Assembly (NCBI RefSeq): GCF_900105765.1
Contig: NZ_FNTX01000002.1
Location: forward strand, 1,674,001 to 1,738,000
DNA from: Ruania alba
Lineage (GTDB): Bacteria > Actinomycetota > Actinomycetes > Actinomycetales > Beutenbergiaceae
Length of the DNA stretch: 64,000 nucleotides
Direction: 5' to 3'
Position 1 is the stretch's first letter. Every line of letters begins with the position of its first letter. Shown here piece after piece: positions 1 through 64,000 of this stretch. The translations under genes were made by a program, and so were the position numbers. The notes under the pieces were generated by a model, which was given only the letters and a program-made list of their open reading frames with translations, was not told the origin of the DNA and ran no database searches.

Positions 1-534
1 CTGGAGGGGGCGGCCCGGCCGAGCCACTTCGACGGGATGCTCACCGTGGTGAGCAAGCTCCTGCACCTCACCCGCGCCGACGTGTCGGTCTTCGGGCAGA
101 AGGACGCCCAGCAGCTGGCGCTGGTGCGCCGCCTGGTGGCCGATCAGAACATCGGCGTGCGGATCGAAGGCGTCCCGATCGTGCGCGAGCCGGACGGGCT
201 GGCGATGTCGAGCCGTAACGTCTACCTCGACGAGCGGGAACGGGCCGCGGCTCTCGTGCTGTCCCGGGCGATCCGGGCGGGGGCGAGCGAGGCTGCCGAC
301 GGCGGTAGCGTGGGCGACGTGCTGGCCGCCGCGCACCAGGAGCTGGATGGTCGCCACGCGTGCGTTCAGCCCGCCTATCTGGAGGTCGTGGACGAACGCA
401 CGATGGAACCTCTGGCGCCGGACAGCATGGATCGGCAGACCCCCGCGGTGCTGGTGGTCGCGGCCAGAGTGGGGAATACCCGGCTGCTCGACAACGCTGT
501 GCTCGTGTGGCCACCGCAGGGAGAAGCATCATGA
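1..534 (+). CDS. panC: Pantothenate synthetase, 3' part (5' end outside window)
   Basis: Condenses D-pantoate with beta-alanine, using ATP, to make pantothenate, the last step of vitamin B5 synthesis in the cytosol. The reading frame is open from base 1, so the 5' end lies outside; 177 residues remain of a protein usually near 280-310. Visible family motifs are [12 protein letters not shown] near the left edge, [16 protein letters not shown] and the KMSKS-like MSSRNVYL loop that closes over ATP. Its stop overlaps the panD start as ATGA at 531-534, so the two genes are translationally coupled and make the two enzymes that meet in one pathway. Identity is secure; only the N-terminus is missing. 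Confidence 0.95.
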
Positions 535-962
535 CCGGACTACTGCGACCGATGATGGTGGGCAAGATCCACCGCGCGACCGTGACGCAGGCCGATCTGA
601 ACTACGTCGGCTCGATCACGATCGACGCCGACCTACTCGATGCTGCCGACCTGCCCGAGGGGCAGCAGGTGGACGTGGTGGACATCACCAATGGTGCGCG
701 CCTGACCACCTACGTGATCGCGGGGGAGCGGGGCGCCGGGCAGATCTGCATCAACGGAGCCGCCGCACACCTGGTGCACCCGGGCGACCTGGTGATCATC
801 ATCGCCTACGGATTGCTCCCTGACGCCGAAGCACGCACCTACGAGCCGCAGGTGGTGCACGTGGACGCGCAGAACAGGATCGCTGCGCTCGGGCACGACC
901 CCGGCGAGGTCGGACCAGGGAGCGGTCTGGCGTCGGCGGCAGTGCCCTGGCACTCCACGTGA
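531..962 (+). CDS. panD: Aspartate 1-decarboxylase
   Basis: Makes beta-alanine from L-aspartate, the substrate PanC needs. It is a pyruvoyl enzyme made as a proenzyme that cuts itself between Gly and Ser. The expected Tyr-Val-Gly-Ser site is at about residues 25-28, so Ser28 should become the pyruvoyl group; the conserved NGAR segment is also present, followed by a family-typical GDLVIIIAY strand. The protein has 143 residues. The ATG at 531 overlaps the panC stop. The next gene, lysS, follows after 46 bases; there is no coaX in between, unlike the mycobacterial order. The C-terminal 20 residues, rich in Gly and Ala, are probably disordered. Confidence 0.95.
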
Positions 963-1008
963 GTCACCTCACCATCGCCGGTGGTCGGGTGATCGTTACG
1001 ATGAACCG

Positions 1009-2532
1009 GTGAACACCGAGAACTCCCACCAGCCCTCCGCCACGCCGGACGTCGACGTCCCCGAGCAGGTCCGGGTGCGGCTGGAGAAGCGGGCGCGCAT
1101 CCTGGCCGAGGGCGGGCAGGCGTACCCGGTCGAGGTGCCGGTGACGCACACCGTGGCCCAGATCCGCCAGGCCTACGACGGAACACTCGAGGCAGGTGAA
1201 GAGACGCAGGACGTCGTGGGTGTGGCTGGCCGCGTGGTCTACCAGCGCAACACAGGCAAGCTCTGCTTCGCCACGTTGCAGGATGGTGAGGGTCGCACCT
1301 TGCAGGTGATGCTCTCCCAGCGCGAGGTGGGCCCGGACTCGCTCGCCGCCTTCAAGGCCGACGTCGACCTCGGCGACCACCTGTTCGCCCATGGCCGGGT
1401 GATCGTCTCCCGAACCGGAGAACTGTCCGTCTTCGCCGACTCCTGGCAGTTGGCTGCGAAGGCCATCCGACCATTGCCGGTGCTGCACAAGGAGAGTTCG
1501 GAGGAGAACCGCGTCCGTCGTCGGCACGTGGACCTCATCGCTCGGCCAGGCGCGCGACAGATGGTGCGTACTCGTGCCGCCGTCATGCGATCCCTCCGGG
1601 AGTCCTTCTACCGGCGGGACTTCCTCGAGATCGAGACCCCGATGTTGCAGACGATGCACGGTGGCGCTGCAGCGCGCCCGTTCGTGACGCACATGAATGC
1701 GTTCGACATCGATCTCTATCTCCGGATTGCGCCGGAGCTGTTCCTCAAGCGTGCCGTGGTCGGCGGCGTCGAGCGGGTATTCGAGATCAATCGCAACTTC
1801 CGGAACGAGGGCGCAGATTCTTCGCACTCTCCGGAGTTCGCGATGCTCGAGGCGTACGAGGCCTACGGTGATTACAACACGATGGCTGCACTGACTCGGG
1901 ACCTGGTCGTCACCGCCGCGGAAGAGGCTCTCGGGACGACGGTGATCACCCTTCCCGACGGCACTGAGTACGATCTCGGGGCGCCGTGGACCGATATCCA
2001 GCTCTACCCGTCACTTTCTGCCGCGTGCGGCGAAGAGATCACTCCCGAGACACCATTGCCCACGCTGCTCGCCCTGGCTGAGCGGGTGGAGATCTCCGTC
2101 GACCCGAAGACCGTCACGCACGGCAAGGTCGTTGAAGAGTTGTGGGAGCATTTCGTCGGAGATGATCTGTACGCTCCCACATTCGTGCGCGACTTCCCGA
2201 TGGATACCTCACCACTGACCCGCTCGCACCGGAAGGAGCCCGGTGTGGTGGAGAAGTGGGACCTGTACGTGCGGGGATTTGAGCTGGCGACCGCATACTC
2301 GGAGTTGGTGGACCCGGTCGAGCAGCGGGAACGCTTCGAAGAGCAGGCCCGCCTCGCGGCGCGCGGGGATGATGAGGCCATGCAACTGGACGAGGAGTTC
2401 CTCCAGGCCATGGAGCACGGGATGCCGCCCCTGGGGGGTATGGGCATGGGAATCGATCGGCTCCTGATGGCGATCACCGGTCAGGGAATCCGGGAGACCA
2501 TCACGTTCCCGTTGGTGAAGCCCCGCTCATGA
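1009..2532 (+). CDS. lysS: Lysyl-tRNA synthetase, class II
   Basis: Charges tRNA-Lys with lysine in the cytosol. The 507-residue protein has an N-terminal OB-fold anticodon-binding domain (about 1-175) and a class II catalytic core: HGGAAARPF near residue 217, motif 2 with FRNEG near 264, and motif 3 [11 protein letters not shown] near 475-487. Length and order match bacterial LysS. The start is a GTG at 1009, the only suitable start just before conserved sequence; no strong Shine-Dalgarno is visible. The stop overlaps the next small gene as ATGA, and lsr2 follows, as lysS-lsr2 does in mycobacteria. Confidence 0.95.
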
Positions 2533-2696
2533 CGATCACCGCAGTCATCACCGCCATCGCACCACCGCTGGTGCTGGCCATCTTGTTCACCGTGGCCATT
2601 CGAGCGATCATCCATGCTGACCGTCGTGAACGGCAGGCGCAGGCCCGCGCAGAACAGAAGGCAGAAGGTTCTGGCGAGGATCGAGCTGAATCGTGA
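2529..2696 (+). CDS. Small single-pass membrane protein, unknown function
   Basis: A 55-residue frame that starts ATGA-overlapped with the lysS stop, so translation is probably coupled. Residues about 2-28 are strongly hydrophobic (start [13 protein letters not shown]) and would form one membrane helix; the remaining half is charged and rich in Arg, Gln, Ala and Glu, likely a short cytoplasmic helix. Mycobacteria also carry a small gene near lysS, but I cannot show that the two are related. No function is recognised. Evidence that it is real: overlap coupling, a clear helix-plus-charged-tail architecture and high GC third positions. Confidence 0.6.
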
Positions 2697-2706
2697 CACA
2701 TTCTCT

Positions 2707-2754
2707 TTGACATCCATCCGCGGGCGTGTAAATGTGTCTTCTGCACCATTTACG
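2707..2754 (+). promoter_or_regulatory. Probable lsr2 promoter with inverted repeat
   Basis: A consensus -35 TTGACA lies at 2707-2712, and an AT-rich TGTAAAT stretch at 2727-2733 sits at about -10 distance. The -10 area is the left arm of an inverted repeat, GTAAATG at 2728-2734 and CATTTAC at 2748-2754, so a repressor could bind across the start site. It may let lsr2 be expressed apart from lysS. This is inferred from sequence alone. Confidence 0.45.
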
Positions 2755-2782
2755 TCCTGTGCATTGGAAAGGTTAGGCGATC

Positions 2783-3112
2783 ATGGCCCAGAAGGTCCGC
2801 GTTCTACTCATTGACGACATTGATGGTTCGGACGCCGAGGAGACGGTCACGTTCGGGCTCGACGGTGTGACCTATGAGATTGATCTGAACGACAAGAATG
2901 CAGCAAAGCTGCGCGACGATCTTGCGAAGTGGGTCGGAGCCGGTCGGCGTTCGGGTGGCCGTAAGACCACCGGTCGCAGGGTGGGCGGCTCGCGTTCGTC
3001 CGGTTCGGACGCGCAGAAGATTCGCGAATGGGCGAAGCAGAACGGGTACAAGGTCAGCGAGCGGGGCCGTGTCTCGGCCGAGATCCGTGAGGCCTACGCG
3101 AAGGCGCACTGA
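2783..3112 (+). CDS. lsr2: Nucleoid-associated silencer Lsr2
   Basis: H-NS-like protein that coats AT-rich DNA, bridges it and silences acquired genes. The 109 residues show the two expected domains: an N-terminal dimerisation part (AQKVRVLLIDDIDG, then TVTFGLDGVTYEIDL) to about residue 60, a basic Gly/Arg/Ser linker, and a C-terminal DNA-binding domain ending in IREWAKQNGYKVSERGRV. In Lsr2 an RGR hook enters the AT minor groove; here the matching Arg-Gly-Arg is in SERGRVS. It has its own likely promoter and lies after lysS. A short GACGCC/GGCGTC hairpin at 3135-3150 follows the gene. Confidence 0.97.
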   Translation: MAQKVRVLLIDDIDGSDAEETVTFGLDGVTYEIDLNDKNAAKLRDDLAKWVGAGRRSGGRKTTGRRVGGSRSSGSDAQKIREWAKQNGYKVSERGRVSAEIREAYAKAH

Positions 3113-3183
3113 CACCGACGTAGTCGATTCTCACGACGCCCCATGGCGTCAGTCGTGGCACTTCACCTCTAGGGTGGGGTGCC

Positions 3184-4194
3184 ATGACTGTGTCGAGAAC
3201 TTTCTGTATCGGGACCAAGGGAACGGGGCCGGGCCAGGGCATCTGGCGCTATCAGCACCGGCTCGGCTCGCCCTGGGGCGATCGGTCCCCGGATCTCCTG
3301 GTGGAGGCGCCGGCGTCCCACTTCCTGGCGTTCCACCCGTCCGCCGAGCGCCTCTACGCCGTTGCTGAGGGGACGGACGGGTCCGTCGCGTCCTTCGACG
3401 TGAACGCGGACTGCATGCTCCGCCCCACGGCCACGGTCGCCACCGGCGGAGCGGCACCCTGCCACCTGCTGGTGCACCCGTTCGGGCAGTGGCTCTACGC
3501 CGCCAACTACGGCAATGGGGTGCTGACTGCGATACCGCTCGACGAGGCCGGGGACGTCACCGAGGACGTACTCACCTATCACCACTCCGGATCGGGTCCG
3601 CACCCGAAACGGCAGCAGGGTTCACATGCGCATTTCACCGCCATCAGCCAGGACGGTGCGTGGCTGATCGTGACCGACCTGGGTACCGACCAGCTGCGGG
3701 CCTATCCGCTCGATCAGGGTCGTCCGATCGATGACCCCGTGCTGACCGCACTGCCGCCCGGGTGTGGACCGCGACACCTCGTCGTCTCGCCCGGATTCCT
3801 CTACGTTGCCGGTGAACTCAGTGGCGAGATCGTCACCTTGGCCTGGGACGAGCAGCAGGGCCAAGGGCAGGTCGTCGACCGGTGCGCCGCGTCCACACGC
3901 GAGGGCGATCACTTCCTCTCTCACATCGAGAGACACCATGACCACCTTGTGGTGGGTGTGCGCGGCTCGAACACGCTCTCCACTCTGAGGATCCGCAGCG
4001 ATGCAACGCCTGAGCTCGTCCAGGAAGTGGCCACTGCCGCCTGGCCGCGCCACCTTGCCGTGGCTGAGGGGGCGGTGATCGTGGCCGGTGAGGGCGCCGA
4101 TGTGCTCGCCGTCCACCCGCTCACCGAGGCAGGGGCGGGTGAGGTCAGTGCGGAGGTGGCTGTGCCGGGCCCGATGTGTGTGCTGCCACTGTGA
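3184..4194 (+). CDS. Lactonase-family beta-propeller protein
   Basis: The 336 residues match the YbhE/6-phosphogluconolactonase beta-propeller family: repeated blade segments such as FLAFHPSAERLYAV, LLVHPFGQWLYAANYGNG and GPRHLVVSPGFLYV. Family members with known activity hydrolyse 6-phosphogluconolactone in the pentose phosphate pathway, but others act on different lactones, so the substrate is open. His and Glu side chains of the propeller centre are present in outline (GPHPKRQQGSHAH). No signal peptide is seen, so it is cytosolic. It stands alone between lsr2 and gpmA; its ATG at 3184 follows a G-rich AGGGTGGGG sequence. Confidence 0.8.
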   Translation: MTVSRTFCIGTKGTGPGQGIWRYQHRLGSPWGDRSPDLLVEAPASHFLAFHPSAERLYAVAEGTDGSVASFDVNADCMLRPTATVATGGAAPCHLLVHPFGQWLYAANYGNGVLTAIPLDEAGDVTEDVLTYHHSGSGPHPKRQQGSHAHFTAISQDGAWLIVTDLGTDQLRAYPLDQGRPIDDPVLTALPPGCGPRHLVVSPGFLYVAGELSGEIVTLAWDEQQGQGQVVDRCAASTREGDHFLSHIERHHDHLVVGVRGSNTLSTLRIRSDATPELVQEVATAAWPRHLAVAEGAVIVAGEGADVLAVHPLTEAGAGEVSAEVAVPGPMCVLPL

Positions 4195-4255
4195 CCGGAT
4201 GAGATGACCTGCCGCGGGGTTCGGCAGCAGCTCGTCGGTGCGGCAGACTGGAACC

Positions 4256-4993
4256 ATGACCTACACGCTCGTACTGCTCCGCCACGGCGAGAGCGAATGG
4301 AATGCCAAGAACCTGTTCACCGGCTGGGTCGACGTGCCTCTCTCCGAGACCGGTACGGAGGAGGCCCGCCGCGGCGGACACCTGCTCACCGACGCCGGTG
4401 TCCTGCCGGACGTGCTGCACACGTCCCTGCTGCGCCGTGCGATCACGACGGCGAACCTCGCCCTGGATGCTGCGGACCGGCACTGGATCCCCGTCAAGCG
4501 TTCCTGGCGCCTGAACGAACGTCACTACGGCGCACTGCAGGGCAAGGACAAGAAGCAGATACGCGACGAGTTCGGGGAGGAGCAGTTCATGACCTGGCGG
4601 CGCTCCTACGACGTGCCGCCGCCGGAGATCGAGGCCGGTTCGGAGTACTCCCAGGACGCCGACCCGCGATACACCGGTGAGCCGACCCCGGCCACCGAGT
4701 GCCTCAAGGATGTGCTCGAGCGTGCCCTGCCCTACTGGGAGGCCGAGGTGGTACCGGACCTCAAGGAGGGCAAGGTGGTGCTGGTCGCCGCGCACGGGAA
4801 CTCGCTGCGCGCCATCATCAAGCACCTGGACGGCATCGATGACGAGACCATCGCTGGGTTGAACGTGCCCACCGGGATCCCGCTGCTGTACGAGCTCGAC
4901 GAGAACCTGACGCCGCTCACCAAGGGTGGGCGCTACCTCGACCCGCAGGCGGCCGAGGATGCCATCGCCGCAGTAGCCAACCAGGGTCGCTGA
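4256..4993 (+). CDS. gpmA: 2,3-bisphosphoglycerate-dependent phosphoglycerate mutase
   Basis: Interconverts 3- and 2-phosphoglycerate in glycolysis. The 245-residue protein starts [16 protein letters not shown], where the His of RHGE is the residue that carries phosphate; [31 protein letters not shown] and [16 protein letters not shown] (second catalytic His) follow, the full set for the cofactor-dependent type. I chose the ATG at 4256 because family members start only a few residues before the RHGE strand; the ATG-less extension to 4238 adds nothing conserved. In mycobacteria gpm1 also sits next to senX3-regX3. A strong terminator follows. Confidence 0.95.
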
Positions 4994-5008
4994 CCCACCA
5001 CCACTGAC

Positions 5009-5044
5009 AAGGGGCGCCGAACTCGAACGAGTTCGGCGCCCCTT
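5009..5044. terminator. Bidirectional hairpin terminator between gpmA and phoU
   Basis: A perfect 16-bp stem (5009-5024 with 5029-5044) closes a GAAC loop. The arms begin with AA and end with TT, so it could act on both strands for the convergent gpmA and phoU genes. Confidence 0.85.
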
Positions 5045-5079
5045 GTGTGCCTGCGTCAGGCCCTGTCGCGTTGCGGGGA

Positions 5080-5736
5080 TCAGTCCGAGGTGGTGACGTC
5101 CAGGTCGCCGGTGACGAGGTAGGAGATGCGCTGGGCCACGGAGACCGCGTGATCGCCGAACCGCTCGTAGAAGCGCGCGAGCAGCGTCACGTCCACCGTC
5201 TGCGGCACCGAGCCGGTCCAGTTGTCGGCGAGCGTGGTGGTGAAGGTGCGCTGGTGCAAGGTGTCCAGCACATCGTCCTCCCGCTCGATCGCCGCGGCGA
5301 GCTCCAGGTCGTGGTTCTCCAGGAGCGCGACCACGTTCGCAGCGACACCGTTGGCCGCGGTGGCCAGCTCGGCGAACAGCTCGCGGGCCTGGTCGGGCAG
5401 CGCGTGCTCGGGATACCGCATCCGGGTCACCTGTGCGATGTGCCGCGCCAGGTCGCCCATCCGCTCGATCGAGGCGCTCATTCGTAGTCCGGAGACGATG
5501 ACGCGCAGGTCGGTGGCGACCGGTTGCTGCCGGGCGAGCAGGGTCACGCACCGTTCGTCGAGCTCACGCTCGATCGTGTCGATCGCATCGTCGGCCGCGA
5601 TGACCTGCTCGGCCAGCTGCAGGTCTGCCGTCTCCAGAGCCGTCGAGGCGTCTCGCACCGCTGCCTGGACCTGACGGGCCATCTGCAGCAGGCCTTCACC
5701 TACCTGGCCCAGCTCCTGCTCGAAGATCGCTCGCAC
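5080..5736 (-). CDS. phoU: Phosphate signalling regulator PhoU
   Basis: PhoU links the Pst phosphate importer to the SenX3-type sensor kinase and keeps the Pho response off when phosphate is plentiful. The protein is made of two similar three-helix bundles, each with the metal-binding pattern E(R)xGD: IERMGDLARHI in the first half and YERFGDHAVSVAQRI in the second. I take the GTG at 5736 as start (218 residues) because an AGAGGA ribosome site lies about 9 bases before it and family members begin with RAIFEQEL; an ATG at 5754 would add six residues. It lies divergent from senX3-regX3, its likely partners. No pst genes are in view. Confidence 0.93.
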   Translation of the reverse strand: MRAIFEQELGQVGEGLLQMARQVQAAVRDASTALETADLQLAEQVIAADDAIDTIERELDERCVTLLARQQPVATDLRVIVSGLRMSASIERMGDLARHIAQVTRMRYPEHALPDQARELFAELATAANGVAANVVALLENHDLELAAAIEREDDVLDTLHQRTFTTTLADNWTGSVPQTVDVTLLARFYERFGDHAVSVAQRISYLVTGDLDVTTSD

Positions 5737-5913
5737 CCTCGTCCGTCCTCTCATCCGTGCGCCCGGGTGGGCGCGTGCAGCCTACAGCCCACCGCACGCG
5801 GACTCCCAGAGTCTCACGTTCGAGTGAATACCTGGTGCCCGCCAGGTGAACATCGCCGCGCGCAAGACCCCGAAGTTCAGCCGGGCTCCGGCTCGCCGTC
5901 TAGTCTGGCGGCT

Positions 5914-7113
5914 GTGGACCAGGCGTGGCTGATCGTGGGCGTCGGCGTCCTCGGCCTGTTTGTCGGGACGAGCGCCGCGTTGGCGTTTCGCGTGTCCGAA
6001 CGCAGTCAGCGGGGCGTCCCTCCTGCTGAACCGGAGAGGAACGGTGTGGACGACGACGTCGCTGCGCTGCTGGCGGCGTTGCGGTCCATCTCGGTGTTGC
6101 TCGGGCCATCGGGGGAGATCCTGCGGGCTGCGCCGGCCGCCTACAGTGATGGCCTCGTGCGTAACGGCGTCATCGCGCATGCGCCCCTGGAGGAGCTGAT
6201 CGAGCAGGTGCGTGCCTCGGGGCGGGGCCGGGACAGGCAGATGATCATCCCCCGTTCCCAGGTGCCCGGATCGGACCGCCTCGCTTTCGATGTGCGGGTG
6301 GCCCCGCTCACCGGAGGTCGAGTGCTCGTGCTTGCCGAGGATCGGACGGCGGAACGTCGGGTGGAGGAGGTGCGTCGCGATTTCGTGGCGAACGTCTCCC
6401 ACGAGCTGAAGACGCCAGTGGGTGCCATCGCCCTGCTCGCCGAGACCGCCGCGGACGCTGCCGATGATCCCGATGCCGTCCGCCACTTCTCGGCGGGCAT
6501 GCAGCGGGAGAGCATCCGCCTCTCCGCCTTGGTGCAGGAGATCATCGAGCTGTCCCGGCTGCAGGCACCGGAGCGTGAGGTCGATTTCGTCGAGGTAGCC
6601 CTCGACGGTGTGGTCGCCGAGGCCGTGGACCGGGTTCGGGTCGAGGCCGAGGCTCGCGACGTCACCGTCGTGGTCGGCGGAGAGAAAGAGCTCCGGGTGC
6701 TGGGAGACCACGCCTTGCTCGTCACCGCCCTGCGCAACCTGCTGGACAACGCGCTGCGTTACTCACCCACGGGAACCCGGGTGAGTGTGGGCGTGCGTGA
6801 GATGGAGGGGATTGCCGAGATCGCCGTGGTGGACCAGGGCGTGGGCCTCTCCTCGGAAGACGCATCGCGCGTCTTCGAACGGTTCTACCGCGTTGACCCA
6901 GCGCGCTCTCGGGAGACCGGGGGCACCGGCCTCGGGCTCTCGATCGTCAAGCATGTCGCCGCCAACCACGGTGGTGAGGTCCGGGTGTGGTCCACCCCGG
7001 GCCGAGGTTCCACGTTCACCTTGCGGATCCCCGCGGCAGAGAATGCCCAGGATTCCACCAGCAGCCCCATCGATCGTGCGCCCGCTCCGGGTGCGGAAGG
7101 AGAGACACCGTGA
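5914..7113 (+). CDS. senX3: Sensor histidine kinase SenX3-like
   Basis: Membrane sensor of the phosphate-responsive two-component pair. The 399 residues have one N-terminal membrane helix (about 4-27), a PAS-like region, then the transmitter: H box NVSHELKTPVGA with phospho-acceptor His163, N box RNLLDNALRYSP, G1 VVDQGVGLS, F box FERFYRVD and G2 GGTGLGLSIVKH. The start is the GTG at 5914, just before the helix. Its stop overlaps the regX3 start as GTGA (7110-7113), so both are made together. A divergent phoU upstream supports the phosphate role. The C-terminal tail after the kinase domain is Pro/Ala-rich. Confidence 0.93.
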   Translation: MDQAWLIVGVGVLGLFVGTSAALAFRVSERSQRGVPPAEPERNGVDDDVAALLAALRSISVLLGPSGEILRAAPAAYSDGLVRNGVIAHAPLEELIEQVRASGRGRDRQMIIPRSQVPGSDRLAFDVRVAPLTGGRVLVLAEDRTAERRVEEVRRDFVANVSHELKTPVGAIALLAETAADAADDPDAVRHFSAGMQRESIRLSALVQEIIELSRLQAPEREVDFVEVALDGVVAEAVDRVRVEAEARDVTVVVGGEKELRVLGDHALLVTALRNLLDNALRYSPTGTRVSVGVREMEGIAEIAVVDQGVGLSSEDASRVFERFYRVDPARSRETGGTGLGLSIVKHVAANHGGEVRVWSTPGRGSTFTLRIPAAENAQDSTSSPIDRAPAPGAEGETP

Positions 7114-7802
7114 CCCGCATCCTGCTCGTCGAGGACGAGGACTCCTATCGTGAACCGCTCACCTATCAGCTCACCAGGGAAGGCTTCGAGGTGACGGCCG
7201 TGGCCAACGGCACGGACGCGCTGGTGGAGTTCGATCGCACGAGCATCGACCTCGTGCTGCTCGATCTCATGCTTCCGGGGTTCTCGGGCGTGGAGGTGTG
7301 CCGCGAGCTGCGTCAGCGCAGCAGCGTGCCGGTGATCATGCTCACCGCGAAGGACGGCGAGATCGACAAGGTGGTCGGGCTGGAGATCGGTGCGGACGAC
7401 TACGTGACCAAGCCGTACTCGTTCCGTGAGCTGCTCGCACGGATCCGCGCCGTGCTCCGCCGCGGCGGTGACGGCGGCAGTGAGGTGGACGAGCCCGCCG
7501 TGCTCAGCGTGGGGCGAATCCGGATGGACACCGACCGGCACGTGGTGACCGTGGACGGGGACGAAGTGGCGCTCCCGCTGCGCGAGTTCGAGCTGCTGGA
7601 GCTGTTCCTGCGGAACCCGGACCGGGTGCTCACCCGCGGGCAGCTCATCGATCGCGTCTGGGGTGCCGACTATGTCGGCGACACCAAGACACTGGACGTC
7701 CACGTGAAGCGGATCCGGGCCAAGGTGGAGAAAGATCCGGTACAGCCACAGGTGCTGGTCACCGTGCGCGGGCTCGGCTACAAGCTCGTCACCGAGGGGT
7801 GA
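7110..7802 (+). CDS. regX3: Response regulator RegX3-like (OmpR/PhoB type)
   Basis: Cytosolic DNA-binding regulator phosphorylated by SenX3. The 230 residues carry a receiver domain (acidic pocket Glu8-Asp9, phospho-acceptor Asp52 in LLDLMLPG, Lys in YVTKPYSFREL) and an OmpR-type winged helix ending with VTVRGLGYKLV. The start GTG at 7110 overlaps the senX3 stop. It likely activates phosphate uptake genes elsewhere in the genome. A stem-loop follows the stop. No repeat separates senX3 and regX3, unlike the intergenic repeat known from tuberculosis strains. Confidence 0.95.
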   Translation: MTRILLVEDEDSYREPLTYQLTREGFEVTAVANGTDALVEFDRTSIDLVLLDLMLPGFSGVEVCRELRQRSSVPVIMLTAKDGEIDKVVGLEIGADDYVTKPYSFRELLARIRAVLRRGGDGGSEVDEPAVLSVGRIRMDTDRHVVTVDGDEVALPLREFELLELFLRNPDRVLTRGQLIDRVWGADYVGDTKTLDVHVKRIRAKVEKDPVQPQVLVTVRGLGYKLVTEG

Positions 7803-7806
7803 CGGC

Positions 7807-7838
7807 GCGGGCTGAGCGCGGGCCAGTGCTCAGCCCGC
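7807..7838. terminator. Hairpin terminator after regX3
   Basis: An 11-bp perfect stem, GCGGGCTGAGC at 7807-7817 paired with 7828-7838, with a 10-base loop. It lies between the convergent regX3 and lipoprotein genes and may serve both. Confidence 0.7.
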
Positions 7839-7850
7839 ACTGAGCGCCCC

Positions 7851-8363
7851 TCAGGCAGTCTCGTCCGCGCTGTTCTCAGCCGGCAGGTACTCGTCGTAGG
7901 GCGGGATGTCGCCGTTCAGTACCGGGACGTCGAGCGTCAGCGACCCGGCCTCCGGCGCAGAGACCTGCACGGCCAGCACGGCTCCCGGAGGAACCGGAAC
8001 CGTGGGCAGCGTGACATCCTCATGCTCGGGGCTGAGCAGGAGCGTGGTGCCGGCCTCCACCGAGAGCGGGACCCCGCCGCTGACCCCGTCCACCGTGAGG
8101 GTCACCTCAGTGTCCTCGGAACCGCGGTTGACCACCGCGCCGAGCAGAGTGCCCGCGGCGCCTTCGGAACTGCTGAGCACCATGATGTTCTCCACCCGGA
8201 TCGACTCGCCCAGGTCGCCGCGCACACCGTCACTGGCGGCGTAGGTCTGCATCGTGGTGATCGGGCTGCACGCGCCGAGGCCCAGGGCGGTGGTGGCGGC
8301 CACGGCCAGGACAGCTGCGAGACGACGGGGGCTGCGAGCCACGAGGTTCTCCTTGAAGGTCAT
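7851..8363 (-). CDS. LpqE-like lipoprotein
   Basis: A 170-residue secreted lipoprotein. The N-terminus has basic residues, a hydrophobic stretch and a lipobox ending Leu-Gly-Ala-Cys with the lipidated Cys at about residue 32. The mature part is a beta-rich domain of about 130 residues; it resembles small copper-chaperone-like or Ig-like folds, but I see no clear metal ligands. It is divergent from carD. In mycobacteria lpqE occupies the same place beside carD-ispD-ispF, so orthology is likely from position and size. The ATG at 8363 is the last start before the signal peptide; longer frames upstream are not signal-like. Confidence 0.7.
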   Translation of the reverse strand: MTFKENLVARSPRRLAAVLAVAATTALGLGACSPITTMQTYAASDGVRGDLGESIRVENIMVLSSSEGAAGTLLGAVVNRGSEDTEVTLTVDGVSGGVPLSVEAGTTLLLSPEHEDVTLPTVPVPPGAVLAVQVSAPEAGSLTLDVPVLNGDIPPYDEYLPAENSADETA

Positions 8364-8548
8364 GCGTGTGGACGATCCCACCTTAATGCCTGCGGCTCCG
8401 TGAGGTTGTCCGCGCCTGCCATTCACACCTTCTCCATATCGCTCGACCTGGGCCCGGGCGCCCTCCCCGCCCAAACGGCACATTGAGGCGGCAAATCGCC
8501 CGTGTGTGCGTGGTAAACTTGACTCTTGCGAAAGGGGAGTGCCACCAC

Positions 8549-9031
8549 ATGACCTTCACAGTCGGCGAGACAGTCGTCTACCCGCACCACGGAGCGGCTC
8601 TCATCGAAGAGATCTCCAAGCGAATCATCCGGGGGGAGGAGAAGCTCTACCTGCGGCTCAAGGTTGCCCAGGGCGACCTGACGATCGAGGTCCCTGCGGA
8701 GAACGTCGATCTCGTCGGCGTCCGTGACGTCGTCGGCAAGGAAGGCCTGGAGAAGGTGTTCGAGGTGCTGCGCGCCCCCTACACCGAGGAACCGACCAAC
8801 TGGTCCCGCCGCTACAAGGCGAACGTCGAGAAGATCGCGTCCGGTGACGTCATCAAGGTGGCCGAGGTCGTCCGCGACCTCTCCCGCCGTGATGCTGACC
8901 GGGGCCTGTCCGCCGGTGAGAAGCGGATGCTCGCTCGTGCTCGTCAGATCCTCGTCTCCGAGCTCGCTCTTGCCGAGCACACGGAGGAGGAGAAGGCCGA
9001 GGCCATGCTCGACGAGGTCCTCGCCTCCTGA
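8549..9031 (+). CDS. carD: RNA polymerase-binding transcription factor CarD
   Basis: Binds the RNA polymerase beta subunit and the upstream edge of the transcription bubble to stabilise open complexes, mainly at rRNA and housekeeping promoters. The 160 residues have the Tudor-like RNAP-interaction domain ([20 protein letters not shown] to about 70) and a C-terminal helical DNA-contact domain with [17 protein letters not shown] and [20 protein letters not shown]. The ATG at 8549 follows an AAAGGGGAG ribosome site. The stop overlaps a probable CTG start of ispD. The order carD-ispD-ispF is conserved in actinobacteria. Confidence 0.96.
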
Positions 9032-9759
9032 CCGGCCACACCCCCCGTGTCGCCGCCGTGCTGACGGCGGCCGGGTCCGGAACGAGGTTCGGCTCTGCCG
9101 TGCCCAAGGCCCTGGTGCCGTTGGCCGGACGGCCGCTGGTGGCCATCGCGGCCGAGCGGCTCGCGGCCAGCGGGCAGGTGTCCGAGATCGTGGTGACCGC
9201 ACCGGCCGGGTATCTGGACGAGATCCACGCGGCGGTGCTGTCCGGCGCAGATCTTGGTCCTGGGGTGCGTGTGCACGTCGTGGCCGGTGGCATCTCCCGG
9301 CAGGCGTCCGTGGCCGCCGGGTTGGCGTCCCTGACCTCGACGGCGCAGGTGGTGCTGGTCCATGACGCTGCCCGTCCGCTCGTCTCGCCGACCTTGGTGC
9401 AGCGCCTGGTCGCCACGGTCGTCGCCGGTCATGATGCAGTGATCCCCGCCGTCCCGGTGATCGACACGATCAAAGAGGTCGACGACGGCGACCCGCCCGT
9501 GGCGGTCCGCACGGTGGATCGGGCGGCGCTGCGTGCGGTGCAGACACCGCAGGCCTTCCGGGCCGATGTGCTGCGCCGTGCGCACGAGGCCGGTGCCGCC
9601 CGTGCGGCGGACGAGGCCACCGCGGTGAGTGATGACGCCGGGTTGGTGGAGGCCCTCGGACTGCCGGTGCACGTCATCGCTGGGGAGCAAGCCGCGATGA
9701 AGGTGACGACCCTGCACGATCTGGCCATCGCCGAGCTGTACCTGAGGGAGGGCGCATGA
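9028..9759 (+). CDS. ispD: 2-C-methyl-D-erythritol 4-phosphate cytidylyltransferase
   Basis: Third step of the MEP isoprenoid pathway: joins CTP and methylerythritol phosphate. Motifs: the nucleotide loop [35 protein letters not shown] and [11 protein letters not shown]. The first canonical start is GTG at 9058, but that would cut into the first beta strand (VAAVLTAAG). The same frame is open upstream to a CTG at 9028 that overlaps the carD stop (CTGA), with a GAGG sequence about 10 bases before it, so I extend the gene to 9028 (243 residues; 233 from 9058). The stop overlaps ispF as ATGA. Function is secure; the start is inferred. Confidence 0.9.
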
Positions 9760-10238
9760 ATCTGCCCCGCACCGGGATCGGTGTGGACGTGCACGCGTTC
9801 GCCGCCGATGGCAGCACCGGGCTCGCACTCGCGGGTGTGCAGTTCCCGGACGAGCGAGCCCTGGAGGGGCACTCCGACGGTGACGTCGCCGCGCACGCCG
9901 CCGCCGACGCTCTGTTCAGCGCCGCCGGACTCGGTGACCTAGGGCAGCAGTTCGGCACCGACGACCCACAATGGGCCGGTGCTGCCGGGGTGGTGCTGCT
10001 CGGCGAGGCTGCCCGCAGGGTGCGTGCAGCCGGGTTCGAGATCGGCAACGTGGCGGTGCAGGTGATCGGCAACCGCCCCAAGCTCGGTCCGGTCCGCGAC
10101 CGGGCTCAGCAGGCACTCTCGACGGCGGCCGGTGCCCCGGTCACCCTCTCGGCCACCACCACCGATGGGCTCGGCTTCACCGGCCGTGGTGAGGGCCTGG
10201 CCGCGATCGCTACCGCCCTCGTCGTCCCCCGCGACTAG
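9756..10238 (+). CDS. ispF: 2-C-methyl-D-erythritol 2,4-cyclodiphosphate synthase
   Basis: Cyclises CDP-methylerythritol 2-phosphate, releasing CMP, in the MEP pathway. The 160-residue protein begins with the zinc-binding D-x-H (GVDVHAF), followed by [17 protein letters not shown] with the third ligand His, the substrate segment [15 protein letters not shown] and the C-terminal [17 protein letters not shown] signature. It is active as a trimer with shared active sites. The ATG overlaps the ispD stop, so both enzymes are made together. The gene is followed by a small inverted-repeat element rather than by cysS, which lies 8 kb away. Confidence 0.96.
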
Positions 10239-10257
10239 GTCCACCCCACCCACCTCG

Positions 10258-10313
10258 CGAGTGCGGCCCTTCTCGCTCACTAGTTGAGATATAGGCGACA
10301 TTTACCGCACTCG
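10258..10313. repeat. Short inverted-repeat element between ispF and marR
   Basis: CGAGTGCGG at 10258-10266 is matched by its reverse complement at 10305-10313, enclosing about 38 bases that are more AT-rich than the surroundings. The inside holds CTCACTAGTTGAG at 10276-10288, a small dyad. Ten bases of it (CTCACTAGTT) recur at 10805-10814 in the marR/exporter promoter. It could be a terminator for both convergent genes, a small interspersed repeat or a second regulator site. It was not found elsewhere in this window. Confidence 0.45.
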
Positions 10314-10317
10314 ATGA

Positions 10318-10766
10318 TCAGGCAGTGCCGTTGAGAATGTGAAGCAACCGTCGCAGTTCAGCCTGGTCGCCGGGGCTGAGTCGGTCGAACACAGCACGCC
10401 GGGCCTCGTCACGGGCTCGTTCGATGTGCTCGACCAGGCCGTGGCCCTCGGTGGTCACCTGCACGAGCACGGCACGCCGATCCTCGGGGATCGGACGCGC
10501 TCGACGAGGCCGCGTTCCTCCAGGCTGTCCACCACCTCGGTGGCGGACCGGGGGGCGATGCGCAGACGTGCGGCCAGGTCGGAGACCCGGCCACCGTCGT
10601 CGGCCATCGCGGTGCGCAGCGCCATCGCCTGGTGCGGCGATAGCCCCCACTCCTCGAGCGAGCGGGCCCACTCCCGGCGCATCTGGTGCGCCGCGTACAG
10701 GAGTAGCTCGTGCAGGTCCGCGTCCGGACCGGGGGGCTCCCGATGGCGATGTGGCGAACCTTTCAT
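10318..10766 (-). pseudogene. MarR-family regulator, broken by a one-base frameshift
   Basis: Two reading frames together make one MarR protein of normal size (about 149 residues). The first part (from ATG at 10766) gives the dimer helix and winged HTH, including LSPHQAMALRTAM, RVSDLAARLRIAPRSATEVVDSLEERGLVERV. At about 10486-10489 a run of four G (C on the coding strand) is one base short; the frame then drifts to a stop near 10455. In the next frame the expected sequence resumes as PEDRRAVLVQVTTEG and runs to the stop at 10318. The total of 449 bases is not a multiple of three. This is either a real loss of function or a homopolymer sequencing error. The gene is divergent from an ABC exporter it probably represses. 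Confidence 0.8.
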
Positions 10767-10795
10767 CCCAGCACTCTATCGCGCATGCCACATAA

Positions 10796-10824
10796 TGAGG
10801 TAGCCTCACTAGTTAGTCACCTCA
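10796..10824. promoter_or_regulatory. Probable MarR operator in the marR/exporter promoter
   Basis: TGAGGT at 10796-10801 and ACCTCA at 10819-10824 are exact reverse complements around a centre containing ACTAGT (10808-10813). A nested GAGG-TAG-CCTC dyad lies at 10797-10807. MarR proteins bind such dyads between themselves and a divergent target gene, as here. Assignment is by position and symmetry only. Confidence 0.55.
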
Positions 10825-10846
10825 GTAATCTCGAAGGAGGGTGCCC

Positions 10847-12655
10847 GTGCGACCCGAATCGCCCACCCGCGTCGACCCTCGCGACAAGGACCAGCTCAGC
10901 GCCCACCCCGTCTCCGGGCGTCGGGTGCTCGCGCTGTTCCGCCCGCACGCCCGGGGTCTGGTGGCCGTCCTCGCGCTGATCATCGTGGCGTCGGCGATCG
11001 GGCTGGCGACGCCGTTCCTCACCAAGCATCTGATCGACGAGGCGATCCCGGACCAGAACGTCCGGCTGCTGATCCTGCTCGTGGCCGCGATGATCGCCGT
11101 GGCGGTGATCAGCAACGTGCTCGGTGTGATCCAGACTTGGCTCTCCACCACGATCGGGCAGCGCGTCATGCACGGCCTGCGGACCGCCGTCTTCGCCCGC
11201 CTGCAGCGGCAGCCGTTGGCATTCTTCACGCGCACCCAGGGCGGTGAGGTGCAGTCGCGCCTCACCCACGACATCTCCGCCATGCAGTCCGTCGTCACGA
11301 CGGCGGCCGTCTCGGTGGCCTCGAACGTCACCGTGGCCGTGGGAACGGCGATCGCCATGGTGGCATTGAGCTGGCAGCTCTCCCTGTTCTCCCTCGCTGT
11401 GCTGCCGCCGGCCATCTGGGCCACCCGGAAGGTGGCGAGCATGCGCCGCGAGATCACCGCCCGGCGGCAACGCGCGCTCGCGGGCCTGCACAGCCAGGTC
11501 GAGGAGTCGCTCTCGGTCAGCGGTGCGCTGCTCGGCAAGACGCTCGGTGCAGGTCCGGCGCTCACCGAGAGGTTCACGCAGAGCTCGGCCGAGCTGCTCG
11601 ATCTCGAGGTCCAGTCGCAGCTCGCCGGGCGCTGGCGGATGGCCACCACCAGGATCGTGTTCGCCGTGATCCCCGCGCTGCTCTACCTGATGGCTGGTCT
11701 GCCGGTCACCTCCGAGGGGATCACCATCGGCACCCTCGTGGCCTTCGTCGCCCTGCAGGCCGGATTGTTCCAACCGCTGATGGGGTTGCTCGGGGTGGGG
11801 GTGCAAGTAGTCACCTCCATGGCCCTGTTCAGTCGCATCTTCGAGTACCTGGACCTGCCCGTGCCGATCGATGACCCGGCCGACCCGGTGGCGATCGAGC
11901 CCGCGCGTATTGCCGGCGAGGTTCGTCTGGATGCGGTGACGCTGCGCTACCCGGGCGCGGACCGCGACGCCGTCACCGAGCTCGATCTGCACGTCCCGGC
12001 CGGGGCACACGTGGCGTTGGTGGGGGAGTCCGGCGCCGGGAAGAGTACGGTGGCTGCCCTGCTGGCGCGGTTGCACGATCCCGACGCCGGTGCGATCCGG
12101 ATCGACGGGATCGACCTGCGCGAGATGGCGCTGGCCGACGTCGCCCGACTGGTCGGGATGGTCTCCCAGGAGACGTACCTGTTGCACGCCAGCGTCCGGG
12201 AGAACCTGCGCTACGCCCGGCCGGAGGCGACCGACGGCGAGATCGAGCAGGCGGCCCGCGCTGCCCAGGTGCACGACCTGATCGAGTCGCTCCCGCAGGG
12301 GTACGACACGGTTGTGGGTGCACGCGGATACCGCTTCTCCGGTGGCGAGAAGCAGCGCATGGCGATTGCCCGGACGCTGCTGCGTGACCCGAAGGTGCTC
12401 GTGCTCGACGAGGCCACCAGCGCGCTGGACAACGAGACCGAGCGGGCCGTGCAGGACGCCCTGGACGTAGCCAGCCGGGGACGAACCACGCTCACCATCG
12501 CACACCGGCTTTCCACCGTGCGCGACGCCGACCAGATCGTGGTCCTGGATCACGGGCGGATCGTCGAGCAGGGCACGCACGAGGATCTGGTGCAACGCTC
12601 CGGTCGCTATGCGGCCTTGCTCGCCCGTGCTGCGCGGGTGCCGGTGTCGTGGTGA
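10847..12655 (+). CDS. ABC exporter half-transporter (membrane plus ATPase)
   Basis: A 602-residue fusion of a six-helix exporter membrane domain (about 30-310) with an ATPase domain: Walker A GESGAGKST near 393, signature FSGGEKQRMAIARTLL near 497, Walker B VLVLDEATSALD near 517, and an H-loop His in IAHRLSTV. This layout is that of homodimeric lipid or multidrug exporters. I take the GTG at 10847 because AAGGAGG at 10834-10840 is 6 bases before it; the GTG at 10841 touches the ribosome site. It is divergent from marR, the usual arrangement for an inducible drug pump. The exported substrate is unknown. Confidence 0.88.
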   Translation: MRPESPTRVDPRDKDQLSAHPVSGRRVLALFRPHARGLVAVLALIIVASAIGLATPFLTKHLIDEAIPDQNVRLLILLVAAMIAVAVISNVLGVIQTWLSTTIGQRVMHGLRTAVFARLQRQPLAFFTRTQGGEVQSRLTHDISAMQSVVTTAAVSVASNVTVAVGTAIAMVALSWQLSLFSLAVLPPAIWATRKVASMRREITARRQRALAGLHSQVEESLSVSGALLGKTLGAGPALTERFTQSSAELLDLEVQSQLAGRWRMATTRIVFAVIPALLYLMAGLPVTSEGITIGTLVAFVALQAGLFQPLMGLLGVGVQVVTSMALFSRIFEYLDLPVPIDDPADPVAIEPARIAGEVRLDAVTLRYPGADRDAVTELDLHVPAGAHVALVGESGAGKSTVAALLARLHDPDAGAIRIDGIDLREMALADVARLVGMVSQETYLLHASVRENLRYARPEATDGEIEQAARAAQVHDLIESLPQGYDTVVGARGYRFSGGEKQRMAIARTLLRDPKVLVLDEATSALDNETERAVQDALDVASRGRTTLTIAHRLSTVRDADQIVVLDHGRIVEQGTHEDLVQRSGRYAALLARAARVPVSW

Positions 12656-12666
12656 CGGTGACGGAT

Positions 12667-13764
12667 CTAGCCGATCGGCTGCTTCGTGTCGCAATCAATT
12701 TTCGTGTACGGACGGCCTTGATCGTCGACGGCGTTCGGTGGAAGCCCTCCGTATGCGCGACAGCCGGTGTAGGTATCGCCGCCACCAGAACCGCCAGCGC
12801 CAGCCCCGGAGGATCCTGAGCTCGACGATTGCTCCCGCTCTGCTTGAACTTGGCGTTGGGCCTCGGCTTGGCGTTCGGCCTCGCGTTGGGCCTCGGCTTG
12901 GCGTTCGGCCTCCCGTTCGGCCTCGGCTTGCCGTTCCGCCTCCGCCTGCCGTTCCCGTTCTATCCGGTCCTCTTCAGCCCGGATCGCACTCTTGTTCGCC
13001 TCCTGGCGCTCAACAACCAGGCTGGCAGTCGAGCTGACGGTCGTCCGCATCCTCGCGAGTTCGGTCTCGGTGTGGGCGCGAAGCGGCCACGCGGAGGCAT
13101 CGCCCTGTAGAAGGGCCGCGACCGCGGCGATGGCCATTGCATCGTCCGACAGTCGTTCGTCGTAGGTGGTCAGCGTCGCGATGTCGCTACCGGCGGGCGG
13201 GGCGGTGCTCACCGCTTCGACGGCCGCCACCTGCGCGGGGAGCGTGCATGCGGTGTCCGGACCGAAGAGCCCGACGGACCGTTCCCTTGCTCGTTCCTCG
13301 GCCTCCTTCACCTCGTCGAAGTATCGATCGTTGGCCCCGAAGACCACGGCCACTCCCAGCCCTTCCTGGGCGATCTCCGCGTTCACCAGAGAATCTGCAT
13401 TGAAGACGGCGGCGAGGTCTCGGCCGTACTGGTCAGTGCGTTCGACGTCGTACCGGAGCTCGACAGTGCTACCCAGAGGGAGTCGCTCGGTGAGGAAGTC
13501 GGTCGCCTCGGGTCCCAGGCACTCGACCGGCGCGTTCGGGTCAACAGACTCGGGAGTGTCCACGTTCAACAGTCTGATCCGCACGTCGTCACCGTCACGT
13601 CGCACATCGATCGTGTCACCGTCGACGATCCCGACGACGGTCGCACTGTCAGGTTCCTCGCTGTCCGTTGCGTTGGCGACCACCACAGTGACAGCGACGA
13701 TTCCGAGCGCTGCGACGCTGGCCAGGATCTTGTGCTCGAGGACGAAGGTGCCTACAGAGTTCAT
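12667..13764 (-). CDS. Membrane-anchored thermonuclease-family (SNase) protein
   Basis: The 365-residue protein has an N-terminal helix (about 10-30, uncleaved anchor or signal), a staphylococcal-nuclease domain (about 40-165) with GIVDGDTIDVR, RIRLLNVDTPES, RTDQYGRDLAAVF and RSVGLFGPD, holding the catalytic Arg/Asp/Glu pattern, then a spacer, a highly charged Glu-Arg-Gln-Ala repeat (about 262-312, probably a long helix), a Ser/Gly linker and a short C-terminal motif with two Cys (GCRAYGGLPPNA) that recalls small excalibur-like domains. It likely degrades DNA outside the membrane. It converges with the ABC exporter, 11 bases apart. Confidence 0.82.
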   Translation of the reverse strand: MNSVGTFVLEHKILASVAALGIVAVTVVVANATDSEEPDSATVVGIVDGDTIDVRRDGDDVRIRLLNVDTPESVDPNAPVECLGPEATDFLTERLPLGSTVELRYDVERTDQYGRDLAAVFNADSLVNAEIAQEGLGVAVVFGANDRYFDEVKEAEERARERSVGLFGPDTACTLPAQVAAVEAVSTAPPAGSDIATLTTYDERLSDDAMAIAAVAALLQGDASAWPLRAHTETELARMRTTVSSTASLVVERQEANKSAIRAEEDRIERERQAEAERQAEAEREAERQAEAQREAERQAEAQRQVQAEREQSSSSGSSGAGAGGSGGGDTYTGCRAYGGLPPNAVDDQGRPYTKIDCDTKQPIG

Positions 13765-14208
13765 CGTGACCTTCGGAGTTGAGCTCGGGTGAGCGCGGTG
13801 GGTGGGGCCTGGATCGTAGCCGAGGGTCGAGCCGTCCGTGGCTGTTCGAGGTGAGAAGCCGTGCCCTTCTCATCGGGCCACAGTCACACGAATATAACGA
13901 ATACATAACGTTGCATATGTATGAGATTGCAGGCCTATCCACGTGTCGAAGCCCTTCCGTGCCGCGAATCGGTGCGCCTGCCGGCCCGGGGCAGTCCGCA
14001 CTTTTGCTACGGTGACCGAGCCCGCGACCACCAGCCCGGTGAGGCGTACACCGCCCGCCGTGAGATTGGCCGTCGCGTAGGTGAGCATCCGCTCCCGTCC
14101 GCAGCGCACGCGGTTCCCCTCAAAAAATGAGGGGTCTCCTCGTCGTGCCCACGTGCTGCGCCGACGGCAAATGAATGTGCGCGAAGGAAATGAGGCGAAC
14201 GAACACGA
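13765..14208. other. 444-base gap with AT-rich patch, no convincing gene
   Basis: The divergent space between the nuclease and the symporter. At 13888-13925 base composition drops to AT-rich, with ATAACG twice and an inverted repeat ATACATA (13901-13907) / TATGTAT (13916-13922), a candidate operator or Lsr2 target. At 14116-14134 CCCCTC and GAGGGG surround seven bases of mostly A, a small hairpin ahead of the symporter. Open frames in here lack family features and plausible starts, so I report no gene. Confidence 0.5.
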
Positions 14209-15897
14209 ATGGATGATCTGCAGCACCTCTCCGGACCGATCGTGGTCCTTCTGATGGTCCTGATCTTCGGTGGCAGCCTGTACTTGGCCGTCCGGATCCG
14301 CCGGAAGAAGGAGAACGCCGACGGCTACATGACCGGAGGCGGTCGTATCGGCTTCGGGATCGCCTCGGCGTCGATGACCGCCACGTGGATCTGGGCCTCG
14401 TCGATGTACGCATCAGCGACCTCCGGGTACACCTACGGCATCTCCGGCCCGATCCACTACGGCCTGTGGGGAGCGCTGATGATCCTGCTGATCTATCCCT
14501 TCGGCCGCCGGATCCGCAAGGTGGCGCCGAATGCGCACACCATCGCTGAGGTGATGTACGCCAGGCACGGCCGGTCCAGTCAGCTCATGCTCGCCGGCTC
14601 CAACGTGCTCGGCAGCTTGATCAGCCTCACCTCGAACCTCATCGCGGGCGGTGCGCTCATCTCCCTGCTCACCCCGTTCACCTTCACGCAGGGCATCGTC
14701 GCCATCGCGGCCGGGGTGCTGCTGTACACGCTGTGGTCGGGATTCCGTGCCTCGGTGCTGACCGACTTCGCCCAGGTGTGCGCGATGCTCGGCGCCGTGG
14801 TCGTGATTGTGCCCGTGGTGTTCTTCGCCGCCGGCGGGCCGGACATGTTCGTCACCGGAGCGTCGAACCTCACCCCTCAGCAGGGCAACTTCTTCTCTTC
14901 CGATGCCTTCCTGAACCAGGGTGCCCCCTATATCGCCGCTGTGCTCGCCTACGCGATTGGTAACCAGACCATCGCGCAGCGGCTGTTCGCCGTCCGTGAG
15001 GATCTGATCAAGAAGACGTTCGTGACCGCGACGGTGGGCTACGGCGCGACCATCATCGGTATCGGGATGCTCGGCGTCATCGCCCTGTACGCGGGTCTGG
15101 AGCCGATGGGAGGCGACACCAACAACCTGATTCCGCAGATGGCCGCCACCTACCTGCCCGGCATCCTGGTTGCGATGTTCTTCATCATGATCATCGGTTC
15201 GCTGGCCTCCACGGCCGACTCCGACCTGTCAGCGCTGGCCGCAATCACGATGGCCGACATCTACGGCCAGAACATCGCGGGCAAGAAGCGCGCCAACCCG
15301 CGCACCATGGTCTGGATCGGCCGTATCACGATGATCGTCGCCGTGGCTGCCGCGCTGTACTTCGCCAGCGGTCAGATGAACATCCTCGACCTGCTCGTGT
15401 TTGTCGGCGCCCTGTGGGGCACCCTGGTGTTCCCCGTCATCGCGAGCTTCTACTGGAAGAAGGTCTCCAACCTCGCGTTCACCGCCGCCGTGCTCACCGC
15501 GATGGCGTGCTTCCTGCCGGTCCGCTTCGAATGGGTCACCCTCGGCGGCCCGCTCGGCATCGTCGTGGACGTGCTGTCCGTGATCGGCATCGGCATCGTG
15601 CTGGGTCTGATGGCATTCGGGTTCTTCGGCATGCGTGCCGCGCTCGTCGTGGGTGCCGTCTCGGCGTTGGCAGCCGCCCCGTTCGCGATCGGCTCGCTGC
15701 ACGAGTACGCGGTGCTGTCTGGTTCGCTGGTCGCCTACGCGGTCAGCGCGATCGTGTGCATCGCGCTCTCGGTACGCAGCCGCGTGAATTTCGACTTCGC
15801 GGTGATCGCCGAGCGTACGGGCAGGTTTGACGAGCCGGGTGCCGCTCCCGGCGATGCGGACGAGACACCGGATCTCGAGCTCGACCCCGCCCGCTGA
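14209..15897 (+). CDS. Sodium:solute symporter family permease
   Basis: A 562-residue inner-membrane transporter of the SSS family with about 13 hydrophobic helices. Conserved stretches include MTGGGRIGFGIASASMTATW in the first helices and IGSLASTADSDLSALAAI, the helix with Ser/Thr pairs where family members bind sodium. The C-terminus is a soluble acidic tail. The family takes up urea, proline, pantothenate, acetate or sugars; the sequence does not let me pick the substrate, though the shape resembles urea/monocarboxylate branches. A 45-codon partner gene follows after 20 bases, which is typical for transporters that need a small subunit. Confidence 0.85.
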   Translation: MDDLQHLSGPIVVLLMVLIFGGSLYLAVRIRRKKENADGYMTGGGRIGFGIASASMTATWIWASSMYASATSGYTYGISGPIHYGLWGALMILLIYPFGRRIRKVAPNAHTIAEVMYARHGRSSQLMLAGSNVLGSLISLTSNLIAGGALISLLTPFTFTQGIVAIAAGVLLYTLWSGFRASVLTDFAQVCAMLGAVVVIVPVVFFAAGGPDMFVTGASNLTPQQGNFFSSDAFLNQGAPYIAAVLAYAIGNQTIAQRLFAVREDLIKKTFVTATVGYGATIIGIGMLGVIALYAGLEPMGGDTNNLIPQMAATYLPGILVAMFFIMIIGSLASTADSDLSALAAITMADIYGQNIAGKKRANPRTMVWIGRITMIVAVAAALYFASGQMNILDLLVFVGALWGTLVFPVIASFYWKKVSNLAFTAAVLTAMACFLPVRFEWVTLGGPLGIVVDVLSVIGIGIVLGLMAFGFFGMRAALVVGAVSALAAAPFAIGSLHEYAVLSGSLVAYAVSAIVCIALSVRSRVNFDFAVIAERTGRFDEPGAAPGDADETPDLELDPAR

Positions 15898-15917
15898 GAC
15901 GCCTGAAGGAGACTCTT

Positions 15918-16055
15918 GTGGACTTTTCTGCTGTGATTCTGACCCTGTATGTACTGGTGTGGCCCGTGATCGTGGCCGGCACGCTGTTCGTCATCGTGCG
16001 CTCCTTCACGAAGGAGGCACGCGCCGCCAAGCGTGAGAGTCGCACGATGATCTGA
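15918..16055 (+). CDS. Small single-helix membrane protein, likely transporter small subunit
   Basis: A 45-residue frame starting at GTG 15918, 5 bases after AAGGAGA, a strong ribosome site. Residues about 4-28 form one membrane helix (start MDFSAVILTLYVLVWPV); the short tail is basic (KEARAAKRESRTMI). Its place right behind the sodium:solute symporter, size and shape match the small partner subunits annotated beside several secondary transporters. It may stabilise the permease; that is inferred from context. Confidence 0.75.
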   Translation: MDFSAVILTLYVLVWPVIVAGTLFVIVRSFTKEARAAKRESRTMI

Positions 16056-16067
16056 TCGCCTCGCAGG

Positions 16068-16098
16068 CGCCAGCCCATGACCTCGTCGTGGGCTGGCG
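16068..16098. terminator. Hairpin terminator between symporter operon and ogt
   Basis: A 10-bp perfect stem, CGCCAGCCCA at 16068-16077 with 16089-16098, around an 11-base loop. It sits between convergent genes and can end transcription from both sides. Confidence 0.7.
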
Positions 16099-16116
16099 TC
16101 ATCGTCGCCGGTGCTG

Positions 16117-16599
16117 TCAGAACAGCGTGCTGCCCCGCGACTCCAGGTCGAGCAGGTAACGCTTCGCGGCCATTCCGCCGCCGTACCCGGTCAGGGACCC
16201 GTCCGCGCCGATCACGCGGTGGCACGGCACGATGATGGAGATCGGGTTCCGATTGTTCGCCAGCCCCACCGCCCGAGCCGCCCCAGGTTCCCCGACGGCG
16301 GTCGCGATCTCGCCGTAGCTGCGGGTCTCGCCGTAAGGGATGGCCTGCAGCGCTTCCCAGCAGGTGCGTTGGAAGGCCGTTCCGTGCGGGGCGATCGGAG
16401 TGTCGAACTCTGCGCGCTCGCCGGCGAAGTACTCCTCGAGCTGGCGCACCGCGTCCTGGAACGGTCCCGGATCGCTGGTCGCGCCCTCGGCGAGAGCCAC
16501 CGTGGTGTGCCCGGGATAGAGCAGACCGGTGAGGGCCGCACCGTCGCTGAGCAGCACCAGGGTCCCGATCGGGCTGGGCAGGTCGTGCCGGTAGTTCAC
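16117..16599 (-). CDS. ogt: Methylated-DNA--protein-cysteine methyltransferase
   Basis: Suicide repair protein that moves the alkyl group from O6-alkylguanine to its own Cys. The 160 residues contain the active-site block IIVPCHRVIGADGSLTGYGGG with the acceptor Cys in PCHR, and the DNA-recognition helix part FQRTCWEALQAIPYGETRSYGEIA. The GTG start at 16599 follows GGAGGGA by five bases and overlaps the alkA stop as GTGA, so alkA-ogt is a two-gene alkylation-repair unit, as with Ada/AlkA in other bacteria. No Ada N-terminal domain is present. Confidence 0.95.
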   Translation of the reverse strand: MNYRHDLPSPIGTLVLLSDGAALTGLLYPGHTTVALAEGATSDPGPFQDAVRQLEEYFAGERAEFDTPIAPHGTAFQRTCWEALQAIPYGETRSYGEIATAVGEPGAARAVGLANNRNPISIIVPCHRVIGADGSLTGYGGGMAAKRYLLDLESRGSTLF

Positions 16600-17474
16600 G
16601 TCGTTCCCTCCAGCTGCGCGTGCCGCCACAGATGGTGAGCAGCGTAGGTGCGCCACGGGGAGAACTCGGTGCCACGCGGGTCCGCGGGTGTGCCACCGAG
16701 GCGCTCTGCTGTACGCCGGAGCACCAGGTCGGTGCCGCAGTAGGCGTCCGGATCGCCGAGCGCCCGCATCCGCACGTACTGCGCCGTCCACGGCCCGATC
16801 CCGGGCACGGCGAGCAAGCCCGCCTCGGCGTCGTCGGTATCGATCCCACCGTCCAGATCCAGTCCGTCCAGCGCTGCACGGGCGAGGGCGAGCACCGCCC
16901 GACGGCGTCCGGCCGGCATCGCCAGCACGTCGCCGTCCGGATGGATCGCCGCCACCTGGGCGGGCGTCGGGAACAGGTGCGTCAGACCGCCGTCGGGTTG
17001 TGGCAACGGCGTGCCCACTGCACGGACCAGGCGGGCCGTATGGGTGCGCGCCGCCGCCAGCGAGACCTGCTGGGCGAGGACTGCCCGCAGGGCCACCTCG
17101 AATCCACCCGGATGCTGTGGCGCTCGCAGGCCCGGCCGAGCGCGCACCAGCGGCCCCAGCCACGGATGCCTGCCGAGCCCTTCGAGCACCTCGGCCGGGT
17201 CGCGGTCGAGATCTGCGGTACGTCGCAGGATTGACTCGGCCTGTGCCTGGTCGGCGGGGTCGCTCAGGTGCACTGTGGCGTGCAGTCCAGGGGCATCCGG
17301 CTCGGGGCGGTGCAGCTCGAGGATCCCCGGGCCATGGGCAAGGTGGACCGCCCGGCGATACCGGACGCCGTCGATGTCCTCCACTCCGGTGATCGTGCGG
17401 GCCGCGAGGTATGCCCACAGCGCCTCCCTATCGAAGGGAGGCGCTGTGGGCAGGCCCACGCTGGTGATGTGCAC
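16596..17474 (-). CDS. alkA: DNA-3-methyladenine glycosylase II (AlkA type)
   Basis: Removes alkylated bases from DNA to start base-excision repair. The 292-residue protein has an AlkA N-domain (LPTAPPFDREALWAYLAAR) and an HhH-GPD domain: LRAVLAQQVSLAAART, then the hairpin LLAVPGIGPWTAQYVRMRALGDPDAYCGTDL, whose last Asp is the catalytic residue. The start is GTG 17474 or, less likely, GTG 17459. No clear Shine-Dalgarno is seen. A 15-bp perfect hairpin lies inside the first 20 codons and may tune translation or end early transcripts. ogt follows with overlap. Confidence 0.92.
   Translation of the reverse strand: MHITSVGLPTAPPFDREALWAYLAARTITGVEDIDGVRYRRAVHLAHGPGILELHRPEPDAPGLHATVHLSDPADQAQAESILRRTADLDRDPAEVLEGLGRHPWLGPLVRARPGLRAPQHPGGFEVALRAVLAQQVSLAAARTHTARLVRAVGTPLPQPDGGLTHLFPTPAQVAAIHPDGDVLAMPAGRRRAVLALARAALDGLDLDGGIDTDDAEAGLLAVPGIGPWTAQYVRMRALGDPDAYCGTDLVLRRTAERLGGTPADPRGTEFSPWRTYAAHHLWRHAQLEGTT
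17414..17450 (-). other. Perfect hairpin inside the start of alkA
   Basis: CCCACAGCGCCTCCC at 17414-17428 pairs without mismatch with 17436-17450 around the loop TATCGAA. In the alkA message it covers codons 9 to 20, so it would form right behind the initiating ribosome. It could be an attenuator or a translational brake. Confidence 0.75.
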
Positions 17475-17534
17475 GTGGATATCGTGCCACCGTGCACCGA
17501 CAGTGCTACCGACCCTGTACTGACACCGACCCGC

Positions 17535-18260
17535 TTACGCGCTCGCGCGGGTGATGAACTCGATCTGCTCCGGGCTCGGTCCACCGTGATCGCGACGGAT
17601 CGCCTCGGCGTTGTCCTGCTGCATTGCGTAGAGCGACTCACGCAGTTGCGCATCACCCTGGTGGAACTCGTGCAGCAGGCCCTGCCACTCTCGGGCGAGA
17701 GCGCGTCCGTCCTCACTCGTGGGGTCCATGCCGGCGTCGATCGCACGCTGAACGCGGCCGATCAGGTCCGGCCATGCGGCTTCGACGGCGGCGATGCGCT
17801 CGCCGTCGGTCTCCTTCCGCTCGGCAAGTGCCGTGAGCTGCTCGGGGCTGAAGTGCTTCTGGACAATCTCGTCCACGATGATCACCTTCCTGATGAGATC
17901 CAAGAAGTCGTCGGAGGAACGTCCGGACGCCGTAGCAAGTGTTGCTTCGAGCCCATCGCGGAGCCGGCCCAATGCAGTGATCTGCTCGTCGACGGCGGCC
18001 AGGTGCCTGGTGAGCACCTCGCTCACCTCGGCCGAACCGTCGAGCAATGCCCCGGCCGTTGCCAGGTCGACCCCGAGGCGGCGCAGCGCAAGTACCTGGT
18101 AAACGCGCTCGACGTCGGACTCGGTGTAGAGCCGGTGCCCGGCCGAGGTGCGTGCCGTCGGCACGACGAGGCCGACGTCGCCCCAATGGTGCAGGGTGCG
18201 GACAGTCAGGCCCGTCGCTCGTGCAAGCTCACCGACCTTCCAGGTGCGGCCTGGCTCCAT
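17535..18260 (-). CDS. MerR-family regulator with TipA-type effector domain
   Basis: A 241-residue transcription regulator: winged-helix MerR head (WKVGELARATGLTVRTLHHWGDVGLV, then SAGHRLYTESDVERVYQV), a dimer coiled coil (about 75-125) and a TipAS-like all-helical effector domain (about 140-240, HFSPEQLTALAERK, AWPDLIGRVQRAIDAGMDP), the fold that traps thiopeptides and other drugs. I take the ATG at 18260 because GGAGGAGG is five bases before it; an ATG at 18275 lies upstream. A fitting MerR dyad lies 57 bases upstream, so it is probably autoregulated. No obvious pump or resistance gene is next to it. Confidence 0.88.
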   Translation of the reverse strand: MEPGRTWKVGELARATGLTVRTLHHWGDVGLVVPTARTSAGHRLYTESDVERVYQVLALRRLGVDLATAGALLDGSAEVSEVLTRHLAAVDEQITALGRLRDGLEATLATASGRSSDDFLDLIRKVIIVDEIVQKHFSPEQLTALAERKETDGERIAAVEAAWPDLIGRVQRAIDAGMDPTSEDGRALAREWQGLLHEFHQGDAQLRESLYAMQQDNAEAIRRDHGGPSPEQIEFITRASA

Positions 18261-18316
18261 CAGTTCCTCCTCCATCTCCACCGGCGCTCTCTGCGCCGGC
18301 ATCCTGGACGCTAGAT

Positions 18317-18333
18317 CCTTACGTTGCGTGAGG
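18317..18333 (-). promoter_or_regulatory. MerR-type operator upstream of the TipA-like gene
   Basis: The dyad CCTtACGttgCGTgAGG reads CCTnACGnnnCGTnAGG on both strands. On the minus strand it lies behind a TTGCAC -35-like hexamer with a long (about 19-base) spacer, the hallmark of MerR-activated promoters. Confidence 0.65.
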
Positions 18334-18429
18334 TGCAAGTGTCGTCTCCCGCAGCCGGACCCGCGAATCCCTGACGGCGGCTCGTCGCGTCGGAACGCGT
18401 GCGCCGCTACCCATCGCTAGACTCTCGGG

Positions 18430-19869
18430 GTGACTGTTCGCCTGCATGATTCCGCCACTCGCGAGGTCCGCGACCTCGTGCCCCGCCAACCGGGCCGCGT
18501 GGGGATCTACCTGTGTGGCGCCACGGTGCAGGGCGCGCCGCATATCGGGCACCTGCGGTCGGTGATCGCGTTCGACATCCTGGTGCGCTGGCTGCGCCGG
18601 TCCGGGCTCGAGGTGACCCTGGTGCGCAACGTCACCGACATTGACGACAAGATCTTCACCAAGTCCGCGGACGCCGGTGTTCCGTGGTGGGCCTGGGCGC
18701 ACCGCTTCGAGCGCGCTTTCAACGCCGCCTACGACGCGCTCGGCGTGCTGCCACCCACCTACGAGCCACGTGCCACCGGACACATCCCGGAGATGGTCGA
18801 ACTCATCGCCCGGCTCATCGAGCGCGGGCACGCCTACGCCAGTGCCGAGGGCAACGTGTACTTCGCGGTGAGTTCCTGGGGAAAGTACGGGGTGCTCACC
18901 CGGCAGCTGCTGGAGAACCTCAGCGCCGAAGAGGATGACGCCTCCGACAAGCGGGACCCGCGTGACTTCGCCCTCTGGAAGGCCGCCAAATCGACTGATC
19001 CGGATGGCGCTGCCTGGGCCACCCCGTGGGGGCGCGGCCGGCCCGGCTGGCACCTGGAGTGCTCGGCGATGGCCCGCAAGTACCTCGGTGAAGGCTTTGA
19101 TATCCACGGCGGCGGGATCGACCTGCGCTTCCCGCACCACGAGAACGAGCTTGCCCAGTCCACCGCGGCCGGCTGGGACTTCACCCAACTGTGGATGCAC
19201 AACGCCTGGGTGACCGTGGGCGGGGAGAAGATGAGTAAGTCGCTCGGCAACTCCCTCACCGCCGATGCCGTGCTGGAGCGCACCACGCCGGTGGTGCTGC
19301 GCTACGCCCTCGGGGCGGTGCACTACCGCTCCACGCTCGAGTTCACCGACGCCACGCTCGCCGAGACGGCCGCCGCCTGGGAACGGATCAGCCAGTTCGT
19401 CACCCGCGCCGGCGAACGCGCCGGGGTGGCCACTGCCGAGGAGGTGGCCACGGCCGAGCTCCCCGAGGACTTCGCCGAGGCGCTTGACGACGACCTGAAC
19501 GTCTCGGCGGCGCTCGCGGTGGTGCACGAGCACGTGCGGCTCGGCAACACCGCGCTCGCGCAGCCCGCCGGCCGTGCCGATGCCGAGGTGGGTGCCCAGG
19601 TGCTGGCGGTGCGGGCCATGCTCGCGGTGCTCGGCCTGGACCCGCTCGCCGCCCCCTGGGCCGGCGATGCAGCCTCCGACGGCGGAACGAAGGATGCGCT
19701 GGCCGTGCTGGTGGATGCGGTGCTCGCCGATCGCGCGCAGGCGCGCGCCGAGAAGGACTTCGCCCGAGCGGATACGCTGCGGGATCGCCTCGCCGAGGCA
19801 GGAATCGTCGTCGAGGACTCACCGGACGGTGTCCGGTGGACTGTGAAGGGGGCCACCAGTGGCCGGTAA
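18430..19869 (+). CDS. cysS: Cysteinyl-tRNA synthetase
   Basis: Charges tRNA-Cys. The 479-residue class I enzyme has the HIGH motif in [16 protein letters not shown], the zinc-site segment [10 protein letters not shown] with [14 protein letters not shown], and the KMSKS loop [12 protein letters not shown]; the C-terminal helical domain recognises the tRNA. The catalytic-zinc Cys residues are in YLCGATV and HLECSA. A GTG at 18430 is the start. The rlmB gene overlaps its end by 11 bases. In mycobacteria cysS1 also lies in the carD-ispD-ispF neighbourhood, here moved downstream by an 8-kb insert-like block. Confidence 0.95.
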
Positions 19870-20836
19870 CTCCAAGCGTCAGGGAGCCGTGCGCAAGCCC
19901 GGCAGCAAGAAGGGCGCACAGGTAGGCAGTGGCGGTCAGCGCCGCAAGGGCCTGGAGGGCAAGAAGCCGACCCCGAAGGCCGAGGACCGCCCCTACCACC
20001 CGGCAGGCAAGCGCAAGGCTGCTGCCGAGCGGGAAGCCGCCAAGCGCGGGCCGGCCCGGGGCGGTGGCGGCCCGGCACGATCGAAGAACCACGAGATGGT
20101 GGCCGGTCGCAACGCCGTGGTGGAGGCGATGCGTGCGGAGATCCCGGTGAGCACCGTCTATCTGGCCACCGGGATCGACTCCGACGACCGCACCCGCGAG
20201 ATCCTGGCCGCGGCCGCCACCCGCGCCCTGCCCGTGCAGGAGCTGCGCAAGCCCGAGCTGGACCGGATCACCGACGGTGCCACGCACCAGGGGGTGGCCA
20301 TCGAGGTGCCCGCGTACAGCTACGCCGAGCCCGACGATCTGCTCCAGCGTCCGCTCGGCGAGGGGCGCACCCCCCTGATCGTTGCGCTCGACGGCATCAC
20401 CGACCCGCGCAACCTGGGTGCGACGCTGCGTTCGGCCGGTGCGTTCGGGGTGGACGGAGTGGTGGTGCCGCAACGTCGGTCCGCGAGCGTGACCGCCTCG
20501 GCGTGGAAGGTCTCCGCGGGTGCCGCTGCCCGGGTCCCGGTGGCGCGTGCCACGAACCTGGTCCGCGCCCTGGAGGACTACAAGAAGGCCGGTTGCTTCG
20601 TGGTCGGCCTGGATGGGGGCGGAACCACCGATATCGGCGAACTCGAGCTCGCCACCGAACCGCTCGTGCTGGTGCTCGGCTCCGAGGGCAAAGGCCTGAG
20701 CAGGCTGGTGACCGAGACCTGCGACATGGTCGCCTCGATCCCGATCGCTGCGAGTACCGAGTCGCTGAACGCAGGGACTGCCGTCGGCATCGCCCTCTAC
20801 GAGATCGCCCGGCACCGGAGGGCGACGCCGGGATGA
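19859..20836 (+). CDS. rlmB: 23S rRNA (guanosine-2'-O)-methyltransferase RlmB
   Basis: SPOUT-family methyltransferase that methylates the ribose of G2251 (E. coli number) in the 23S rRNA P loop. The 325 residues comprise a basic, Lys/Gly-rich leader (about 1-78) that is typical of actinobacterial RlmB, a substrate-binding domain ([12 protein letters not shown] to about 160), and the trefoil-knot domain: [37 protein letters not shown] and [22 protein letters not shown]. It starts at GTG 19859 inside the cysS end, so the two are coupled. Confidence 0.94.
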
Positions 20837-20879
20837 GATCAGTACGTGTGCGGCCGCTCGCATGGGTACGCTCGAGAGC

Positions 20880-22241
20880 ATGAGCACGTCGAGGTGGCAG
20901 CGGCAGCAGGGGCAGATCTCGGCACCCGACACGCGGGTGTTGCGCGCCGGCGGGTTTCTCGACGGCGCCCTCGTGGTCGCGATCCTCGAGGCCGACCCGG
21001 AGGAACCAGCCTCGGTGTGGGTGACAGTCGCCACCGACGATGAGCAACGAGTGGCCGTGCTCGGTCCGGACGGGCAGTCCGTGGTCCCCGGACCGCCCCT
21101 GCCGGAGCTGGCCGAGGCGCTCGCCCAGGAGTGCCAGGGCGGCGTCACTTTCGGCGACGTGGTCGCGGTGGCGTGGCCCGAGGACGAGCCCGAGGACCCG
21201 TTCGAGCCGCACCTGGACGTCACCAGCGTGCCCGAACGCACCGTGGTGCTGCTGCCCGGCGGGCGAGACGGCGCCGAGCGCCTGGCCACCACCTTGGGAA
21301 TCACGGTGCACGCTGTGCTCGGTGAGCGTGCCGAGGACACCGACGACTCCGATGATCCTGAGGTGGGCGCCACCTCGAACGCCTCCAGCGGTGCGACCGA
21401 ACCCGTGTCCACCGATGAAGACCCCGTCGATGCGGCCATGCCGGTCGCCGTCCTGCTGGTGGACGCCCCCGGTGTGGAGGAGCTGGACCTGACCGCGGAG
21501 GCTCCTGCCGCCGTCGTGCTGGAACGCCGCACCGTGTACCCGGCCGTCACGGCCGTGCGCGGGGCGGTGCACACCCATGTGTGGGGACTGGAACGGGCCG
21601 TGGTCCCGATCGCCGGAGTGGCCCCGGACTTCGCTGAGCAGGTGCTTGGCCATGAAGCCCTTGCCGACGGCGTCCTGGCGGCTCTCCCGGACGCCGACCG
21701 TGAGCAGGTGCTCGGTGCGTTGCGTGGGGATGGTCTGGCACCGCTGGTCACCGCGCTCGGGCTCCCGGAGGACCTGGTCGAGCCGCTGAACGGGTTCCTC
21801 GACGGGGAGACTGAGGCAGCAGACGTTCCCGGAGTGCAGGAGCTGGAGCCGGTGGGCCTCTCCGAACTGGTTCGCCGTCGGGCGCGCACCGCGGCTGATG
21901 ATGCCCGGTTGGCGGCGCAGCAGGCGCGCGAGGACACCCGGGAGCGAGCCCAGCAGGCCGCCGAGGACGCTCGTCGGCGAGCGCAGCGGGCCGCCGACGA
22001 TGCACGGACCGGTGTGGCGGCGTTCGCCGATGCGGCCGAAGAACCCGCGCGAACGTGGGCGCCCTATGCGCTGGCCGCCGTGGAGACCGTGGTCGGTGCT
22101 GCCCTGTGGCGCCGTGCCTCCCGGCCGGAGACCGGCCGCGCTTGGGCCGTGGTGGGCAAGGTGACCGCAGGTGTGCTCTGGGCTGGGGCGCTCGCGAACG
22201 TCGGTGCCGCGGTGTGGCCGCGCCTGCGCGGCGAGGACTGA
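20880..22241 (+). CDS. Hypothetical actinobacterial protein with C-terminal membrane helices
   Basis: 453 residues, no family recognised. Residues 1-320 look like two globular alpha/beta parts separated by an acidic Asp/Ser/Glu linker (about 150-185). Residues about 330-385 form an Ala/Arg/Asp-rich coiled coil with repeated AxxDARRRA-like segments, and about 395-447 hold two hydrophobic helices (YALAAVETVVGAALW and VTAGVLWAGALANVGAAVW). The likely arrangement is cytoplasmic with a C-terminal membrane anchor. The ATG at 20880 is chosen over upstream GTG codons since sequence before it is not coding-like. It follows rlmB by 43 bases. Confidence 0.75.
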   Translation: MSTSRWQRQQGQISAPDTRVLRAGGFLDGALVVAILEADPEEPASVWVTVATDDEQRVAVLGPDGQSVVPGPPLPELAEALAQECQGGVTFGDVVAVAWPEDEPEDPFEPHLDVTSVPERTVVLLPGGRDGAERLATTLGITVHAVLGERAEDTDDSDDPEVGATSNASSGATEPVSTDEDPVDAAMPVAVLLVDAPGVEELDLTAEAPAAVVLERRTVYPAVTAVRGAVHTHVWGLERAVVPIAGVAPDFAEQVLGHEALADGVLAALPDADREQVLGALRGDGLAPLVTALGLPEDLVEPLNGFLDGETEAADVPGVQELEPVGLSELVRRRARTAADDARLAAQQAREDTRERAQQAAEDARRRAQRAADDARTGVAAFADAAEEPARTWAPYALAAVETVVGAALWRRASRPETGRAWAVVGKVTAGVLWAGALANVGAAVWPRLRGED

Positions 22242-22258
22242 GCCGGCCGGGGACGTCG

Positions 22259-23254
22259 ATGGTGGTGACCATGCGTCAGGTGGCGCAGCACGCCGGCGTC
22301 TCGCTCAAGACGGTCTCGAACGTCGTCAACCACTACGAGCACGTGAGTGCGTCGATGCGGAGCCGGGTCCTCACGGCGATCGACGATCTCGGCTACCAGA
22401 TGAACGTCACCGCCCGGAACCTGAGCACCGGGCGCACCGGCATGCTCGCGCTCGCGCTGCCCGAGCTGCAGCTGCCGTACTTCGCCGAGCTCGCTGACGC
22501 CGTGATGGATGCGGCCGACGATCTCGGCTACACCGTGCTGATCGAACCCACGGCGGGGATGCGGACGGGGGAGCTGGAGGTCTTACGCAGCCCACGGCGC
22601 AGCATGAGCGACGGGCTGATCTACTCACCAACCGCCCTGCGCGAGGCCGACCGGGCGGCACTGTCGGTGGATTTCCCGATGGTGCTCCTGGGTGAGCGAG
22701 CGCTGGCCTCCAGTGTCGACCACGTGGCGATGGCGAATGAGGTCGGCGGCCGGATGGTGACCGAGCACCTGCTCGCCCAGGGCTGCCGCAGGATCGCGAT
22801 CGTCGGGGCGCACGACGCTGAGACCGGGGCCGGGTCGTTGCGGCAGCGCGGGGCGCGGTCCGCGCTCGAGGCCGCTGGGCTCGACTCCGATGTCGCCTCC
22901 GCTGGTGCTCAGCGGTGGTCCCGGGAGACCGGCCGGGCCGCCGTCATGGATCTTCTAGCTCGCGAGGTGCGCTTCGACGGACTGCTCGCCCTCAACGACG
23001 CGATGGCGCTCGGAGCGATGCGCGCCCTGTGGGAGGCGGGCGTGGACGTGCCGGGACAGGTGCGGGTGGCCGGCTTCGATGACATCGAGGAATCACGGTA
23101 CGCCCGCCCGTCTCTGACCACGGTGAACCCGGGGAGGGCCGAGATCGCACGACGAGCCGTCCAGCTTCTCGTGGACCGGATCGAAGGGCGCGCCGTGGAA
23201 GCAGCCGAGTACCAGGTCCCGGCCGCACTGGTGGTGCGCGAGTCCACCCGGTGA
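22259..23254 (+). CDS. LacI-family transcriptional regulator (first of two)
   Basis: 331 residues. The N-terminal HTH is typical (MRQVAQHAGVSLKTVSNVVN, with the hinge helix around ARNLSTGRTG), followed by a periplasmic-binding-like effector domain (about 60-331) ending with FDDIEESRYARPSLTTVNP. It binds a sugar and then releases or grips DNA. The perfect palindrome 51 bases downstream of its stop, before the solute-binding gene, is its likely operator. ATG 22259 is taken; ATG 22271 is also possible. It is related to the second LacI gene at 28703. It starts 17 bases after the previous stop. Confidence 0.92.
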   Translation: MVVTMRQVAQHAGVSLKTVSNVVNHYEHVSASMRSRVLTAIDDLGYQMNVTARNLSTGRTGMLALALPELQLPYFAELADAVMDAADDLGYTVLIEPTAGMRTGELEVLRSPRRSMSDGLIYSPTALREADRAALSVDFPMVLLGERALASSVDHVAMANEVGGRMVTEHLLAQGCRRIAIVGAHDAETGAGSLRQRGARSALEAAGLDSDVASAGAQRWSRETGRAAVMDLLAREVRFDGLLALNDAMALGAMRALWEAGVDVPGQVRVAGFDDIEESRYARPSLTTVNPGRAEIARRAVQLLVDRIEGRAVEAAEYQVPAALVVRESTR

Positions 23255-23276
23255 CGCGCTGATCGGGTGACCACCC

Positions 23277-23320
23277 TTGACAGGGATGAATCCGCGGGTC
23301 ACGATTTACACCGGTGTAAA
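23277..23320 (+). promoter_or_regulatory. Promoter and LacI-type operator for the solute-binding gene
   Basis: TTGACA at 23277-23282 is a consensus -35; CACGAT at 23300-23305 is a fair -10 at a 17-base distance. TTTACACCGGTGTAAA at 23305-23320 is a perfect 16-bp palindrome with the central CG typical of LacI-family sites, placed to block initiation. The preceding LacI gene is the most likely binder. Confidence 0.75.
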
Positions 23321-23366
23321 CATGAGGGTGGACGACGACGCACTGGAGCGTCGGGATGGAGTCGAG

Positions 23367-24674
23367 ATGGGAATCGTCACGAACGCACGAAGCCTGGGAG
23401 TCCTCACACTCGCTGGGTTGGTCGCCCTGGCCGGATGCTCACGAGGAGGTGCGGCCGAGTCGACTGGTGACGAAGGGGACGTCACCATCCGGTTCTCCTG
23501 GTGGGGGAACGATGAACGTGCCGATATCACCAACGCGGCGGTGGACGCGTTCGAGGAGGCGACCCCGGGCATCGTGGTGGAGACGGAGTTCATCGACTTC
23601 AACTCCTATTTCGACCGCATCGCCACAGCCACCGCCGGTGGCGACGCACCGGACGTGATCACCATGGGCGGGGCCTATCCCCGGGAGTACGGAGACCGGG
23701 GCGCACTGCTCGACCTCGCCGAGGTCTCGCAGTGGCTGGACCTGAGCGTGATCGACGAGAGCGCACTCGCGAACGGGTACTTCAGTCAGACCCAGTACGG
23801 CGTGCCCACCGGGGCCAACACTTTCGGCGCGATCCTGAACACCGACGTGTTCGCCGAAGCGGGTGTGCCGTTGCCGGACGATGAGTCATGGACATGGCAG
23901 GAGTACGTCGATCTCGCCGTCCAGTTGAGTGCAGCGACGGACGCCGACACCTACGGGGCGGAGGACCCCACCGCCGCGGACATGCTCGACGCCTACCTTT
24001 ACCAGCGCACCGGTCAGGGGTTGTATACCGAGGAGGGTGCGCTGGCGGCTCCCGCCGAGACGGTCACCGACTGGTTCGCCCTGACCACGGAGTTGCGGGT
24101 GAACGGCGGCAGCCCGTCAGCGAGCCTGACGTCCGAGCTGAGCACGCAGACGGCGCCCGAGCAGAGCCTGCTCGGACAGGGGCGAGCGGCGATCGGCGTC
24201 GGCTGGTCGAACAGCATCGGCGCCCTCCGGGACGCCTCCGGGGACGACATCGTGCTCGCCCGGCTGCCTGGCGACACGGGCGAGCATGGCTCCGGGATGT
24301 GGCTCCAGGCCTCGCAGCTGTACACCGTGAGCTCGACGACCGAGCATCCGGAGGCCGCTGCCCGCCTGGTCGACTTCCTGGTCTCGACCACCGAAGCAGC
24401 CGAGCACATCGGTACCGACCGCGGTATCCCGTCCAACCCGGAGATCAGGGAGTTCCTCGCCGGTGAGGGGCTGGAGGAGAATACCCAGATCGAGTTCGAC
24501 TTCATCGAGAGGGTGAGCGGCTTCGTGGACGGTCACTTCGTGATCGGGCCGACCGGGTCCACCGAAACGGCGCTGATCGTCGACCGCCTGAACGATCAGG
24601 TGCTGTTCGAGCAGCTCACCCCGGAGCAAGCGGGGCAGCAATTCGTCGACGATGTCACGGAGGCGATCTCCTGA
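23367..24674 (+). CDS. Sugar ABC transporter substrate-binding lipoprotein
   Basis: 435-residue extracytoplasmic binding protein of the carbohydrate (family 1) type. It has a signal peptide and lipobox ending LVALAGCS (lipidated Cys about residue 24), then TIRFSWWGNDERADITNAAVDAFEEA and the family pattern GGDAPDVITMGGAYPREYGDRGALLDL. The ATG at 23367 has GGAG five bases upstream; an ATG at 23277-23330 would only add non-signal sequence. No permease genes follow; the next gene is a glycoside hydrolase. It would need permeases from elsewhere and perhaps the UgpC ATPase at 33057. Confidence 0.9.
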   Translation: MGIVTNARSLGVLTLAGLVALAGCSRGGAAESTGDEGDVTIRFSWWGNDERADITNAAVDAFEEATPGIVVETEFIDFNSYFDRIATATAGGDAPDVITMGGAYPREYGDRGALLDLAEVSQWLDLSVIDESALANGYFSQTQYGVPTGANTFGAILNTDVFAEAGVPLPDDESWTWQEYVDLAVQLSAATDADTYGAEDPTAADMLDAYLYQRTGQGLYTEEGALAAPAETVTDWFALTTELRVNGGSPSASLTSELSTQTAPEQSLLGQGRAAIGVGWSNSIGALRDASGDDIVLARLPGDTGEHGSGMWLQASQLYTVSSTTEHPEAAARLVDFLVSTTEAAEHIGTDRGIPSNPEIREFLAGEGLEENTQIEFDFIERVSGFVDGHFVIGPTGSTETALIVDRLNDQVLFEQLTPEQAGQQFVDDVTEAIS

Positions 24675-26788
24675 GCAGGGCGCAGCAGGCGACCGGAGCG
24701 ATCGACCGGCGTGCGCTCGTCGATCGGCATCGCGTGGTGGTGGACGGCAGCGATCGGCGCGCACCGCTGAGCGTCGGCAATGGTGAGCACTGCGTCACGG
24801 TGGACATCACCGGCACCCAGACCGTGCCTGAGCATTATCCGGTTGCCGACCCTGCCGGTGGTGCGGACGGGACGCTGCTCGGAACCTTCACCCAGTGGGC
24901 ATGGCATGCCACGCCTCGCCCGCCCGGCGCTGATCTCGCTGCGTTCACCCGGGACTATGACACCGCACGTGGTCCGGTTCCCTACGTCGACGCACCGCCG
25001 CTGAGCCGGGACGACTCCGACCTGGATCCTGCCTTGCTGTGGCTCCGTTCCAACCCGCACCGCCTGCACGTGTACCGCATCGGCTGGCTGTGTGCGGATG
25101 CCGAGCGATCTGGCGCCTCGCCAGCCGCCGACCTTCGGCGCCCGCATCCGGAGGAGATCACGGGCACCCAGGAGCTCGACCTGTGGACGGGCACGCTGGT
25201 CTCCCGTGCGCGCCTGGCCGGCCGCTCGATCCAGGTGAGCACGGCCTGCCATCCCGATCGGGACGCCGTCGCCTGGATCGCTGAGGTACCGACGGCGTCG
25301 CTGGCCCTTGAGATGGAGTTCCCGTACGGGTCGGAGAGCTGGAGCGGGGGAGCGGACTGGGATCGGCCGGGCGAGCACCGCACGCGGATTCGCGCGACCA
25401 CCGGTGGCACCGAGGTGGTCCGGTGGCTGGACGGCGGGGTGCATCACCGGATCATGCTGTGGCACGGGCGCGAGCTGGACGTTCGTCAGGTGGCCGAGCA
25501 TCGGCTCGTGCTCACCCCTGCGGGCACGCGCGTGGAGGTGGTCGTGGAGCCGGTGGCCCGTGGCCGAGCGACGGGCAGTCCCCTGACGGCGGCCGCCGTG
25601 CTGGTCGCCTCGGCGGAGCACTGGCCGAGGTTCTGGGGTACCGGAGCCGCTGTGGACCTGCACAGTTCCACCGACCCGCGCGCTGGTGAGCTGGAACGGC
25701 GTGCGGTCCTCTCGCAATACCTGACGGCGATCCACAGTGCCGGGTCGATGCCGCCGGCCGAGACCGGGCTGATGGTGAACAGCTGGCGGGGGCGGTTCCA
25801 CCTGGAGATGCACTACTGGCACGCTGCGCACTTCCCCCTCTGGGGGCGGCCGGAGCTGCTCGAGCGGTCGATGCCCTGGTACCACCAGATCCTGGATGTC
25901 GCGCGGGCGACGGCATGGCAGCAGGGCTACGCCGGAGCTCGGTGGCCCAAGCAGGTGGCGCCGGACGGAGTGGAGAGTCCGAGCAACATCGGACCCTTCC
26001 TGCTGTGGCAACAGCCGCACGTGATCCATCTCGCCGAGCTGCTCCGCCGTGCCGGATCTCCGGGCGCTGTTCCGCAGCACGCGGAACTGGTGTGGGAGAG
26101 CGCTGCCTTCATGGCCGACGTGGTCGACAAGCGTGCGGACGGCTACGGGCTGGGGCCTCCACTGGTGCCGGCTCAGGAGTCTGATGCTGACCATCGCGAG
26201 CGACTCCAGGACCCGCCGTTCGAGCTGGCGTACTGGCGCTGGGGGCTGGAGGTGGCGAACCAGTGGCGCACGCGTCTCGGACTCCCCGCTCACCCTCGGT
26301 GGTCGGAGGTGGCCGCCGGGGTACGGCCCCCGCATCAACGCCACGGGTGCTACACCGCGATTGCCGTGCCTCCGTGGACCACGCGTTCGGACCATCCGGC
26401 TCACCTCTATGCGCTCGGGGTGGTCCCCGACACGGGGTACGTCGATCGCGCGGCCTTGGTGCGCACGCTCCACGACGTGCTCGACGACTGGGACTGGGCG
26501 AGCACCTGGGGATGGGACCACCCCGCCCTCGCGATGACCGCCACTCGACTCGGAGAGCCTGCCCTCGCCGTCGACCTGCTCCTCGCCGATCATGCCAAGA
26601 ACACCTATCTGGTGAACGGGCACAACTGGCAGACGGAGACCCTCCCCGCCTATCTGCCGGGCAATGGCGGACTGCTTCTCGCGCTCGCGCTGATGGCCGG
26701 TGGGTGGGAAGGGTCGGTCACCGCTCCAGGGTTTCCCCGTGATGGATCGTGGGATGTGCGCAGTGAGGGTGTGATCCGCAGCGGGTAA
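24671..26788 (+). CDS. Glycoside hydrolase, GH65-like six-hairpin fold
   Basis: A 705-residue cytosolic protein that resembles the (alpha/alpha)6 glycoside hydrolases/phosphorylases related to GH65. Family-like segments are SVGNGEHCVTVDITGTQT near the N-terminus, RFHLEMHYWHAAHFPLWGR, GARWPKQVAPDG and SNIGPFLLWQQPHVIHLAEL. The first ordinary start is GTG at 24734, but the conserved sequence IDRRALVDRHRVVV lies upstream of it. The frame is open to CTG 24671, which overlaps the preceding stop (CTGA) and has GGAGG seven bases before it, so I place the start there. The substrate is not known; it probably processes the sugar brought in by the preceding binding protein. Confidence 0.8.
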   Translation: MSRAQQATGAIDRRALVDRHRVVVDGSDRRAPLSVGNGEHCVTVDITGTQTVPEHYPVADPAGGADGTLLGTFTQWAWHATPRPPGADLAAFTRDYDTARGPVPYVDAPPLSRDDSDLDPALLWLRSNPHRLHVYRIGWLCADAERSGASPAADLRRPHPEEITGTQELDLWTGTLVSRARLAGRSIQVSTACHPDRDAVAWIAEVPTASLALEMEFPYGSESWSGGADWDRPGEHRTRIRATTGGTEVVRWLDGGVHHRIMLWHGRELDVRQVAEHRLVLTPAGTRVEVVVEPVARGRATGSPLTAAAVLVASAEHWPRFWGTGAAVDLHSSTDPRAGELERRAVLSQYLTAIHSAGSMPPAETGLMVNSWRGRFHLEMHYWHAAHFPLWGRPELLERSMPWYHQILDVARATAWQQGYAGARWPKQVAPDGVESPSNIGPFLLWQQPHVIHLAELLRRAGSPGAVPQHAELVWESAAFMADVVDKRADGYGLGPPLVPAQESDADHRERLQDPPFELAYWRWGLEVANQWRTRLGLPAHPRWSEVAAGVRPPHQRHGCYTAIAVPPWTTRSDHPAHLYALGVVPDTGYVDRAALVRTLHDVLDDWDWASTWGWDHPALAMTATRLGEPALAVDLLLADHAKNTYLVNGHNWQTETLPAYLPGNGGLLLALALMAGGWEGSVTAPGFPRDGSWDVRSEGVIRSG

Positions 26789-26890
26789 GTGTGTGATCCG
26801 ACGATGGATCGGGCACTATCGGCGGCGATGGTTGGTTGTTTGGTGCAACATACCTAGACTGTCTGAGGACGTGACCCTTCGAGGACGAGG

Positions 26891-27598
26891 ATGGCTGTGA
26901 CGACGCACGACACACCCGCGCGGCGGGCCCTGGTGGTACGAGGCGGTTGGGAGGGCCACGCCCCCGTACAGGCGACCGACCTCTTCCTGCCGTTCCTGCG
27001 CGAGAACGGATTCGAGGTGGAGACGCATGACAGCCTCGACGTGTACGCCGACGCCGAGACGATGGCAGCCACCGACCTGGTGGTGCAGTGCTGGACGATG
27101 GGCACGATCGAGAAGGACCAGTTCGCAGGACTCGCCGCGGCTGTCGCCGCAGGCACCGGGTTCGCCGGCTGGCACGGCGGGATCGCCGATTCCTTCCGCA
27201 ACACCAACCACTACCTGCACCTGGTGGGTGGCCAGTTCGCCACGCATCCCTCCCGCCCGGCCGACCAGTGCGTGGGGGAGCAGCACGACAACTATCTCCC
27301 GCACCGCGTGCACATCACCTCCGATCACGAGATCGTGGCTGGCATCGAGGACTTCGACCTCGACACCGAGCAATACTGGGTGCTCACCGACGACCTGATC
27401 GACGTGCACGCCACCACCACCCACCCGGCGCGCCCGGACCAGCCGTGGCACCGAGAGGTGACCTGCCCGGCGGTGTGGACCCGGAACTGGGGCGAGGGTC
27501 GCGTCTTCGTGGCCACCCCGGGGCACTCGGTGGACGTGCTGGAGGAGTCGAACGTGCGCACGATCGTCGAGCGTGGACTTCTGTGGGCCGCCCGATGA
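26891..27598 (+). CDS. ThuA-domain protein
   Basis: 235 residues of the ThuA/class I glutamine amidotransferase-like fold: ARRALVVRGGWEGHAP, DLVVQCWTMGTIE, AGWHGGIADSFRNTNHYLHLVGGQF and FVATPGHS. Proteins of this family are linked with disaccharide (trehalose, sucrose, maltitol) use through keto-sugar routes, but the reaction is not well defined. No nucleophilic Cys in the elbow is obvious, as usual for ThuA. The stop overlaps the next gene as ATGA. ThuA next to Gfo/Idh/MocA proteins recalls the thuAB pair of rhizobia. Cytosolic. Confidence 0.87.
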   Translation: MAVTTHDTPARRALVVRGGWEGHAPVQATDLFLPFLRENGFEVETHDSLDVYADAETMAATDLVVQCWTMGTIEKDQFAGLAAAVAAGTGFAGWHGGIADSFRNTNHYLHLVGGQFATHPSRPADQCVGEQHDNYLPHRVHITSDHEIVAGIEDFDLDTEQYWVLTDDLIDVHATTTHPARPDQPWHREVTCPAVWTRNWGEGRVFVATPGHSVDVLEESNVRTIVERGLLWAAR

Positions 27599-28695
27599 GC
27601 GGGGCGGCACCGTCTCGTGACGAGGTGCGCATCGGGATCATTGGTCTCGGCAAGATCCTCGACCAGTACCTGGCCACCTTCGAGCGGCTCCCGAACGCCC
27701 GCGTGGTCGCAGTGGCGGACCTGAACGCCGACCGTGCGCGAGACGTGGCTGCCCAGGTCGGTGCCCGAGCGCTCACGGTGGCCGAGCTGGTCGACGACCC
27801 CGACGTGGACGTGGTGCTCAACCTGACGATCCCGGCCGCCCACGCCGAGGTGGCACACGCCGCGATCGCGGCCGGCAAGCCGGTGTACTCGGAGAAACCG
27901 CTCGCGGCCAGCACGGCCGAGGCGATCAGTGTGCTGGACGCAGGACGCACCGCTGGGGTTCGGGTGGGAGGGGCGCCCGACACGGTGCTCGGTGCCGGTA
28001 TCCAGACCGCACGGGCCGCTGTCGATGCCGGCAGGATCGGCACCCCGACCTCGGCCACTGCCACTTTCGCGTGCCCCGGGCACGAGTCCTGGCACCCCAA
28101 CCCGGACTTCTACTATCAGGTGGGCGGTGGCCCGCTGCTGGACATGGGGCCCTACTACCTCACCACCTTGGTGACGTTGCTCGGAGAGGTGACCTCCGTC
28201 GTCGGGGCTGCTGGCAGGGCCAGGCCGGTCCGTACGATCGGCTCCGGGCCGCGTGCGGGCGAGACCGTCGAGGTGGCCGTGCCCACCCACGTGACTGGTG
28301 TGCTCACACATGCCAGTGGCGCGCTGTCGACCATCGTGATGAGTTTCGACACGGCGGGGACCGAGTCGCCGAAGATCGAGGTGCACGGGACGCAGGGGTC
28401 GCTGAGCGTGCCGGACCCGAACCGGTTCGACGGCGAGGTGCGGCTGCGTGCGCTCGGTTCGCCCGAGTGGGAGGTGCTCGAGCCGACGGCCGGGGACATC
28501 CCCGGCGGGCGCGGGATCGGCGTGCTGGACCTGATCGGTGCCGCGACCGACGCGCAGGTGCGTGCCTCGGGTGACCTGGCGCTGCACGTGCTGGAAGTGA
28601 TGGAAGGTGTGCTCGGATCGGCCGAGACGGGCCAGGCGGTGACGATCGCCTCCCGGGTGGACCGACCGGACCCGGTGCCGCTCACTCACTCCTGA
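27595..28695 (+). CDS. Gfo/Idh/MocA-family oxidoreductase
   Basis: 366-residue NAD(P)-dependent sugar or cyclitol dehydrogenase. The N-terminal Rossmann domain has RIGIIGLGKILDQYL and the family signature GKPVYSEKPLA; the C-terminal beta domain has GGGPLLDMGPYYLTTLV, where substrate-binding residues lie. The ATG overlaps the thuA-like gene, hinting that both act on one sugar, perhaps oxidising a disaccharide to its 3-keto form. It is followed after 7 bases by an oppositely oriented LacI gene. Confidence 0.9.
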   Translation: MSGAAPSRDEVRIGIIGLGKILDQYLATFERLPNARVVAVADLNADRARDVAAQVGARALTVAELVDDPDVDVVLNLTIPAAHAEVAHAAIAAGKPVYSEKPLAASTAEAISVLDAGRTAGVRVGGAPDTVLGAGIQTARAAVDAGRIGTPTSATATFACPGHESWHPNPDFYYQVGGGPLLDMGPYYLTTLVTLLGEVTSVVGAAGRARPVRTIGSGPRAGETVEVAVPTHVTGVLTHASGALSTIVMSFDTAGTESPKIEVHGTQGSLSVPDPNRFDGEVRLRALGSPEWEVLEPTAGDIPGGRGIGVLDLIGAATDAQVRASGDLALHVLEVMEGVLGSAETGQAVTIASRVDRPDPVPLTHS

Positions 28696-28702
28696 GCCCC
28701 GC

Positions 28703-29710
28703 CTACCGGGAGCTGCCCCGGAGCACCAGCCGGTGCTCCACCACCACTTCCGCCGGGAGAGAGCGGCTGCCCTCGATGCGGGCCACCACGAGGTCGACGG
28801 CGTTCCTCGCCACTGCCTCGACGTCAAGACCGACCGTGCTGAGGGTGGGATGGGTGTAGCCGCCCTCGTCGATGCCGTCCCACCCGATCACTTGCACCTG
28901 GTCCGGCACCTCCAGCCGTGCCGCGCGCAGGGCGTGCAGGGCTCCGACGGCGAGCACGTCGCTCGCGCACACCAGGGCGTCGAACGGGCGACCGTTCGCG
29001 TGCAGCTCGTCGACCGCGCGCGCGCCGGCAGCGCGGGTGTACTGGGGTGTCCCCACGAGCAGGTCCGGCCCGCCGCGATCGCCGAGCGCATCCAGGAAGC
29101 CCTCGGCGCGTAGCCAGCCGGTGCCGTGCTGGTGGTCGGTGCTGGCGCCCAGGAAGAGCGGCCGGGTGGCGCCCTGGGTGAGTACGTGCGTGGTGGCCTC
29201 CCGGGCTGCTCGGTGGTTGTCGTAGATCACGTGGTCCAGCGACGAGCCGGTGACGCGCTCGCCGAGCAGTACCAGCGGGACGCGGCTCTGCGCACCTGTC
29301 ACGCTGGGGCCGTCGAGCGAGAGCGGGCTCAGGATCACCCCGTCGGCCACCTGGGTGTCGAAGCCACGCAGGGCAGCGCGCTCCCGGGACTCGTCCCCGC
29401 CCGTCTCGGTGATCAGCGTGGTGTAGCCGCGTTCGGTGGCGGCGGCGAGCACCTCGTGGGCGAGATCGGCGAAATAGGGCGTGGTCAGCTCGGGCACGGC
29501 GAGCGCGATGATGAAGGACCGCCCGTACCGGAGCTGGCGACCGGCCGCGCTGCGCCGGTATCCCAGGTCCGCGATCGCCTGCTCTACCCGCTGCCGGGTC
29601 TCGGGGCGCACGTTGACCTGCCCGTTCATCACGTTCGAGACGGTCTTCCAGGACACGCCGGCGCGCTCGGCCACGTCCTTGATGCTGGGCGGGCGCTGCT
29701 GGTCGGCCAC
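28703..29710 (-). CDS. LacI-family transcriptional regulator (second)
   Basis: 335 residues; HTH in IKDVAERAGVSWKTVSNVMN, hinge AAGRQLRYGRS, and a sugar-binding domain with PELTTPYFADLAHEVL and IGWDGIDEGGYTHPTLSTV. It is similar in plan and wording to the regulator at 22259, so the two are paralogues. It is divergent from the GH2 gene and probably controls it through the dyad at 29771-29786, and maybe itself. Start ATG 29710. Confidence 0.92.
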   Translation of the reverse strand: MADQQRPPSIKDVAERAGVSWKTVSNVMNGQVNVRPETRQRVEQAIADLGYRRSAAGRQLRYGRSFIIALAVPELTTPYFADLAHEVLAAATERGYTTLITETGGDESRERAALRGFDTQVADGVILSPLSLDGPSVTGAQSRVPLVLLGERVTGSSLDHVIYDNHRAAREATTHVLTQGATRPLFLGASTDHQHGTGWLRAEGFLDALGDRGGPDLLVGTPQYTRAAGARAVDELHANGRPFDALVCASDVLAVGALHALRAARLEVPDQVQVIGWDGIDEGGYTHPTLSTVGLDVEAVARNAVDLVVARIEGSRSLPAEVVVEHRLVLRGSSR

Positions 29711-29770
29711 GGCATCCCTTCGGTGTGCTTGACGGTTGGACGGCTCGCGGCCTACCGTAGCCCAATCACG

Positions 29771-29786
29771 ATTACAACGTGAGAAT
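29771..29786. promoter_or_regulatory. Candidate LacI-type operator before the GH2 gene
   Basis: ATTACAACGTGAGAAT is an imperfect 16-bp dyad with a central CG, as in LacI-family sites, placed 31 bases before the GH2 start and between the divergent regulator and enzyme. It differs from the palindrome at 23305, which suggests a separate regulator-site pair. Confidence 0.45.
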
Positions 29787-29816
29787 CCTTGTTCTCCTCT
29801 CTGAGAAGGTCACCAC

Positions 29817-31625
29817 ATGAGCACCGATGCTCCGCGCGCTGAGCACCCTCGGCCCCAGTTCGTCCGGGACACCTGGGCCACCCTCAACGGCACCTGGGAC
29901 TTCGAGTTCGATCCGGGCGACTCCGGTCTCGAGCGCGGCATCCTGGACACACCGCTGAGCGGCTCGATCACTGTGCCGTTCGCCCCCGAGTCCGAGCTCT
30001 CCGGAATTGGTGACGTCGATTTCCACGAGGCCCTCTGGTACCGCCGCGAGGTGACGATCCCGGCCGAGTGGACCGGGCTGCGCCCGCAGCTCCATTTCGC
30101 CGCGGTCGACCACGACGCCACCGTGTGGGTGGACGGGCATGAGGTGGTGCGACACCGCGGCGGCTTCACCTCGTTCACCGCCGATCTGACCGGCCACGCC
30201 GAGGCCGGGCAGACGGTCGCGGTCACTGTGCGCGCACGTGACCCGCGCAGCGGCCCGCAGGCCCGGGGCAAGCAGGCCACGCGATACGCCAACACCGACT
30301 GCCACTACACCCGCACCACCGGGATCTGGCAGAGCGTCTGGCTCGAAGGGGTGCCCGCAGTGGCGATCCGCCGGCCGCGGATCACCCCGGACGTGGCGGG
30401 AGGGCGGTTCCACGTCAATGTGCCGCTGACGGCGAACCGGCCCGGGCAGCGGGTGCGGGTGCAGGTGCGCGATGCCGACGGCGTCGTCGCCACGGACGAA
30501 GTGGCCGCGGACATCGACCTGGCTCCCACCGCTGTGCTGACCCTGCCCGCCGACCGAGTGCGGCTGTGGCAGCCGGGCGATCCGCACCTGTACGACGTGG
30601 ACATCACCCTGCTCGACGGCGAGACGGTCGTGGACCAGGTGGCCAGCTACGCCGGGCTGCGCTCGGTGAGCATCGACGGGCGGAAGTTTCTGCTCAACGG
30701 CAAGCCCGTGTTCCAGCGGCTCGTGCTGGACCAGGGCTACTGGCCGGAGAGCTTGATGACGGCGCCCAGCGACGCCGCCCTGGTGCGCGACATCGAGCTC
30801 TCCCTCGCCGCCGGGTTCAACGGTGCCCGGCTGCACCAGAAGGTGTTCGAGGAGCGATTCCTCTACCACGCCGACCGGCTCGGTTACCTGGTCTGGGGCG
30901 AGTTCGGCGACTGGGGTGCGGGAGGGCACGGGACTCCGGGAGATCACCAGCAGCCGACGGCGTCGTTCACCACGCAGTGGCTGGAGGCGGTCGAGCGGGA
31001 CTACTCCCACCCGGCGATCATCGGCTGGTGCCCGTTGAACGAGACCTACCAGCGCTTGCACGACCGGATCACTCAGCTCGACGACGTCACTCGCGGGATG
31101 TTCCTGGCCACCAAGGCGATGGACACCACCCGGCCGGTGCTGGACGCCTCCGGCTATTCCCACCGGGTGCTCGAGACCGACATCTGGGACTCGCACAATT
31201 ACGAGCAGGACCCGGCGGCATTCGCGAAGATGGTCGGTGGCCTCAGTCGTGAGGAGGCCGACACCAACACCAGCGACGGGCACACGATCTCCCAGCCCTA
31301 CAACGGGCAGCCGTTCTTCGTCAGTGAGTACGGCGGGATCTGGTGGAACCCGGAGCGAGCCGCTGAAGCGAGCGGCACCAGGCGTGACGACTCCTGGGGG
31401 TACGGGGACCGGGTGCGTGACGAGGAGGAGTTCCACCAACGGTTCGCCGGCCTCACCGACGCGCTGCTCGACGATCCGGAGATGTTCGGCTACTGCTACA
31501 CCCAGCTCACCGACGTCTTCCAGGAGGAGAACGGGATCTACCGGTTCGACCGGTCGGAGAAGCTGGACGTGTCCCGGGTGCGTGCCGTGCAGGAGCGCAC
31601 GGCCGCCGTCGAGAAGCGCTCCTGA
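29817..31625 (+). CDS. Glycoside hydrolase family 2 enzyme
   Basis: 602-residue beta-glycosidase (galactosidase, glucuronidase or mannosidase-like; substrate not decided). Domain order: sugar-binding jelly roll (about 15-175), immunoglobulin-like domain (about 178-275) and TIM barrel (about 276-600). The acid/base is Glu409 in CPLNETYQ and the nucleophile Glu504 in FFVSEYGG. There is no signal peptide, so it works on imported sugar. The ATG at 29817 follows GAGAAGG. It is shorter than LacZ-type GH2 enzymes and lacks their C-terminal domains. A long hairpin follows. Confidence 0.9.
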   Translation: MSTDAPRAEHPRPQFVRDTWATLNGTWDFEFDPGDSGLERGILDTPLSGSITVPFAPESELSGIGDVDFHEALWYRREVTIPAEWTGLRPQLHFAAVDHDATVWVDGHEVVRHRGGFTSFTADLTGHAEAGQTVAVTVRARDPRSGPQARGKQATRYANTDCHYTRTTGIWQSVWLEGVPAVAIRRPRITPDVAGGRFHVNVPLTANRPGQRVRVQVRDADGVVATDEVAADIDLAPTAVLTLPADRVRLWQPGDPHLYDVDITLLDGETVVDQVASYAGLRSVSIDGRKFLLNGKPVFQRLVLDQGYWPESLMTAPSDAALVRDIELSLAAGFNGARLHQKVFEERFLYHADRLGYLVWGEFGDWGAGGHGTPGDHQQPTASFTTQWLEAVERDYSHPAIIGWCPLNETYQRLHDRITQLDDVTRGMFLATKAMDTTRPVLDASGYSHRVLETDIWDSHNYEQDPAAFAKMVGGLSREEADTNTSDGHTISQPYNGQPFFVSEYGGIWWNPERAAEASGTRRDDSWGYGDRVRDEEEFHQRFAGLTDALLDDPEMFGYCYTQLTDVFQEENGIYRFDRSEKLDVSRVRAVQERTAAVEKRS

Positions 31626-31632
31626 ACGACCA

Positions 31633-31684
31633 GGGTTGCCTCAGTGTCGCGGATCCGCGATTCTGCGACACTGAGGCAACCCTC
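31633..31684. terminator. Long hairpin between convergent genes
   Basis: A perfect 19-bp stem (31633-31651 with 31666-31684) with a 14-base loop that includes part of a second, nested 12-bp palindrome CGCGGATCCGCG (31649-31660). It lies 8 bases after the GH2 stop and before the DUF4032 gene end, so it probably ends both transcripts. Confidence 0.8.
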
Positions 31685-31698
31685 GCGTTGGGGTGGCG

Positions 31699-32949
31699 CT
31701 AGACGTCCTCGCCGAGCGCCCGCAGCGTGGCGGTGTCCAGGCCGAGGATCGCCTCCTCGTCGGGACGGTGGCGCAGCACGGTCTCGATGTAGTGCGGCAC
31801 CACCTCAGCCATCGGCACGTCGTGCCCGGCCTCCTGGGCCATGAACCAGCGGTGCTCGAGCACCTCGTGGAAGATCTCGGCAGGCTCCAGCTTCCCGCGC
31901 AGGTTCCGCGGGATCTGTCGGATCGTCGGTTCGAAGACGTCCGAGAGCCACTCGTGGGCCACGAACTCCTCTTCCTCGTTCTGCTGGTCCGTGGCCGCCT
32001 GGTACGTGTCCATGTCGTTGAGGAGGCGCCGCGCCTGGTTCTCCTCCACGTCGAGCCCGGTCAGGCGCATCAGCCGGCGGTGGTGGTGCCCGGCGTCGAC
32101 GACCTTCGGCTGGATCTGCACGGTGGTGCCATCGATGTCGGTGGTCATCTGCAGCTCGCCGACGTCGTAGCCGAGCTCGTTCAGGCGGCGGATCCGGTCC
32201 GCCACTCGCCACCGGTCGTCGGCGCCGAACTCCTCCAGCCCGGTGAGCTGGTCCCACAGCTCCTGATACCGGGAGACGATCATCTCGCCGACGACGATCG
32301 TGTCCACGTCGTCCACCAGCAGTTCCCCGGCGGCGAGGTCCATCAGCTCGCCGATGATGTTCACCCGGGCGATCTCCAGGTCGTACTCGCGCTGCCCCTT
32401 GGTGAGGGTGTCGTGCAGGTCGCCAGTCTCGGCGTCCACCAGGTAGGCCGCGAACTCGCCCGCGTCCCGGCGGAACAGAGTGTTCGAGAGGGAGACGTCG
32501 CCCCAGTAGAAGCCGGTCAGGTGCAGCCTTACCAGCAGTACGGCCAGCGCGTCGATCAGACGGGTCGCGGTGTCTGGGGCCAGGTAGCGACTGAACAGCG
32601 CACGGTAGGGGAGGGAGAACTTCAGGTGCTGCGTGATCAGCACCGAGTTCAACGGCTCACCCTCGGGTGTGGACCGACCGGTGATCACACCGACCGGCAC
32701 CACCGACGGCACGTCCAGCTTCATCAGGTCGCGAAGCAGCTGGTACTCGCGGTGCGCCACCGATTCGCCGATCTCCTTGACCGCAATCACGCGCCCGGAG
32801 AGCTTGACGAAGCGCACCACGTGGCGGGAGATACCGCGGGGAAGGGCCGCGAGATTCTCGGCGGGCCAATCCTCGAGCGCAATATGCCACGGCAGATCCA
32901 GCATCGCTGGATCCGGCGCGGCGGCGGTGATCTGCAGGGACTGCGGCAT
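31699..32949 (-). CDS. DUF4032 protein with kinase-like N-terminal half
   Basis: 416 residues. The first 200 resemble lipopolysaccharide-kinase/InaA-like folds: VAVKE-like lysine in RVIAVKEIGES, a catalytic-loop-like WGDVSLSNTLF and a metal-binding-like YLVDAETGD. The rest matches the actinobacterial DUF4032 domain with LMRLTGLDVEENQARRLLNDMD and EWLSDVFEPTIRQIP. No signal peptide or membrane helix is seen. The true substrate is unknown. Its minus-strand gene has its own promoter region and is downstream of no operon partner; ugpC lies 107 bases upstream behind a terminator. Confidence 0.85.
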   Translation of the reverse strand: MPQSLQITAAAPDPAMLDLPWHIALEDWPAENLAALPRGISRHVVRFVKLSGRVIAVKEIGESVAHREYQLLRDLMKLDVPSVVPVGVITGRSTPEGEPLNSVLITQHLKFSLPYRALFSRYLAPDTATRLIDALAVLLVRLHLTGFYWGDVSLSNTLFRRDAGEFAAYLVDAETGDLHDTLTKGQREYDLEIARVNIIGELMDLAAGELLVDDVDTIVVGEMIVSRYQELWDQLTGLEEFGADDRWRVADRIRRLNELGYDVGELQMTTDIDGTTVQIQPKVVDAGHHHRRLMRLTGLDVEENQARRLLNDMDTYQAATDQQNEEEEFVAHEWLSDVFEPTIRQIPRNLRGKLEPAEIFHEVLEHRWFMAQEAGHDVPMAEVVPHYIETVLRHRPDEEAILGLDTATLRALGEDV

Positions 32950-33010
32950 GGTCCTAGTGTGTCAGGTTCGGCGCCCGAGGCGCGGGGGAGAGGCAGAGGT
33001 CCTGGACACA

Positions 33011-33048
33011 CGAACGGGGGCGGACCGTGATCGGCCCGCCCCCGTTCG
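33011..33048 (-). terminator. Hairpin terminator after ugpC
   Basis: A 13-bp perfect stem, CGAACGGGGGCGG at 33011-33023 with 33036-33048, and a 12-base loop, 9 bases past the ugpC stop. Confidence 0.75.
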
Positions 33049-33056
33049 CGCTCAGA

Positions 33057-34181
33057 TCACTCCGGCAGGCGCTGGCCCGTGGAGGTGGAGAACAGGTGCT
33101 TCTGACCGTCCTCAATCTGGATGTAGACCGTGTCACCCTTCAACGGCGGGTTCTTCGGCTCCACGCGCACGATCACCTGGGCGTCACCGGCACCGGAGGA
33201 GATGTGCGAGGAGGCCTCCTTGTCGGTGAGCTCGCCGTAGATGAAGGCGTCGGAGCCGAGCTCCTCCACCAGGTTCACCTTGATGCCGAATGCGGCATCG
33301 GTGCCCTCGGAGACGAGGTGCGTGGCCTCCGGACGGAAACCGAGAGTGATCTCGCCCTTGTCGTCCTCGGTGAGTGCATCGAGCGTGGTGCGGGTCAGCG
33401 GGATGTGCGCCCCACCCAGGTTCGCCTTGCCGTCGCCCACCTTGAAGGAACCGAGGTTCATCGCCGGGGAGCCGATGAAGCCCGCGACGAACACGTTCTG
33501 CGGGGTGTCGTACATCTCACGCGGGGTGCCCACCTGCTGCAGCACACCGTCCTTGAGCACGCAGATCCGGTCCCCCATGGTCAGGGCCTCGGTCTGGTCG
33601 TGCGTCACGTACACGGTGGTGACGCCGAGACGGCGCTGGAGCGAGGCGATCTGGGTACGCGTCTGCACACGCAGCTTGGCGTCCAGGTTCGACAGCGGCT
33701 CGTCCATCAGGAACACCTGCGGGTCACGCACGATGGCGCGGCCCATCGCCACACGCTGACGCTGACCACCGGAGAGCGCCTTCGGCTTGCGGTCCAGGTA
33801 CTCGGCGAGGTCGAGGATCTTGGCTGCTTCCTCGACCTTCTTGCGGATCTCCGCCTTCGGGTTACCGGCGATCTTGAGCGCGAAGCCCATGTTGTCGGCC
33901 ACCGACATGTGCGGGTACAGCGCGTAGTTCTGGAACACCATCGCGATGTCGCGGTCCTTGGGCTGCACGTCGGTGACGTCGCGGTCACCGATCAGGATGC
34001 GGCCGGAGTTGACGTCCTCCAGCCCGGCGAGCATGCGCAGGGAGGTTGACTTACCACAGCCAGAGGGGCCGACGAGAACGAGGAACTCGCCGTCCTCGAC
34101 CTGGAGGTCGAGTGCGTCCACTGCGGGACGCTCGGTGCCGGGGTAGATCCGGCTCGCGTGGTCATAGGTCACAGTTGCCAT
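33057..34181 (-). CDS. ugpC: Sugar ABC transporter ATPase, UgpC/MsiK type
   Basis: 374-residue ATPase of carbohydrate importers. Order: Walker A GPSGCGKST, Q-loop FQNYALYPHM, signature LSGGQRQRVAMGRAIVRDP, Walker B FLMDEPLSNLD, H-loop VTHDQTEA, then the OB-type regulatory domain of MalK proteins (about 240-374). It stands alone, with no permease nearby; in streptomycetes a single ATPase, MsiK, powers many sugar importers, and this gene fits that role. It may serve the orphan binding protein at 23367. Upstream lie small dyads at 34201-34218 and 34236-34259 that may regulate it. Confidence 0.92.
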   Translation of the reverse strand: MATVTYDHASRIYPGTERPAVDALDLQVEDGEFLVLVGPSGCGKSTSLRMLAGLEDVNSGRILIGDRDVTDVQPKDRDIAMVFQNYALYPHMSVADNMGFALKIAGNPKAEIRKKVEEAAKILDLAEYLDRKPKALSGGQRQRVAMGRAIVRDPQVFLMDEPLSNLDAKLRVQTRTQIASLQRRLGVTTVYVTHDQTEALTMGDRICVLKDGVLQQVGTPREMYDTPQNVFVAGFIGSPAMNLGSFKVGDGKANLGGAHIPLTRTTLDALTEDDKGEITLGFRPEATHLVSEGTDAAFGIKVNLVEELGSDAFIYGELTDKEASSHISSGAGDAQVIVRVEPKNPPLKGDTVYIQIEDGQKHLFSTSTGQRLPE

Positions 34182-34235
34182 GACTGCTTATTTCCCTTCA
34201 CCGGCAGGTACGTGCCGGACGATCCGTTGTGAAGA

Positions 34236-34259
34236 GTGTCAGAGTGTCTCCGCTGACAC
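34236..34259. promoter_or_regulatory. Inverted repeat upstream of ugpC
   Basis: GTGTCAG at 34236-34242 and CTGACAC at 34253-34259 are reverse complements with a 10-base spacer. CCGGCA/TGCCGG at 34201-34218 forms a second, nearer hairpin. Either may be an operator or leader structure for ugpC or a terminator for otsB. Confidence 0.35.
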
Positions 34260-34296
34260 AGCACCAGGGAGGCGCCTCCCGCATTCTGCCACAGAC

Positions 34297-35088
34297 TCAC
34301 TCATCGTTGGATGACGTTCGCCACACTCCGAGACGGGTAAGCGCCTCGGCGAGGGCGGCCTCGTCGGTCACCCGGTGCTCGGCCACAGTTTCCGCGGCAC
34401 CGACCTTGATGCCCATGTCCCCGGCGCCGAGCACGGCCAGGGCGGTCTCGTCGGTCACGTCGTCGCCGGCGTAGAGCACGGCCACGTCGCCGCCGAGGCG
34501 TTCGCGCAGCGCCGTCACCGACCCGCCCTTGCTGACGTCCACTACGGCGATCTCGGTGACCTGGTTCCCCCGCATCGCCCAGACCTGGTCTGCGCTGCCC
34601 GGCCCGTCGAGCGCCTCTGCGAGTGCCTGGTCCGCCTCCGGAGGTGCGAGCCCCCGGGTGTGCAGCACCGCCGCGGCGGGCTTGTGCTCCACCCAGGCGC
34701 CCGGGTGCGCCGCAGCGATACTCCCGACGGCGGCCGTCACCTCCGCCAGCACCCTCGCCTGGTCGTCGGTGAGGGTGAACGGCATCAGGTGCAGTTGTCC
34801 GCTCCCGTCCAGCTCGGCCTGTTCGGCGCCGTGGCTGCCTACCAGCCAGGTGCCGGGCGGGGGAGCGGCGAGCTGCTGCAGCTCCGCCACCGGCCGACCG
34901 GAGACCAGGGCGAGCTGGACGCCGTCGGCACTCGCCAGCCGGGCCAGGGCCGCGCTGGCCTCCGGGAGCGGGCGCGCATCGGCAGGGTCCTGCACGAATG
35001 GGGCCAGGCAGCCGTCGAAGTCCAACGCCACGAGCACCCGTGGGTGCGTCGCGAACGCGTGCAGCGCGCGGGTGAGGGCCTCCTCCAT
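34297..35088 (-). CDS. otsB: Trehalose-6-phosphate phosphatase
   Basis: 263-residue HAD phosphatase that frees trehalose from trehalose 6-phosphate. Motif I is LVALDFDGCLAPF, where the first Asp is the nucleophile; the usual Thr after DG is a Cys here. LVSGRPVAELQQL (motif II Ser), Lys in VSKGGSVTALRERLG and YAGDDVTDETAL (motif IV) follow, with the substrate cap between. otsA lies 15 bases upstream on the same strand, so the two enzymes of the OtsAB pathway form an operon for stress protectant synthesis. Confidence 0.93.
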   Translation of the reverse strand: MEEALTRALHAFATHPRVLVALDFDGCLAPFVQDPADARPLPEASAALARLASADGVQLALVSGRPVAELQQLAAPPPGTWLVGSHGAEQAELDGSGQLHLMPFTLTDDQARVLAEVTAAVGSIAAAHPGAWVEHKPAAAVLHTRGLAPPEADQALAEALDGPGSADQVWAMRGNQVTEIAVVDVSKGGSVTALRERLGGDVAVLYAGDDVTDETALAVLGAGDMGIKVGAAETVAEHRVTDEAALAEALTRLGVWRTSSNDE

Positions 35089-35103
35089 GATCGTGTCCTT
35101 CCC

Positions 35104-36531
<1,428 letters not shown>

Positions 36532-36673
36532 GGTCCTTAGCTACTCGTCGAGGACGGGCCTTCAGGTTACCGGCGTCCACGTCTGGTCGGAGGGCCCCCA
36601 GCGCCCCGCCAGCCTCGCGGTGCACCCGCTGCGCCTCCCCTCGCTCGAGGCGTATGTGGCGTAAGTTCGGCCT

Positions 36674-38467
36674 ATGGTCGAGCAGTCGGTGCCCGAGAGG
36701 CCGATGCGTGAGGTCGGCGGATACCGCCTGCTCCACGTGCTCGGCTCCGGCGGTATGGGCACCGTCTACGAGGCGGTCGACGCCGAGGACCACCGCGTCG
36801 CCGTGAAGCTGCTGCACCCGGCGTTCAGCGCGGACGATGCCGCCCGCGAGCGGCTGCGCCGTGAGGTGGCCACCCTGCACCGGGTGCGGGGTGAGCACGT
36901 GGCGCGGGTGCTGGACGCCGAGGCCGACTCCGCCGAGGCCTTCATTGTGACCGAGCTGATCGACGGGCAGTCCCTGGAGGACTCCGTGCGCGAGCACGGA
37001 CCGTTGGACGCCGAGGAGCTCGCCGAGCTCGCGGACGGGCTGGCGACCGCGCTGGAGGCGATCCACGCCGTCGGGGTGGTGCACCGGGACCTCAAACCCG
37101 GCAACGTGATGCTCACCGACGATGGGCCCGTGGTGATCGACTTCGGCATCTCCCAGCTGGCTGACGACCCGCGGCTCACCCGGACCGGTCTGGTGACCGG
37201 GACGCCCGGGTACGTGGACCCGGAAGTGATGCGCGGCGCCGACCCCGGTCATGTCGGGGACTGGTGGGGGTGGGCCGCGGTACTGGTGTTCGCGGCCACC
37301 GGGCGCGGACCGTTCGGACGCGGACAGGGAGTGCTGCTGCGGGTGGAGTCGGGCCGGGTGGATACCGACGGTCTGTCCCCGCGGGTGGCGCAGGTGCTGC
37401 GGCGTGCGCTGCACCCCGATCCGGAACGGCGGATGAAGCCCGCCTCGGTACGGCAGGCGCTCACCGATCATGCCGCCGGCCGCGAGGTGACGTCATTGCT
37501 GAGCGAGTCCGAGGCGGCGTCTGCGGGCGTCGGCGCGGCGGACGGGAGCGCACCGGCGACCGACCGGCTGCCCGCTGGCGATGCCACGGACGTGGTGGAT
37601 GAGTCGTGGCAGGACCGCGCGGATGAGGGGTTCGCGGAGCCCGTCGGCCCGTTGCCCCCGACGATCCCGCCCGGGAGCCCAGGTGCTCCCGTCGGTGATG
37701 CGCAGGCTTCGCACACCTCCGTGATGCCGCAGGAGCTGCGAGAGCAGTACCCCCCGACGGCGCACGGCTGGGACGCGACACCGCCGTCACCGGTGTCCGA
37801 GACGTCCCCGCCCCCGACGCCGGCCGAGATGGTCGGGCCGGGCGGAGCGCCGCCTGTGCCCGCCGGCGCGGGACCCGATGCTGGGGTGCAGCCCTGGCCC
37901 AGCTGGGCGGTGCCGGCACCGGTACGTGGCTGGCTGACGTTCGCGTGGTTCGCGGCGCTCGCGCTCGTCGGCGGGCTCTATCCCTCACTCGTGATCCTTG
38001 CGGCGGTGGCGCTGCTCATCCTGTTCGGGTCCGTGGGGTCCGGCGGCCGGGCGTTGCGCCAGCGTCGGATGCGACGCGGCAAGGGACGCTGGGACCTGCC
38101 CATGGCAACCGTCTCCTATCCGCTGCACCTGGTGCTCGGCATCCTGCTGACGTTGCCAGGAGTGATCGTGGCCGCCGCGGGAGCGGTGATCGTGTGGGTG
38201 CTCGGCGCCCAGGCGATCCCCATGACCTACCTGGTGCCCGGCACTGTCGCGGTGTCACTGCTGCTGCTGTGGTGGACCCCGTCCAGCGGAAGTGCGCGTG
38301 AAGGAGAACGCTCGGTGCTGCGCCGGATCGCGCCCCCGGGAGCGGCGGCCGCCGTGTGGGTGCTGCTGGCCTGCGGGGTGGGGGTGACGGCGCTCGCGAT
38401 CCTGGCATTGGGCGGATCGGTTGTCGAGTGGTGGCCGTTTCCCGAGCCGCCGGTCGACTTCTTCTGA
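36674..38467 (+). CDS. Serine/threonine protein kinase with C-terminal membrane domain
   Basis: 597 residues. The N-terminal kinase domain (about 14-270) has the Gly loop LGSGGMGTVYEAV, Lys in VAVKLLHP, the catalytic HRDLKPGN near 137 and VIDFGIS. A Pro/Gly/Ala-rich linker (about 275-415) leads to four or five hydrophobic helices (about 420-590, such as LVILAAVALLILFG and VWVLLACGVGVTALAIL). It has no PASTA repeats, so it is not a PknB-type cell-wall kinase; the sensor is likely the membrane part. Targets are unknown. The start ATG at 36674 is chosen because nothing conserved precedes it. Confidence 0.88.
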   Translation: MVEQSVPERPMREVGGYRLLHVLGSGGMGTVYEAVDAEDHRVAVKLLHPAFSADDAARERLRREVATLHRVRGEHVARVLDAEADSAEAFIVTELIDGQSLEDSVREHGPLDAEELAELADGLATALEAIHAVGVVHRDLKPGNVMLTDDGPVVIDFGISQLADDPRLTRTGLVTGTPGYVDPEVMRGADPGHVGDWWGWAAVLVFAATGRGPFGRGQGVLLRVESGRVDTDGLSPRVAQVLRRALHPDPERRMKPASVRQALTDHAAGREVTSLLSESEAASAGVGAADGSAPATDRLPAGDATDVVDESWQDRADEGFAEPVGPLPPTIPPGSPGAPVGDAQASHTSVMPQELREQYPPTAHGWDATPPSPVSETSPPPTPAEMVGPGGAPPVPAGAGPDAGVQPWPSWAVPAPVRGWLTFAWFAALALVGGLYPSLVILAAVALLILFGSVGSGGRALRQRRMRRGKGRWDLPMATVSYPLHLVLGILLTLPGVIVAAAGAVIVWVLGAQAIPMTYLVPGTVAVSLLLLWWTPSSGSAREGERSVLRRIAPPGAAAAVWVLLACGVGVTALAILALGGSVVEWWPFPEPPVDFF

Positions 38468-38528
38468 TCGCCGCACCGCTGGGCGACGCGTCAGAGGGGC
38501 GAGTGCTGAGCCGCGTATCCTTGCTGCC

Positions 38529-39050
38529 ATGCCCGGCACGTTCACCCCTGCGCGCGCTCTCCAGCGCGCGGTGAGGTCTGTCCGCGGCCCAGGTGCCTTC
38601 TCACCGGTCGCCCTGGTGTCGCTGCTGACCGGGTGGTCGGTGCTCTCGGTGGTGCTCGGGCGGGTGTTGCTGCCCGCCGAGTGCGTCCGGGCAGACGGCA
38701 TGATGGGCTTCCTCGCGGCGAACCTGGCCCAGATGCGCTCGGTGGCCGAGTGCCCCACCGGCACGCTCGGCTACGGCCCGCACACGGCCGCCGTCGTGGC
38801 CGGGTTCGGCACGCTGCTCGCCGCTGCCGTGACCGCCCACCTCGCAGCCTCCGGCCTCGTGTACTGGCTCACCCGAGCCGCCCGCGCCGTCCAGCGGGCG
38901 CTGCTCTCGCTCGCAGCCCGGCTGCCGCGCGCCCGCCGAGCCGCCGCGGCCACCCCTCGACCGCCGTTGCGCCCCTGGGTGGCGACGGCGACCCAGATTC
39001 CCACCCTCCTGCCACCGGTCTGGCGCCGGGGTCCGCCGGTGCTCGCCTGA
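38529..39050 (+). CDS. Hypothetical membrane protein
   Basis: 173 residues, family not recognised. Two hydrophobic segments, about 26-46 (VALVSLLTGWSVLSVVLGRVL) and about 80-108 (AAVVAGFGTLLAAAVTAHLAASG), enclose a loop with two Cys (AECVRAD and AECPTGT), which may face outside and form a disulfide. The C-terminus is basic with Pro and Arg. The ATG at 38529 is chosen; the longer frame from 38421 overlaps the kinase end. A DsbA-like oxidoreductase follows 64 bases on, so a link to disulfide formation is possible but unproven. Confidence 0.6.
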   Translation: MPGTFTPARALQRAVRSVRGPGAFSPVALVSLLTGWSVLSVVLGRVLLPAECVRADGMMGFLAANLAQMRSVAECPTGTLGYGPHTAAVVAGFGTLLAAAVTAHLAASGLVYWLTRAARAVQRALLSLAARLPRARRAAAATPRPPLRPWVATATQIPTLLPPVWRRGPPVLA

Positions 39051-39114
39051 GCATCTGAACCCCCTCACCCGATCCGCAGGCCGCTGGAAGCGGCCGGACA
39101 AGGACCCCACTTCC

Positions 39115-39900
39115 ATGCCTTCCTCCAACAAGATGACCAAGACCGAGCGCCGCGAGGCGGCGCGCCTGGAGGCCGAGCGTCTCCGCAAGATCCAAGCCAA
39201 ACAGGACAAGCGCAACCGCGGCATCCTCATCGTGGTGGTCGTCGCCGTCGTGGCGCTGATCGCCGTCGCCGGTGTGATGATCTACCAGTCCGCGGGCCGC
39301 ACGCTGCTGTCGGACTACGAGGGTGAGAGCCCGGCCGGCTCGGACCTGCACGGCGGTATCACCTTCGGGGCGGACGGCGTCGGCTCGCCCAACGAGGGAG
39401 CCCCGACCGTAGACATCTACGTCGACTTCCAGTGCCCGCACTGCGCGAGTTTCGAGGAAGTCAACGGCGAGGACGTCATTCAGGCTGTTGCCGACGGGGA
39501 TGCCACGGCTGTCTACCACCCGGTCGACTTCCTGGACAACGCAGCGATGAACTCCACGCGGACGGCGAACGCCTTCGCCGTCGTGGCCACCGAGGCGCCG
39601 GAGGCTGCGATGGACTTCATGACGCTGATGTTCGAGAACCAGTCCAGCACCGAGTTCACCGACGAGCAGATCGCGCAGGTCGCGGTCGAGGCCGGCGTGC
39701 CGCAGGAGGTCGCCGACACCTTCGCCGAGGGCACCTACCACGAGTGGATCGAGCTCGCGTCCGATCAGGCCTCCCGCGACGGCTACACGGGGACGCCCAC
39801 GATCGTCATCGACGGTGAGGTGTGGGGGACGGACGAGAATGACCCGGCCGGCCAGTGGACCACCCCGGGCGCACTCCTGGAGGAGATCCAGAGCCGTTGA
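39115..39900 (+). CDS. DsbA-family thiol-disulfide oxidoreductase, membrane anchored
   Basis: 261 residues: a charged N-terminal helix (KTERREAARLEAERLRKIQ), one membrane helix (about 36-58) and an outside thioredoxin-fold domain (about 85-258) with CPHC at 107-110 and the cis-Pro loop GTPTIVIDG. It should form or reshuffle disulfides in exported proteins; actinobacterial homologues work with VKOR. The large helical insert between the CPHC and cis-Pro parts is the DsbA type. It is followed by a hairpin terminator and then the tRNA gene. Confidence 0.88.
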   Translation: MPSSNKMTKTERREAARLEAERLRKIQAKQDKRNRGILIVVVVAVVALIAVAGVMIYQSAGRTLLSDYEGESPAGSDLHGGITFGADGVGSPNEGAPTVDIYVDFQCPHCASFEEVNGEDVIQAVADGDATAVYHPVDFLDNAAMNSTRTANAFAVVATEAPEAAMDFMTLMFENQSSTEFTDEQIAQVAVEAGVPQEVADTFAEGTYHEWIELASDQASRDGYTGTPTIVIDGEVWGTDENDPAGQWTTPGALLEEIQSR

Positions 39901-39907
39901 GTCCGGT

Positions 39908-39943
39908 CGGCGGGCCGGGAGCGGAGTCGTTCCCGGCCTGCCG
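39908..39943 (+). terminator. Hairpin terminator after the DsbA-like gene
   Basis: A 13-bp stem with one G-T wobble (39908-39920 with 39931-39943) and a 10-base loop, 8 bases past the stop. Confidence 0.7.
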
Positions 39944-39981
39944 AATCTGGCACACTCGACTCGCCTGGATCTTCCGGGCGC

Positions 39982-40057
39982 GCCACCTTAGCTCAGTTGG
40001 TAGAGCACCCGCCTTGTAAGCGGACGGTCGTCGGTTCGAGTCCGACAGGTGGCTCCA
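39982..40057 (+). tRNA. tRNA-Thr (anticodon UGU)
   Basis: A 76-base cloverleaf: acceptor GCCACCT with AGGTGGC, D arm GCTC/GAGC, anticodon loop CTTGTAA (anticodon TGT), T arm with GGTTCGAGTCC-type core, discriminator T and encoded CCA. The anticodon stem has one C-A mismatch at its outer pair. It reads ACA and possibly other ACN codons. Confidence 0.95.
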
Positions 40058-40106
40058 CGCGGGCGCTGAGTGTCGACGACGACGCCACGCCACGTACCGT
40101 AGAGGG

Positions 40107-40958
40107 GTGACCGAGACACCCGCACCGCCCGCACTCGCCTACGTGATCGCCGGTTCTGAGGCGACCGGCGGCGCCGGTATCCAGGCGGACCTGAAGACGT
40201 TCCAGGCACTCGGTGCCTACGGCTTCGGCACCCTGACCTGCATCGTCTCCTTCGACCCGGCGAATGACTGGGGGCACCGGTTCATCCCCGTCGATCCGCA
40301 GGTGATCGCCGACCAGATCGAGGCCGCCGTGGCCTGCCATGCTCCCGACGTGGTCAAGATCGGGATGCTCGGCACCCCGGCCACGATCGACACGGTGGCT
40401 GACTCCCTCGCCCAGCACCCCTGGCGGCACGTGGTCCTCGACCCGGTGCTGATCTGCAAGGGCCAGGAGCCTGGTGCCGCACTGGACACCGACACCGCGC
40501 TCACCGAACGGATCCTGCCGCTGGCCACCGTGGTGACCCCGAACGTCTTCGAGGCCCGCACCCTGGCTGGGATGGAGCGGATCGACTCGGTGGACGACCT
40601 CGTCGAGGCCTCCCAGCGGATCCACGCCCTCGGCCCGCGGTACGTCATCGCCAAGGGTGGCGTGGAGCTGGACGGACCGGACGCCGTCGACGTGCTCTAC
40701 GACGGTGAGCGCACCACTGTGGTGAGTACCCCGAAGATCGGGCAGGAGCGGGTCAGCGGTGCCGGATGCACCTTCGCCGCGGCCGTGACGGCCGAGCTCG
40801 CCAAGGGAGCCGAGATCACCGATGCGGTGCGCGTGGCGAAGCAGGTGGTGACCCAGGGCATCCTGGACCGCCTCGGCTCCCACGCCCCGTTCGACGCCGT
40901 CCGACTCACCGGGGCCGAGAACCTGGCGGCCGGTCTCGTGCAGGTGCGCACTTCCTAG
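40107..40958 (+). CDS. pdxK: Pyridoxal/hydroxymethylpyrimidine kinase family protein
   Basis: 283-residue ribokinase-fold enzyme. The N-terminal AGSEATGGAGIQADLKTFQALGAYG block matches the ThiD/PdxK group, and RVSGAGCTFAAAVTAEL holds the catalytic Asp/Gly-Ala-Gly-Cys region (here with Cys, as in the PdxK type of Firmicutes). Phosphorylates vitamin B6 vitamers or HMP; the Cys motif and wording VDPQVIADQ favour pyridoxal kinase. It follows the tRNA by 49 bases and stands alone, with no thiamine genes near. Confidence 0.85.
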   Translation: MTETPAPPALAYVIAGSEATGGAGIQADLKTFQALGAYGFGTLTCIVSFDPANDWGHRFIPVDPQVIADQIEAAVACHAPDVVKIGMLGTPATIDTVADSLAQHPWRHVVLDPVLICKGQEPGAALDTDTALTERILPLATVVTPNVFEARTLAGMERIDSVDDLVEASQRIHALGPRYVIAKGGVELDGPDAVDVLYDGERTTVVSTPKIGQERVSGAGCTFAAAVTAELAKGAEITDAVRVAKQVVTQGILDRLGSHAPFDAVRLTGAENLAAGLVQVRTS

Positions 40959-41005
40959 CGGCAAAGCCGCCCTGCCACCTGCCGGATCCGCTTAGGCTCG
41001 CATCC

Positions 41006-43006
41006 ATGCGACCCGAGCACCTGCACCTGTTCCGCCACCCCGGTACCCCCGCCGCACACCCCAGCGGCGCCTGGGCCGTGGTCGCCATCACCCGCCCCGA
41101 CACCGAGGCCGACGCCTACCGCTCGTCGCTGTGGCGCCTCGATCTGGACAGTGGCGAGCTGCGCCCGTTCACCCATGGACCAGGCGATACCGAACCCGTG
41201 TTCTCCCCGGACGGGAAGTGGTTGGCCTTCGTCCGAGCCGCCACGGGGGAGAAGCCACAACTTGCGCTGATGCCCGCCGACGGCGGAGAGTCCCGTGTGC
41301 TGACCGCCCACCCGAGCGGGGTGTCCGGCCGGCCCGTGTTCTCCCCGGACTCGACCCGCCTCGCGTACACGGCGCGCGTGCCCGAGCACGGCCGGTACGG
41401 GACCGCCGACGGCGTCGGTGCAGATGCCGAGGCCCCGCGCCACATCACGCGGCTCACCTACCGTGTGGACGGAGCCGGATACCACCTGGACCGACCGCAG
41501 CACGTGTTCGTGGCCGACCTTCCTGCGCTGCTCGACCCTCAGGACGACCCACCAGCAGGTTCCTCCAAGAACGACGACGAGGCTGATCACACCCCACAGC
41601 TGGGAGCCGCCGGCGTTGTCGTGACGCAGGTGAGCAGCGAGGGTGTGGACCACCGCAGCCCGGTGTGGACGCCCGACGGGGCAGCGCTGCTGACGGTGCG
41701 GGCGGTCCCGGACGCGATCGCCGGTGACCTGGTGCTGCACCCGGCCACCGAACGGTCCGAGCCCACCGTGCTCGACGTGGGTGCGCTGAGCCCCGGTACG
41801 GTCGCGTTCGGTCGTGACGGTGAGCTCTGGCTGTTGCTCAGTGATCAGGGGCCGGAGCGGATGGACTTCGTCGGGCGCTCCCCGGCGCTGTACCGCGCGG
41901 CGCTCGAGGGCACGGCGGTCAGCGGACTGGAGCGGCTCACCGATCCCACCACGCAGACCCTCGGTGGCGTACTGGAACCCATACCTGGCGGGGTGTTTCT
42001 GGTGGGCGTTCGCCGCGGCACCAGTCCGGTGCTGCGCTGGCGGGAAGGGGCGCTCACCCCGGTGCTCGATGGGACCGTGGACACCTCCGCAGTGACCGTG
42101 GTCGGCAACGACGGCACGGCGCTCGCCGTGGCGTCGGGGACCGACTCCGTGGGTGAGGTGTGGCTGTTACCTGCTGAGCACGACCCTCGGCGGCTGACCG
42201 ACCTCTCCGCCCGGCTGCGTGCCGAGGCGGGCGTGATCGAGCCCGTGGAGCTGGAAGCTGCCAGCGTCGGTCGTTACCCGGTGCACGGCTGGGTGGCCAT
42301 GCCTCCGGACGGCGGAGGCCCGCACCCGGTGCTGCTGCTGATTCACGGCGGCCCTGCCGCCCAGTACACGCCGACGTTCTTCGACGAGGTGCAGACCTAT
42401 GCGGAGGCGGGCTACGCCGTCGTGTTCTGCAACCCCAGGGGATCGCTCGGCTACGGCGAGGAGCATGCCCGGGCGATCATCGAGGGCTTTGGTGACCGCG
42501 ACGCTGCCGACATCCTCGCGTTCCTGGATGCTGCCCTGGCCGCGCACCCGCAGCTCGACGCCGACCGGGTGGGCGTGCTGGGCGGCTCTTACGGGGGGTA
42601 CATGACCGCGTGGCTGACCACCCGGACGACGCGGTTCGTGGCCGCCATCGTCGAACGTGGCTTCCTCGATCCGGTGAGCTTCGTGGGGTCGGCGGACATC
42701 GGTTGGTTCTTCCCGCACGCTTACCTGGGTGGCGACCCGGCTCGGATCGCTGCGCAGAGTCCGATGGCGCACGTGGACCAGGTACGGACCCCGACCCTGG
42801 TGATCCACTCCGAACAGGACTGGCGTTGCCCGGTGGAGCAGGGGCAGCGGTGGTACACCGAGCTGCGGCTGCGGGACGTCGACGCCGAGCTGTTGCTGTT
42901 CCCCGGTGAAGGGCACGAGCTGAGTCGGTCCGGCCGTCCCCAGCACCGGGTGGCGCGGTTCGAGCACATCCTGCGGTGGTGGGCCAAGCACTTGCCGGTC
43001 GGGTAG
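41006..43006 (+). CDS. S9-family prolyl oligopeptidase-like peptidase
   Basis: 666-residue cytosolic serine peptidase, acylaminoacyl-peptidase-like. The N-terminal two-thirds are a beta propeller (blade motifs FSPDGKWLAFVR, FSPDSTRLAYTAR, WTPDGAALL), the C-terminal third an alpha/beta hydrolase with the triad Ser528 in GGSYGGYMT, Asp605 in HSEQDWRCPV and His637 in GEGHELSRSG. It cleaves short peptides or blocked N-termini. ATG 41006 is the start. Converges with the acyl-CoA dehydrogenase gene, only 17 bases apart, with no terminator visible. Confidence 0.92.
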   Translation: MRPEHLHLFRHPGTPAAHPSGAWAVVAITRPDTEADAYRSSLWRLDLDSGELRPFTHGPGDTEPVFSPDGKWLAFVRAATGEKPQLALMPADGGESRVLTAHPSGVSGRPVFSPDSTRLAYTARVPEHGRYGTADGVGADAEAPRHITRLTYRVDGAGYHLDRPQHVFVADLPALLDPQDDPPAGSSKNDDEADHTPQLGAAGVVVTQVSSEGVDHRSPVWTPDGAALLTVRAVPDAIAGDLVLHPATERSEPTVLDVGALSPGTVAFGRDGELWLLLSDQGPERMDFVGRSPALYRAALEGTAVSGLERLTDPTTQTLGGVLEPIPGGVFLVGVRRGTSPVLRWREGALTPVLDGTVDTSAVTVVGNDGTALAVASGTDSVGEVWLLPAEHDPRRLTDLSARLRAEAGVIEPVELEAASVGRYPVHGWVAMPPDGGGPHPVLLLIHGGPAAQYTPTFFDEVQTYAEAGYAVVFCNPRGSLGYGEEHARAIIEGFGDRDAADILAFLDAALAAHPQLDADRVGVLGGSYGGYMTAWLTTRTTRFVAAIVERGFLDPVSFVGSADIGWFFPHAYLGGDPARIAAQSPMAHVDQVRTPTLVIHSEQDWRCPVEQGQRWYTELRLRDVDAELLLFPGEGHELSRSGRPQHRVARFEHILRWWAKHLPVG

Positions 43007-43023
43007 TGGCCCGTGACGATCGC

Positions 43024-44931
43024 TCAGCGGCGATAGCGCCGGGCCAGGTTCTCGGCGGTGGACGGACCGTCCGTGACCGGAGCGATCCACGGGCCGGTGC
43101 CCGCCGCGGGGTCGAGCACGCCCTCCTCCGCCCACGTGAAATCGCCGGAGAGTACCTGTGCGGCCAGCGCCTCGTCTCCGGAGTCACTGTTGCGCCACAG
43201 CTCGCGGAAGAGCCGCTCCACCCGCACCCTGGACTGACGGCAGAACGCGTCGGCGAGCCGCTGCCTGCTGCCAACCTCCGGGGTGCGGGCCGCGTGCGCC
43301 TGCACCGCGGTCTGGGCGAACAGCTCGGCCCCGATGTCGACCACCCGGGCGAGGAAGCCCTGCCGCTTCTCCAGCCCGCCCTGCCACCGGACCATGCCGT
43401 AGAAAGTGTTCCGGGCGAGCCGGCGGGAGGTCCGCTCGACGTACCGCAGTGCGGGGGCGGCCGGCCCGTAGGAGGCGAACGAGCCCGGCAGGTCACCGGC
43501 ACCGGTCGCCAGCCGAGGCAGCCAGCCGGCGTAGAACACGGCGGCGTCGGTCGCTGCCCGGGTGCGGGCCGCGGAGTCGGCCTCGGGATCGATCAGCGCG
43601 CCGGCCACCCGCAGGTGCTCGTCCACCGCCTCGCGGGCGATCAACAGGTGCATGATCTCGCTCGAGCCCTCGAAGATGCGGTTGATCCGCAGGTCGCGCA
43701 GCAGCTGCTCGGCCGGGACGGCGCGTTCCCCGCGTGCTGCCAGGGAGCGAGCGGTCTCGTACCCCCGGCCCCCGCGGATCTGCACCATGGCATCGGCCAC
43801 CTGCCAGGCCATCTCGCTGCACCACAGCTTCGCCAGTGCAGCCTCGATCCGGATGTCGGCGCTCTCGGAGTCGGCCAGTTCGGCGGCGAGCTGGACCACT
43901 GCCTCCTGCGCATACGTGGTAGCGGCGATGAAGGCGACCTGGTGTGCGATCGCCGCATGCTTGCCGATCGGGGCACCCCATTGCACCCGCTCGCGCGCCC
44001 ACTGGCGAGCGATGGTCAGCGACCACTTGCTGCCCGCCACGCACAGGGCGGGGATGGACAGCCGCCCGGTGTTCAGGGTGGTGAGCGCGATCTTCAGGCC
44101 CTTGCCCTCGGCACCGACCACATTGCGCGCCGGCACCCGCACCTGATGGAACCGCACGACCGCGTTCTCCAGCCCACGCAGACCCATGAACTCGTTGCGG
44201 CGTTCGATCGTGATGCCGGGGGTGTCGGCCTCCACGATGAACGCGGTGATCCCGCCCCGCTCGCCGTCCTCACCGGGCGGCACCCGCGCCATCACCACGA
44301 ACACCTCGGCGAGCACGGCGTTGGTGGCCCACAGTTTCACGCCGTCGATCAGGTAGTCGCCGTCAGGGGTGCGGGCTGCGCTCGCGTGCAACCGTGCCGG
44401 GTCGGACCCGACGTCCGGTTCGGTGAGCAGGAAAGCCGAGATCGCCCCTTCGGCACAGCGGCGTAGGTAGTGCTCTTTCTGCTCCGGGGTGCCGAACACC
44501 TTGACCGGTTCGGGCACCCCGATCGACTGGTGGGCCGAGAGCAGGGCGCCGAGGCTGGGGTTCGCGCTCCCGGCGAGCATCAGGGCGCGGTTGTACTCCA
44601 CGTGCGAGAGCGCCATCCCGCCGTACTCGCGCGGGATCGTCATCCCGAACGCGCCGATCCGGGCGAGGCCGGCCAGGACGTCGTCGTCGATGCGGTCCTC
44701 GGCCTCGATCCGCGCCCCGTCCACGTGCTCGGCCAGGTAGTCGCGCAGGTCGGTCAGAAACGACTCCGCCCGGGGATCTGCCGTCGGGGCGGGTGCACCC
44801 GGCCAGAGCACCTCCGGGCGGAACCGTCCCAGGTAAAGTTCGCGCGCGAACGAGGCCTGGGTGAACTCGCTGCTGCGTGCCTCTTCGGCGACCCGGCGGG
44901 CTTCCCGCGCGGTGACCTCCGGTTGCGACAT
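43024..44931 (-). CDS. Acyl-CoA dehydrogenase family protein
   Basis: 635-residue FAD enzyme that oxidises acyl-CoA thioesters. The N-terminal part (about 60-160) is helical, the middle (ISAFLLTEPDVGSDPARL, DGVKLWATNA) binds FAD and substrate, and the C-terminal helices include LAARGERAVPAEQLLRDLRINRIFEGSSEIMHLLIAREA, the family's C-terminal signature. It is longer than classic 380-residue enzymes owing to a C-terminal extension (about 420-635), as in FadE-like or VLCAD-like types. ATG 44931 follows GAGGAGG by five bases. No other fatty-acid genes are near, so the exact substrate is unknown. Confidence 0.88.
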   Translation of the reverse strand: MSQPEVTAREARRVAEEARSSEFTQASFARELYLGRFRPEVLWPGAPAPTADPRAESFLTDLRDYLAEHVDGARIEAEDRIDDDVLAGLARIGAFGMTIPREYGGMALSHVEYNRALMLAGSANPSLGALLSAHQSIGVPEPVKVFGTPEQKEHYLRRCAEGAISAFLLTEPDVGSDPARLHASAARTPDGDYLIDGVKLWATNAVLAEVFVVMARVPPGEDGERGGITAFIVEADTPGITIERRNEFMGLRGLENAVVRFHQVRVPARNVVGAEGKGLKIALTTLNTGRLSIPALCVAGSKWSLTIARQWARERVQWGAPIGKHAAIAHQVAFIAATTYAQEAVVQLAAELADSESADIRIEAALAKLWCSEMAWQVADAMVQIRGGRGYETARSLAARGERAVPAEQLLRDLRINRIFEGSSEIMHLLIAREAVDEHLRVAGALIDPEADSAARTRAATDAAVFYAGWLPRLATGAGDLPGSFASYGPAAPALRYVERTSRRLARNTFYGMVRWQGGLEKRQGFLARVVDIGAELFAQTAVQAHAARTPEVGSRQRLADAFCRQSRVRVERLFRELWRNSDSGDEALAAQVLSGDFTWAEEGVLDPAAGTGPWIAPVTDGPSTAENLARRYRR

Positions 44932-45024
44932 GAGAGCCTCCTCGGATGCTCCCACCAGTCTGGAGGGCCGGGGGCGTGCCCGCCAGCGGGCGGTGCCGGG
45001 GAGGTCCGCCGGCGCAGCCTCAGC

Positions 45025-45255
45025 TCATCGGCCGCGTCGCCCTCGATTGCGGGGATGGTTGCGTGCGGTGCGTTCATTGCCCCGCTTGTAGTTGCCGGTC
45101 AGCCGGGCCATCAGTTCCTGCGGGTCCTCCCGCTCCACCCGGGCGAGGAACTCGGCCGCGCGGTCGCCTCGCAGCACGACGGCGGAGCGCCCGTGATGGG
45201 TGATGGTCACCTGGGTGCCGTGGACGGTGTAGGCGAAGCCGTGCGCGTCAGGCAT
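45025..45255 (-). CDS. Small conserved-looking actinobacterial protein, unknown
   Basis: 76 residues, ATG 45255 preceded by GGAGGGG. Its start overlaps the SGNH-hydrolase end by 8 bases, so it is coupled to it. The first half forms beta strands (FAYTVHGTQVTITHHGRSAVVLRG), the second half is a helix followed by a basic tail (NERTARNHPRNRGRRGR) that could bind nucleic acid. I cannot assign a family. No membrane helix or signal is seen. Confidence 0.6.
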   Translation of the reverse strand: MPDAHGFAYTVHGTQVTITHHGRSAVVLRGDRAAEFLARVEREDPQELMARLTGNYKRGNERTARNHPRNRGRRGR

Positions 45256-46081
45256 CGAATCGCCCCTCCGGGTCGGGGAAGGACACCGGGCGAGGCTGGG
45301 GTCGCTTCGGTGGGCGTTCGTCACCGGAGGAGCGCCCACGCAACCGGCGGGCGGCCCACGGGTAGACGTCCCGGGCCATCCACTCCGCGTCCGAGCGCAG
45401 ACGCTCGGTGGCCGGGCGCACCGGCAGGCGCGGCAGTGGGACCTGCCAGTTCGCGTGCTCCGGCGTCATACCCAGTGCCACCAGGGCGGCGTCGGCCACC
45501 CGTGCGTGCCCGAGGCTGCTCAGGTGGATCCGGTCCTCGGCCCACATCCGCCAGTCCTGCAGCGGGTGCAACCCCCAGATGTCGAGCACCATCGCGCCGT
45601 GCCGGGCGGCGATGGACCAGATGTGCGCGTTGTAGATGGCGACCTTGGGGCGGATACGTCGCAGCAGTCCCGCGTTGCGGGTGTCGGTACCGGTGGCGAG
45701 GAGAACGTCGGCGCCACAGTTGCGGGCCGTCCGGACTGCGCGGTCGAGGTCCACGGCGAGACGGTCCGGGTCCGAACCTGGCCGCAGCAGGTCGTTCCCG
45801 CCACCCACGATGGAGACCAGGTCGGGCTCGGCAGCGAGGGCGCGGGGCAGCTGGTCGGTGAGGATCGGACCGAGCAGGCGGCCACGGACGGCCAGGTTGG
45901 CGTACTCGAGCGGTTCGAACTCGTGGGAGGCCTGGCGCAGGGCGATCGCGGCCGCCAGGCGGTCGGCCCACCCGTGCAGCGCACCGGGCTGATCGGGGTC
46001 CTCGTCCCACAGCCCCTCGGTCATGCTGTCACCGATCGCGACATAGCGCCGCCACGGGGGTGTCGGGCTCGCGGTGCTCAC
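45248..46081 (-). CDS. SGNH/GDSL hydrolase
   Basis: 277-residue esterase-like protein. Block I is AIGDSMTEG (nucleophile Ser), block III is VGGGNDLLRPG and block V is DRIHLSSLGHARVADAAL with the catalytic Asp and His. No signal peptide is visible, so it is cytosolic. The C-terminal 45 residues are rich in Arg and Pro and probably loose. The natural ester is unknown. It heads a two-gene unit with the small basic protein. Confidence 0.88.
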   Translation of the reverse strand: MSTASPTPPWRRYVAIGDSMTEGLWDEDPDQPGALHGWADRLAAAIALRQASHEFEPLEYANLAVRGRLLGPILTDQLPRALAAEPDLVSIVGGGNDLLRPGSDPDRLAVDLDRAVRTARNCGADVLLATGTDTRNAGLLRRIRPKVAIYNAHIWSIAARHGAMVLDIWGLHPLQDWRMWAEDRIHLSSLGHARVADAALVALGMTPEHANWQVPLPRLPVRPATERLRSDAEWMARDVYPWAARRLRGRSSGDERPPKRPQPRPVSFPDPEGRFDA

Positions 46082-46128
46082 CGGTCCTTCTTATCGGGTC
46101 TGGTGGCGGGCGCGCTACGGGATTTGCC

Positions 46129-46821
46129 TCAGGGGAGGGTCCAGTCGATCGGGGTGCCGCCTTGTTCGGTGAGGAGTTCGTTCGCACGGGAGAACGGTCG
46201 CGACCCGAAGAAGCCGCGTGATGCTGAGAGCGGGCTTGGGTGCGTGGTGGCAATGATCGGCGTCTGGCCGAGGAGTGTGCGCAACGACTGCGCATCACGT
46301 CCCCACAAGATCGCCACCAACGGTTGGTCACGTGCGACCAGCGCACGGATCGCGGCGTCGGTCACGCGTTCCCATCCTTTGCCACGGTGCGACGCGGGTT
46401 CACCGGGCTGCACTGTCAGGCTGCGGTTGAGCAGCAGCACCCCGGCGTCCGCCCACGGTGTCAGGTCTCCGGTGCTCGGTGCGGGCAGACCGAGATCCTC
46501 ACTCAGCTCGCGGTAGATGTTCTGCAGCGAGCGGGGGATGGGGCGTACGTCCGGTTGCACCGAGAACGACAGGCCCATCGCGTGACCGGGGGTGGGGTAG
46601 GGGTCCTGACCCACGATCAGCACGCGGACCTGCTTCAGCGGGCGGGTGAATGCCCGGAGTACGTGCTCCCCGGCGGGCAGGTAGCCGCGTCCGGCGGCAA
46701 TCTCCGCACGGAGGAAGTCACCCATCGCATGGATCTCGTGTTCCACCGGGGCCAGAGCCCTGGCCCAGCCAGGGTCGATGATGTCGGCCAAGGGACGCTG
46801 CGGGGGTGAGGTCGAGTTCAC
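46129..46821 (-). CDS. ung: Uracil-DNA glycosylase
   Basis: Family 1 enzyme that removes uracil from DNA. The 230 residues include the water-activating loop [42 protein letters not shown] and the minor-groove loop [23 protein letters not shown] with the catalytic His. Order and size are standard. ATG 46821 is the start; the next gene, DUF3263, is divergent, so the 148-base gap holds both promoters. Confidence 0.96.
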
Positions 46822-46969
46822 CCCACCCAGCCTAGGACGAGATTGTCCGCCGTCGGCAGCCCTGTGGCGATATCACAGCACGCGCCGTCGGAGGCGAATG
46901 ACACGCGTGTCGTTTGCCTCTAGGATGAGCGAAAGTTCGACAGTTCGAGGCACGTACCCAGGAGGACCG

Positions 46970-47269
46970 ATGGCGGCAGCGCAACCGCTCACCACGCCGA
47001 GCAACACGGTCGAGGTCGGCGAGCTCAGCGAACGGGACGCCGAGATCCTCGCCTTCGAGCGGCAATGGTGGAAGTACGCAGGCGCCAAGGAAACGGCGAT
47101 CCGAGACCTGTTCGACATGTCGGCCACCCGGTACTACCAGGTGCTGAACGCGCTCATCGACGAGCCCGCCGCCCTGGCTGCCGAGCCGATGCTGGTGAAG
47201 CGGCTGCGCCGGATGCGCAGCACGCGGCAGCGGGAGCGATCCGCTCGCCGGCTCGCATCGGACCTCTGA
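46970..47269 (+). CDS. DUF3263-family protein
   Basis: 99-residue actinobacterial protein. The block ERDAEILAFERQWWKYAGAKETAIRDLFDMSATRYYQVLN matches DUF3263 and looks like a helix-turn-helix; a basic C-terminal helix (RLRRMRSTRQRERSARRLA) could touch DNA or RNA. The ATG at 46970 follows GGAGG by four bases. A LytR_C gene follows 29 bases on, a pairing common in actinobacteria. Function is not known. Confidence 0.85.
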   Translation: MAAAQPLTTPSNTVEVGELSERDAEILAFERQWWKYAGAKETAIRDLFDMSATRYYQVLNALIDEPAALAAEPMLVKRLRRMRSTRQRERSARRLASDL

Positions 47270-47298
47270 ACACCTCGCCGGCACGTTAACCTGCCGCA

Positions 47299-47946
47299 GT
47301 GAGCACACAGGATCCGTATCCCTACGACGAGGACGAGTTCGACGCACTCGGCGACGATCGCGTCCCGCAGGGCGTGCACCGCGCGCCGGTACCGTGGTGG
47401 CGGCAGGCGTTGCCCTTCCTCGTGGTGCTCATCCTGGCGCCGATCCTCGCGTTCGTCGTGGTGCAGGCGGTCTCCGATCAGTCCTCCGTCGGGCCGGAGG
47501 CCTCGCCGACCGTGAGCGAGTCGACCACCGGCGAGGACGCCGAGGGGGACGCCGATGGCGGCCAGACCGAGGAGCCCTCGGACGAGCCGACGGAGACGGA
47601 GGATCCCACTGAGACAGCCGAGCCCACCGACGAGCTGACCGAGGAGCCGAGCGAGACCGTCGATCTGGATCAAGGGCTGAACGTCTGGGTGCTCAACGGA
47701 GCCGGCGTCGTCGGTCTGGCTGGTGAGACAGCGGGCATCCTCGGTGACGCCGGCTGGTCTAACGTGGTGGCCGACGACTACGGCTTCAACCAGCCCACCG
47801 ATTCGACCATCTACTACCGCGACGCGGAGATGGCTGAAGAGGCCGAGGCGATCGGCGAGGAGGTCGGCATCTCGACTGTCGTCGAGGACGCCTCTGCCGC
47901 CCCGAACGGCATCTATGTCGTGCTTCGCCCCGACTTCGTGAACTGA
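47299..47946 (+). CDS. LytR C-terminal-domain protein
   Basis: 215 residues: cytoplasmic N-terminus, one membrane helix (about 37-58, ALPFLVVLILAPILAFVVV), an acidic linker rich in Glu, Thr, Asp and Pro (about 66-122), and a LytR_C domain (about 125-215) with LNVWVLNGAGVVGLAGETAGIL and IYYRDAEMAEEAEAIGEEVG. It is outside the membrane and may bind cell-wall polymers or guide LCP enzymes. Start is GTG 47299. Follows DUF3263. The next gene converges, 36 bases apart. Confidence 0.88.
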   Translation: MSTQDPYPYDEDEFDALGDDRVPQGVHRAPVPWWRQALPFLVVLILAPILAFVVVQAVSDQSSVGPEASPTVSESTTGEDAEGDADGGQTEEPSDEPTETEDPTETAEPTDELTEEPSETVDLDQGLNVWVLNGAGVVGLAGETAGILGDAGWSNVVADDYGFNQPTDSTIYYRDAEMAEEAEAIGEEVGISTVVEDASAAPNGIYVVLRPDFVN

Positions 47947-47982
47947 CGCTGCGCAGCGACGGCCTGGAGGTGGGGGCCGCCG

Positions 47983-49317
47983 CTAGAGATGGTGGTCGTC
48001 CAACGTCGTGAGCGTGAGCAGGACCAGGGCGGCCGACCAGGCCAACGGCGCGACAGCGGCGGGCGAACCGTCCGGCCCCACCTTCTCCGGGATCGCGCCG
48101 GAGGCGGTCCGGTGACCGTCGACCCAGGTGAGGTAGTCGGTGGCGAGCGCCTCGTCCCCGAGTGTGGCCGCCGTCCAGGCGTACAGCGTGGTCTGCGGTG
48201 TCCACGAGAGGGAGGTCTCCGGCCAGGACGTGCCTGGTGCCAGGCCGCCGCCGGGGCGAGCCATTCCGGCCATCGAGGCACGCCATGCACTTTCTGCGCC
48301 AGGCAGCGGCTCGGCGAGGAAAGGAGGGAGCAGAAAGGCGGTGGCGGCGTCGCGTGCGTGCCTGCCCGGATACCGGCCGTACCCGCTGGCACCGAAACTC
48401 TGCTCGATCGCACCGCGCAGGGCGGTGGCGGCGTCGGCAGTCTGCTCCGATCGGTCCGGGTCTCCGGCCAGCCGGTACAGGCGGGATGCTGATTCCAGCC
48501 CGGCGAGCACGGGGGCAGCGGTGCCGAGTGTCACCCTGTCCTCGGCGTGTTCCCAGTAGTCCGCCGACGGCGCGGGCAGGTGGTCCGGGCCGGACACCTG
48601 GTCGAGCAGGAAGGTGGTCGATCGCTGCAGCAGCGGAGCGAACTGCTGCAACAGTGCCTGGCTGTCCAACTGTGCCGCCGGTGAGCGATCGACGTCGTTG
48701 GCCACCCGCTCCAGGGCCCAGACCGCCCACGCCGTCCCGTCGGTCTGCAGCCCGCGATCGTCCGGAGGCACCCCCTCGGTGCTGTACCGGGCATGGAAGC
48801 TGCCGTCCTCGGACTGGACGTCCTGGAGGAAGGTCAGAGCGGTGACGGCGTCGGTGCGGTGACCGGTCGCCGTCAGGGCAGCGGCGATGAACGCGGTGTC
48901 GCGGGGCCACACGTAGCGCCATCGTGGCATGGCGCCTGCGATCGGCCCGTCGCCCGCGCTGATCAGCGCATGCAGGTCGAGGAGCGCGGCGTCCGCGAGG
49001 TCGTCATAAGGGCCGCCCGAGACGGGTGCGCTGCCGGACTCGAGCCATTCGAGGGTCTCCTCGGCGCGCTCGGCGGCGGCCCGGCGGGTGTCCGGTGCTG
49101 CGTCCGGGCCGGGATCGATGACACGCGTACCGGCGAGGTAGTCGACTGGTTCCCCCGCCGGGACGATCACCAAGGTGCCATCCGGTGCGATGCCGATGCC
49201 CTCCTGGTAGAGCTCCACGTGATCCACGCGATTGCGGGGCGCGCTCAAAGCAGCGACAGCGATGAGCGCGCCGATGGCGACGATCACCGTGAGCGCGAGG
49301 AGCGGGCGCTGGGACAT
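47983..49317 (-). CDS. GH15-like (glucoamylase-fold) membrane-linked protein
   Basis: 444 residues with an N-terminal membrane helix (about 8-28; signal or anchor) and an (alpha/alpha)6-barrel. The signature WRYVWPRDTAFIAAAL and the C-terminal GAIPEKVGPDGSP are the GH15 patterns; the Glu in IPEK is at the catalytic-base position. It should act on an extracellular or wall glucan or other alpha-glycoside, though it lacks the starch-binding domain. The ATG at 49317 is taken since it just precedes the helix. It is divergent from the LPXTG gene. Confidence 0.82.
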   Translation of the reverse strand: MSQRPLLALTVIVAIGALIAVAALSAPRNRVDHVELYQEGIGIAPDGTLVIVPAGEPVDYLAGTRVIDPGPDAAPDTRRAAAERAEETLEWLESGSAPVSGGPYDDLADAALLDLHALISAGDGPIAGAMPRWRYVWPRDTAFIAAALTATGHRTDAVTALTFLQDVQSEDGSFHARYSTEGVPPDDRGLQTDGTAWAVWALERVANDVDRSPAAQLDSQALLQQFAPLLQRSTTFLLDQVSGPDHLPAPSADYWEHAEDRVTLGTAAPVLAGLESASRLYRLAGDPDRSEQTADAATALRGAIEQSFGASGYGRYPGRHARDAATAFLLPPFLAEPLPGAESAWRASMAGMARPGGGLAPGTSWPETSLSWTPQTTLYAWTAATLGDEALATDYLTWVDGHRTASGAIPEKVGPDGSPAAVAPLAWSAALVLLTLTTLDDHHL

Positions 49318-49524
49318 CGTTCGTAGCCTAGCCACGGCAACGTGACCCACGATCGTTATACATCCGTGATACGGACTCTGCGCTCTCAAAGGTTGAACGG
49401 CCGTAGAGTCTGCGTGGGAGACGTGCGCGCTGCGGCGTGCATCTCGTCCGCCCTTTCACCCATGTCCCGGCCGTAGTTCTTCGCGCGCTGGGGCTCCATA
49501 AGCACACAAGGCTCGGGGGAGTAC

Positions 49525-52500
49525 GTGCAATCACAGATTGATACGGCGCGCAGACGGACGCGTCGCCGGTGGCAGAGGCCGCTGGCAGGAGCGACGGCAG
49601 CCGTTGCGACGGTCGCACTGGGGGCCCTCGGGCTCTCCGGCACGTTGTCGCCGGCAGCAGCGCTGGCGACAGACACGTCGGAGGCCGAGGGGCGTCTGCT
49701 CACCGGCGGTGGGGCGATCAACCTCAACGACATCGTTGCACTGGACGGTGCCTACAGCGCCGACCCGACAGCGCCCGGCGAGGTCCAGAACCCGCTGTCG
49801 CTCGAGGTTCTGAACTCGCTCAACCTCGACCTTGGCAGCGGGGTCCAGCTCCTCGGCGACAACGGGGTACTTGCGGTCGGTGCGCTGGCGCAGTACGCCC
49901 GCACCGGTGACGGCGAGGTGCCGTTCGCTTCGGCAGGTGCGATCAACGCCGACGGCTCCATCGCCGTGGGCGGGTCGGGTCCCGGCGACAACGCCTACCT
50001 CGACCTCACGCCACTGCTGACGCAGGCCGGTCTGGACACACTGCTCGACCAGGCTCGCGTTGAGCTCGGCGCGCTCTCGGCCACGGCCACCACTGATGTG
50101 GACGGCAACCCGGTCGGTGACTACCAGATCGCTGACGGCACGCTGATTCTGAGCAGCCCGACGATTGCCGGGCTCAGCGGCACGCTGTCGGACAGCCTGG
50201 GCACGGTGTCTGACCCGATCAACGGCCTGGTCGGTGAGGGTGGCGCGATCGACACCACGCTCAACCCGCTGCTGGTCGACCTGACCGACACGCTCAACAC
50301 ACTGCTGCTGGGCGTCGGATCGATCGACGAGCTGGGTGTCACGGCCACGGTCGATCTCGACCTGCAGGCGGCACTGACCGCGGTTCTCGAGGAGCCGCTG
50401 ACCAGCCCGGACTCGGCAGTCACCATCGACCTGAGCACCGGCGAGGTGAGCGTCGACCTGGCTCGCCTGGTGGCGGACACTCAGGGTGGCGACTACGACG
50501 GCACGCTGAACGGTCTCCCGGTGAACACCGAGGTCCTGGGTCCGGACGTGATCCAGGCTGCGCTCGATGGTGCGATTGGTTCCACGCTGGACCAGATCCC
50601 CGCGCTCGTCGTCAACGCGATCACCGATGCGTTGCACGCGGCGGACGTGAACATCGCTATCACCGGTGACATCGCCCTGCTGGGAGTGTCGGTCGGTACC
50701 GTCGACGTCCAGCTGTCTGGCACGCTGGGCGACTTCGCGGGCGTGGAAGGCTCCGTGCCGCCCACCGTCGACACCTCCGGCACAACCGTCGCCGGTCTCC
50801 CCGTGGGAACGATCGTCGAGCCGATCCTGCAGGCTGTCACCGACACGATCCTGCCGGCTCTGGTCACCCCGATCAGTGAGGCGATCACCGACGAGGGAAC
50901 GCTGGACACGATCTTCCGCCCAGCAGTGGAGGCTCTGAACACGGCGCTCTCGCCGCTGGCTCAGTTGATCACGGAGAACCTCGTCTCGCTGACCGCCAAC
51001 GTGCAGGAGCAGCCGGGTGACTTCGTTCACCCGGACGGCTTCGATGACGATTCCTTCACGCAGCGCGCGCTGCAGCTCACTCTGCTGCCAACCACCACGG
51101 CAGCTCAGGTGAGCATCCCGTCGGCCACGGTGCGTCTCGACACTGAAGCAGGCTCGGACCCCGACACGGACGTGGACGCGTCCACGGACCCGGACAGCTC
51201 GACGGACCCGGACAGCTCGACGGACCCGGACAGCTCGACGGACCCGGACAGCTCGACGGACCCGGACAGCTCGACGGACCCGGACAGCTCGACGGACCCG
51301 GACTCCTCGACGGACCCGGACAGCTCGACGGACCCGGACAGCTCGACGGACCCGGACTCCTCGACGGACCCGGACTCCTCGACGGACCCGGACAGCTCGA
51401 CGGACCCGGACAGCTCGACGGACCCGGACTCCTCGACGGACCCGGACTCCTCGACTGACCCGGACAGCTCGACGGACCCGGACTCCTCGACGGACCCGGA
51501 CTCCTCGACGGACCCGGACTCCTCGACGGACCCGGACTCCTCGACGGACCCGGACTCCTCGACGGACCCGGACTCCTCGACGGACCCGGACTCCTCGACG
51601 GACCCGGACTCCTCGACGGACCCGGACTCCTCGACGGACCCGGACTCCTCGACGGACCCGGACTCCTCGACGGACCCGGACTCCTCGACTGACCCGGACT
51701 CCTCGACGGACCCGGACTCCTCGACTGACCCGGACTCCTCGACGGACCCGGACTCCTCGACGGACCCGGACTCCTCGACGGACCCGGACTCCTCGACGGA
51801 CCCGGACTCCTCGACGGACCCGGACTCCGAAACGACTGCGGACACGAACACCAACGCCTCTGCATCGGCGTCGGCGTCAACGAACGCTGACGACGACAAC
51901 AACGCGGCGGCTGAAGCGGCTGCTGAGGCTGCGGCCTACACCGACACCGACTCGAGCGCATCGGCTGAGTCCGACGTGAGCGCGGCGGCGGCGGCGCAGG
52001 CAGCTGCTGACGAGGACGCCTCACAGGACGCCTCGGCGGATGCCACCACGGATCCGGATGCTGCAGCTGCAGCGGCGGCTCAGGCGGCGGCCAACTCGGA
52101 CGCCGACCCCGACACCGCTGCGGACACATCCGCAGAGATGTCGGCCAACGCTGACACCGACGCCACGTCGGAGTCCGCTGCGGCGGCTGAGGTGGCGGCT
52201 AACGCGGATGCGTCGACCGACGCCTCGGCGGCGGCTTCGGCGAACGCGAGTTCGGACGCTGACTCCGACGCTGATGCTGGTGAACTCAGGGCCACGGTGC
52301 GCTACCAGAGCATCGTCCGTGACACGGGTATCGAGCAGGAGGCCTACGGCTTCGGGTTCGAGCCGGGCGAAGAGGTCACGGTCACCGTGAACTCCACCCC
52401 GTTCGACATCGCTGCGGTCGCTGACGAGTCCGGCAACGTGACGGTCGCATTCCCGATCGACGCGGAGTTCGAGCTCGGCGACCACTTCGTCGAGATGACG

Positions 52501-52695
52501 GGTGCTGAGTCTGGGGAGATCCCCGCTGAGAACCTCGACACCGACTTCGTGGTGACTGAGGTGACCTCCGGTGGCGGTTCGTTGCCGGACACCGGTGCGG
52601 AGTTCGATGAGATGTTCGGCCTCATCGCCGCAGCGCTCATGTGCCTGGGTGCAGGGATCCTGCTCTCCGGCCGGAAGCGGAGCACAATGAGCTGA
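49525..52695 (+). CDS. LPXTG-anchored surface protein with long Asp/Ser repeat
   Basis: 1056 residues. A long signal peptide (basic [10 protein letters not shown] then hydrophobic to about 48) leads into a globular region (about 60-545) that is Leu/Asp/Thr-rich and fits the choice-of-anchor G kind of domain. Then comes a 36-unit STDPDS repeat (about 553-768), an Ala/Asp/Ser spacer (about 769-915), a small beta domain (about 920-1012) and the sorting signal: LPDTG at 1020-1024, a hydrophobic helix and the basic tail RKRSTMS. A sortase should link it to peptidoglycan; none is in the window. The repeat is probably an extended stalk. Start GTG 49525, 6 bases behind GGGGGA. Confidence 0.88.
51181..51828 (+). 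repeat. 36 tandem 18-bp units coding STDPDS
   Basis: Exactly 36 units of 18 bases. The last Ser codon is AGC in units 1-6, 8, 9, 12, 13 and 16 and TCC in all others; units 17-36 are almost identical, except ACT for ACG in units 29 and 31 (also unit 16). So the distal half looks newly expanded by slippage or unequal exchange, and length is likely to vary between strains. Confidence 0.95.
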
Positions 52696-52717
52696 TCTGC
52701 GAGAGCGGATGAGCACT

Positions 52718-52770
52718 GATCGAGGTTCGGTCCCGGGGTATCTTCCTTACCCCGGGACCGAACCTCGATC
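52718..52770. terminator. Strong hairpin terminator after the LPXTG gene
   Basis: A perfect 23-bp stem (52718-52740 with 52748-52770) with a 7-base loop, 22 bases after the stop. It isolates the surface-protein gene from the DUF5819 gene. Confidence 0.85.
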
Positions 52771-52812
52771 GTTCATGTCTCCTGGCATCATCGCCCTGGC
52801 GGGAAAGCGACA

Positions 52813-53652
52813 ATGACGAGCAAGGACATCGATACAGCAGAAACATCGGCCGGCGAGAAGTCGTCGGACGATGCGGTTGTCGAGCACACATCCGATCGGT
52901 CGCGCACAGCGATGACGCCCCTCAAGCGGGTCATCGTTGTCGTGGCTGTCCTGTTCACCGCGTGGCACGTGTTCGCCACATTCCTCTGGATTGCACCTGC
53001 CTCTGGACTCCGGCAGGTGGTCCCGGGTGAGTTGTTGCGTGACTATATGATCCCGATGCACGGGCAGAGTTGGAGTGTCTTCGCCCCAGAGCCGATCAAC
53101 GGTGACTACCGCCTTCAGGTCCGTGCCACCCTCAACCGGGACGGTGAGGAGATCGAGACCGAATGGGTCGACGCGACAGCAGCCGAGCTCGACATGATCA
53201 CTCACAACCTCTTTCCGCCCCGTGCAGCGATCAGTGCCAACCAAGTCGCCGGTACGTTCCGGGGGGCCTATCTCGACCTCAACGATGAGCAGGAGGAGAT
53301 CGCGGCGCTCGGCTACTACAGCGGCGACGACTGGCGTCAGCGTCTGGAGTCGGCTCTCCGCTCGCATGGCAATGCCGGCGCGGTTGCCGAGTACCTGCAA
53401 GCCGAGGAGCTCGCCAACGCGTACGCCACGCAGGCGGCTTACGCGATGTGGGGCGAGGACGTCGTGTTGGTGCAGTTCGTCATCAGCCGCCAGAACGTGG
53501 TGCCGTACGGGCAGCGCAACGATCCCGACGCCGAACGCCCCGCTGTCCAGCCGTATGTCACCGGTTGGCGTGGTCTCATCGAGTACCCGGGCCAATCGCG
53601 GGAACGGTTCGCGGAGATCTTTCGCCCGGCGGTCGAGGAGTCGACCCGATGA
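52813..53652 (+). CDS. DUF5819-family protein
   Basis: 279 residues: a soluble N-terminus, one membrane helix (about 38-60, RVIVVVAVLFTAWHVFATFLW) and an outside domain with HGQSWSVFAPEPINGDYRLQVRA and WVDATAAE, the DUF5819 pattern. It is always found before HTTM-type genes in actinobacteria, as here: its stop overlaps the next ATG (ATGA). It may be the substrate-holding or secreted partner of the HTTM protein, but the function is unknown. Confidence 0.85.
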   Translation: MTSKDIDTAETSAGEKSSDDAVVEHTSDRSRTAMTPLKRVIVVVAVLFTAWHVFATFLWIAPASGLRQVVPGELLRDYMIPMHGQSWSVFAPEPINGDYRLQVRATLNRDGEEIETEWVDATAAELDMITHNLFPPRAAISANQVAGTFRGAYLDLNDEQEEIAALGYYSGDDWRQRLESALRSHGNAGAVAEYLQAEELANAYATQAAYAMWGEDVVLVQFVISRQNVVPYGQRNDPDAERPAVQPYVTGWRGLIEYPGQSRERFAEIFRPAVEESTR

Positions 53653-54809
53653 GTTCGCGCGCCCGCACCCTCGCCCGTACCAGCACCCGCGCCGCGGGGG
53701 CTCTTCTCGCAGATCTCTACGGCGCAGTCTCGTCCTTGGTGAACCGTACGCTGGCGTGGACCGAGAACTGGCTCGTCGGCGCCAAGCACGCCAGGTACGG
53801 ACTTGCCGTGACGCGGATACTGCTCGGGCTGACGGCACTCGGCCTGCTGATTTCCAACTGGCGGACCCGTTACTACGCCTTCGGTAGTGGCTCGGTGTGG
53901 AACGGCGAGGCAGCCCAACCTCTGAGCGATTTTCCTCAGATCCCCCTGTTCAGCATCTTCCATCGGGTGGCGCTGAACGACTGGTCCTTCACCATCCTCT
54001 ACCTCGCCCTTGCATGGCTTGCCATCCTGGTCATCTTGGGCTGGCGGATGAAGATTGTGCTGCCGATCTTTTTCGTGGCGTGGACGTCGTTCATCGAGAT
54101 GAACGACACACTGGGCGACCAGGGTGACAACATGTTCCGCATCACCGTGCTGGCGTTGCTGTTCGCCGACACCGCCGGGAGATGGTCCCTGGATGCCCGT
54201 CGGCGTGCTGACGTCGAGAAGGAGACCGGTCCCTGGTTGCGGCGAGTGTGGAACGGTGAGCCGTGGGTGCCCGCGTGGTTGACGAACCTGTCCCACAACC
54301 TGGTTCTGGTCGCTGTCACGGCGCACGTGTGCTTCGTGTATGCCTCCGGTGCCCTGTTCAAGGCCGGTGGTGCGCCGTGGCAGCACGGGTACGCCATCTA
54401 CAACCCGCTGCAGACGGTGCGTTTCGGATCCTGGCCGGAGCTGACCGATGTGCTCACCGCCTGGGCGCCGGTCGTCACGATCATCTCGTGGAGCTCGATC
54501 ATCCTGCAGATGTGCTTCCCGATGATGCTGCTGTGGCGCCCCACCCGGGTGATCGGATTGTTTGGGATCACCTCCTTCCACGTGGGGATCGCCGTGCTGA
54601 TGGGGCTGCCGTGGTTCTCCCTGGCGATGATCGCCATCGACGCGATCTTCATTCGCGACGTCACCTGGCGGTACATCTCCGACCGGATCGGTGGCGCCTG
54701 GCGGAACGCGCGCGCGGACGTGGAGGGCTCACCCAGGAAGCGGAGACCGGACCGAGAACGCCCCTCCGATCGCGCGCCTGCTGCCGAGCACATCTCGGCC
54801 TCCGGCTGA
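53649..54809 (+). CDS. HTTM-domain (gamma-carboxylase-like) membrane protein
   Basis: 386 residues with about seven membrane helices. The HTTM domain is a distant relative of vitamin K-dependent gamma-glutamyl carboxylase. Seen features: ARYGLAVTRILLGLTALGLLI, SFTILYLALAWLAILVILGW, the loop FIEMNDTLGDQGDNMFRI, HNLVLVAVTAHVCFVYASGALFKAGGAPWQHG and the basic C-tail. In the animal enzyme a Lys drives catalysis; I cannot tell whether an equivalent exists here. The ATG overlaps the DUF5819 gene, so they form a pair. No function is proven for bacterial members. Confidence 0.85.
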   Translation: MSSRARTLARTSTRAAGALLADLYGAVSSLVNRTLAWTENWLVGAKHARYGLAVTRILLGLTALGLLISNWRTRYYAFGSGSVWNGEAAQPLSDFPQIPLFSIFHRVALNDWSFTILYLALAWLAILVILGWRMKIVLPIFFVAWTSFIEMNDTLGDQGDNMFRITVLALLFADTAGRWSLDARRRADVEKETGPWLRRVWNGEPWVPAWLTNLSHNLVLVAVTAHVCFVYASGALFKAGGAPWQHGYAIYNPLQTVRFGSWPELTDVLTAWAPVVTIISWSSIILQMCFPMMLLWRPTRVIGLFGITSFHVGIAVLMGLPWFSLAMIAIDAIFIRDVTWRYISDRIGGAWRNARADVEGSPRKRRPDRERPSDRAPAAEHISASG

Positions 54810-54841
54810 CCGGGTACCGGGTGAGAAGGCAGACTGGACCT

Positions 54842-56320
54842 ATGGGACGAACCAGCACGGACGTCGTCGTGATCGGTTCCGGACCGAACGGGCTGACCGC
54901 TGCGGTGACGCTCGCCCGCGCCGGGCTCGAGGTGACGGTGCTGGAAGCGCAGACCGTGCCCGGCGGTGGTGCGCGCACTCTCGACTCGCCCCTGGCCGAC
55001 GGGGTTCGCCACGACGTCTGCTCGGCCGTGCATGCCCTGGCCCTGGCCAGCCCGGCCTTCCGTGAGTTCGATTTCGCCGCCCGCGGCGTGCAGCTGATCA
55101 GCCCGGAGACCTCCTACGCCCAACCCCTCGACGGCGGTCGTGCCGCCATTGCGTATCGCTCGCTCGGGCGGACCGTGGCCGAGCTCGGCACCGACGGGCC
55201 CGCCTGGCACCGGCTCTTCGGACCGCTCGTGGAGAACGCGGAGATGCTCACCGCGCTCGCGCTCGGGAACCGGCGCGAGCTGCCCGAGGGTGCACTGAGT
55301 GCCCGCGGGCTGGGTGCCATGGCTGCCGCTGCCGCACGCTTGGTGGAACAGGGCAGCCCCGCGTGGAACCTGCGCTTCACCGACGACCTCGCCCCGGCGC
55401 TGTTCACCGGTGTGGCCGCGCACGCGATCTCGACCCTGCCGAGCCCGGCCGCGGCCGGCACCTCGATCATGCTTGCCACGCTGGCGCACACGGTCGGGTG
55501 GCCCATCCCCGTGGGTGGGTCCGGGGCTCTGACGGCGGCCCTCATCGCTGATCTGGAAGCGCACGGTGGTCGCGTGGTCACCGACCATGAGGTGACTGCC
55601 TGGCACGAGCTGCCTCGTGCCCGCGCCTACCTCGCCGACCTCTCCCCGGCCGCCTTGGTGCGCATCTGGGGGGACCGGATGCGCCCGTCGGTGCGGGATG
55701 CGCTGGCCCGGTTCCGGTACGGCGATGCCGCCGCGAAGGTGGATTTCGTACTGTCCGGCCCGGTGCCCTGGGCGGACGAACGCGTCGGCGGCGCCGGTAC
55801 GGTGCACGTGGGCGGGCTGCGGGAGGAGATGGCCTTTGCCGAGGCAGAGGTGGCCGCCGGCCGGGTGCCCGAACGCCCGATGATCCTGTTCTCCGACCCC
55901 ACCATTGCCGACCCGGCGCGGGAGGTCGGGGGACTGCGCCCGGGATGGGCGTACACCCACGTGCCGGCATGGAGCGGCGCAGACGTGACGGAGGCCGTGA
56001 CCGCACAGATCGAACGCTTCGCACCCGGCTTCCGGGACGTCGTCGTGAGCGCGCGGTGCACGCCCGCGAACCAGATGCCGGAGCACAATGCGAGCTATAT
56101 CGGCGGTGACATCGCCTCCGGTGCCCTCTCGGTATGGCAGATGGCCGCCCGGCCGCGGCCCACGCTCGACCCGTACGCGACCTCGATCCCGGGTGTGTAC
56201 CTGTGCTCGCAGTCAACACCGCCCGGGCCGGGTGTGCATGGCATGGCGGGCTGGCACGCCGCCCGCCGTGCGCTCACGCAACGCTTCTCCCTCCCCACCC
56301 CCTCCCTCGCCCCACGCTGA
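54842..56320 (+). CDS. Phytoene-desaturase-like FAD oxidoreductase
   Basis: 492 residues. The N-terminus has the dinucleotide loop VVVIGSGPNGLTAAVTLARAGLEVTVLEAQTVPGGGARTL, the CrtI-type signature; C-terminal GVYLCSQSTPPGPGVHGMAGWHAAR completes the FAD site. Such proteins desaturate or isomerise polyenes (carotenoid or retinol saturase types). It is longer in the middle substrate domain than needed for assignment and no crt genes lie near, so its substrate is not known. ATG 54842 is chosen just before the strand. A hairpin lies 40 bases past the stop. Confidence 0.85.
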   Translation: MGRTSTDVVVIGSGPNGLTAAVTLARAGLEVTVLEAQTVPGGGARTLDSPLADGVRHDVCSAVHALALASPAFREFDFAARGVQLISPETSYAQPLDGGRAAIAYRSLGRTVAELGTDGPAWHRLFGPLVENAEMLTALALGNRRELPEGALSARGLGAMAAAAARLVEQGSPAWNLRFTDDLAPALFTGVAAHAISTLPSPAAAGTSIMLATLAHTVGWPIPVGGSGALTAALIADLEAHGGRVVTDHEVTAWHELPRARAYLADLSPAALVRIWGDRMRPSVRDALARFRYGDAAAKVDFVLSGPVPWADERVGGAGTVHVGGLREEMAFAEAEVAAGRVPERPMILFSDPTIADPAREVGGLRPGWAYTHVPAWSGADVTEAVTAQIERFAPGFRDVVVSARCTPANQMPEHNASYIGGDIASGALSVWQMAARPRPTLDPYATSIPGVYLCSQSTPPGPGVHGMAGWHAARRALTQRFSLPTPSLAPR

Positions 56321-56360
56321 CCCCGCTCACCGCTCGCAGTATGACCACCTCAGCCCGCGT

Positions 56361-56420
56361 GCCGAGCGCAACCTCGTGCGGCGGATCATGCGGGCAACGC
56401 CGCACAAGGTTGCGCTCGGC
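56361..56420. terminator. Long hairpin ahead of groEL
   Basis: A 22-bp stem with one mismatch (C/T at 56374 versus 56407) closes a 16-base loop: GCCGAGCGCAACCTCGTGCG... at 56361-56382 with 56399-56420. It ends the oxidoreductase transcript or could be a palindromic repeat. The gap 56321-56631 holds this and two CIRCE sites; no gene is seen there. Confidence 0.7.
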
Positions 56421-56448
56421 GGGGTTCGAGGAGCGTTTTCGCCCGCTG

Positions 56449-56475
56449 CTTGCACTCTCGGCCTGAGAGTGCCAA
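56449..56475. promoter_or_regulatory. CIRCE operator 1 (HrcA site)
   Basis: CTTGCACTC, nine bases, GAGTGCCAA: one base at the outer edge of each arm differs from the perfect TTAGCACTC-N9-GAGTGCTAA consensus. HrcA represses heat-shock chaperone genes here. It lies 157 bases before groEL. Confidence 0.85.
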
Positions 56476-56483
56476 TAATGGCG

Positions 56484-56510
56484 TTAGCACTCTCAGCGCG
56501 AGAGTGACAA
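56484..56510. promoter_or_regulatory. CIRCE operator 2 (HrcA site)
   Basis: TTAGCACTC, nine bases, GAGTGACAA: a second, better left arm, 8 bases after the first operator. The two sites cover the groEL promoter region and would give tight HrcA control. Confidence 0.9.
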
Positions 56511-56547
56511 CTGTGGTCAGCGAGACGAGGCGCCGGCCGGTGCGTGA

Positions 56548-58266
<1,719 letters not shown>

Positions 58267-58303
58267 GAAGCCAGCACCGCCTGAGCCGTTGAGCTCAGTT
58301 GCA

Positions 58304-58346
58304 TCGCCGAAAGCCCCCGGTTCCCTTGCGGAGCCGGGGGCTTTCG
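58304..58346 (+). terminator. Terminator after groEL
   Basis: A stem of 17 bp with one G-T pair (58308-58324 with 58330-58346) and a 5-base loop, followed by no long T-run. The core is GC-rich (AAAGCCCCCGG with its complement). Confidence 0.85.
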
Positions 58347-58420
58347 CGTACCCAGGCGGGGGGACTCCTCCCCATCTGTCGCACTGCCGGTTCCATACCG
58401 GCTTCGGTATGGTGACCGCC

Positions 58421-59059
58421 ATGTCAGGTCAGGGTGCGTCGCCGTCTCCTGCGCCGCCTGACCCACACCGGGACCGCGCTTCGGGCTCGCACCCGGTAGC
58501 GGAGGGCTCGCTCCGGGTGGAGTTGCGTCCGTCCGCCGTCGGCAGGGCGGGGATGGTGGTACTGGCACTGCTGCTGATCGTGTTCGGCGGCGCGATGGTG
58601 GCAGCCGCCACTGTCATCGACCAGTGGGCCGATCCGAACGGCATCGCCGCCGGCATCGTCGGCATAGTGATTGCTGCGTCCGGGGTGCTGGGGCTCGTCG
58701 TGATGCCGCGGGCTTTGGCCCCTGCCTGGCTCACCTTCCGGCCGGACGCCGTGGAGTACGTCGGAAGGCAGTTCACGTTGTCCGTGCTGTGGCAGGACGT
58801 GGAATGGCTGTACCTCTGCGCGCCCGGCAAACTGAGTCTGCTCGGCGTGCGGTGGAGCCCGTTGGTGCAACTCATCATCCGCCTCGGACCGGAGGCCGCC
58901 GCGGCCAATGGCGCCGCTCGAGGGCGGGTGGGCAGGCGACCGGGGCTCGTCGATCGCACGCGGGTCGTGATGTTCTGGGCGGGCAAGGAATCGAAGCAGG
59001 CCGTGGCGCTGGGCTGCGACACCTACGGCGGGGGCCGCTTCCACGGGCCTCGCCTGTGA
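58421..59059 (+). CDS. Membrane protein with PH-like soluble domain, unknown
   Basis: 212 residues. A Pro/Ser-rich N-terminus, then two membrane helices (about 43-65, MVVLALLLIVFGGAMVAAA; and about 77-100, IAAGIVGIVIAASGVLGLVVM) and a C-terminal beta-rich region of about 110 residues (AWLTFRPDAVEYVGRQFTLSVLWQDVEWLYL) that recalls the bacterial PH-like domains of unknown role. I cannot name the family. ATG 58421 is taken; ATG 58409 is also in frame. Confidence 0.6.
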   Translation: MSGQGASPSPAPPDPHRDRASGSHPVAEGSLRVELRPSAVGRAGMVVLALLLIVFGGAMVAAATVIDQWADPNGIAAGIVGIVIAASGVLGLVVMPRALAPAWLTFRPDAVEYVGRQFTLSVLWQDVEWLYLCAPGKLSLLGVRWSPLVQLIIRLGPEAAAANGAARGRVGRRPGLVDRTRVVMFWAGKESKQAVALGCDTYGGGRFHGPRL

Positions 59060-59078
59060 GCACGAGCGTCCGGCGGGG

Positions 59079-59978
59079 TCATGCCGTGGAGTCCGGCCCG
59101 CCGCGCAGTGCGGTGAGCTCGTCGGTGAGGTTCGTGCGCGCCCGGTCGGCCCAGCGTGCTGCACCACGAGGTGTATGGAAGAGCGGCTCCTGGGCAAGCA
59201 GGTGCTGCACGACGGCGGAGCGTCCCGTCTGCCAATCGGCGTCACCGACGTGTGCGTACTCCTCTCTGACCTGCCGGAGGTAGCGCCGGTAGCCGGCCTC
59301 ATCCCGGCCCAGCACGGCGAGGTCGGCGTCACAGAGCAGCGCAGCGTTCCGGTCATGCTCGCCGACCTGGTGCTCCGCCGTCACCCGGACCAGGCGCGCC
59401 ACCTCGGCCACCTCCGGCCCGGAGATGCCTGTCCGCGGGAGGACATTCTGGGCGAGAGCCGCCGAGTCCCGCTCGTCCTGCCCGGCCACGCCCTGGTACA
59501 CGGCATCATGGAACCAGGCCGCGAGCACCACGGACCGCGGCGGCTCGTCCGGCGCGCACAGCACGTCGAGGGCCTCGAGCACATCGAGCAGATGCGCCGT
59601 CGTGTGATAGTGCCGATGTTCCTCGTCCCACCGGTCGATCAGCTCAGCTCCGAGGCTCGCCGATCCCGGCAGGGTCCGTTCCCAGCGATCGGTCAGCACC
59701 GACCGCCGGTGCGCGGGCCGATCCCGGGCCGGGACCCGCAGACCGCTCCCGCGCAACCGGCGGATGAGCTCGCGTGCTGAGACCCGCTCAGCACCGCGCG
59801 CCACGAGCTCGGCGTGCAGCCGCTCCGGTACGTCGTAGTGGTCCCGGTCGAACGCACGCTCGCTCACCCCCGCGGCCGCCGCGAACTCGTGCAGCTCGGT
59901 GAGCGAGGCGTCGGAGACCAGGTGCGAGAATCTGGTGCCGTGCGCCGGCCACATCGGGGGATCGATGAGAAGGGCCAC
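59079..59978 (-). CDS. DUF4031 and HD-domain fusion protein
   Basis: 299 residues. The first 80 match DUF4031 (MALLIDPPMWPAHGTRFSHLVSD, FDRDHYDVP). The rest (about 95-295) is an HD-superfamily domain of the predicted phosphohydrolase type: HYHTTAHLLDVLEALD and WFHDAVY with His157-Asp158, later CDADLAVLGRDEAGY. It has the metal ligands needed to hydrolyse a phosphoester; the substrate is unknown. It is similar to the protein at 60454 in the second part, so the two are paralogues with the WXG100 gene between. No signal peptide. Confidence 0.85.
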   Translation of the reverse strand: MALLIDPPMWPAHGTRFSHLVSDASLTELHEFAAAAGVSERAFDRDHYDVPERLHAELVARGAERVSARELIRRLRGSGLRVPARDRPAHRRSVLTDRWERTLPGSASLGAELIDRWDEEHRHYHTTAHLLDVLEALDVLCAPDEPPRSVVLAAWFHDAVYQGVAGQDERDSAALAQNVLPRTGISGPEVAEVARLVRVTAEHQVGEHDRNAALLCDADLAVLGRDEAGYRRYLRQVREEYAHVGDADWQTGRSAVVQHLLAQEPLFHTPRGAARWADRARTNLTDELTALRGGPDSTA

Positions 59979-59999
59979 GCCTCCCAGGGTAGGCGCCGG

Positions 60000-60290
60000 T
60001 CAGCGCGCGAACATGCGCATCGTGTTCGACTCCGCGCCTTCGTACTCGCGTGCGCCCGCATCCAGTGCCATGGAGATCTGCTCCAAGGAACTCTCCACCT
60101 GCTGCTGCGTGGCGCGCCAGTCGGTCAGCAGCCCGGTGAAGGCGGTGGATGCGTTCCCACGCCAGGAGCTCTGCAGGGCCGTGAGGTGCCGCATCATGTT
60201 CGTCACCTCGGTCTGGATCACGGTGGCGGAGTTGCGGGCGTTCGCTCCCGCGCGAGCCACTTCCGCGCTGTCAACCTCGAATCGGGCCAT
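60000..60290 (-). CDS. WXG100-family protein (ESAT-6-like)
   Basis: 96 residues of two helices with a W-R-G turn: SSWRGNASTAFTGLLTDWR matches the WXG motif (Trp-Arg-Gly). Such proteins are ESX/type VII secretion substrates that form dimers. The ATG at 60290 follows GGAGG by four bases, so I do not use the longer frame to 60326. No EccC-type ATPase or other ESX gene is in the window, so the apparatus must lie elsewhere. Ends ...YEGAESNTMRMFAR, without an obvious YxxxD/E tail motif. Confidence 0.87.
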   Translation of the reverse strand: MARFEVDSAEVARAGANARNSATVIQTEVTNMMRHLTALQSSWRGNASTAFTGLLTDWRATQQQVESSLEQISMALDAGAREYEGAESNTMRMFAR

Positions 60291-60453
60291 CTCGTCCTCC
60301 TCAGATCGCGGGCCTGCCCGGTGCACGGCCCGACACTGACGACGCTAGGCGGGACCGTCCGCCGCGGTCGGGAAGGTATCGAGGGGGTGTGGACGGGCGC
60401 GCATCGGTGCGCGCACTGTGCACAACTGTGGTGCGGACGCCGCGTTCGGCGCC

Positions 60454-61455
60454 TCAGTGCCGCCGGGTCACGGGGTGGTGCTTGATTGAGGGCATCTTCG
60501 GTGGCCGGCTCAACGACGGGATGTCCCGGCCGCGGTCGCGGCTCTCCCTCGGCTCCTCGTCCGGAGCGTGCTCGGTGTGTGGTGGTGCTTGGTTGCCCTG
60601 GTCGGTCCCTCGTTCGGCGGCCGGGTCGCGTTCGGAGGGGGTGGAGTCAGTCTCGGATCGGGGAGTGTCCTCAGGGGGCGGCTCGTTCTCAAACGCCTCA
60701 GGTTGAGCCGGGGAGGGGTCGTCCGTCTCGCCGTGGGGGGTCGATTCGTCCCGCGGGGGCAGCTTTTCCAGCTTCGCGGTAAGCCGGTCGAGCTCGGCCG
60801 CGAGATTCTCCCGGGCTGCGTCTTCCCACGGCTGAGCCATGGGGCTCTTGAACAGCCGGTTCCGGTTGAGCAACTTCGTCACGATCGCCAGGCGCGCTTC
60901 GACGTAGTCCCGATCCGGGATGTGCTGGTACTCCTCGCGGACCTCGCGCCGGTACGCCTGGTACCGCTGCGGCTCGGCCGCGAGGCCGCCGAGGTCGGCG
61001 TCGCAGAGTGCCTGCGCGTCGATGTCGTCTTTCGGGGCGGAGTGCCGGGCAATCCCGATGATGAGCATGGAGACGCGCTCGACGATGTCCTCGGGGACTC
61101 CGAGCTCGGTGAGCTCGGTGCGGGCGAGCTCGGAGGAGGCGACTTCGTCCACGCCGCCGCGGTGGGCGTACGCCTGACGAGCGGCGGCGTCGAACGCGGC
61201 ACCGTGGTACCAGGCGGCGATGCGCACCACGTCCGGGTTGTGCGTCTCCGGTGCGAGCTCGTCCACGCGAGCGAGCACCCCGATCAGGCGTTTGAGGTTG
61301 TGGTGGATCCTGCTCGGGTCCGACCACCGGGTGATCAGCCGCTCCCCGTAGGAGTCGAGGGTGGCCCGGTCAGCGGTCGCTCCCACTGCCTCCAGGCTGC
61401 GTCGCCATGCGGATAGAACCCATCCTGGTGCGTCGATGACGCCCATCGCGCTCAC
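60454..61455 (-). CDS. HD-superfamily-like protein with degenerate HD motif and long tail
   Basis: 333 residues. The first 220 follow the same plan as the HD part of the protein at 59079: RIHHNLKRLIGVLARVDEL, AAWYHGAAFD, CDADLGGLAAEPQRY and EEYQHIPDRDYVEARLAIV. The HD motif Asp is replaced by Gly (His84-Gly85), so metal binding may be lost or changed. The last 110 are a Pro/Glu/Ser/Asp-rich, probably disordered tail. The start is GTG 61455 or ATG 61446. A hairpin GCGCGCA/TGCGCGC at 60397-60414 follows the gene. Function is unknown. Confidence 0.75.
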   Translation of the reverse strand: MSAMGVIDAPGWVLSAWRRSLEAVGATADRATLDSYGERLITRWSDPSRIHHNLKRLIGVLARVDELAPETHNPDVVRIAAWYHGAAFDAAARQAYAHRGGVDEVASSELARTELTELGVPEDIVERVSMLIIGIARHSAPKDDIDAQALCDADLGGLAAEPQRYQAYRREVREEYQHIPDRDYVEARLAIVTKLLNRNRLFKSPMAQPWEDAARENLAAELDRLTAKLEKLPPRDESTPHGETDDPSPAQPEAFENEPPPEDTPRSETDSTPSERDPAAERGTDQGNQAPPHTEHAPDEEPRESRDRGRDIPSLSRPPKMPSIKHHPVTRRH

Positions 61456-61613
61456 GTTCCTCGTTCACTGTCGATCACGGTCACGTCATCGTAGACCCGT
61501 TGCAGGTGTGGGGCAGGCCGTCTGTTCGGTGCGCCACCACAACGGTCGGTTCTGTCAGTGGACTGTCATCACTGTCACAACGGGCCGAGCGAGACCGCGA
61601 CTACCCTGGATTC

Positions 61614-62099
61614 ATGGCAGTCGGCGTACCAGCGGTAGTGATCACGGTCTCGGACCGGTGTGCTGCCGGTGCGCGCGAGGACCGTTCTGGTCCGGCCGCG
61701 GCTGCACTGCTCGGCGATGCCGGTTACTCCGTGGCCCCGGTGACCGTCGTGCCGGACGGGGCGGACGCCGTCGAACAGGCGGTTCGGGCCGCCCTCGACC
61801 AGGGTGCCCGCCTGGTGCTCACCACGGGAGGGACCGGAATCGCCCCGCGGGACCGTACGCCGGAAGGCACAGCGCGCGTGCTGGACCGGGAGTTGCCGGG
61901 CATTGCCGAGCAGATCCGCCGCTGCGACGCTGACACGGTGCCCACGTCGATCCTCAGTCGCGGTGTGGCGGGGGTGGTCGGTGTGGCCCTGGTGGTCAAC
62001 GCCCCGGGTTCGGTGAACGGGGTGACCTCCGCCGTGCAGGTGCTGCTGGCCGTGGCCCCGCATGTGCTGGACCAGCTCGACGGCGGTGATCACCCGTGA
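61614..62099 (+). CDS. MogA/MoaB-family molybdopterin protein
   Basis: 161 residues of the MogA/MoaB fold: VVITVSDRCAAGAREDRSGPA, LVLTTGGTGIAPRDRTPE (adenylation loop) and VVNAPGSVNGVTSAVQVLL. It adenylates molybdopterin before metal insertion. The ATG at 61614 is chosen as the start just before the first strand. Its stop overlaps the first GTG of the moaE frame (GTGA at 62096-62099). It is first of a moaB/mog-moaE-moaA group. Confidence 0.88.
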   Translation: MAVGVPAVVITVSDRCAAGAREDRSGPAAAALLGDAGYSVAPVTVVPDGADAVEQAVRAALDQGARLVLTTGGTGIAPRDRTPEGTARVLDRELPGIAEQIRRCDADTVPTSILSRGVAGVVGVALVVNAPGSVNGVTSAVQVLLAVAPHVLDQLDGGDHP

Positions 62100-62292
62100 G
62101 CGCGAGGAGCCCCCGTGTAGGGACGCCGAGGGACGAGGTGTACCGGAGCGAGGCACCGGAGGGCGCACGGAAGACAAGCCCCGTGAGCGCGAGGAGCCCC
62201 CGTGTAGGGACGCCGAGGGACGAGGTGTATCGGAGCGAGGCACCGGAGGGCGCACGGAAGACAAGCCCCGTGAGCGCGAGGAGCCCCCGTGT
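62096..62292 (+). repeat. 87-bp tandem repeat, two copies plus 23 bases
   Basis: Copies begin at GTG 62096, 62183 and 62270, each GTGAGCGCGAGGAGCCCCCG; the first two are 87 bases and differ at only one base (C/T, 62143 versus 62230), the third matches for 23 bases and then becomes the normal moaE start. 87 is a multiple of three, so the frame stays open and each copy adds 29 residues. Confidence 0.95.
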
Positions 62293-62710
62293 GGCGATCG
62301 CCCGAATCTCACCCACTGTCCTCGACATCGCCGCCCATCAGGACGCCGTCACAGGACCGCAGGATGGTGCCCTAGCCAGTTTCGTGGGGACCGTGCGCGA
62401 CCACAGCCCGGACGCGGCCGGGCAGGTGCAGCGCCTGGAGTACGTGGCGCACCCGGCGGCCGAGGAGGTGCTCGAGCAGCTCGCTGCCCAGGTGAGCGCA
62501 CGGCACGACGGCGTCACGATCGCCGTCAGCCATCGCACCGGTGATCTGGACGTGGGGGAGGTGGCCATCGTGGCCTGCGCTGCCTCGGCACACCGGGCGG
62601 CCGCCTTCGACGCGTGCCAGGATGTGGTGGAGACCGTCAAGGCGGAGTTGCCGATGTGGAAGAAGCAGGTTCTCGTGGACGGGTCACACACGTGGGTGGG
62701 TGCACTATGA
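62096..62710 (+). CDS. moaE: Molybdopterin synthase catalytic subunit with repeated N-terminal extension
   Basis: Makes molybdopterin from precursor Z with MoaD. From GTG 62096 it has 204 residues; from the third in-frame GTG at 62270 it has 146, the usual MoaE length. The MoaE core has SFVGTVRDHSPD, HRTGDLDVGEVAIVA and LPMWKKQVLVDG with its catalytic Lys pair. Residues 1-58 are two 29-residue repeats (start MSARSPRVGTPRDEVYRSEA) that have no known domain. Translation coupling with the preceding stop favours 62096, but 62270 may be the functional start. Its stop overlaps the moaA ATG. moaD is not adjacent. Confidence 0.88.
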   Translation: MSARSPRVGTPRDEVYRSEAPEGARKTSPVSARSPRVGTPRDEVYRSEAPEGARKTSPVSARSPRVAIARISPTVLDIAAHQDAVTGPQDGALASFVGTVRDHSPDAAGQVQRLEYVAHPAAEEVLEQLAAQVSARHDGVTIAVSHRTGDLDVGEVAIVACAASAHRAAAFDACQDVVETVKAELPMWKKQVLVDGSHTWVGAL

Positions 62711-63726
62711 CCGCCGTCTCCGAACACCTGGCCCACCCGATGGTCGACCGGTTCGGCCGGGTGCACCGCGACCTGCGGATCTCTCTGACCGACAAGTGCA
62801 ACCTGCGCTGTGCCTACTGCATGCCCCCGGAGGGTGTGCCGTGGCTGAGCAAGAACAACATCCTCACCACCGACGAGCTGGTCCGCGTGGCCGAGGTGGC
62901 GGCGGTGCTGGGCATCGAGGAGGTCCGGCTCACCGGCGGTGAACCGATGCTGCGGCAGGACGCTGTGGACGTGGTCCGGCGGATGGCAGCGATCGAGGGA
63001 CCGTCCGGTCCGCTCGAGGTGTCCATGACCACGAACGGGATGGCGCTGCCCAAGCATGCCGCCGACCTGGCCGCTGCCGGGCTGGCGCGGGTGAACATCA
63101 GCCTGGACACGCTCAGCAAGGAACGCTTCCACGAGCTGACCCATCGGGACCGGCTCAGCGATGTGCTCGCCGGGATCGATGCGGCGCTCGCGGCCGGGTT
63201 GAACCCGGTGAAGATCAATGCCGTGGCGATGCGGGACGTCAACGACGACGAGCTGGTGGACCTGGTGCGCTTCGCCGCCCGCTCCGGATGCGAGATGCGG
63301 TTCATCGAGCAGATGCCGCTGGATGCCGGGCACGTCTGGTCCCGGGTGAGGATGGTGCGCGGCGAGGAGATCCTCGAGTCGCTGGAGCAGGCCTTCGAGC
63401 TCACGCCACTGCCGGGCCGTGGCGCTGCCCCGGCGGAGCGCTTCCTCGTCGACGGCGGACCCACCACCGTGGGCGTGATCCGTTCGGTGACGAAGCCGTT
63501 CTGTGGGGCGTGCGACCGGGTGCGGATCACCGCCGACGGACAGCTGCGGAACTGTCTGTTCGCCCGGGAGGAATCAGACCTGCTGACGGTGCTGCGCTCC
63601 GGCGGGAGCGACGACGACATCGCCACGCTCATGCACCGCTGCATCGCCGGGAAACTGCCCGGGCACGGCATCGACGACCCGGGTTTCCTGCAACCGGACC
63701 GCCCGATGAGCGCGATCGGTGGCTGA
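62707..63726 (+). CDS. moaA: GTP 3',8-cyclase (MoaA)
   Basis: Radical-SAM enzyme that starts molybdopterin synthesis from GTP. The 339 residues contain the first cluster DKCNLRCAYCMP, the core LTGGEPMLR, and the C-terminal 4Fe-4S cluster site CGACDRVRITADGQLRNCLF, with the tail ending SAIGG (the two glycines needed for substrate entry). ATG 62707 overlaps the moaE stop. Length and order are standard. The next gene overlaps its end. Confidence 0.97.
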   Translation: MTAVSEHLAHPMVDRFGRVHRDLRISLTDKCNLRCAYCMPPEGVPWLSKNNILTTDELVRVAEVAAVLGIEEVRLTGGEPMLRQDAVDVVRRMAAIEGPSGPLEVSMTTNGMALPKHAADLAAAGLARVNISLDTLSKERFHELTHRDRLSDVLAGIDAALAAGLNPVKINAVAMRDVNDDELVDLVRFAARSGCEMRFIEQMPLDAGHVWSRVRMVRGEEILESLEQAFELTPLPGRGAAPAERFLVDGGPTTVGVIRSVTKPFCGACDRVRITADGQLRNCLFAREESDLLTVLRSGGSDDDIATLMHRCIAGKLPGHGIDDPGFLQPDRPMSAIGG

Positions 63727-64000
63727 CCTGCCGCTCGGGGTGTTACCCCGCCTGCATGACGCTCTTGCAGCCCACGGCGCCGTAGCCCTCGGTGGTTCGG
63801 GGCTGATGCGTGCGTTGGGTCTGGACGTCGCGGTCAACGACTGGGATCTGGTCACCGATGTCGATCCTGCGGTGGTGAGCGCGGTGCTTGAACAGCTCGG
63901 GCTGCCTGCACAGCAGGTCGAGGGGGACAGTGCCCAGTTCGCCACGCGGGCGTTGTTCGAGGTGGCCGATCCGGAAACGGGCGGCGGGATCGATGTGCTG
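63719..64000 (+). CDS. Nucleotidyltransferase-like protein, 3' end outside window
   Basis: 94 codons are seen, open to the window edge. The start is GTG 63719 overlapping the moaA end by 8 bases. VALGGSGLMRAL followed by VNDWDLVTDVD resembles the GS-x(n)-DxD pattern of minimal nucleotidyltransferases. Cytosolic. A leucine TTA codon lies at about 63743, rare in this GC-rich DNA. I cannot name the family from the fragment. Confidence 0.6.
   Translation, partial: MADLPLGVLPRLHDALAAHGAVALGGSGLMRALGLDVAVNDWDLVTDVDPAVVSAVLEQLGLPAQQVEGDSAQFATRALFEVADPETGGGIDVL

Follow-up and report, generated by a model that had tools for sequence, protein, structure and literature searches.

Genes of the locus

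The window, the whole 64,000-nucleotide stretch of Ruania alba DNA that was analysed, contains three minus-strand genes between groEL and mogA. Gene A (59079-59978, 299 aa) encodes a DUF4031 part (residues 4-76, 59751-59969; Pfam DUF4031, 2.6e-30) fused to an intact HD domain, and the codons of its His157-Asp158 were read from the sequence at 59505-59510. The next gene (60000-60290, 96 aa) is a WXG100 gene. Its start was placed at the ATG behind AGGAGG, and the protein has a WRG motif and a C-terminal YEGAE, which corresponds to YxxxE. With about 100 aa and a WxG motif, it scores above the cut-off in both Pfam (1.5e-17) and NCBIfam. Gene B (60454-61455, 333 aa) encodes an HD-fold core (residues 21-228, 60772-61395), which was the basis of the alignments and trees, followed by an acidic low-complexity tail (residues 229-333, 60457-60771). 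This tail of about 105 residues is rich in Ser, Pro, Glu, and Asp. The HD motif of B is replaced by His84-Gly85 (codons 61201-61206). An earlier note on this DNA had described the fusion with its intact HD motif, the His-Gly protein with its tail, and the WXG100 gene between them on one strand, and these descriptions hold.

B-type proteins with His-Gly are called HG here, and family members with intact His-Asp are called HD. Families of the window's order are given codes (f1, f3, and so on), with f1 being the window's own family. The length of the HG tail varies by lineage, from 36-327 residues in f1, f3, and f13 to 0-20 in f10.

At the far end of the block, groEL (56632-58266) lies on the opposite strand. 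On the other side, mogA, moaE, and moaA (61614-63726, plus strand) are the start of the molybdenum genes that separate HG from two-component genes in this genome. The gap between groEL and A holds a plus-strand frame of 211 aa (58424-59059) with no family match above cut-off. Among the loci searched, relatives of this frame were found only in L077 (= L113) and L079. An 87-bp tandem repeat (62093-62292, 2.3 copies, 99% match) is present in the gap between mogA and moaE. No RNA family reached its gathering score within 50000-64000. Promoter and terminator scans of 58400-61700 found none, which is weakly informative in a GC-rich actinobacterium.

Homology and predicted fold of A and B

A and B can be aligned with 37% identity over 192 aa (E 9e-30), and a profile-profile comparison gave an E value of 3e-55. 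The two proteins are thus homologous, which excludes the lack of homology that the earlier note had named as a reason to abandon its proposal. In searches with Pfam models, neither B nor the HD part of A matched any domain at its cut-off. At E 0.01, the Pfam HD model matched 5 of 32 HD rows and 1 of 38 HG rows. B is named by neither Pfam nor NCBIfam. It was only matched by a phage-protein family, PHROG 19425, which is labelled phosphohydrolase. Altered HD proteins are easily missed by family databases, and B is an example of this.

An AF2 model of HG, built from seven sequences, has a mean pLDDT of 90.4. Foldseek matches to this model were weak, with a best value of 1.5e-3 and none at E 0.001. 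VIA-align was used for a second look at the Foldseek list. Among the 50 matches listed for HG, catalytic domains of class I phosphodiesterases gave Z 15.2-16.3 over 208-221 residues. For the HD part of A, such domains gave Z 16.5-17.3 over 202-214 residues. No phosphodiesterase model of Pfam matched A or B up to E 1. The DUF4031 part of A was poorly modelled, with pLDDT mostly 30-50. B is a homologue of HD proteins, and the model predicts an HD-type helical fold for it.

Distribution, phylogeny, and selection

A total of 24 genomes of the window's family, 149 of its order, and 296 of its class were searched. The motif was read in 60 HG genomes, which are the window, 58 others, and Flaviflexus massiliensis (L114); the last was counted with f3 from its tree position only. 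His-Gly was found in all 60 of these genomes, which represent six families of one order. HG is present in 23 of the 24 genomes of the window's family. The 24th (G012) has no HG; it has an HD match in a 198-aa frame and no WXG100 protein over the family cut-off (best E 0.009). The order sample contains HG in 47 of 149 genomes and in 6 of 20 family codes. A match was also present in 28 other genomes of the order, and the 20 that were read all have HD. The class scan matched 146 of 296 genomes. Outside the order, HD was found in all 42 distinct genomes read, of 135 matched. Among the listed class-scan matches, those outside the order reached at most 195 bits, compared with 306-334 for two HG matches. 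Viral contigs contained no confirmed HG relative, and two distant HD loci were found in them. PADLOC gave no defence match for the locus up to 0.01.

The aligned rows consist of 60 HG and 94 HD, with no other letter at the variable position. Six HD rows come from second loci in genomes already represented. Trees were built with the H and D/G columns removed, and the root was not inferred. HG forms one clade (SH-aLRT 99-100 in two trees), and its place is with HD proteins that stand alone, from this order and from others. A sits in a different clade of 33 rows (support 96), all of which are DUF4031 fusions except L095 and L101. The change from Asp to Gly probably arose once, in an ancestor within this order. 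A recent duplication giving rise to A and B was also considered and has no support from the tree.

In all 21 comparisons made within f1, HG shows higher conservation than HD. The dN/dS values are 0.05-0.30 for HG versus 0.21-0.35 for HD (five comparisons each). B is under purifying selection. Given this greater conservation and the low dN/dS, it is not a decaying gene.

The proposed pairing of A and B

The earlier note had read A as a catalytic copy and B as a dead copy, possibly its regulatory partner, with the WXG100 gene as a third member of the unit. In support of such a partnership, A and B are homologous and are found in one block in most of the window's family. At 20 of 22 f1 loci, the block continues on the same strand with the DUF4031-HD fusion. 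The exceptions are L078, which is at a contig end, and L094, a locus without WXG100. In four of the 20 loci, 1.8-4.3 kb separates WXG100 from the fusion. Against the partnership, A and B belong to separate clades, and a same-strand HD copy in the block is seen only in the window's family. Two f3 genomes carry the HD copy on the opposite strand; at the other HG loci DUF4031 was found alone or was not found. No HD copy was found in the fetched stretches of the f9, f10, f13, and f20 HG loci, and HG is the sole family member seen in 10 of 10 f10 genomes (E 0.001). As a general rule, a dead partner for A is thus largely refuted and is very improbable. What stands of the earlier reading is that B is a conserved altered copy beside a WXG100 gene. 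The three-gene unit was rejected as a general module because only f1 has an HD copy in the block on the same strand, because the two proteins form separate clades, and because the ten f10 genomes show HG only.

Intact HD genes and separate DUF4031 genes are often neighbours on opposite strands in other actinobacterial orders (L131, L133, L136, L138, L146, L154, L156, L163, L164, L169, L170, and others). The two are fused in the window's family and in f6. Because this arrangement of HD next to a separate DUF4031 gene is so common elsewhere, A looks like the product of a fusion between adjacent genes. Adjacency in other orders and fusion in f1 and f6 suggest a functional link between DUF4031 and the HD family.

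The altered active site

The metal ligands of mononuclear HD phosphatases follow the pattern H...HD...D. In YpgQ these are H29, H58, D59, and D124, and H25 is near the site, as described in the review PMC8177086. The first ligand was mapped to the second His of HxxxH (A His129) by the 3dto alignment and the YpgQ numbering. Phosphodiesterase motifs favour this same histidine, and we take the last ligand to be A Asp219, partly from phosphodiesterase and SpoT motifs. All ligand counts given here use this mapping, which was made by sequence and partly by known motifs. The first His of HxxxH had been considered as a ligand and was dropped on the YpgQ numbering and the phosphodiesterase motifs; the corrected mapping lowers the ligand retention of HG.

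A has HHDD at the aligned positions and so carries the H...HD...D motif. The same is true for 93 of 94 HD rows, with one gap. The 60 HG rows have HHGD (31), RHGD (15), HHGE (8), HHGH (5), or RHGN (1). The window's B does not have the motif; it is RHGD, and therefore keeps two of the four ligands. All 46 HD rows compared have Thr at the position of A Thr200, and none of the 60 HG rows does. Arg78 and Asp146 of B are present in all 60 HG rows, compared with 12 and 9 of 46 HD rows, respectively. Arg49, His52, His84, and Asp152 of B are also kept in all 60. Metal ligands other than the HD aspartate are relaxed in some HG lineages. To judge from the sequences, the conserved residues fit a protein whose pocket was kept and whose catalysis was lost.

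HG could still be an enzyme that acts on a different substrate through a rearranged metal site, made up of two histidines and a carboxylate. The HHGD rows, which include all 20 of f9 and f10, and the HHGE rows agree with this, as do the four invariant residues just named. Some residual metal binding may persist, because 31 of 60 rows keep three of the four ligands, and lineages with HHGD may have a changed metal site. Against an enzyme, 16 of 60 rows have Arg at the first ligand position, six have His or Asn at the last, and none keeps the Thr of the HD proteins. No single metal site fits the whole family, since the ligands vary and the Thr is lost in all 60. An HG enzyme is considered rather unlikely.

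The neighbouring WXG100 gene

Counting only the families sought, the next same-strand gene after HG is WXG100 in 51 of 59 relatives and in the window (52 of 60). L042 has it on the opposite strand, and it was not found in the HG loci of L043, L060, L061, L062, L064, L094, and L114. The earlier note had held that relatives without the WXG100 gene would point to a chance grouping; at eight of the 60 loci no WXG100 gene lies downstream of HG on the same strand, and the gene is in place at the rest. Those WXG100 proteins of the loci that were aligned keep WxG and YxxxE-type ends. They are putative type VII secretion substrates.

HG could possibly serve as a chaperone or adaptor of this neighbouring substrate. 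Such a role would agree with the position of the gene, including the one further locus with WXG100 on the opposite strand, and with the retained ends of the proteins. Occurrence across genomes argues against it. In the order sample, WXG100 orthologues were found in 41 of 47 HG genomes and in 85 of 102 others (p 0.63), so they are common without HG. Co-occurrence of HG with WXG100 was rejected on these counts, which show no enrichment, and A is no general partner. In addition, four genomes (G025, G099, G112, and G138) keep HG with no WXG100 match and no EccC match. A chaperone or adaptor role thus appears quite unlikely.

An EccC match was missing at E 1e-20 in 8 of 149 order genomes. Among the other 43 HG genomes, only G035 (89% complete) has HG and WXG100 with no EccC match. 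The lack of a WXG100 match and the lack of an EccC match are associated among the 47 HG genomes (Fisher p 2.8e-5); because the four genomes lacking both share one clade, the joint absence may be one loss.

The window's genome has EccC-like ATPases, none of which is over the TIGR03925 cut-off. A frame of 1325 aa with FHA and an FtsK/EccC-like ATPase is present on contig C1 of this genome (L124:4986-8963, at about 577-581 kb), and all WXG100 matches of the genome are on the other contig. A separate type VII-like cluster is found on contig C2 (L122:7885-13282, at about 1.532-1.537 Mb). In it, a frame with FHA and one for an EccC-like ATPase precede a WXG100 gene and a further small gene. In three f3 genomes whose EccC matches are all weak, the sole WXG100 match is that of the HG locus.

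The wider neighbourhood

In 31 of 59 relatives, HG is preceded on its own strand by a response regulator and a histidine kinase, which the earlier note had overlooked. By family, the pair is present at 10 of 10 loci in f9, 5 of 5 in f20, 2 of 2 in f13, 8 of 10 in f3, 6 of 22 in f1, and 0 of 10 in f10. PspA is found further upstream in 18 of the 31 kinase loci, and some stretches end too early to show it. A candidate HG start is 5-129 bp past the kinase stop in 20 of the 31; the gap is 1.5-2.1 kb in five f3 loci and one f20 locus. HD genes, too, have the kinase upstream at the f2 locus, the two f18 loci, one f15 locus, and one f17 locus. By position, WXG100 is the closest companion of HG, and the regulator-kinase pair is its usual upstream neighbour outside f10 and the derived part of f1.

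The window's genome possesses the same genes past the window end. A kinase orthologue (54% identity) is about 14 kb upstream of HG on the same strand, with a response regulator, and PspA is at about 20 kb. Between HG and the kinase are mogA, moaE, moaA, moeA, and a binding-protein transporter. On contig C2 (L188:3287-10009, at about 1.741-1.748 Mb), moeA, a MarR-type regulator, and the binding-protein transporter lie between the two-component genes and mogA. Since they separate mogA from the two-component genes, an older arrangement seems to have been broken up by the molybdenum genes.

Other neighbours are found more widely than the kinase pair. In the fetched stretches near HG, groEL is present in 44 of 59 and DUF4031 in 39 of 59, both commoner than the pair; mogA is present in 15 of 59. 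In f10 (L045, L047, L048, L052-L056, L058, and L059), the genes facing HG are instead a cold-shock gene and DUF3027, and 9 of the 10 loci have a CAP-domain gene beyond these. Two f10 genomes were tested for the kinase (E 1e-60) and PspA (E 1e-20), and neither was found; HG and WXG100 are still present in both. The kinase circuit is thus not required everywhere, because HG persists in these two genomes and has no upstream kinase in 28 of the 59 fetched stretches. No single partner explains HG everywhere, because HG outlives each neighbour in some lineage.

The gene neighbourhood can reflect slow rearrangement. It is possible that an ancestral gene order was kept by inertia and that HG has a housekeeping role that has nothing to do with its neighbours. 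Some f5 and f17 genomes and one of another order (L104, L109, L110, and L169) have HD, DUF4031, WXG100, and groEL together without HG, and the outliving of each neighbour by HG points the same way. Against inertia, WXG100 is kept beside HG at 52 of 60 loci, while groEL and DUF4031 are missing more often from the fetched stretches, and the spacing between kinase and HG is operon-like in the 20 loci with a short gap. Inertia, like a surviving enzyme activity, is judged rather unlikely.

Proposed role of the HG protein

The preferred reading is that B is a disabled phosphodiesterase-like HD protein that became an accessory regulator of an envelope-stress locus. The probability of this reading is put at roughly 0.4, and it is offered tentatively. 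An ancestral metal-dependent HD phosphohydrolase would have had its HD aspartate replaced by a fixed glycine. HG would then be a non-hydrolysing, probably ligand-binding accessory protein. In its compact form, the locus has the order PspA, response regulator, histidine kinase, HG, WXG100, and DUF4031, with groEL facing. HG could tune or read out the envelope-stress circuit in the cytosol, and the WXG100 protein could be the exported part of the same response. That HG lost hydrolase activity, that it binds a ligand, and that it acts in signalling are inferences, as is the ancestral form of the locus. A more specific form makes HG the third component of a two-component envelope-stress system, frozen by the Asp-to-Gly change and sensing nucleotides, that links PspA and the kinase to the WXG100 substrate. 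This form is decidedly unlikely.

No description of the HG family or of its locus was found in the open-licence literature, a scope in which such a result is weak evidence of absence. The family has one fixed residue, one clade, and strong selection, and the order of regulator, kinase, HG, and WXG100 is seen in many relatives. It therefore makes a clear case in which to test how a regulator may arise from an HD phosphohydrolase. The locus is also a lead on the control of WXG100 genes outside type VII clusters.

Comparison with known systems

In the MtrAB-LpqB system, an accessory gene follows a regulator-kinase pair, and its product, LpqB, is a lipoprotein. HG resembles it as a putative accessory gene behind such a pair. 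It differs in that HG is not expected to be a lipoprotein and in that the kinases of L037, L065, and L034 score 197-199 bits, with the NCBIfam MtrB cut-off at 450. PspA is found near a histidine kinase and a response regulator in operons of Actinobacteria, according to PMC11237479. PspA, kinase, and regulator likewise share one neighbourhood in 18 of 59 HG relatives and in the window's genome. The main text of PMC11237479 contains none of the terms 'HD domain', 'phosphohydrolase', 'ESX', and 'groEL'.

The WXG100 protein shares Pfam and NCBIfam scores above cut-off, WxG, and YxxxE with the WXG100/EsxA type VII substrates. It differs from them in the position of its gene, near groEL and flanked by HG and A, where no gene of type VII machinery was recognised alongside. 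Both A (4.5e-24) and B (1.1e-18) resemble the phosphohydrolases of PHROG 19425. HD phosphohydrolases of the YpgQ/YedJ group (3gw7, 2pq7, 3dto, and 3djb) were matched by the HD profile at E 1.4e-5 to 0.012. A search of PDB sequences with the HG profile yielded no HD chain. The window's B differs from this group in lacking the HD aspartate and the first ligand histidine. Class I cyclic nucleotide phosphodiesterases differ in sequence, with 9-14% identity among the rows listed; PDE2, PDE5, and PDE10 are the top fold matches of the A and B models (Z 15.2-17.3).
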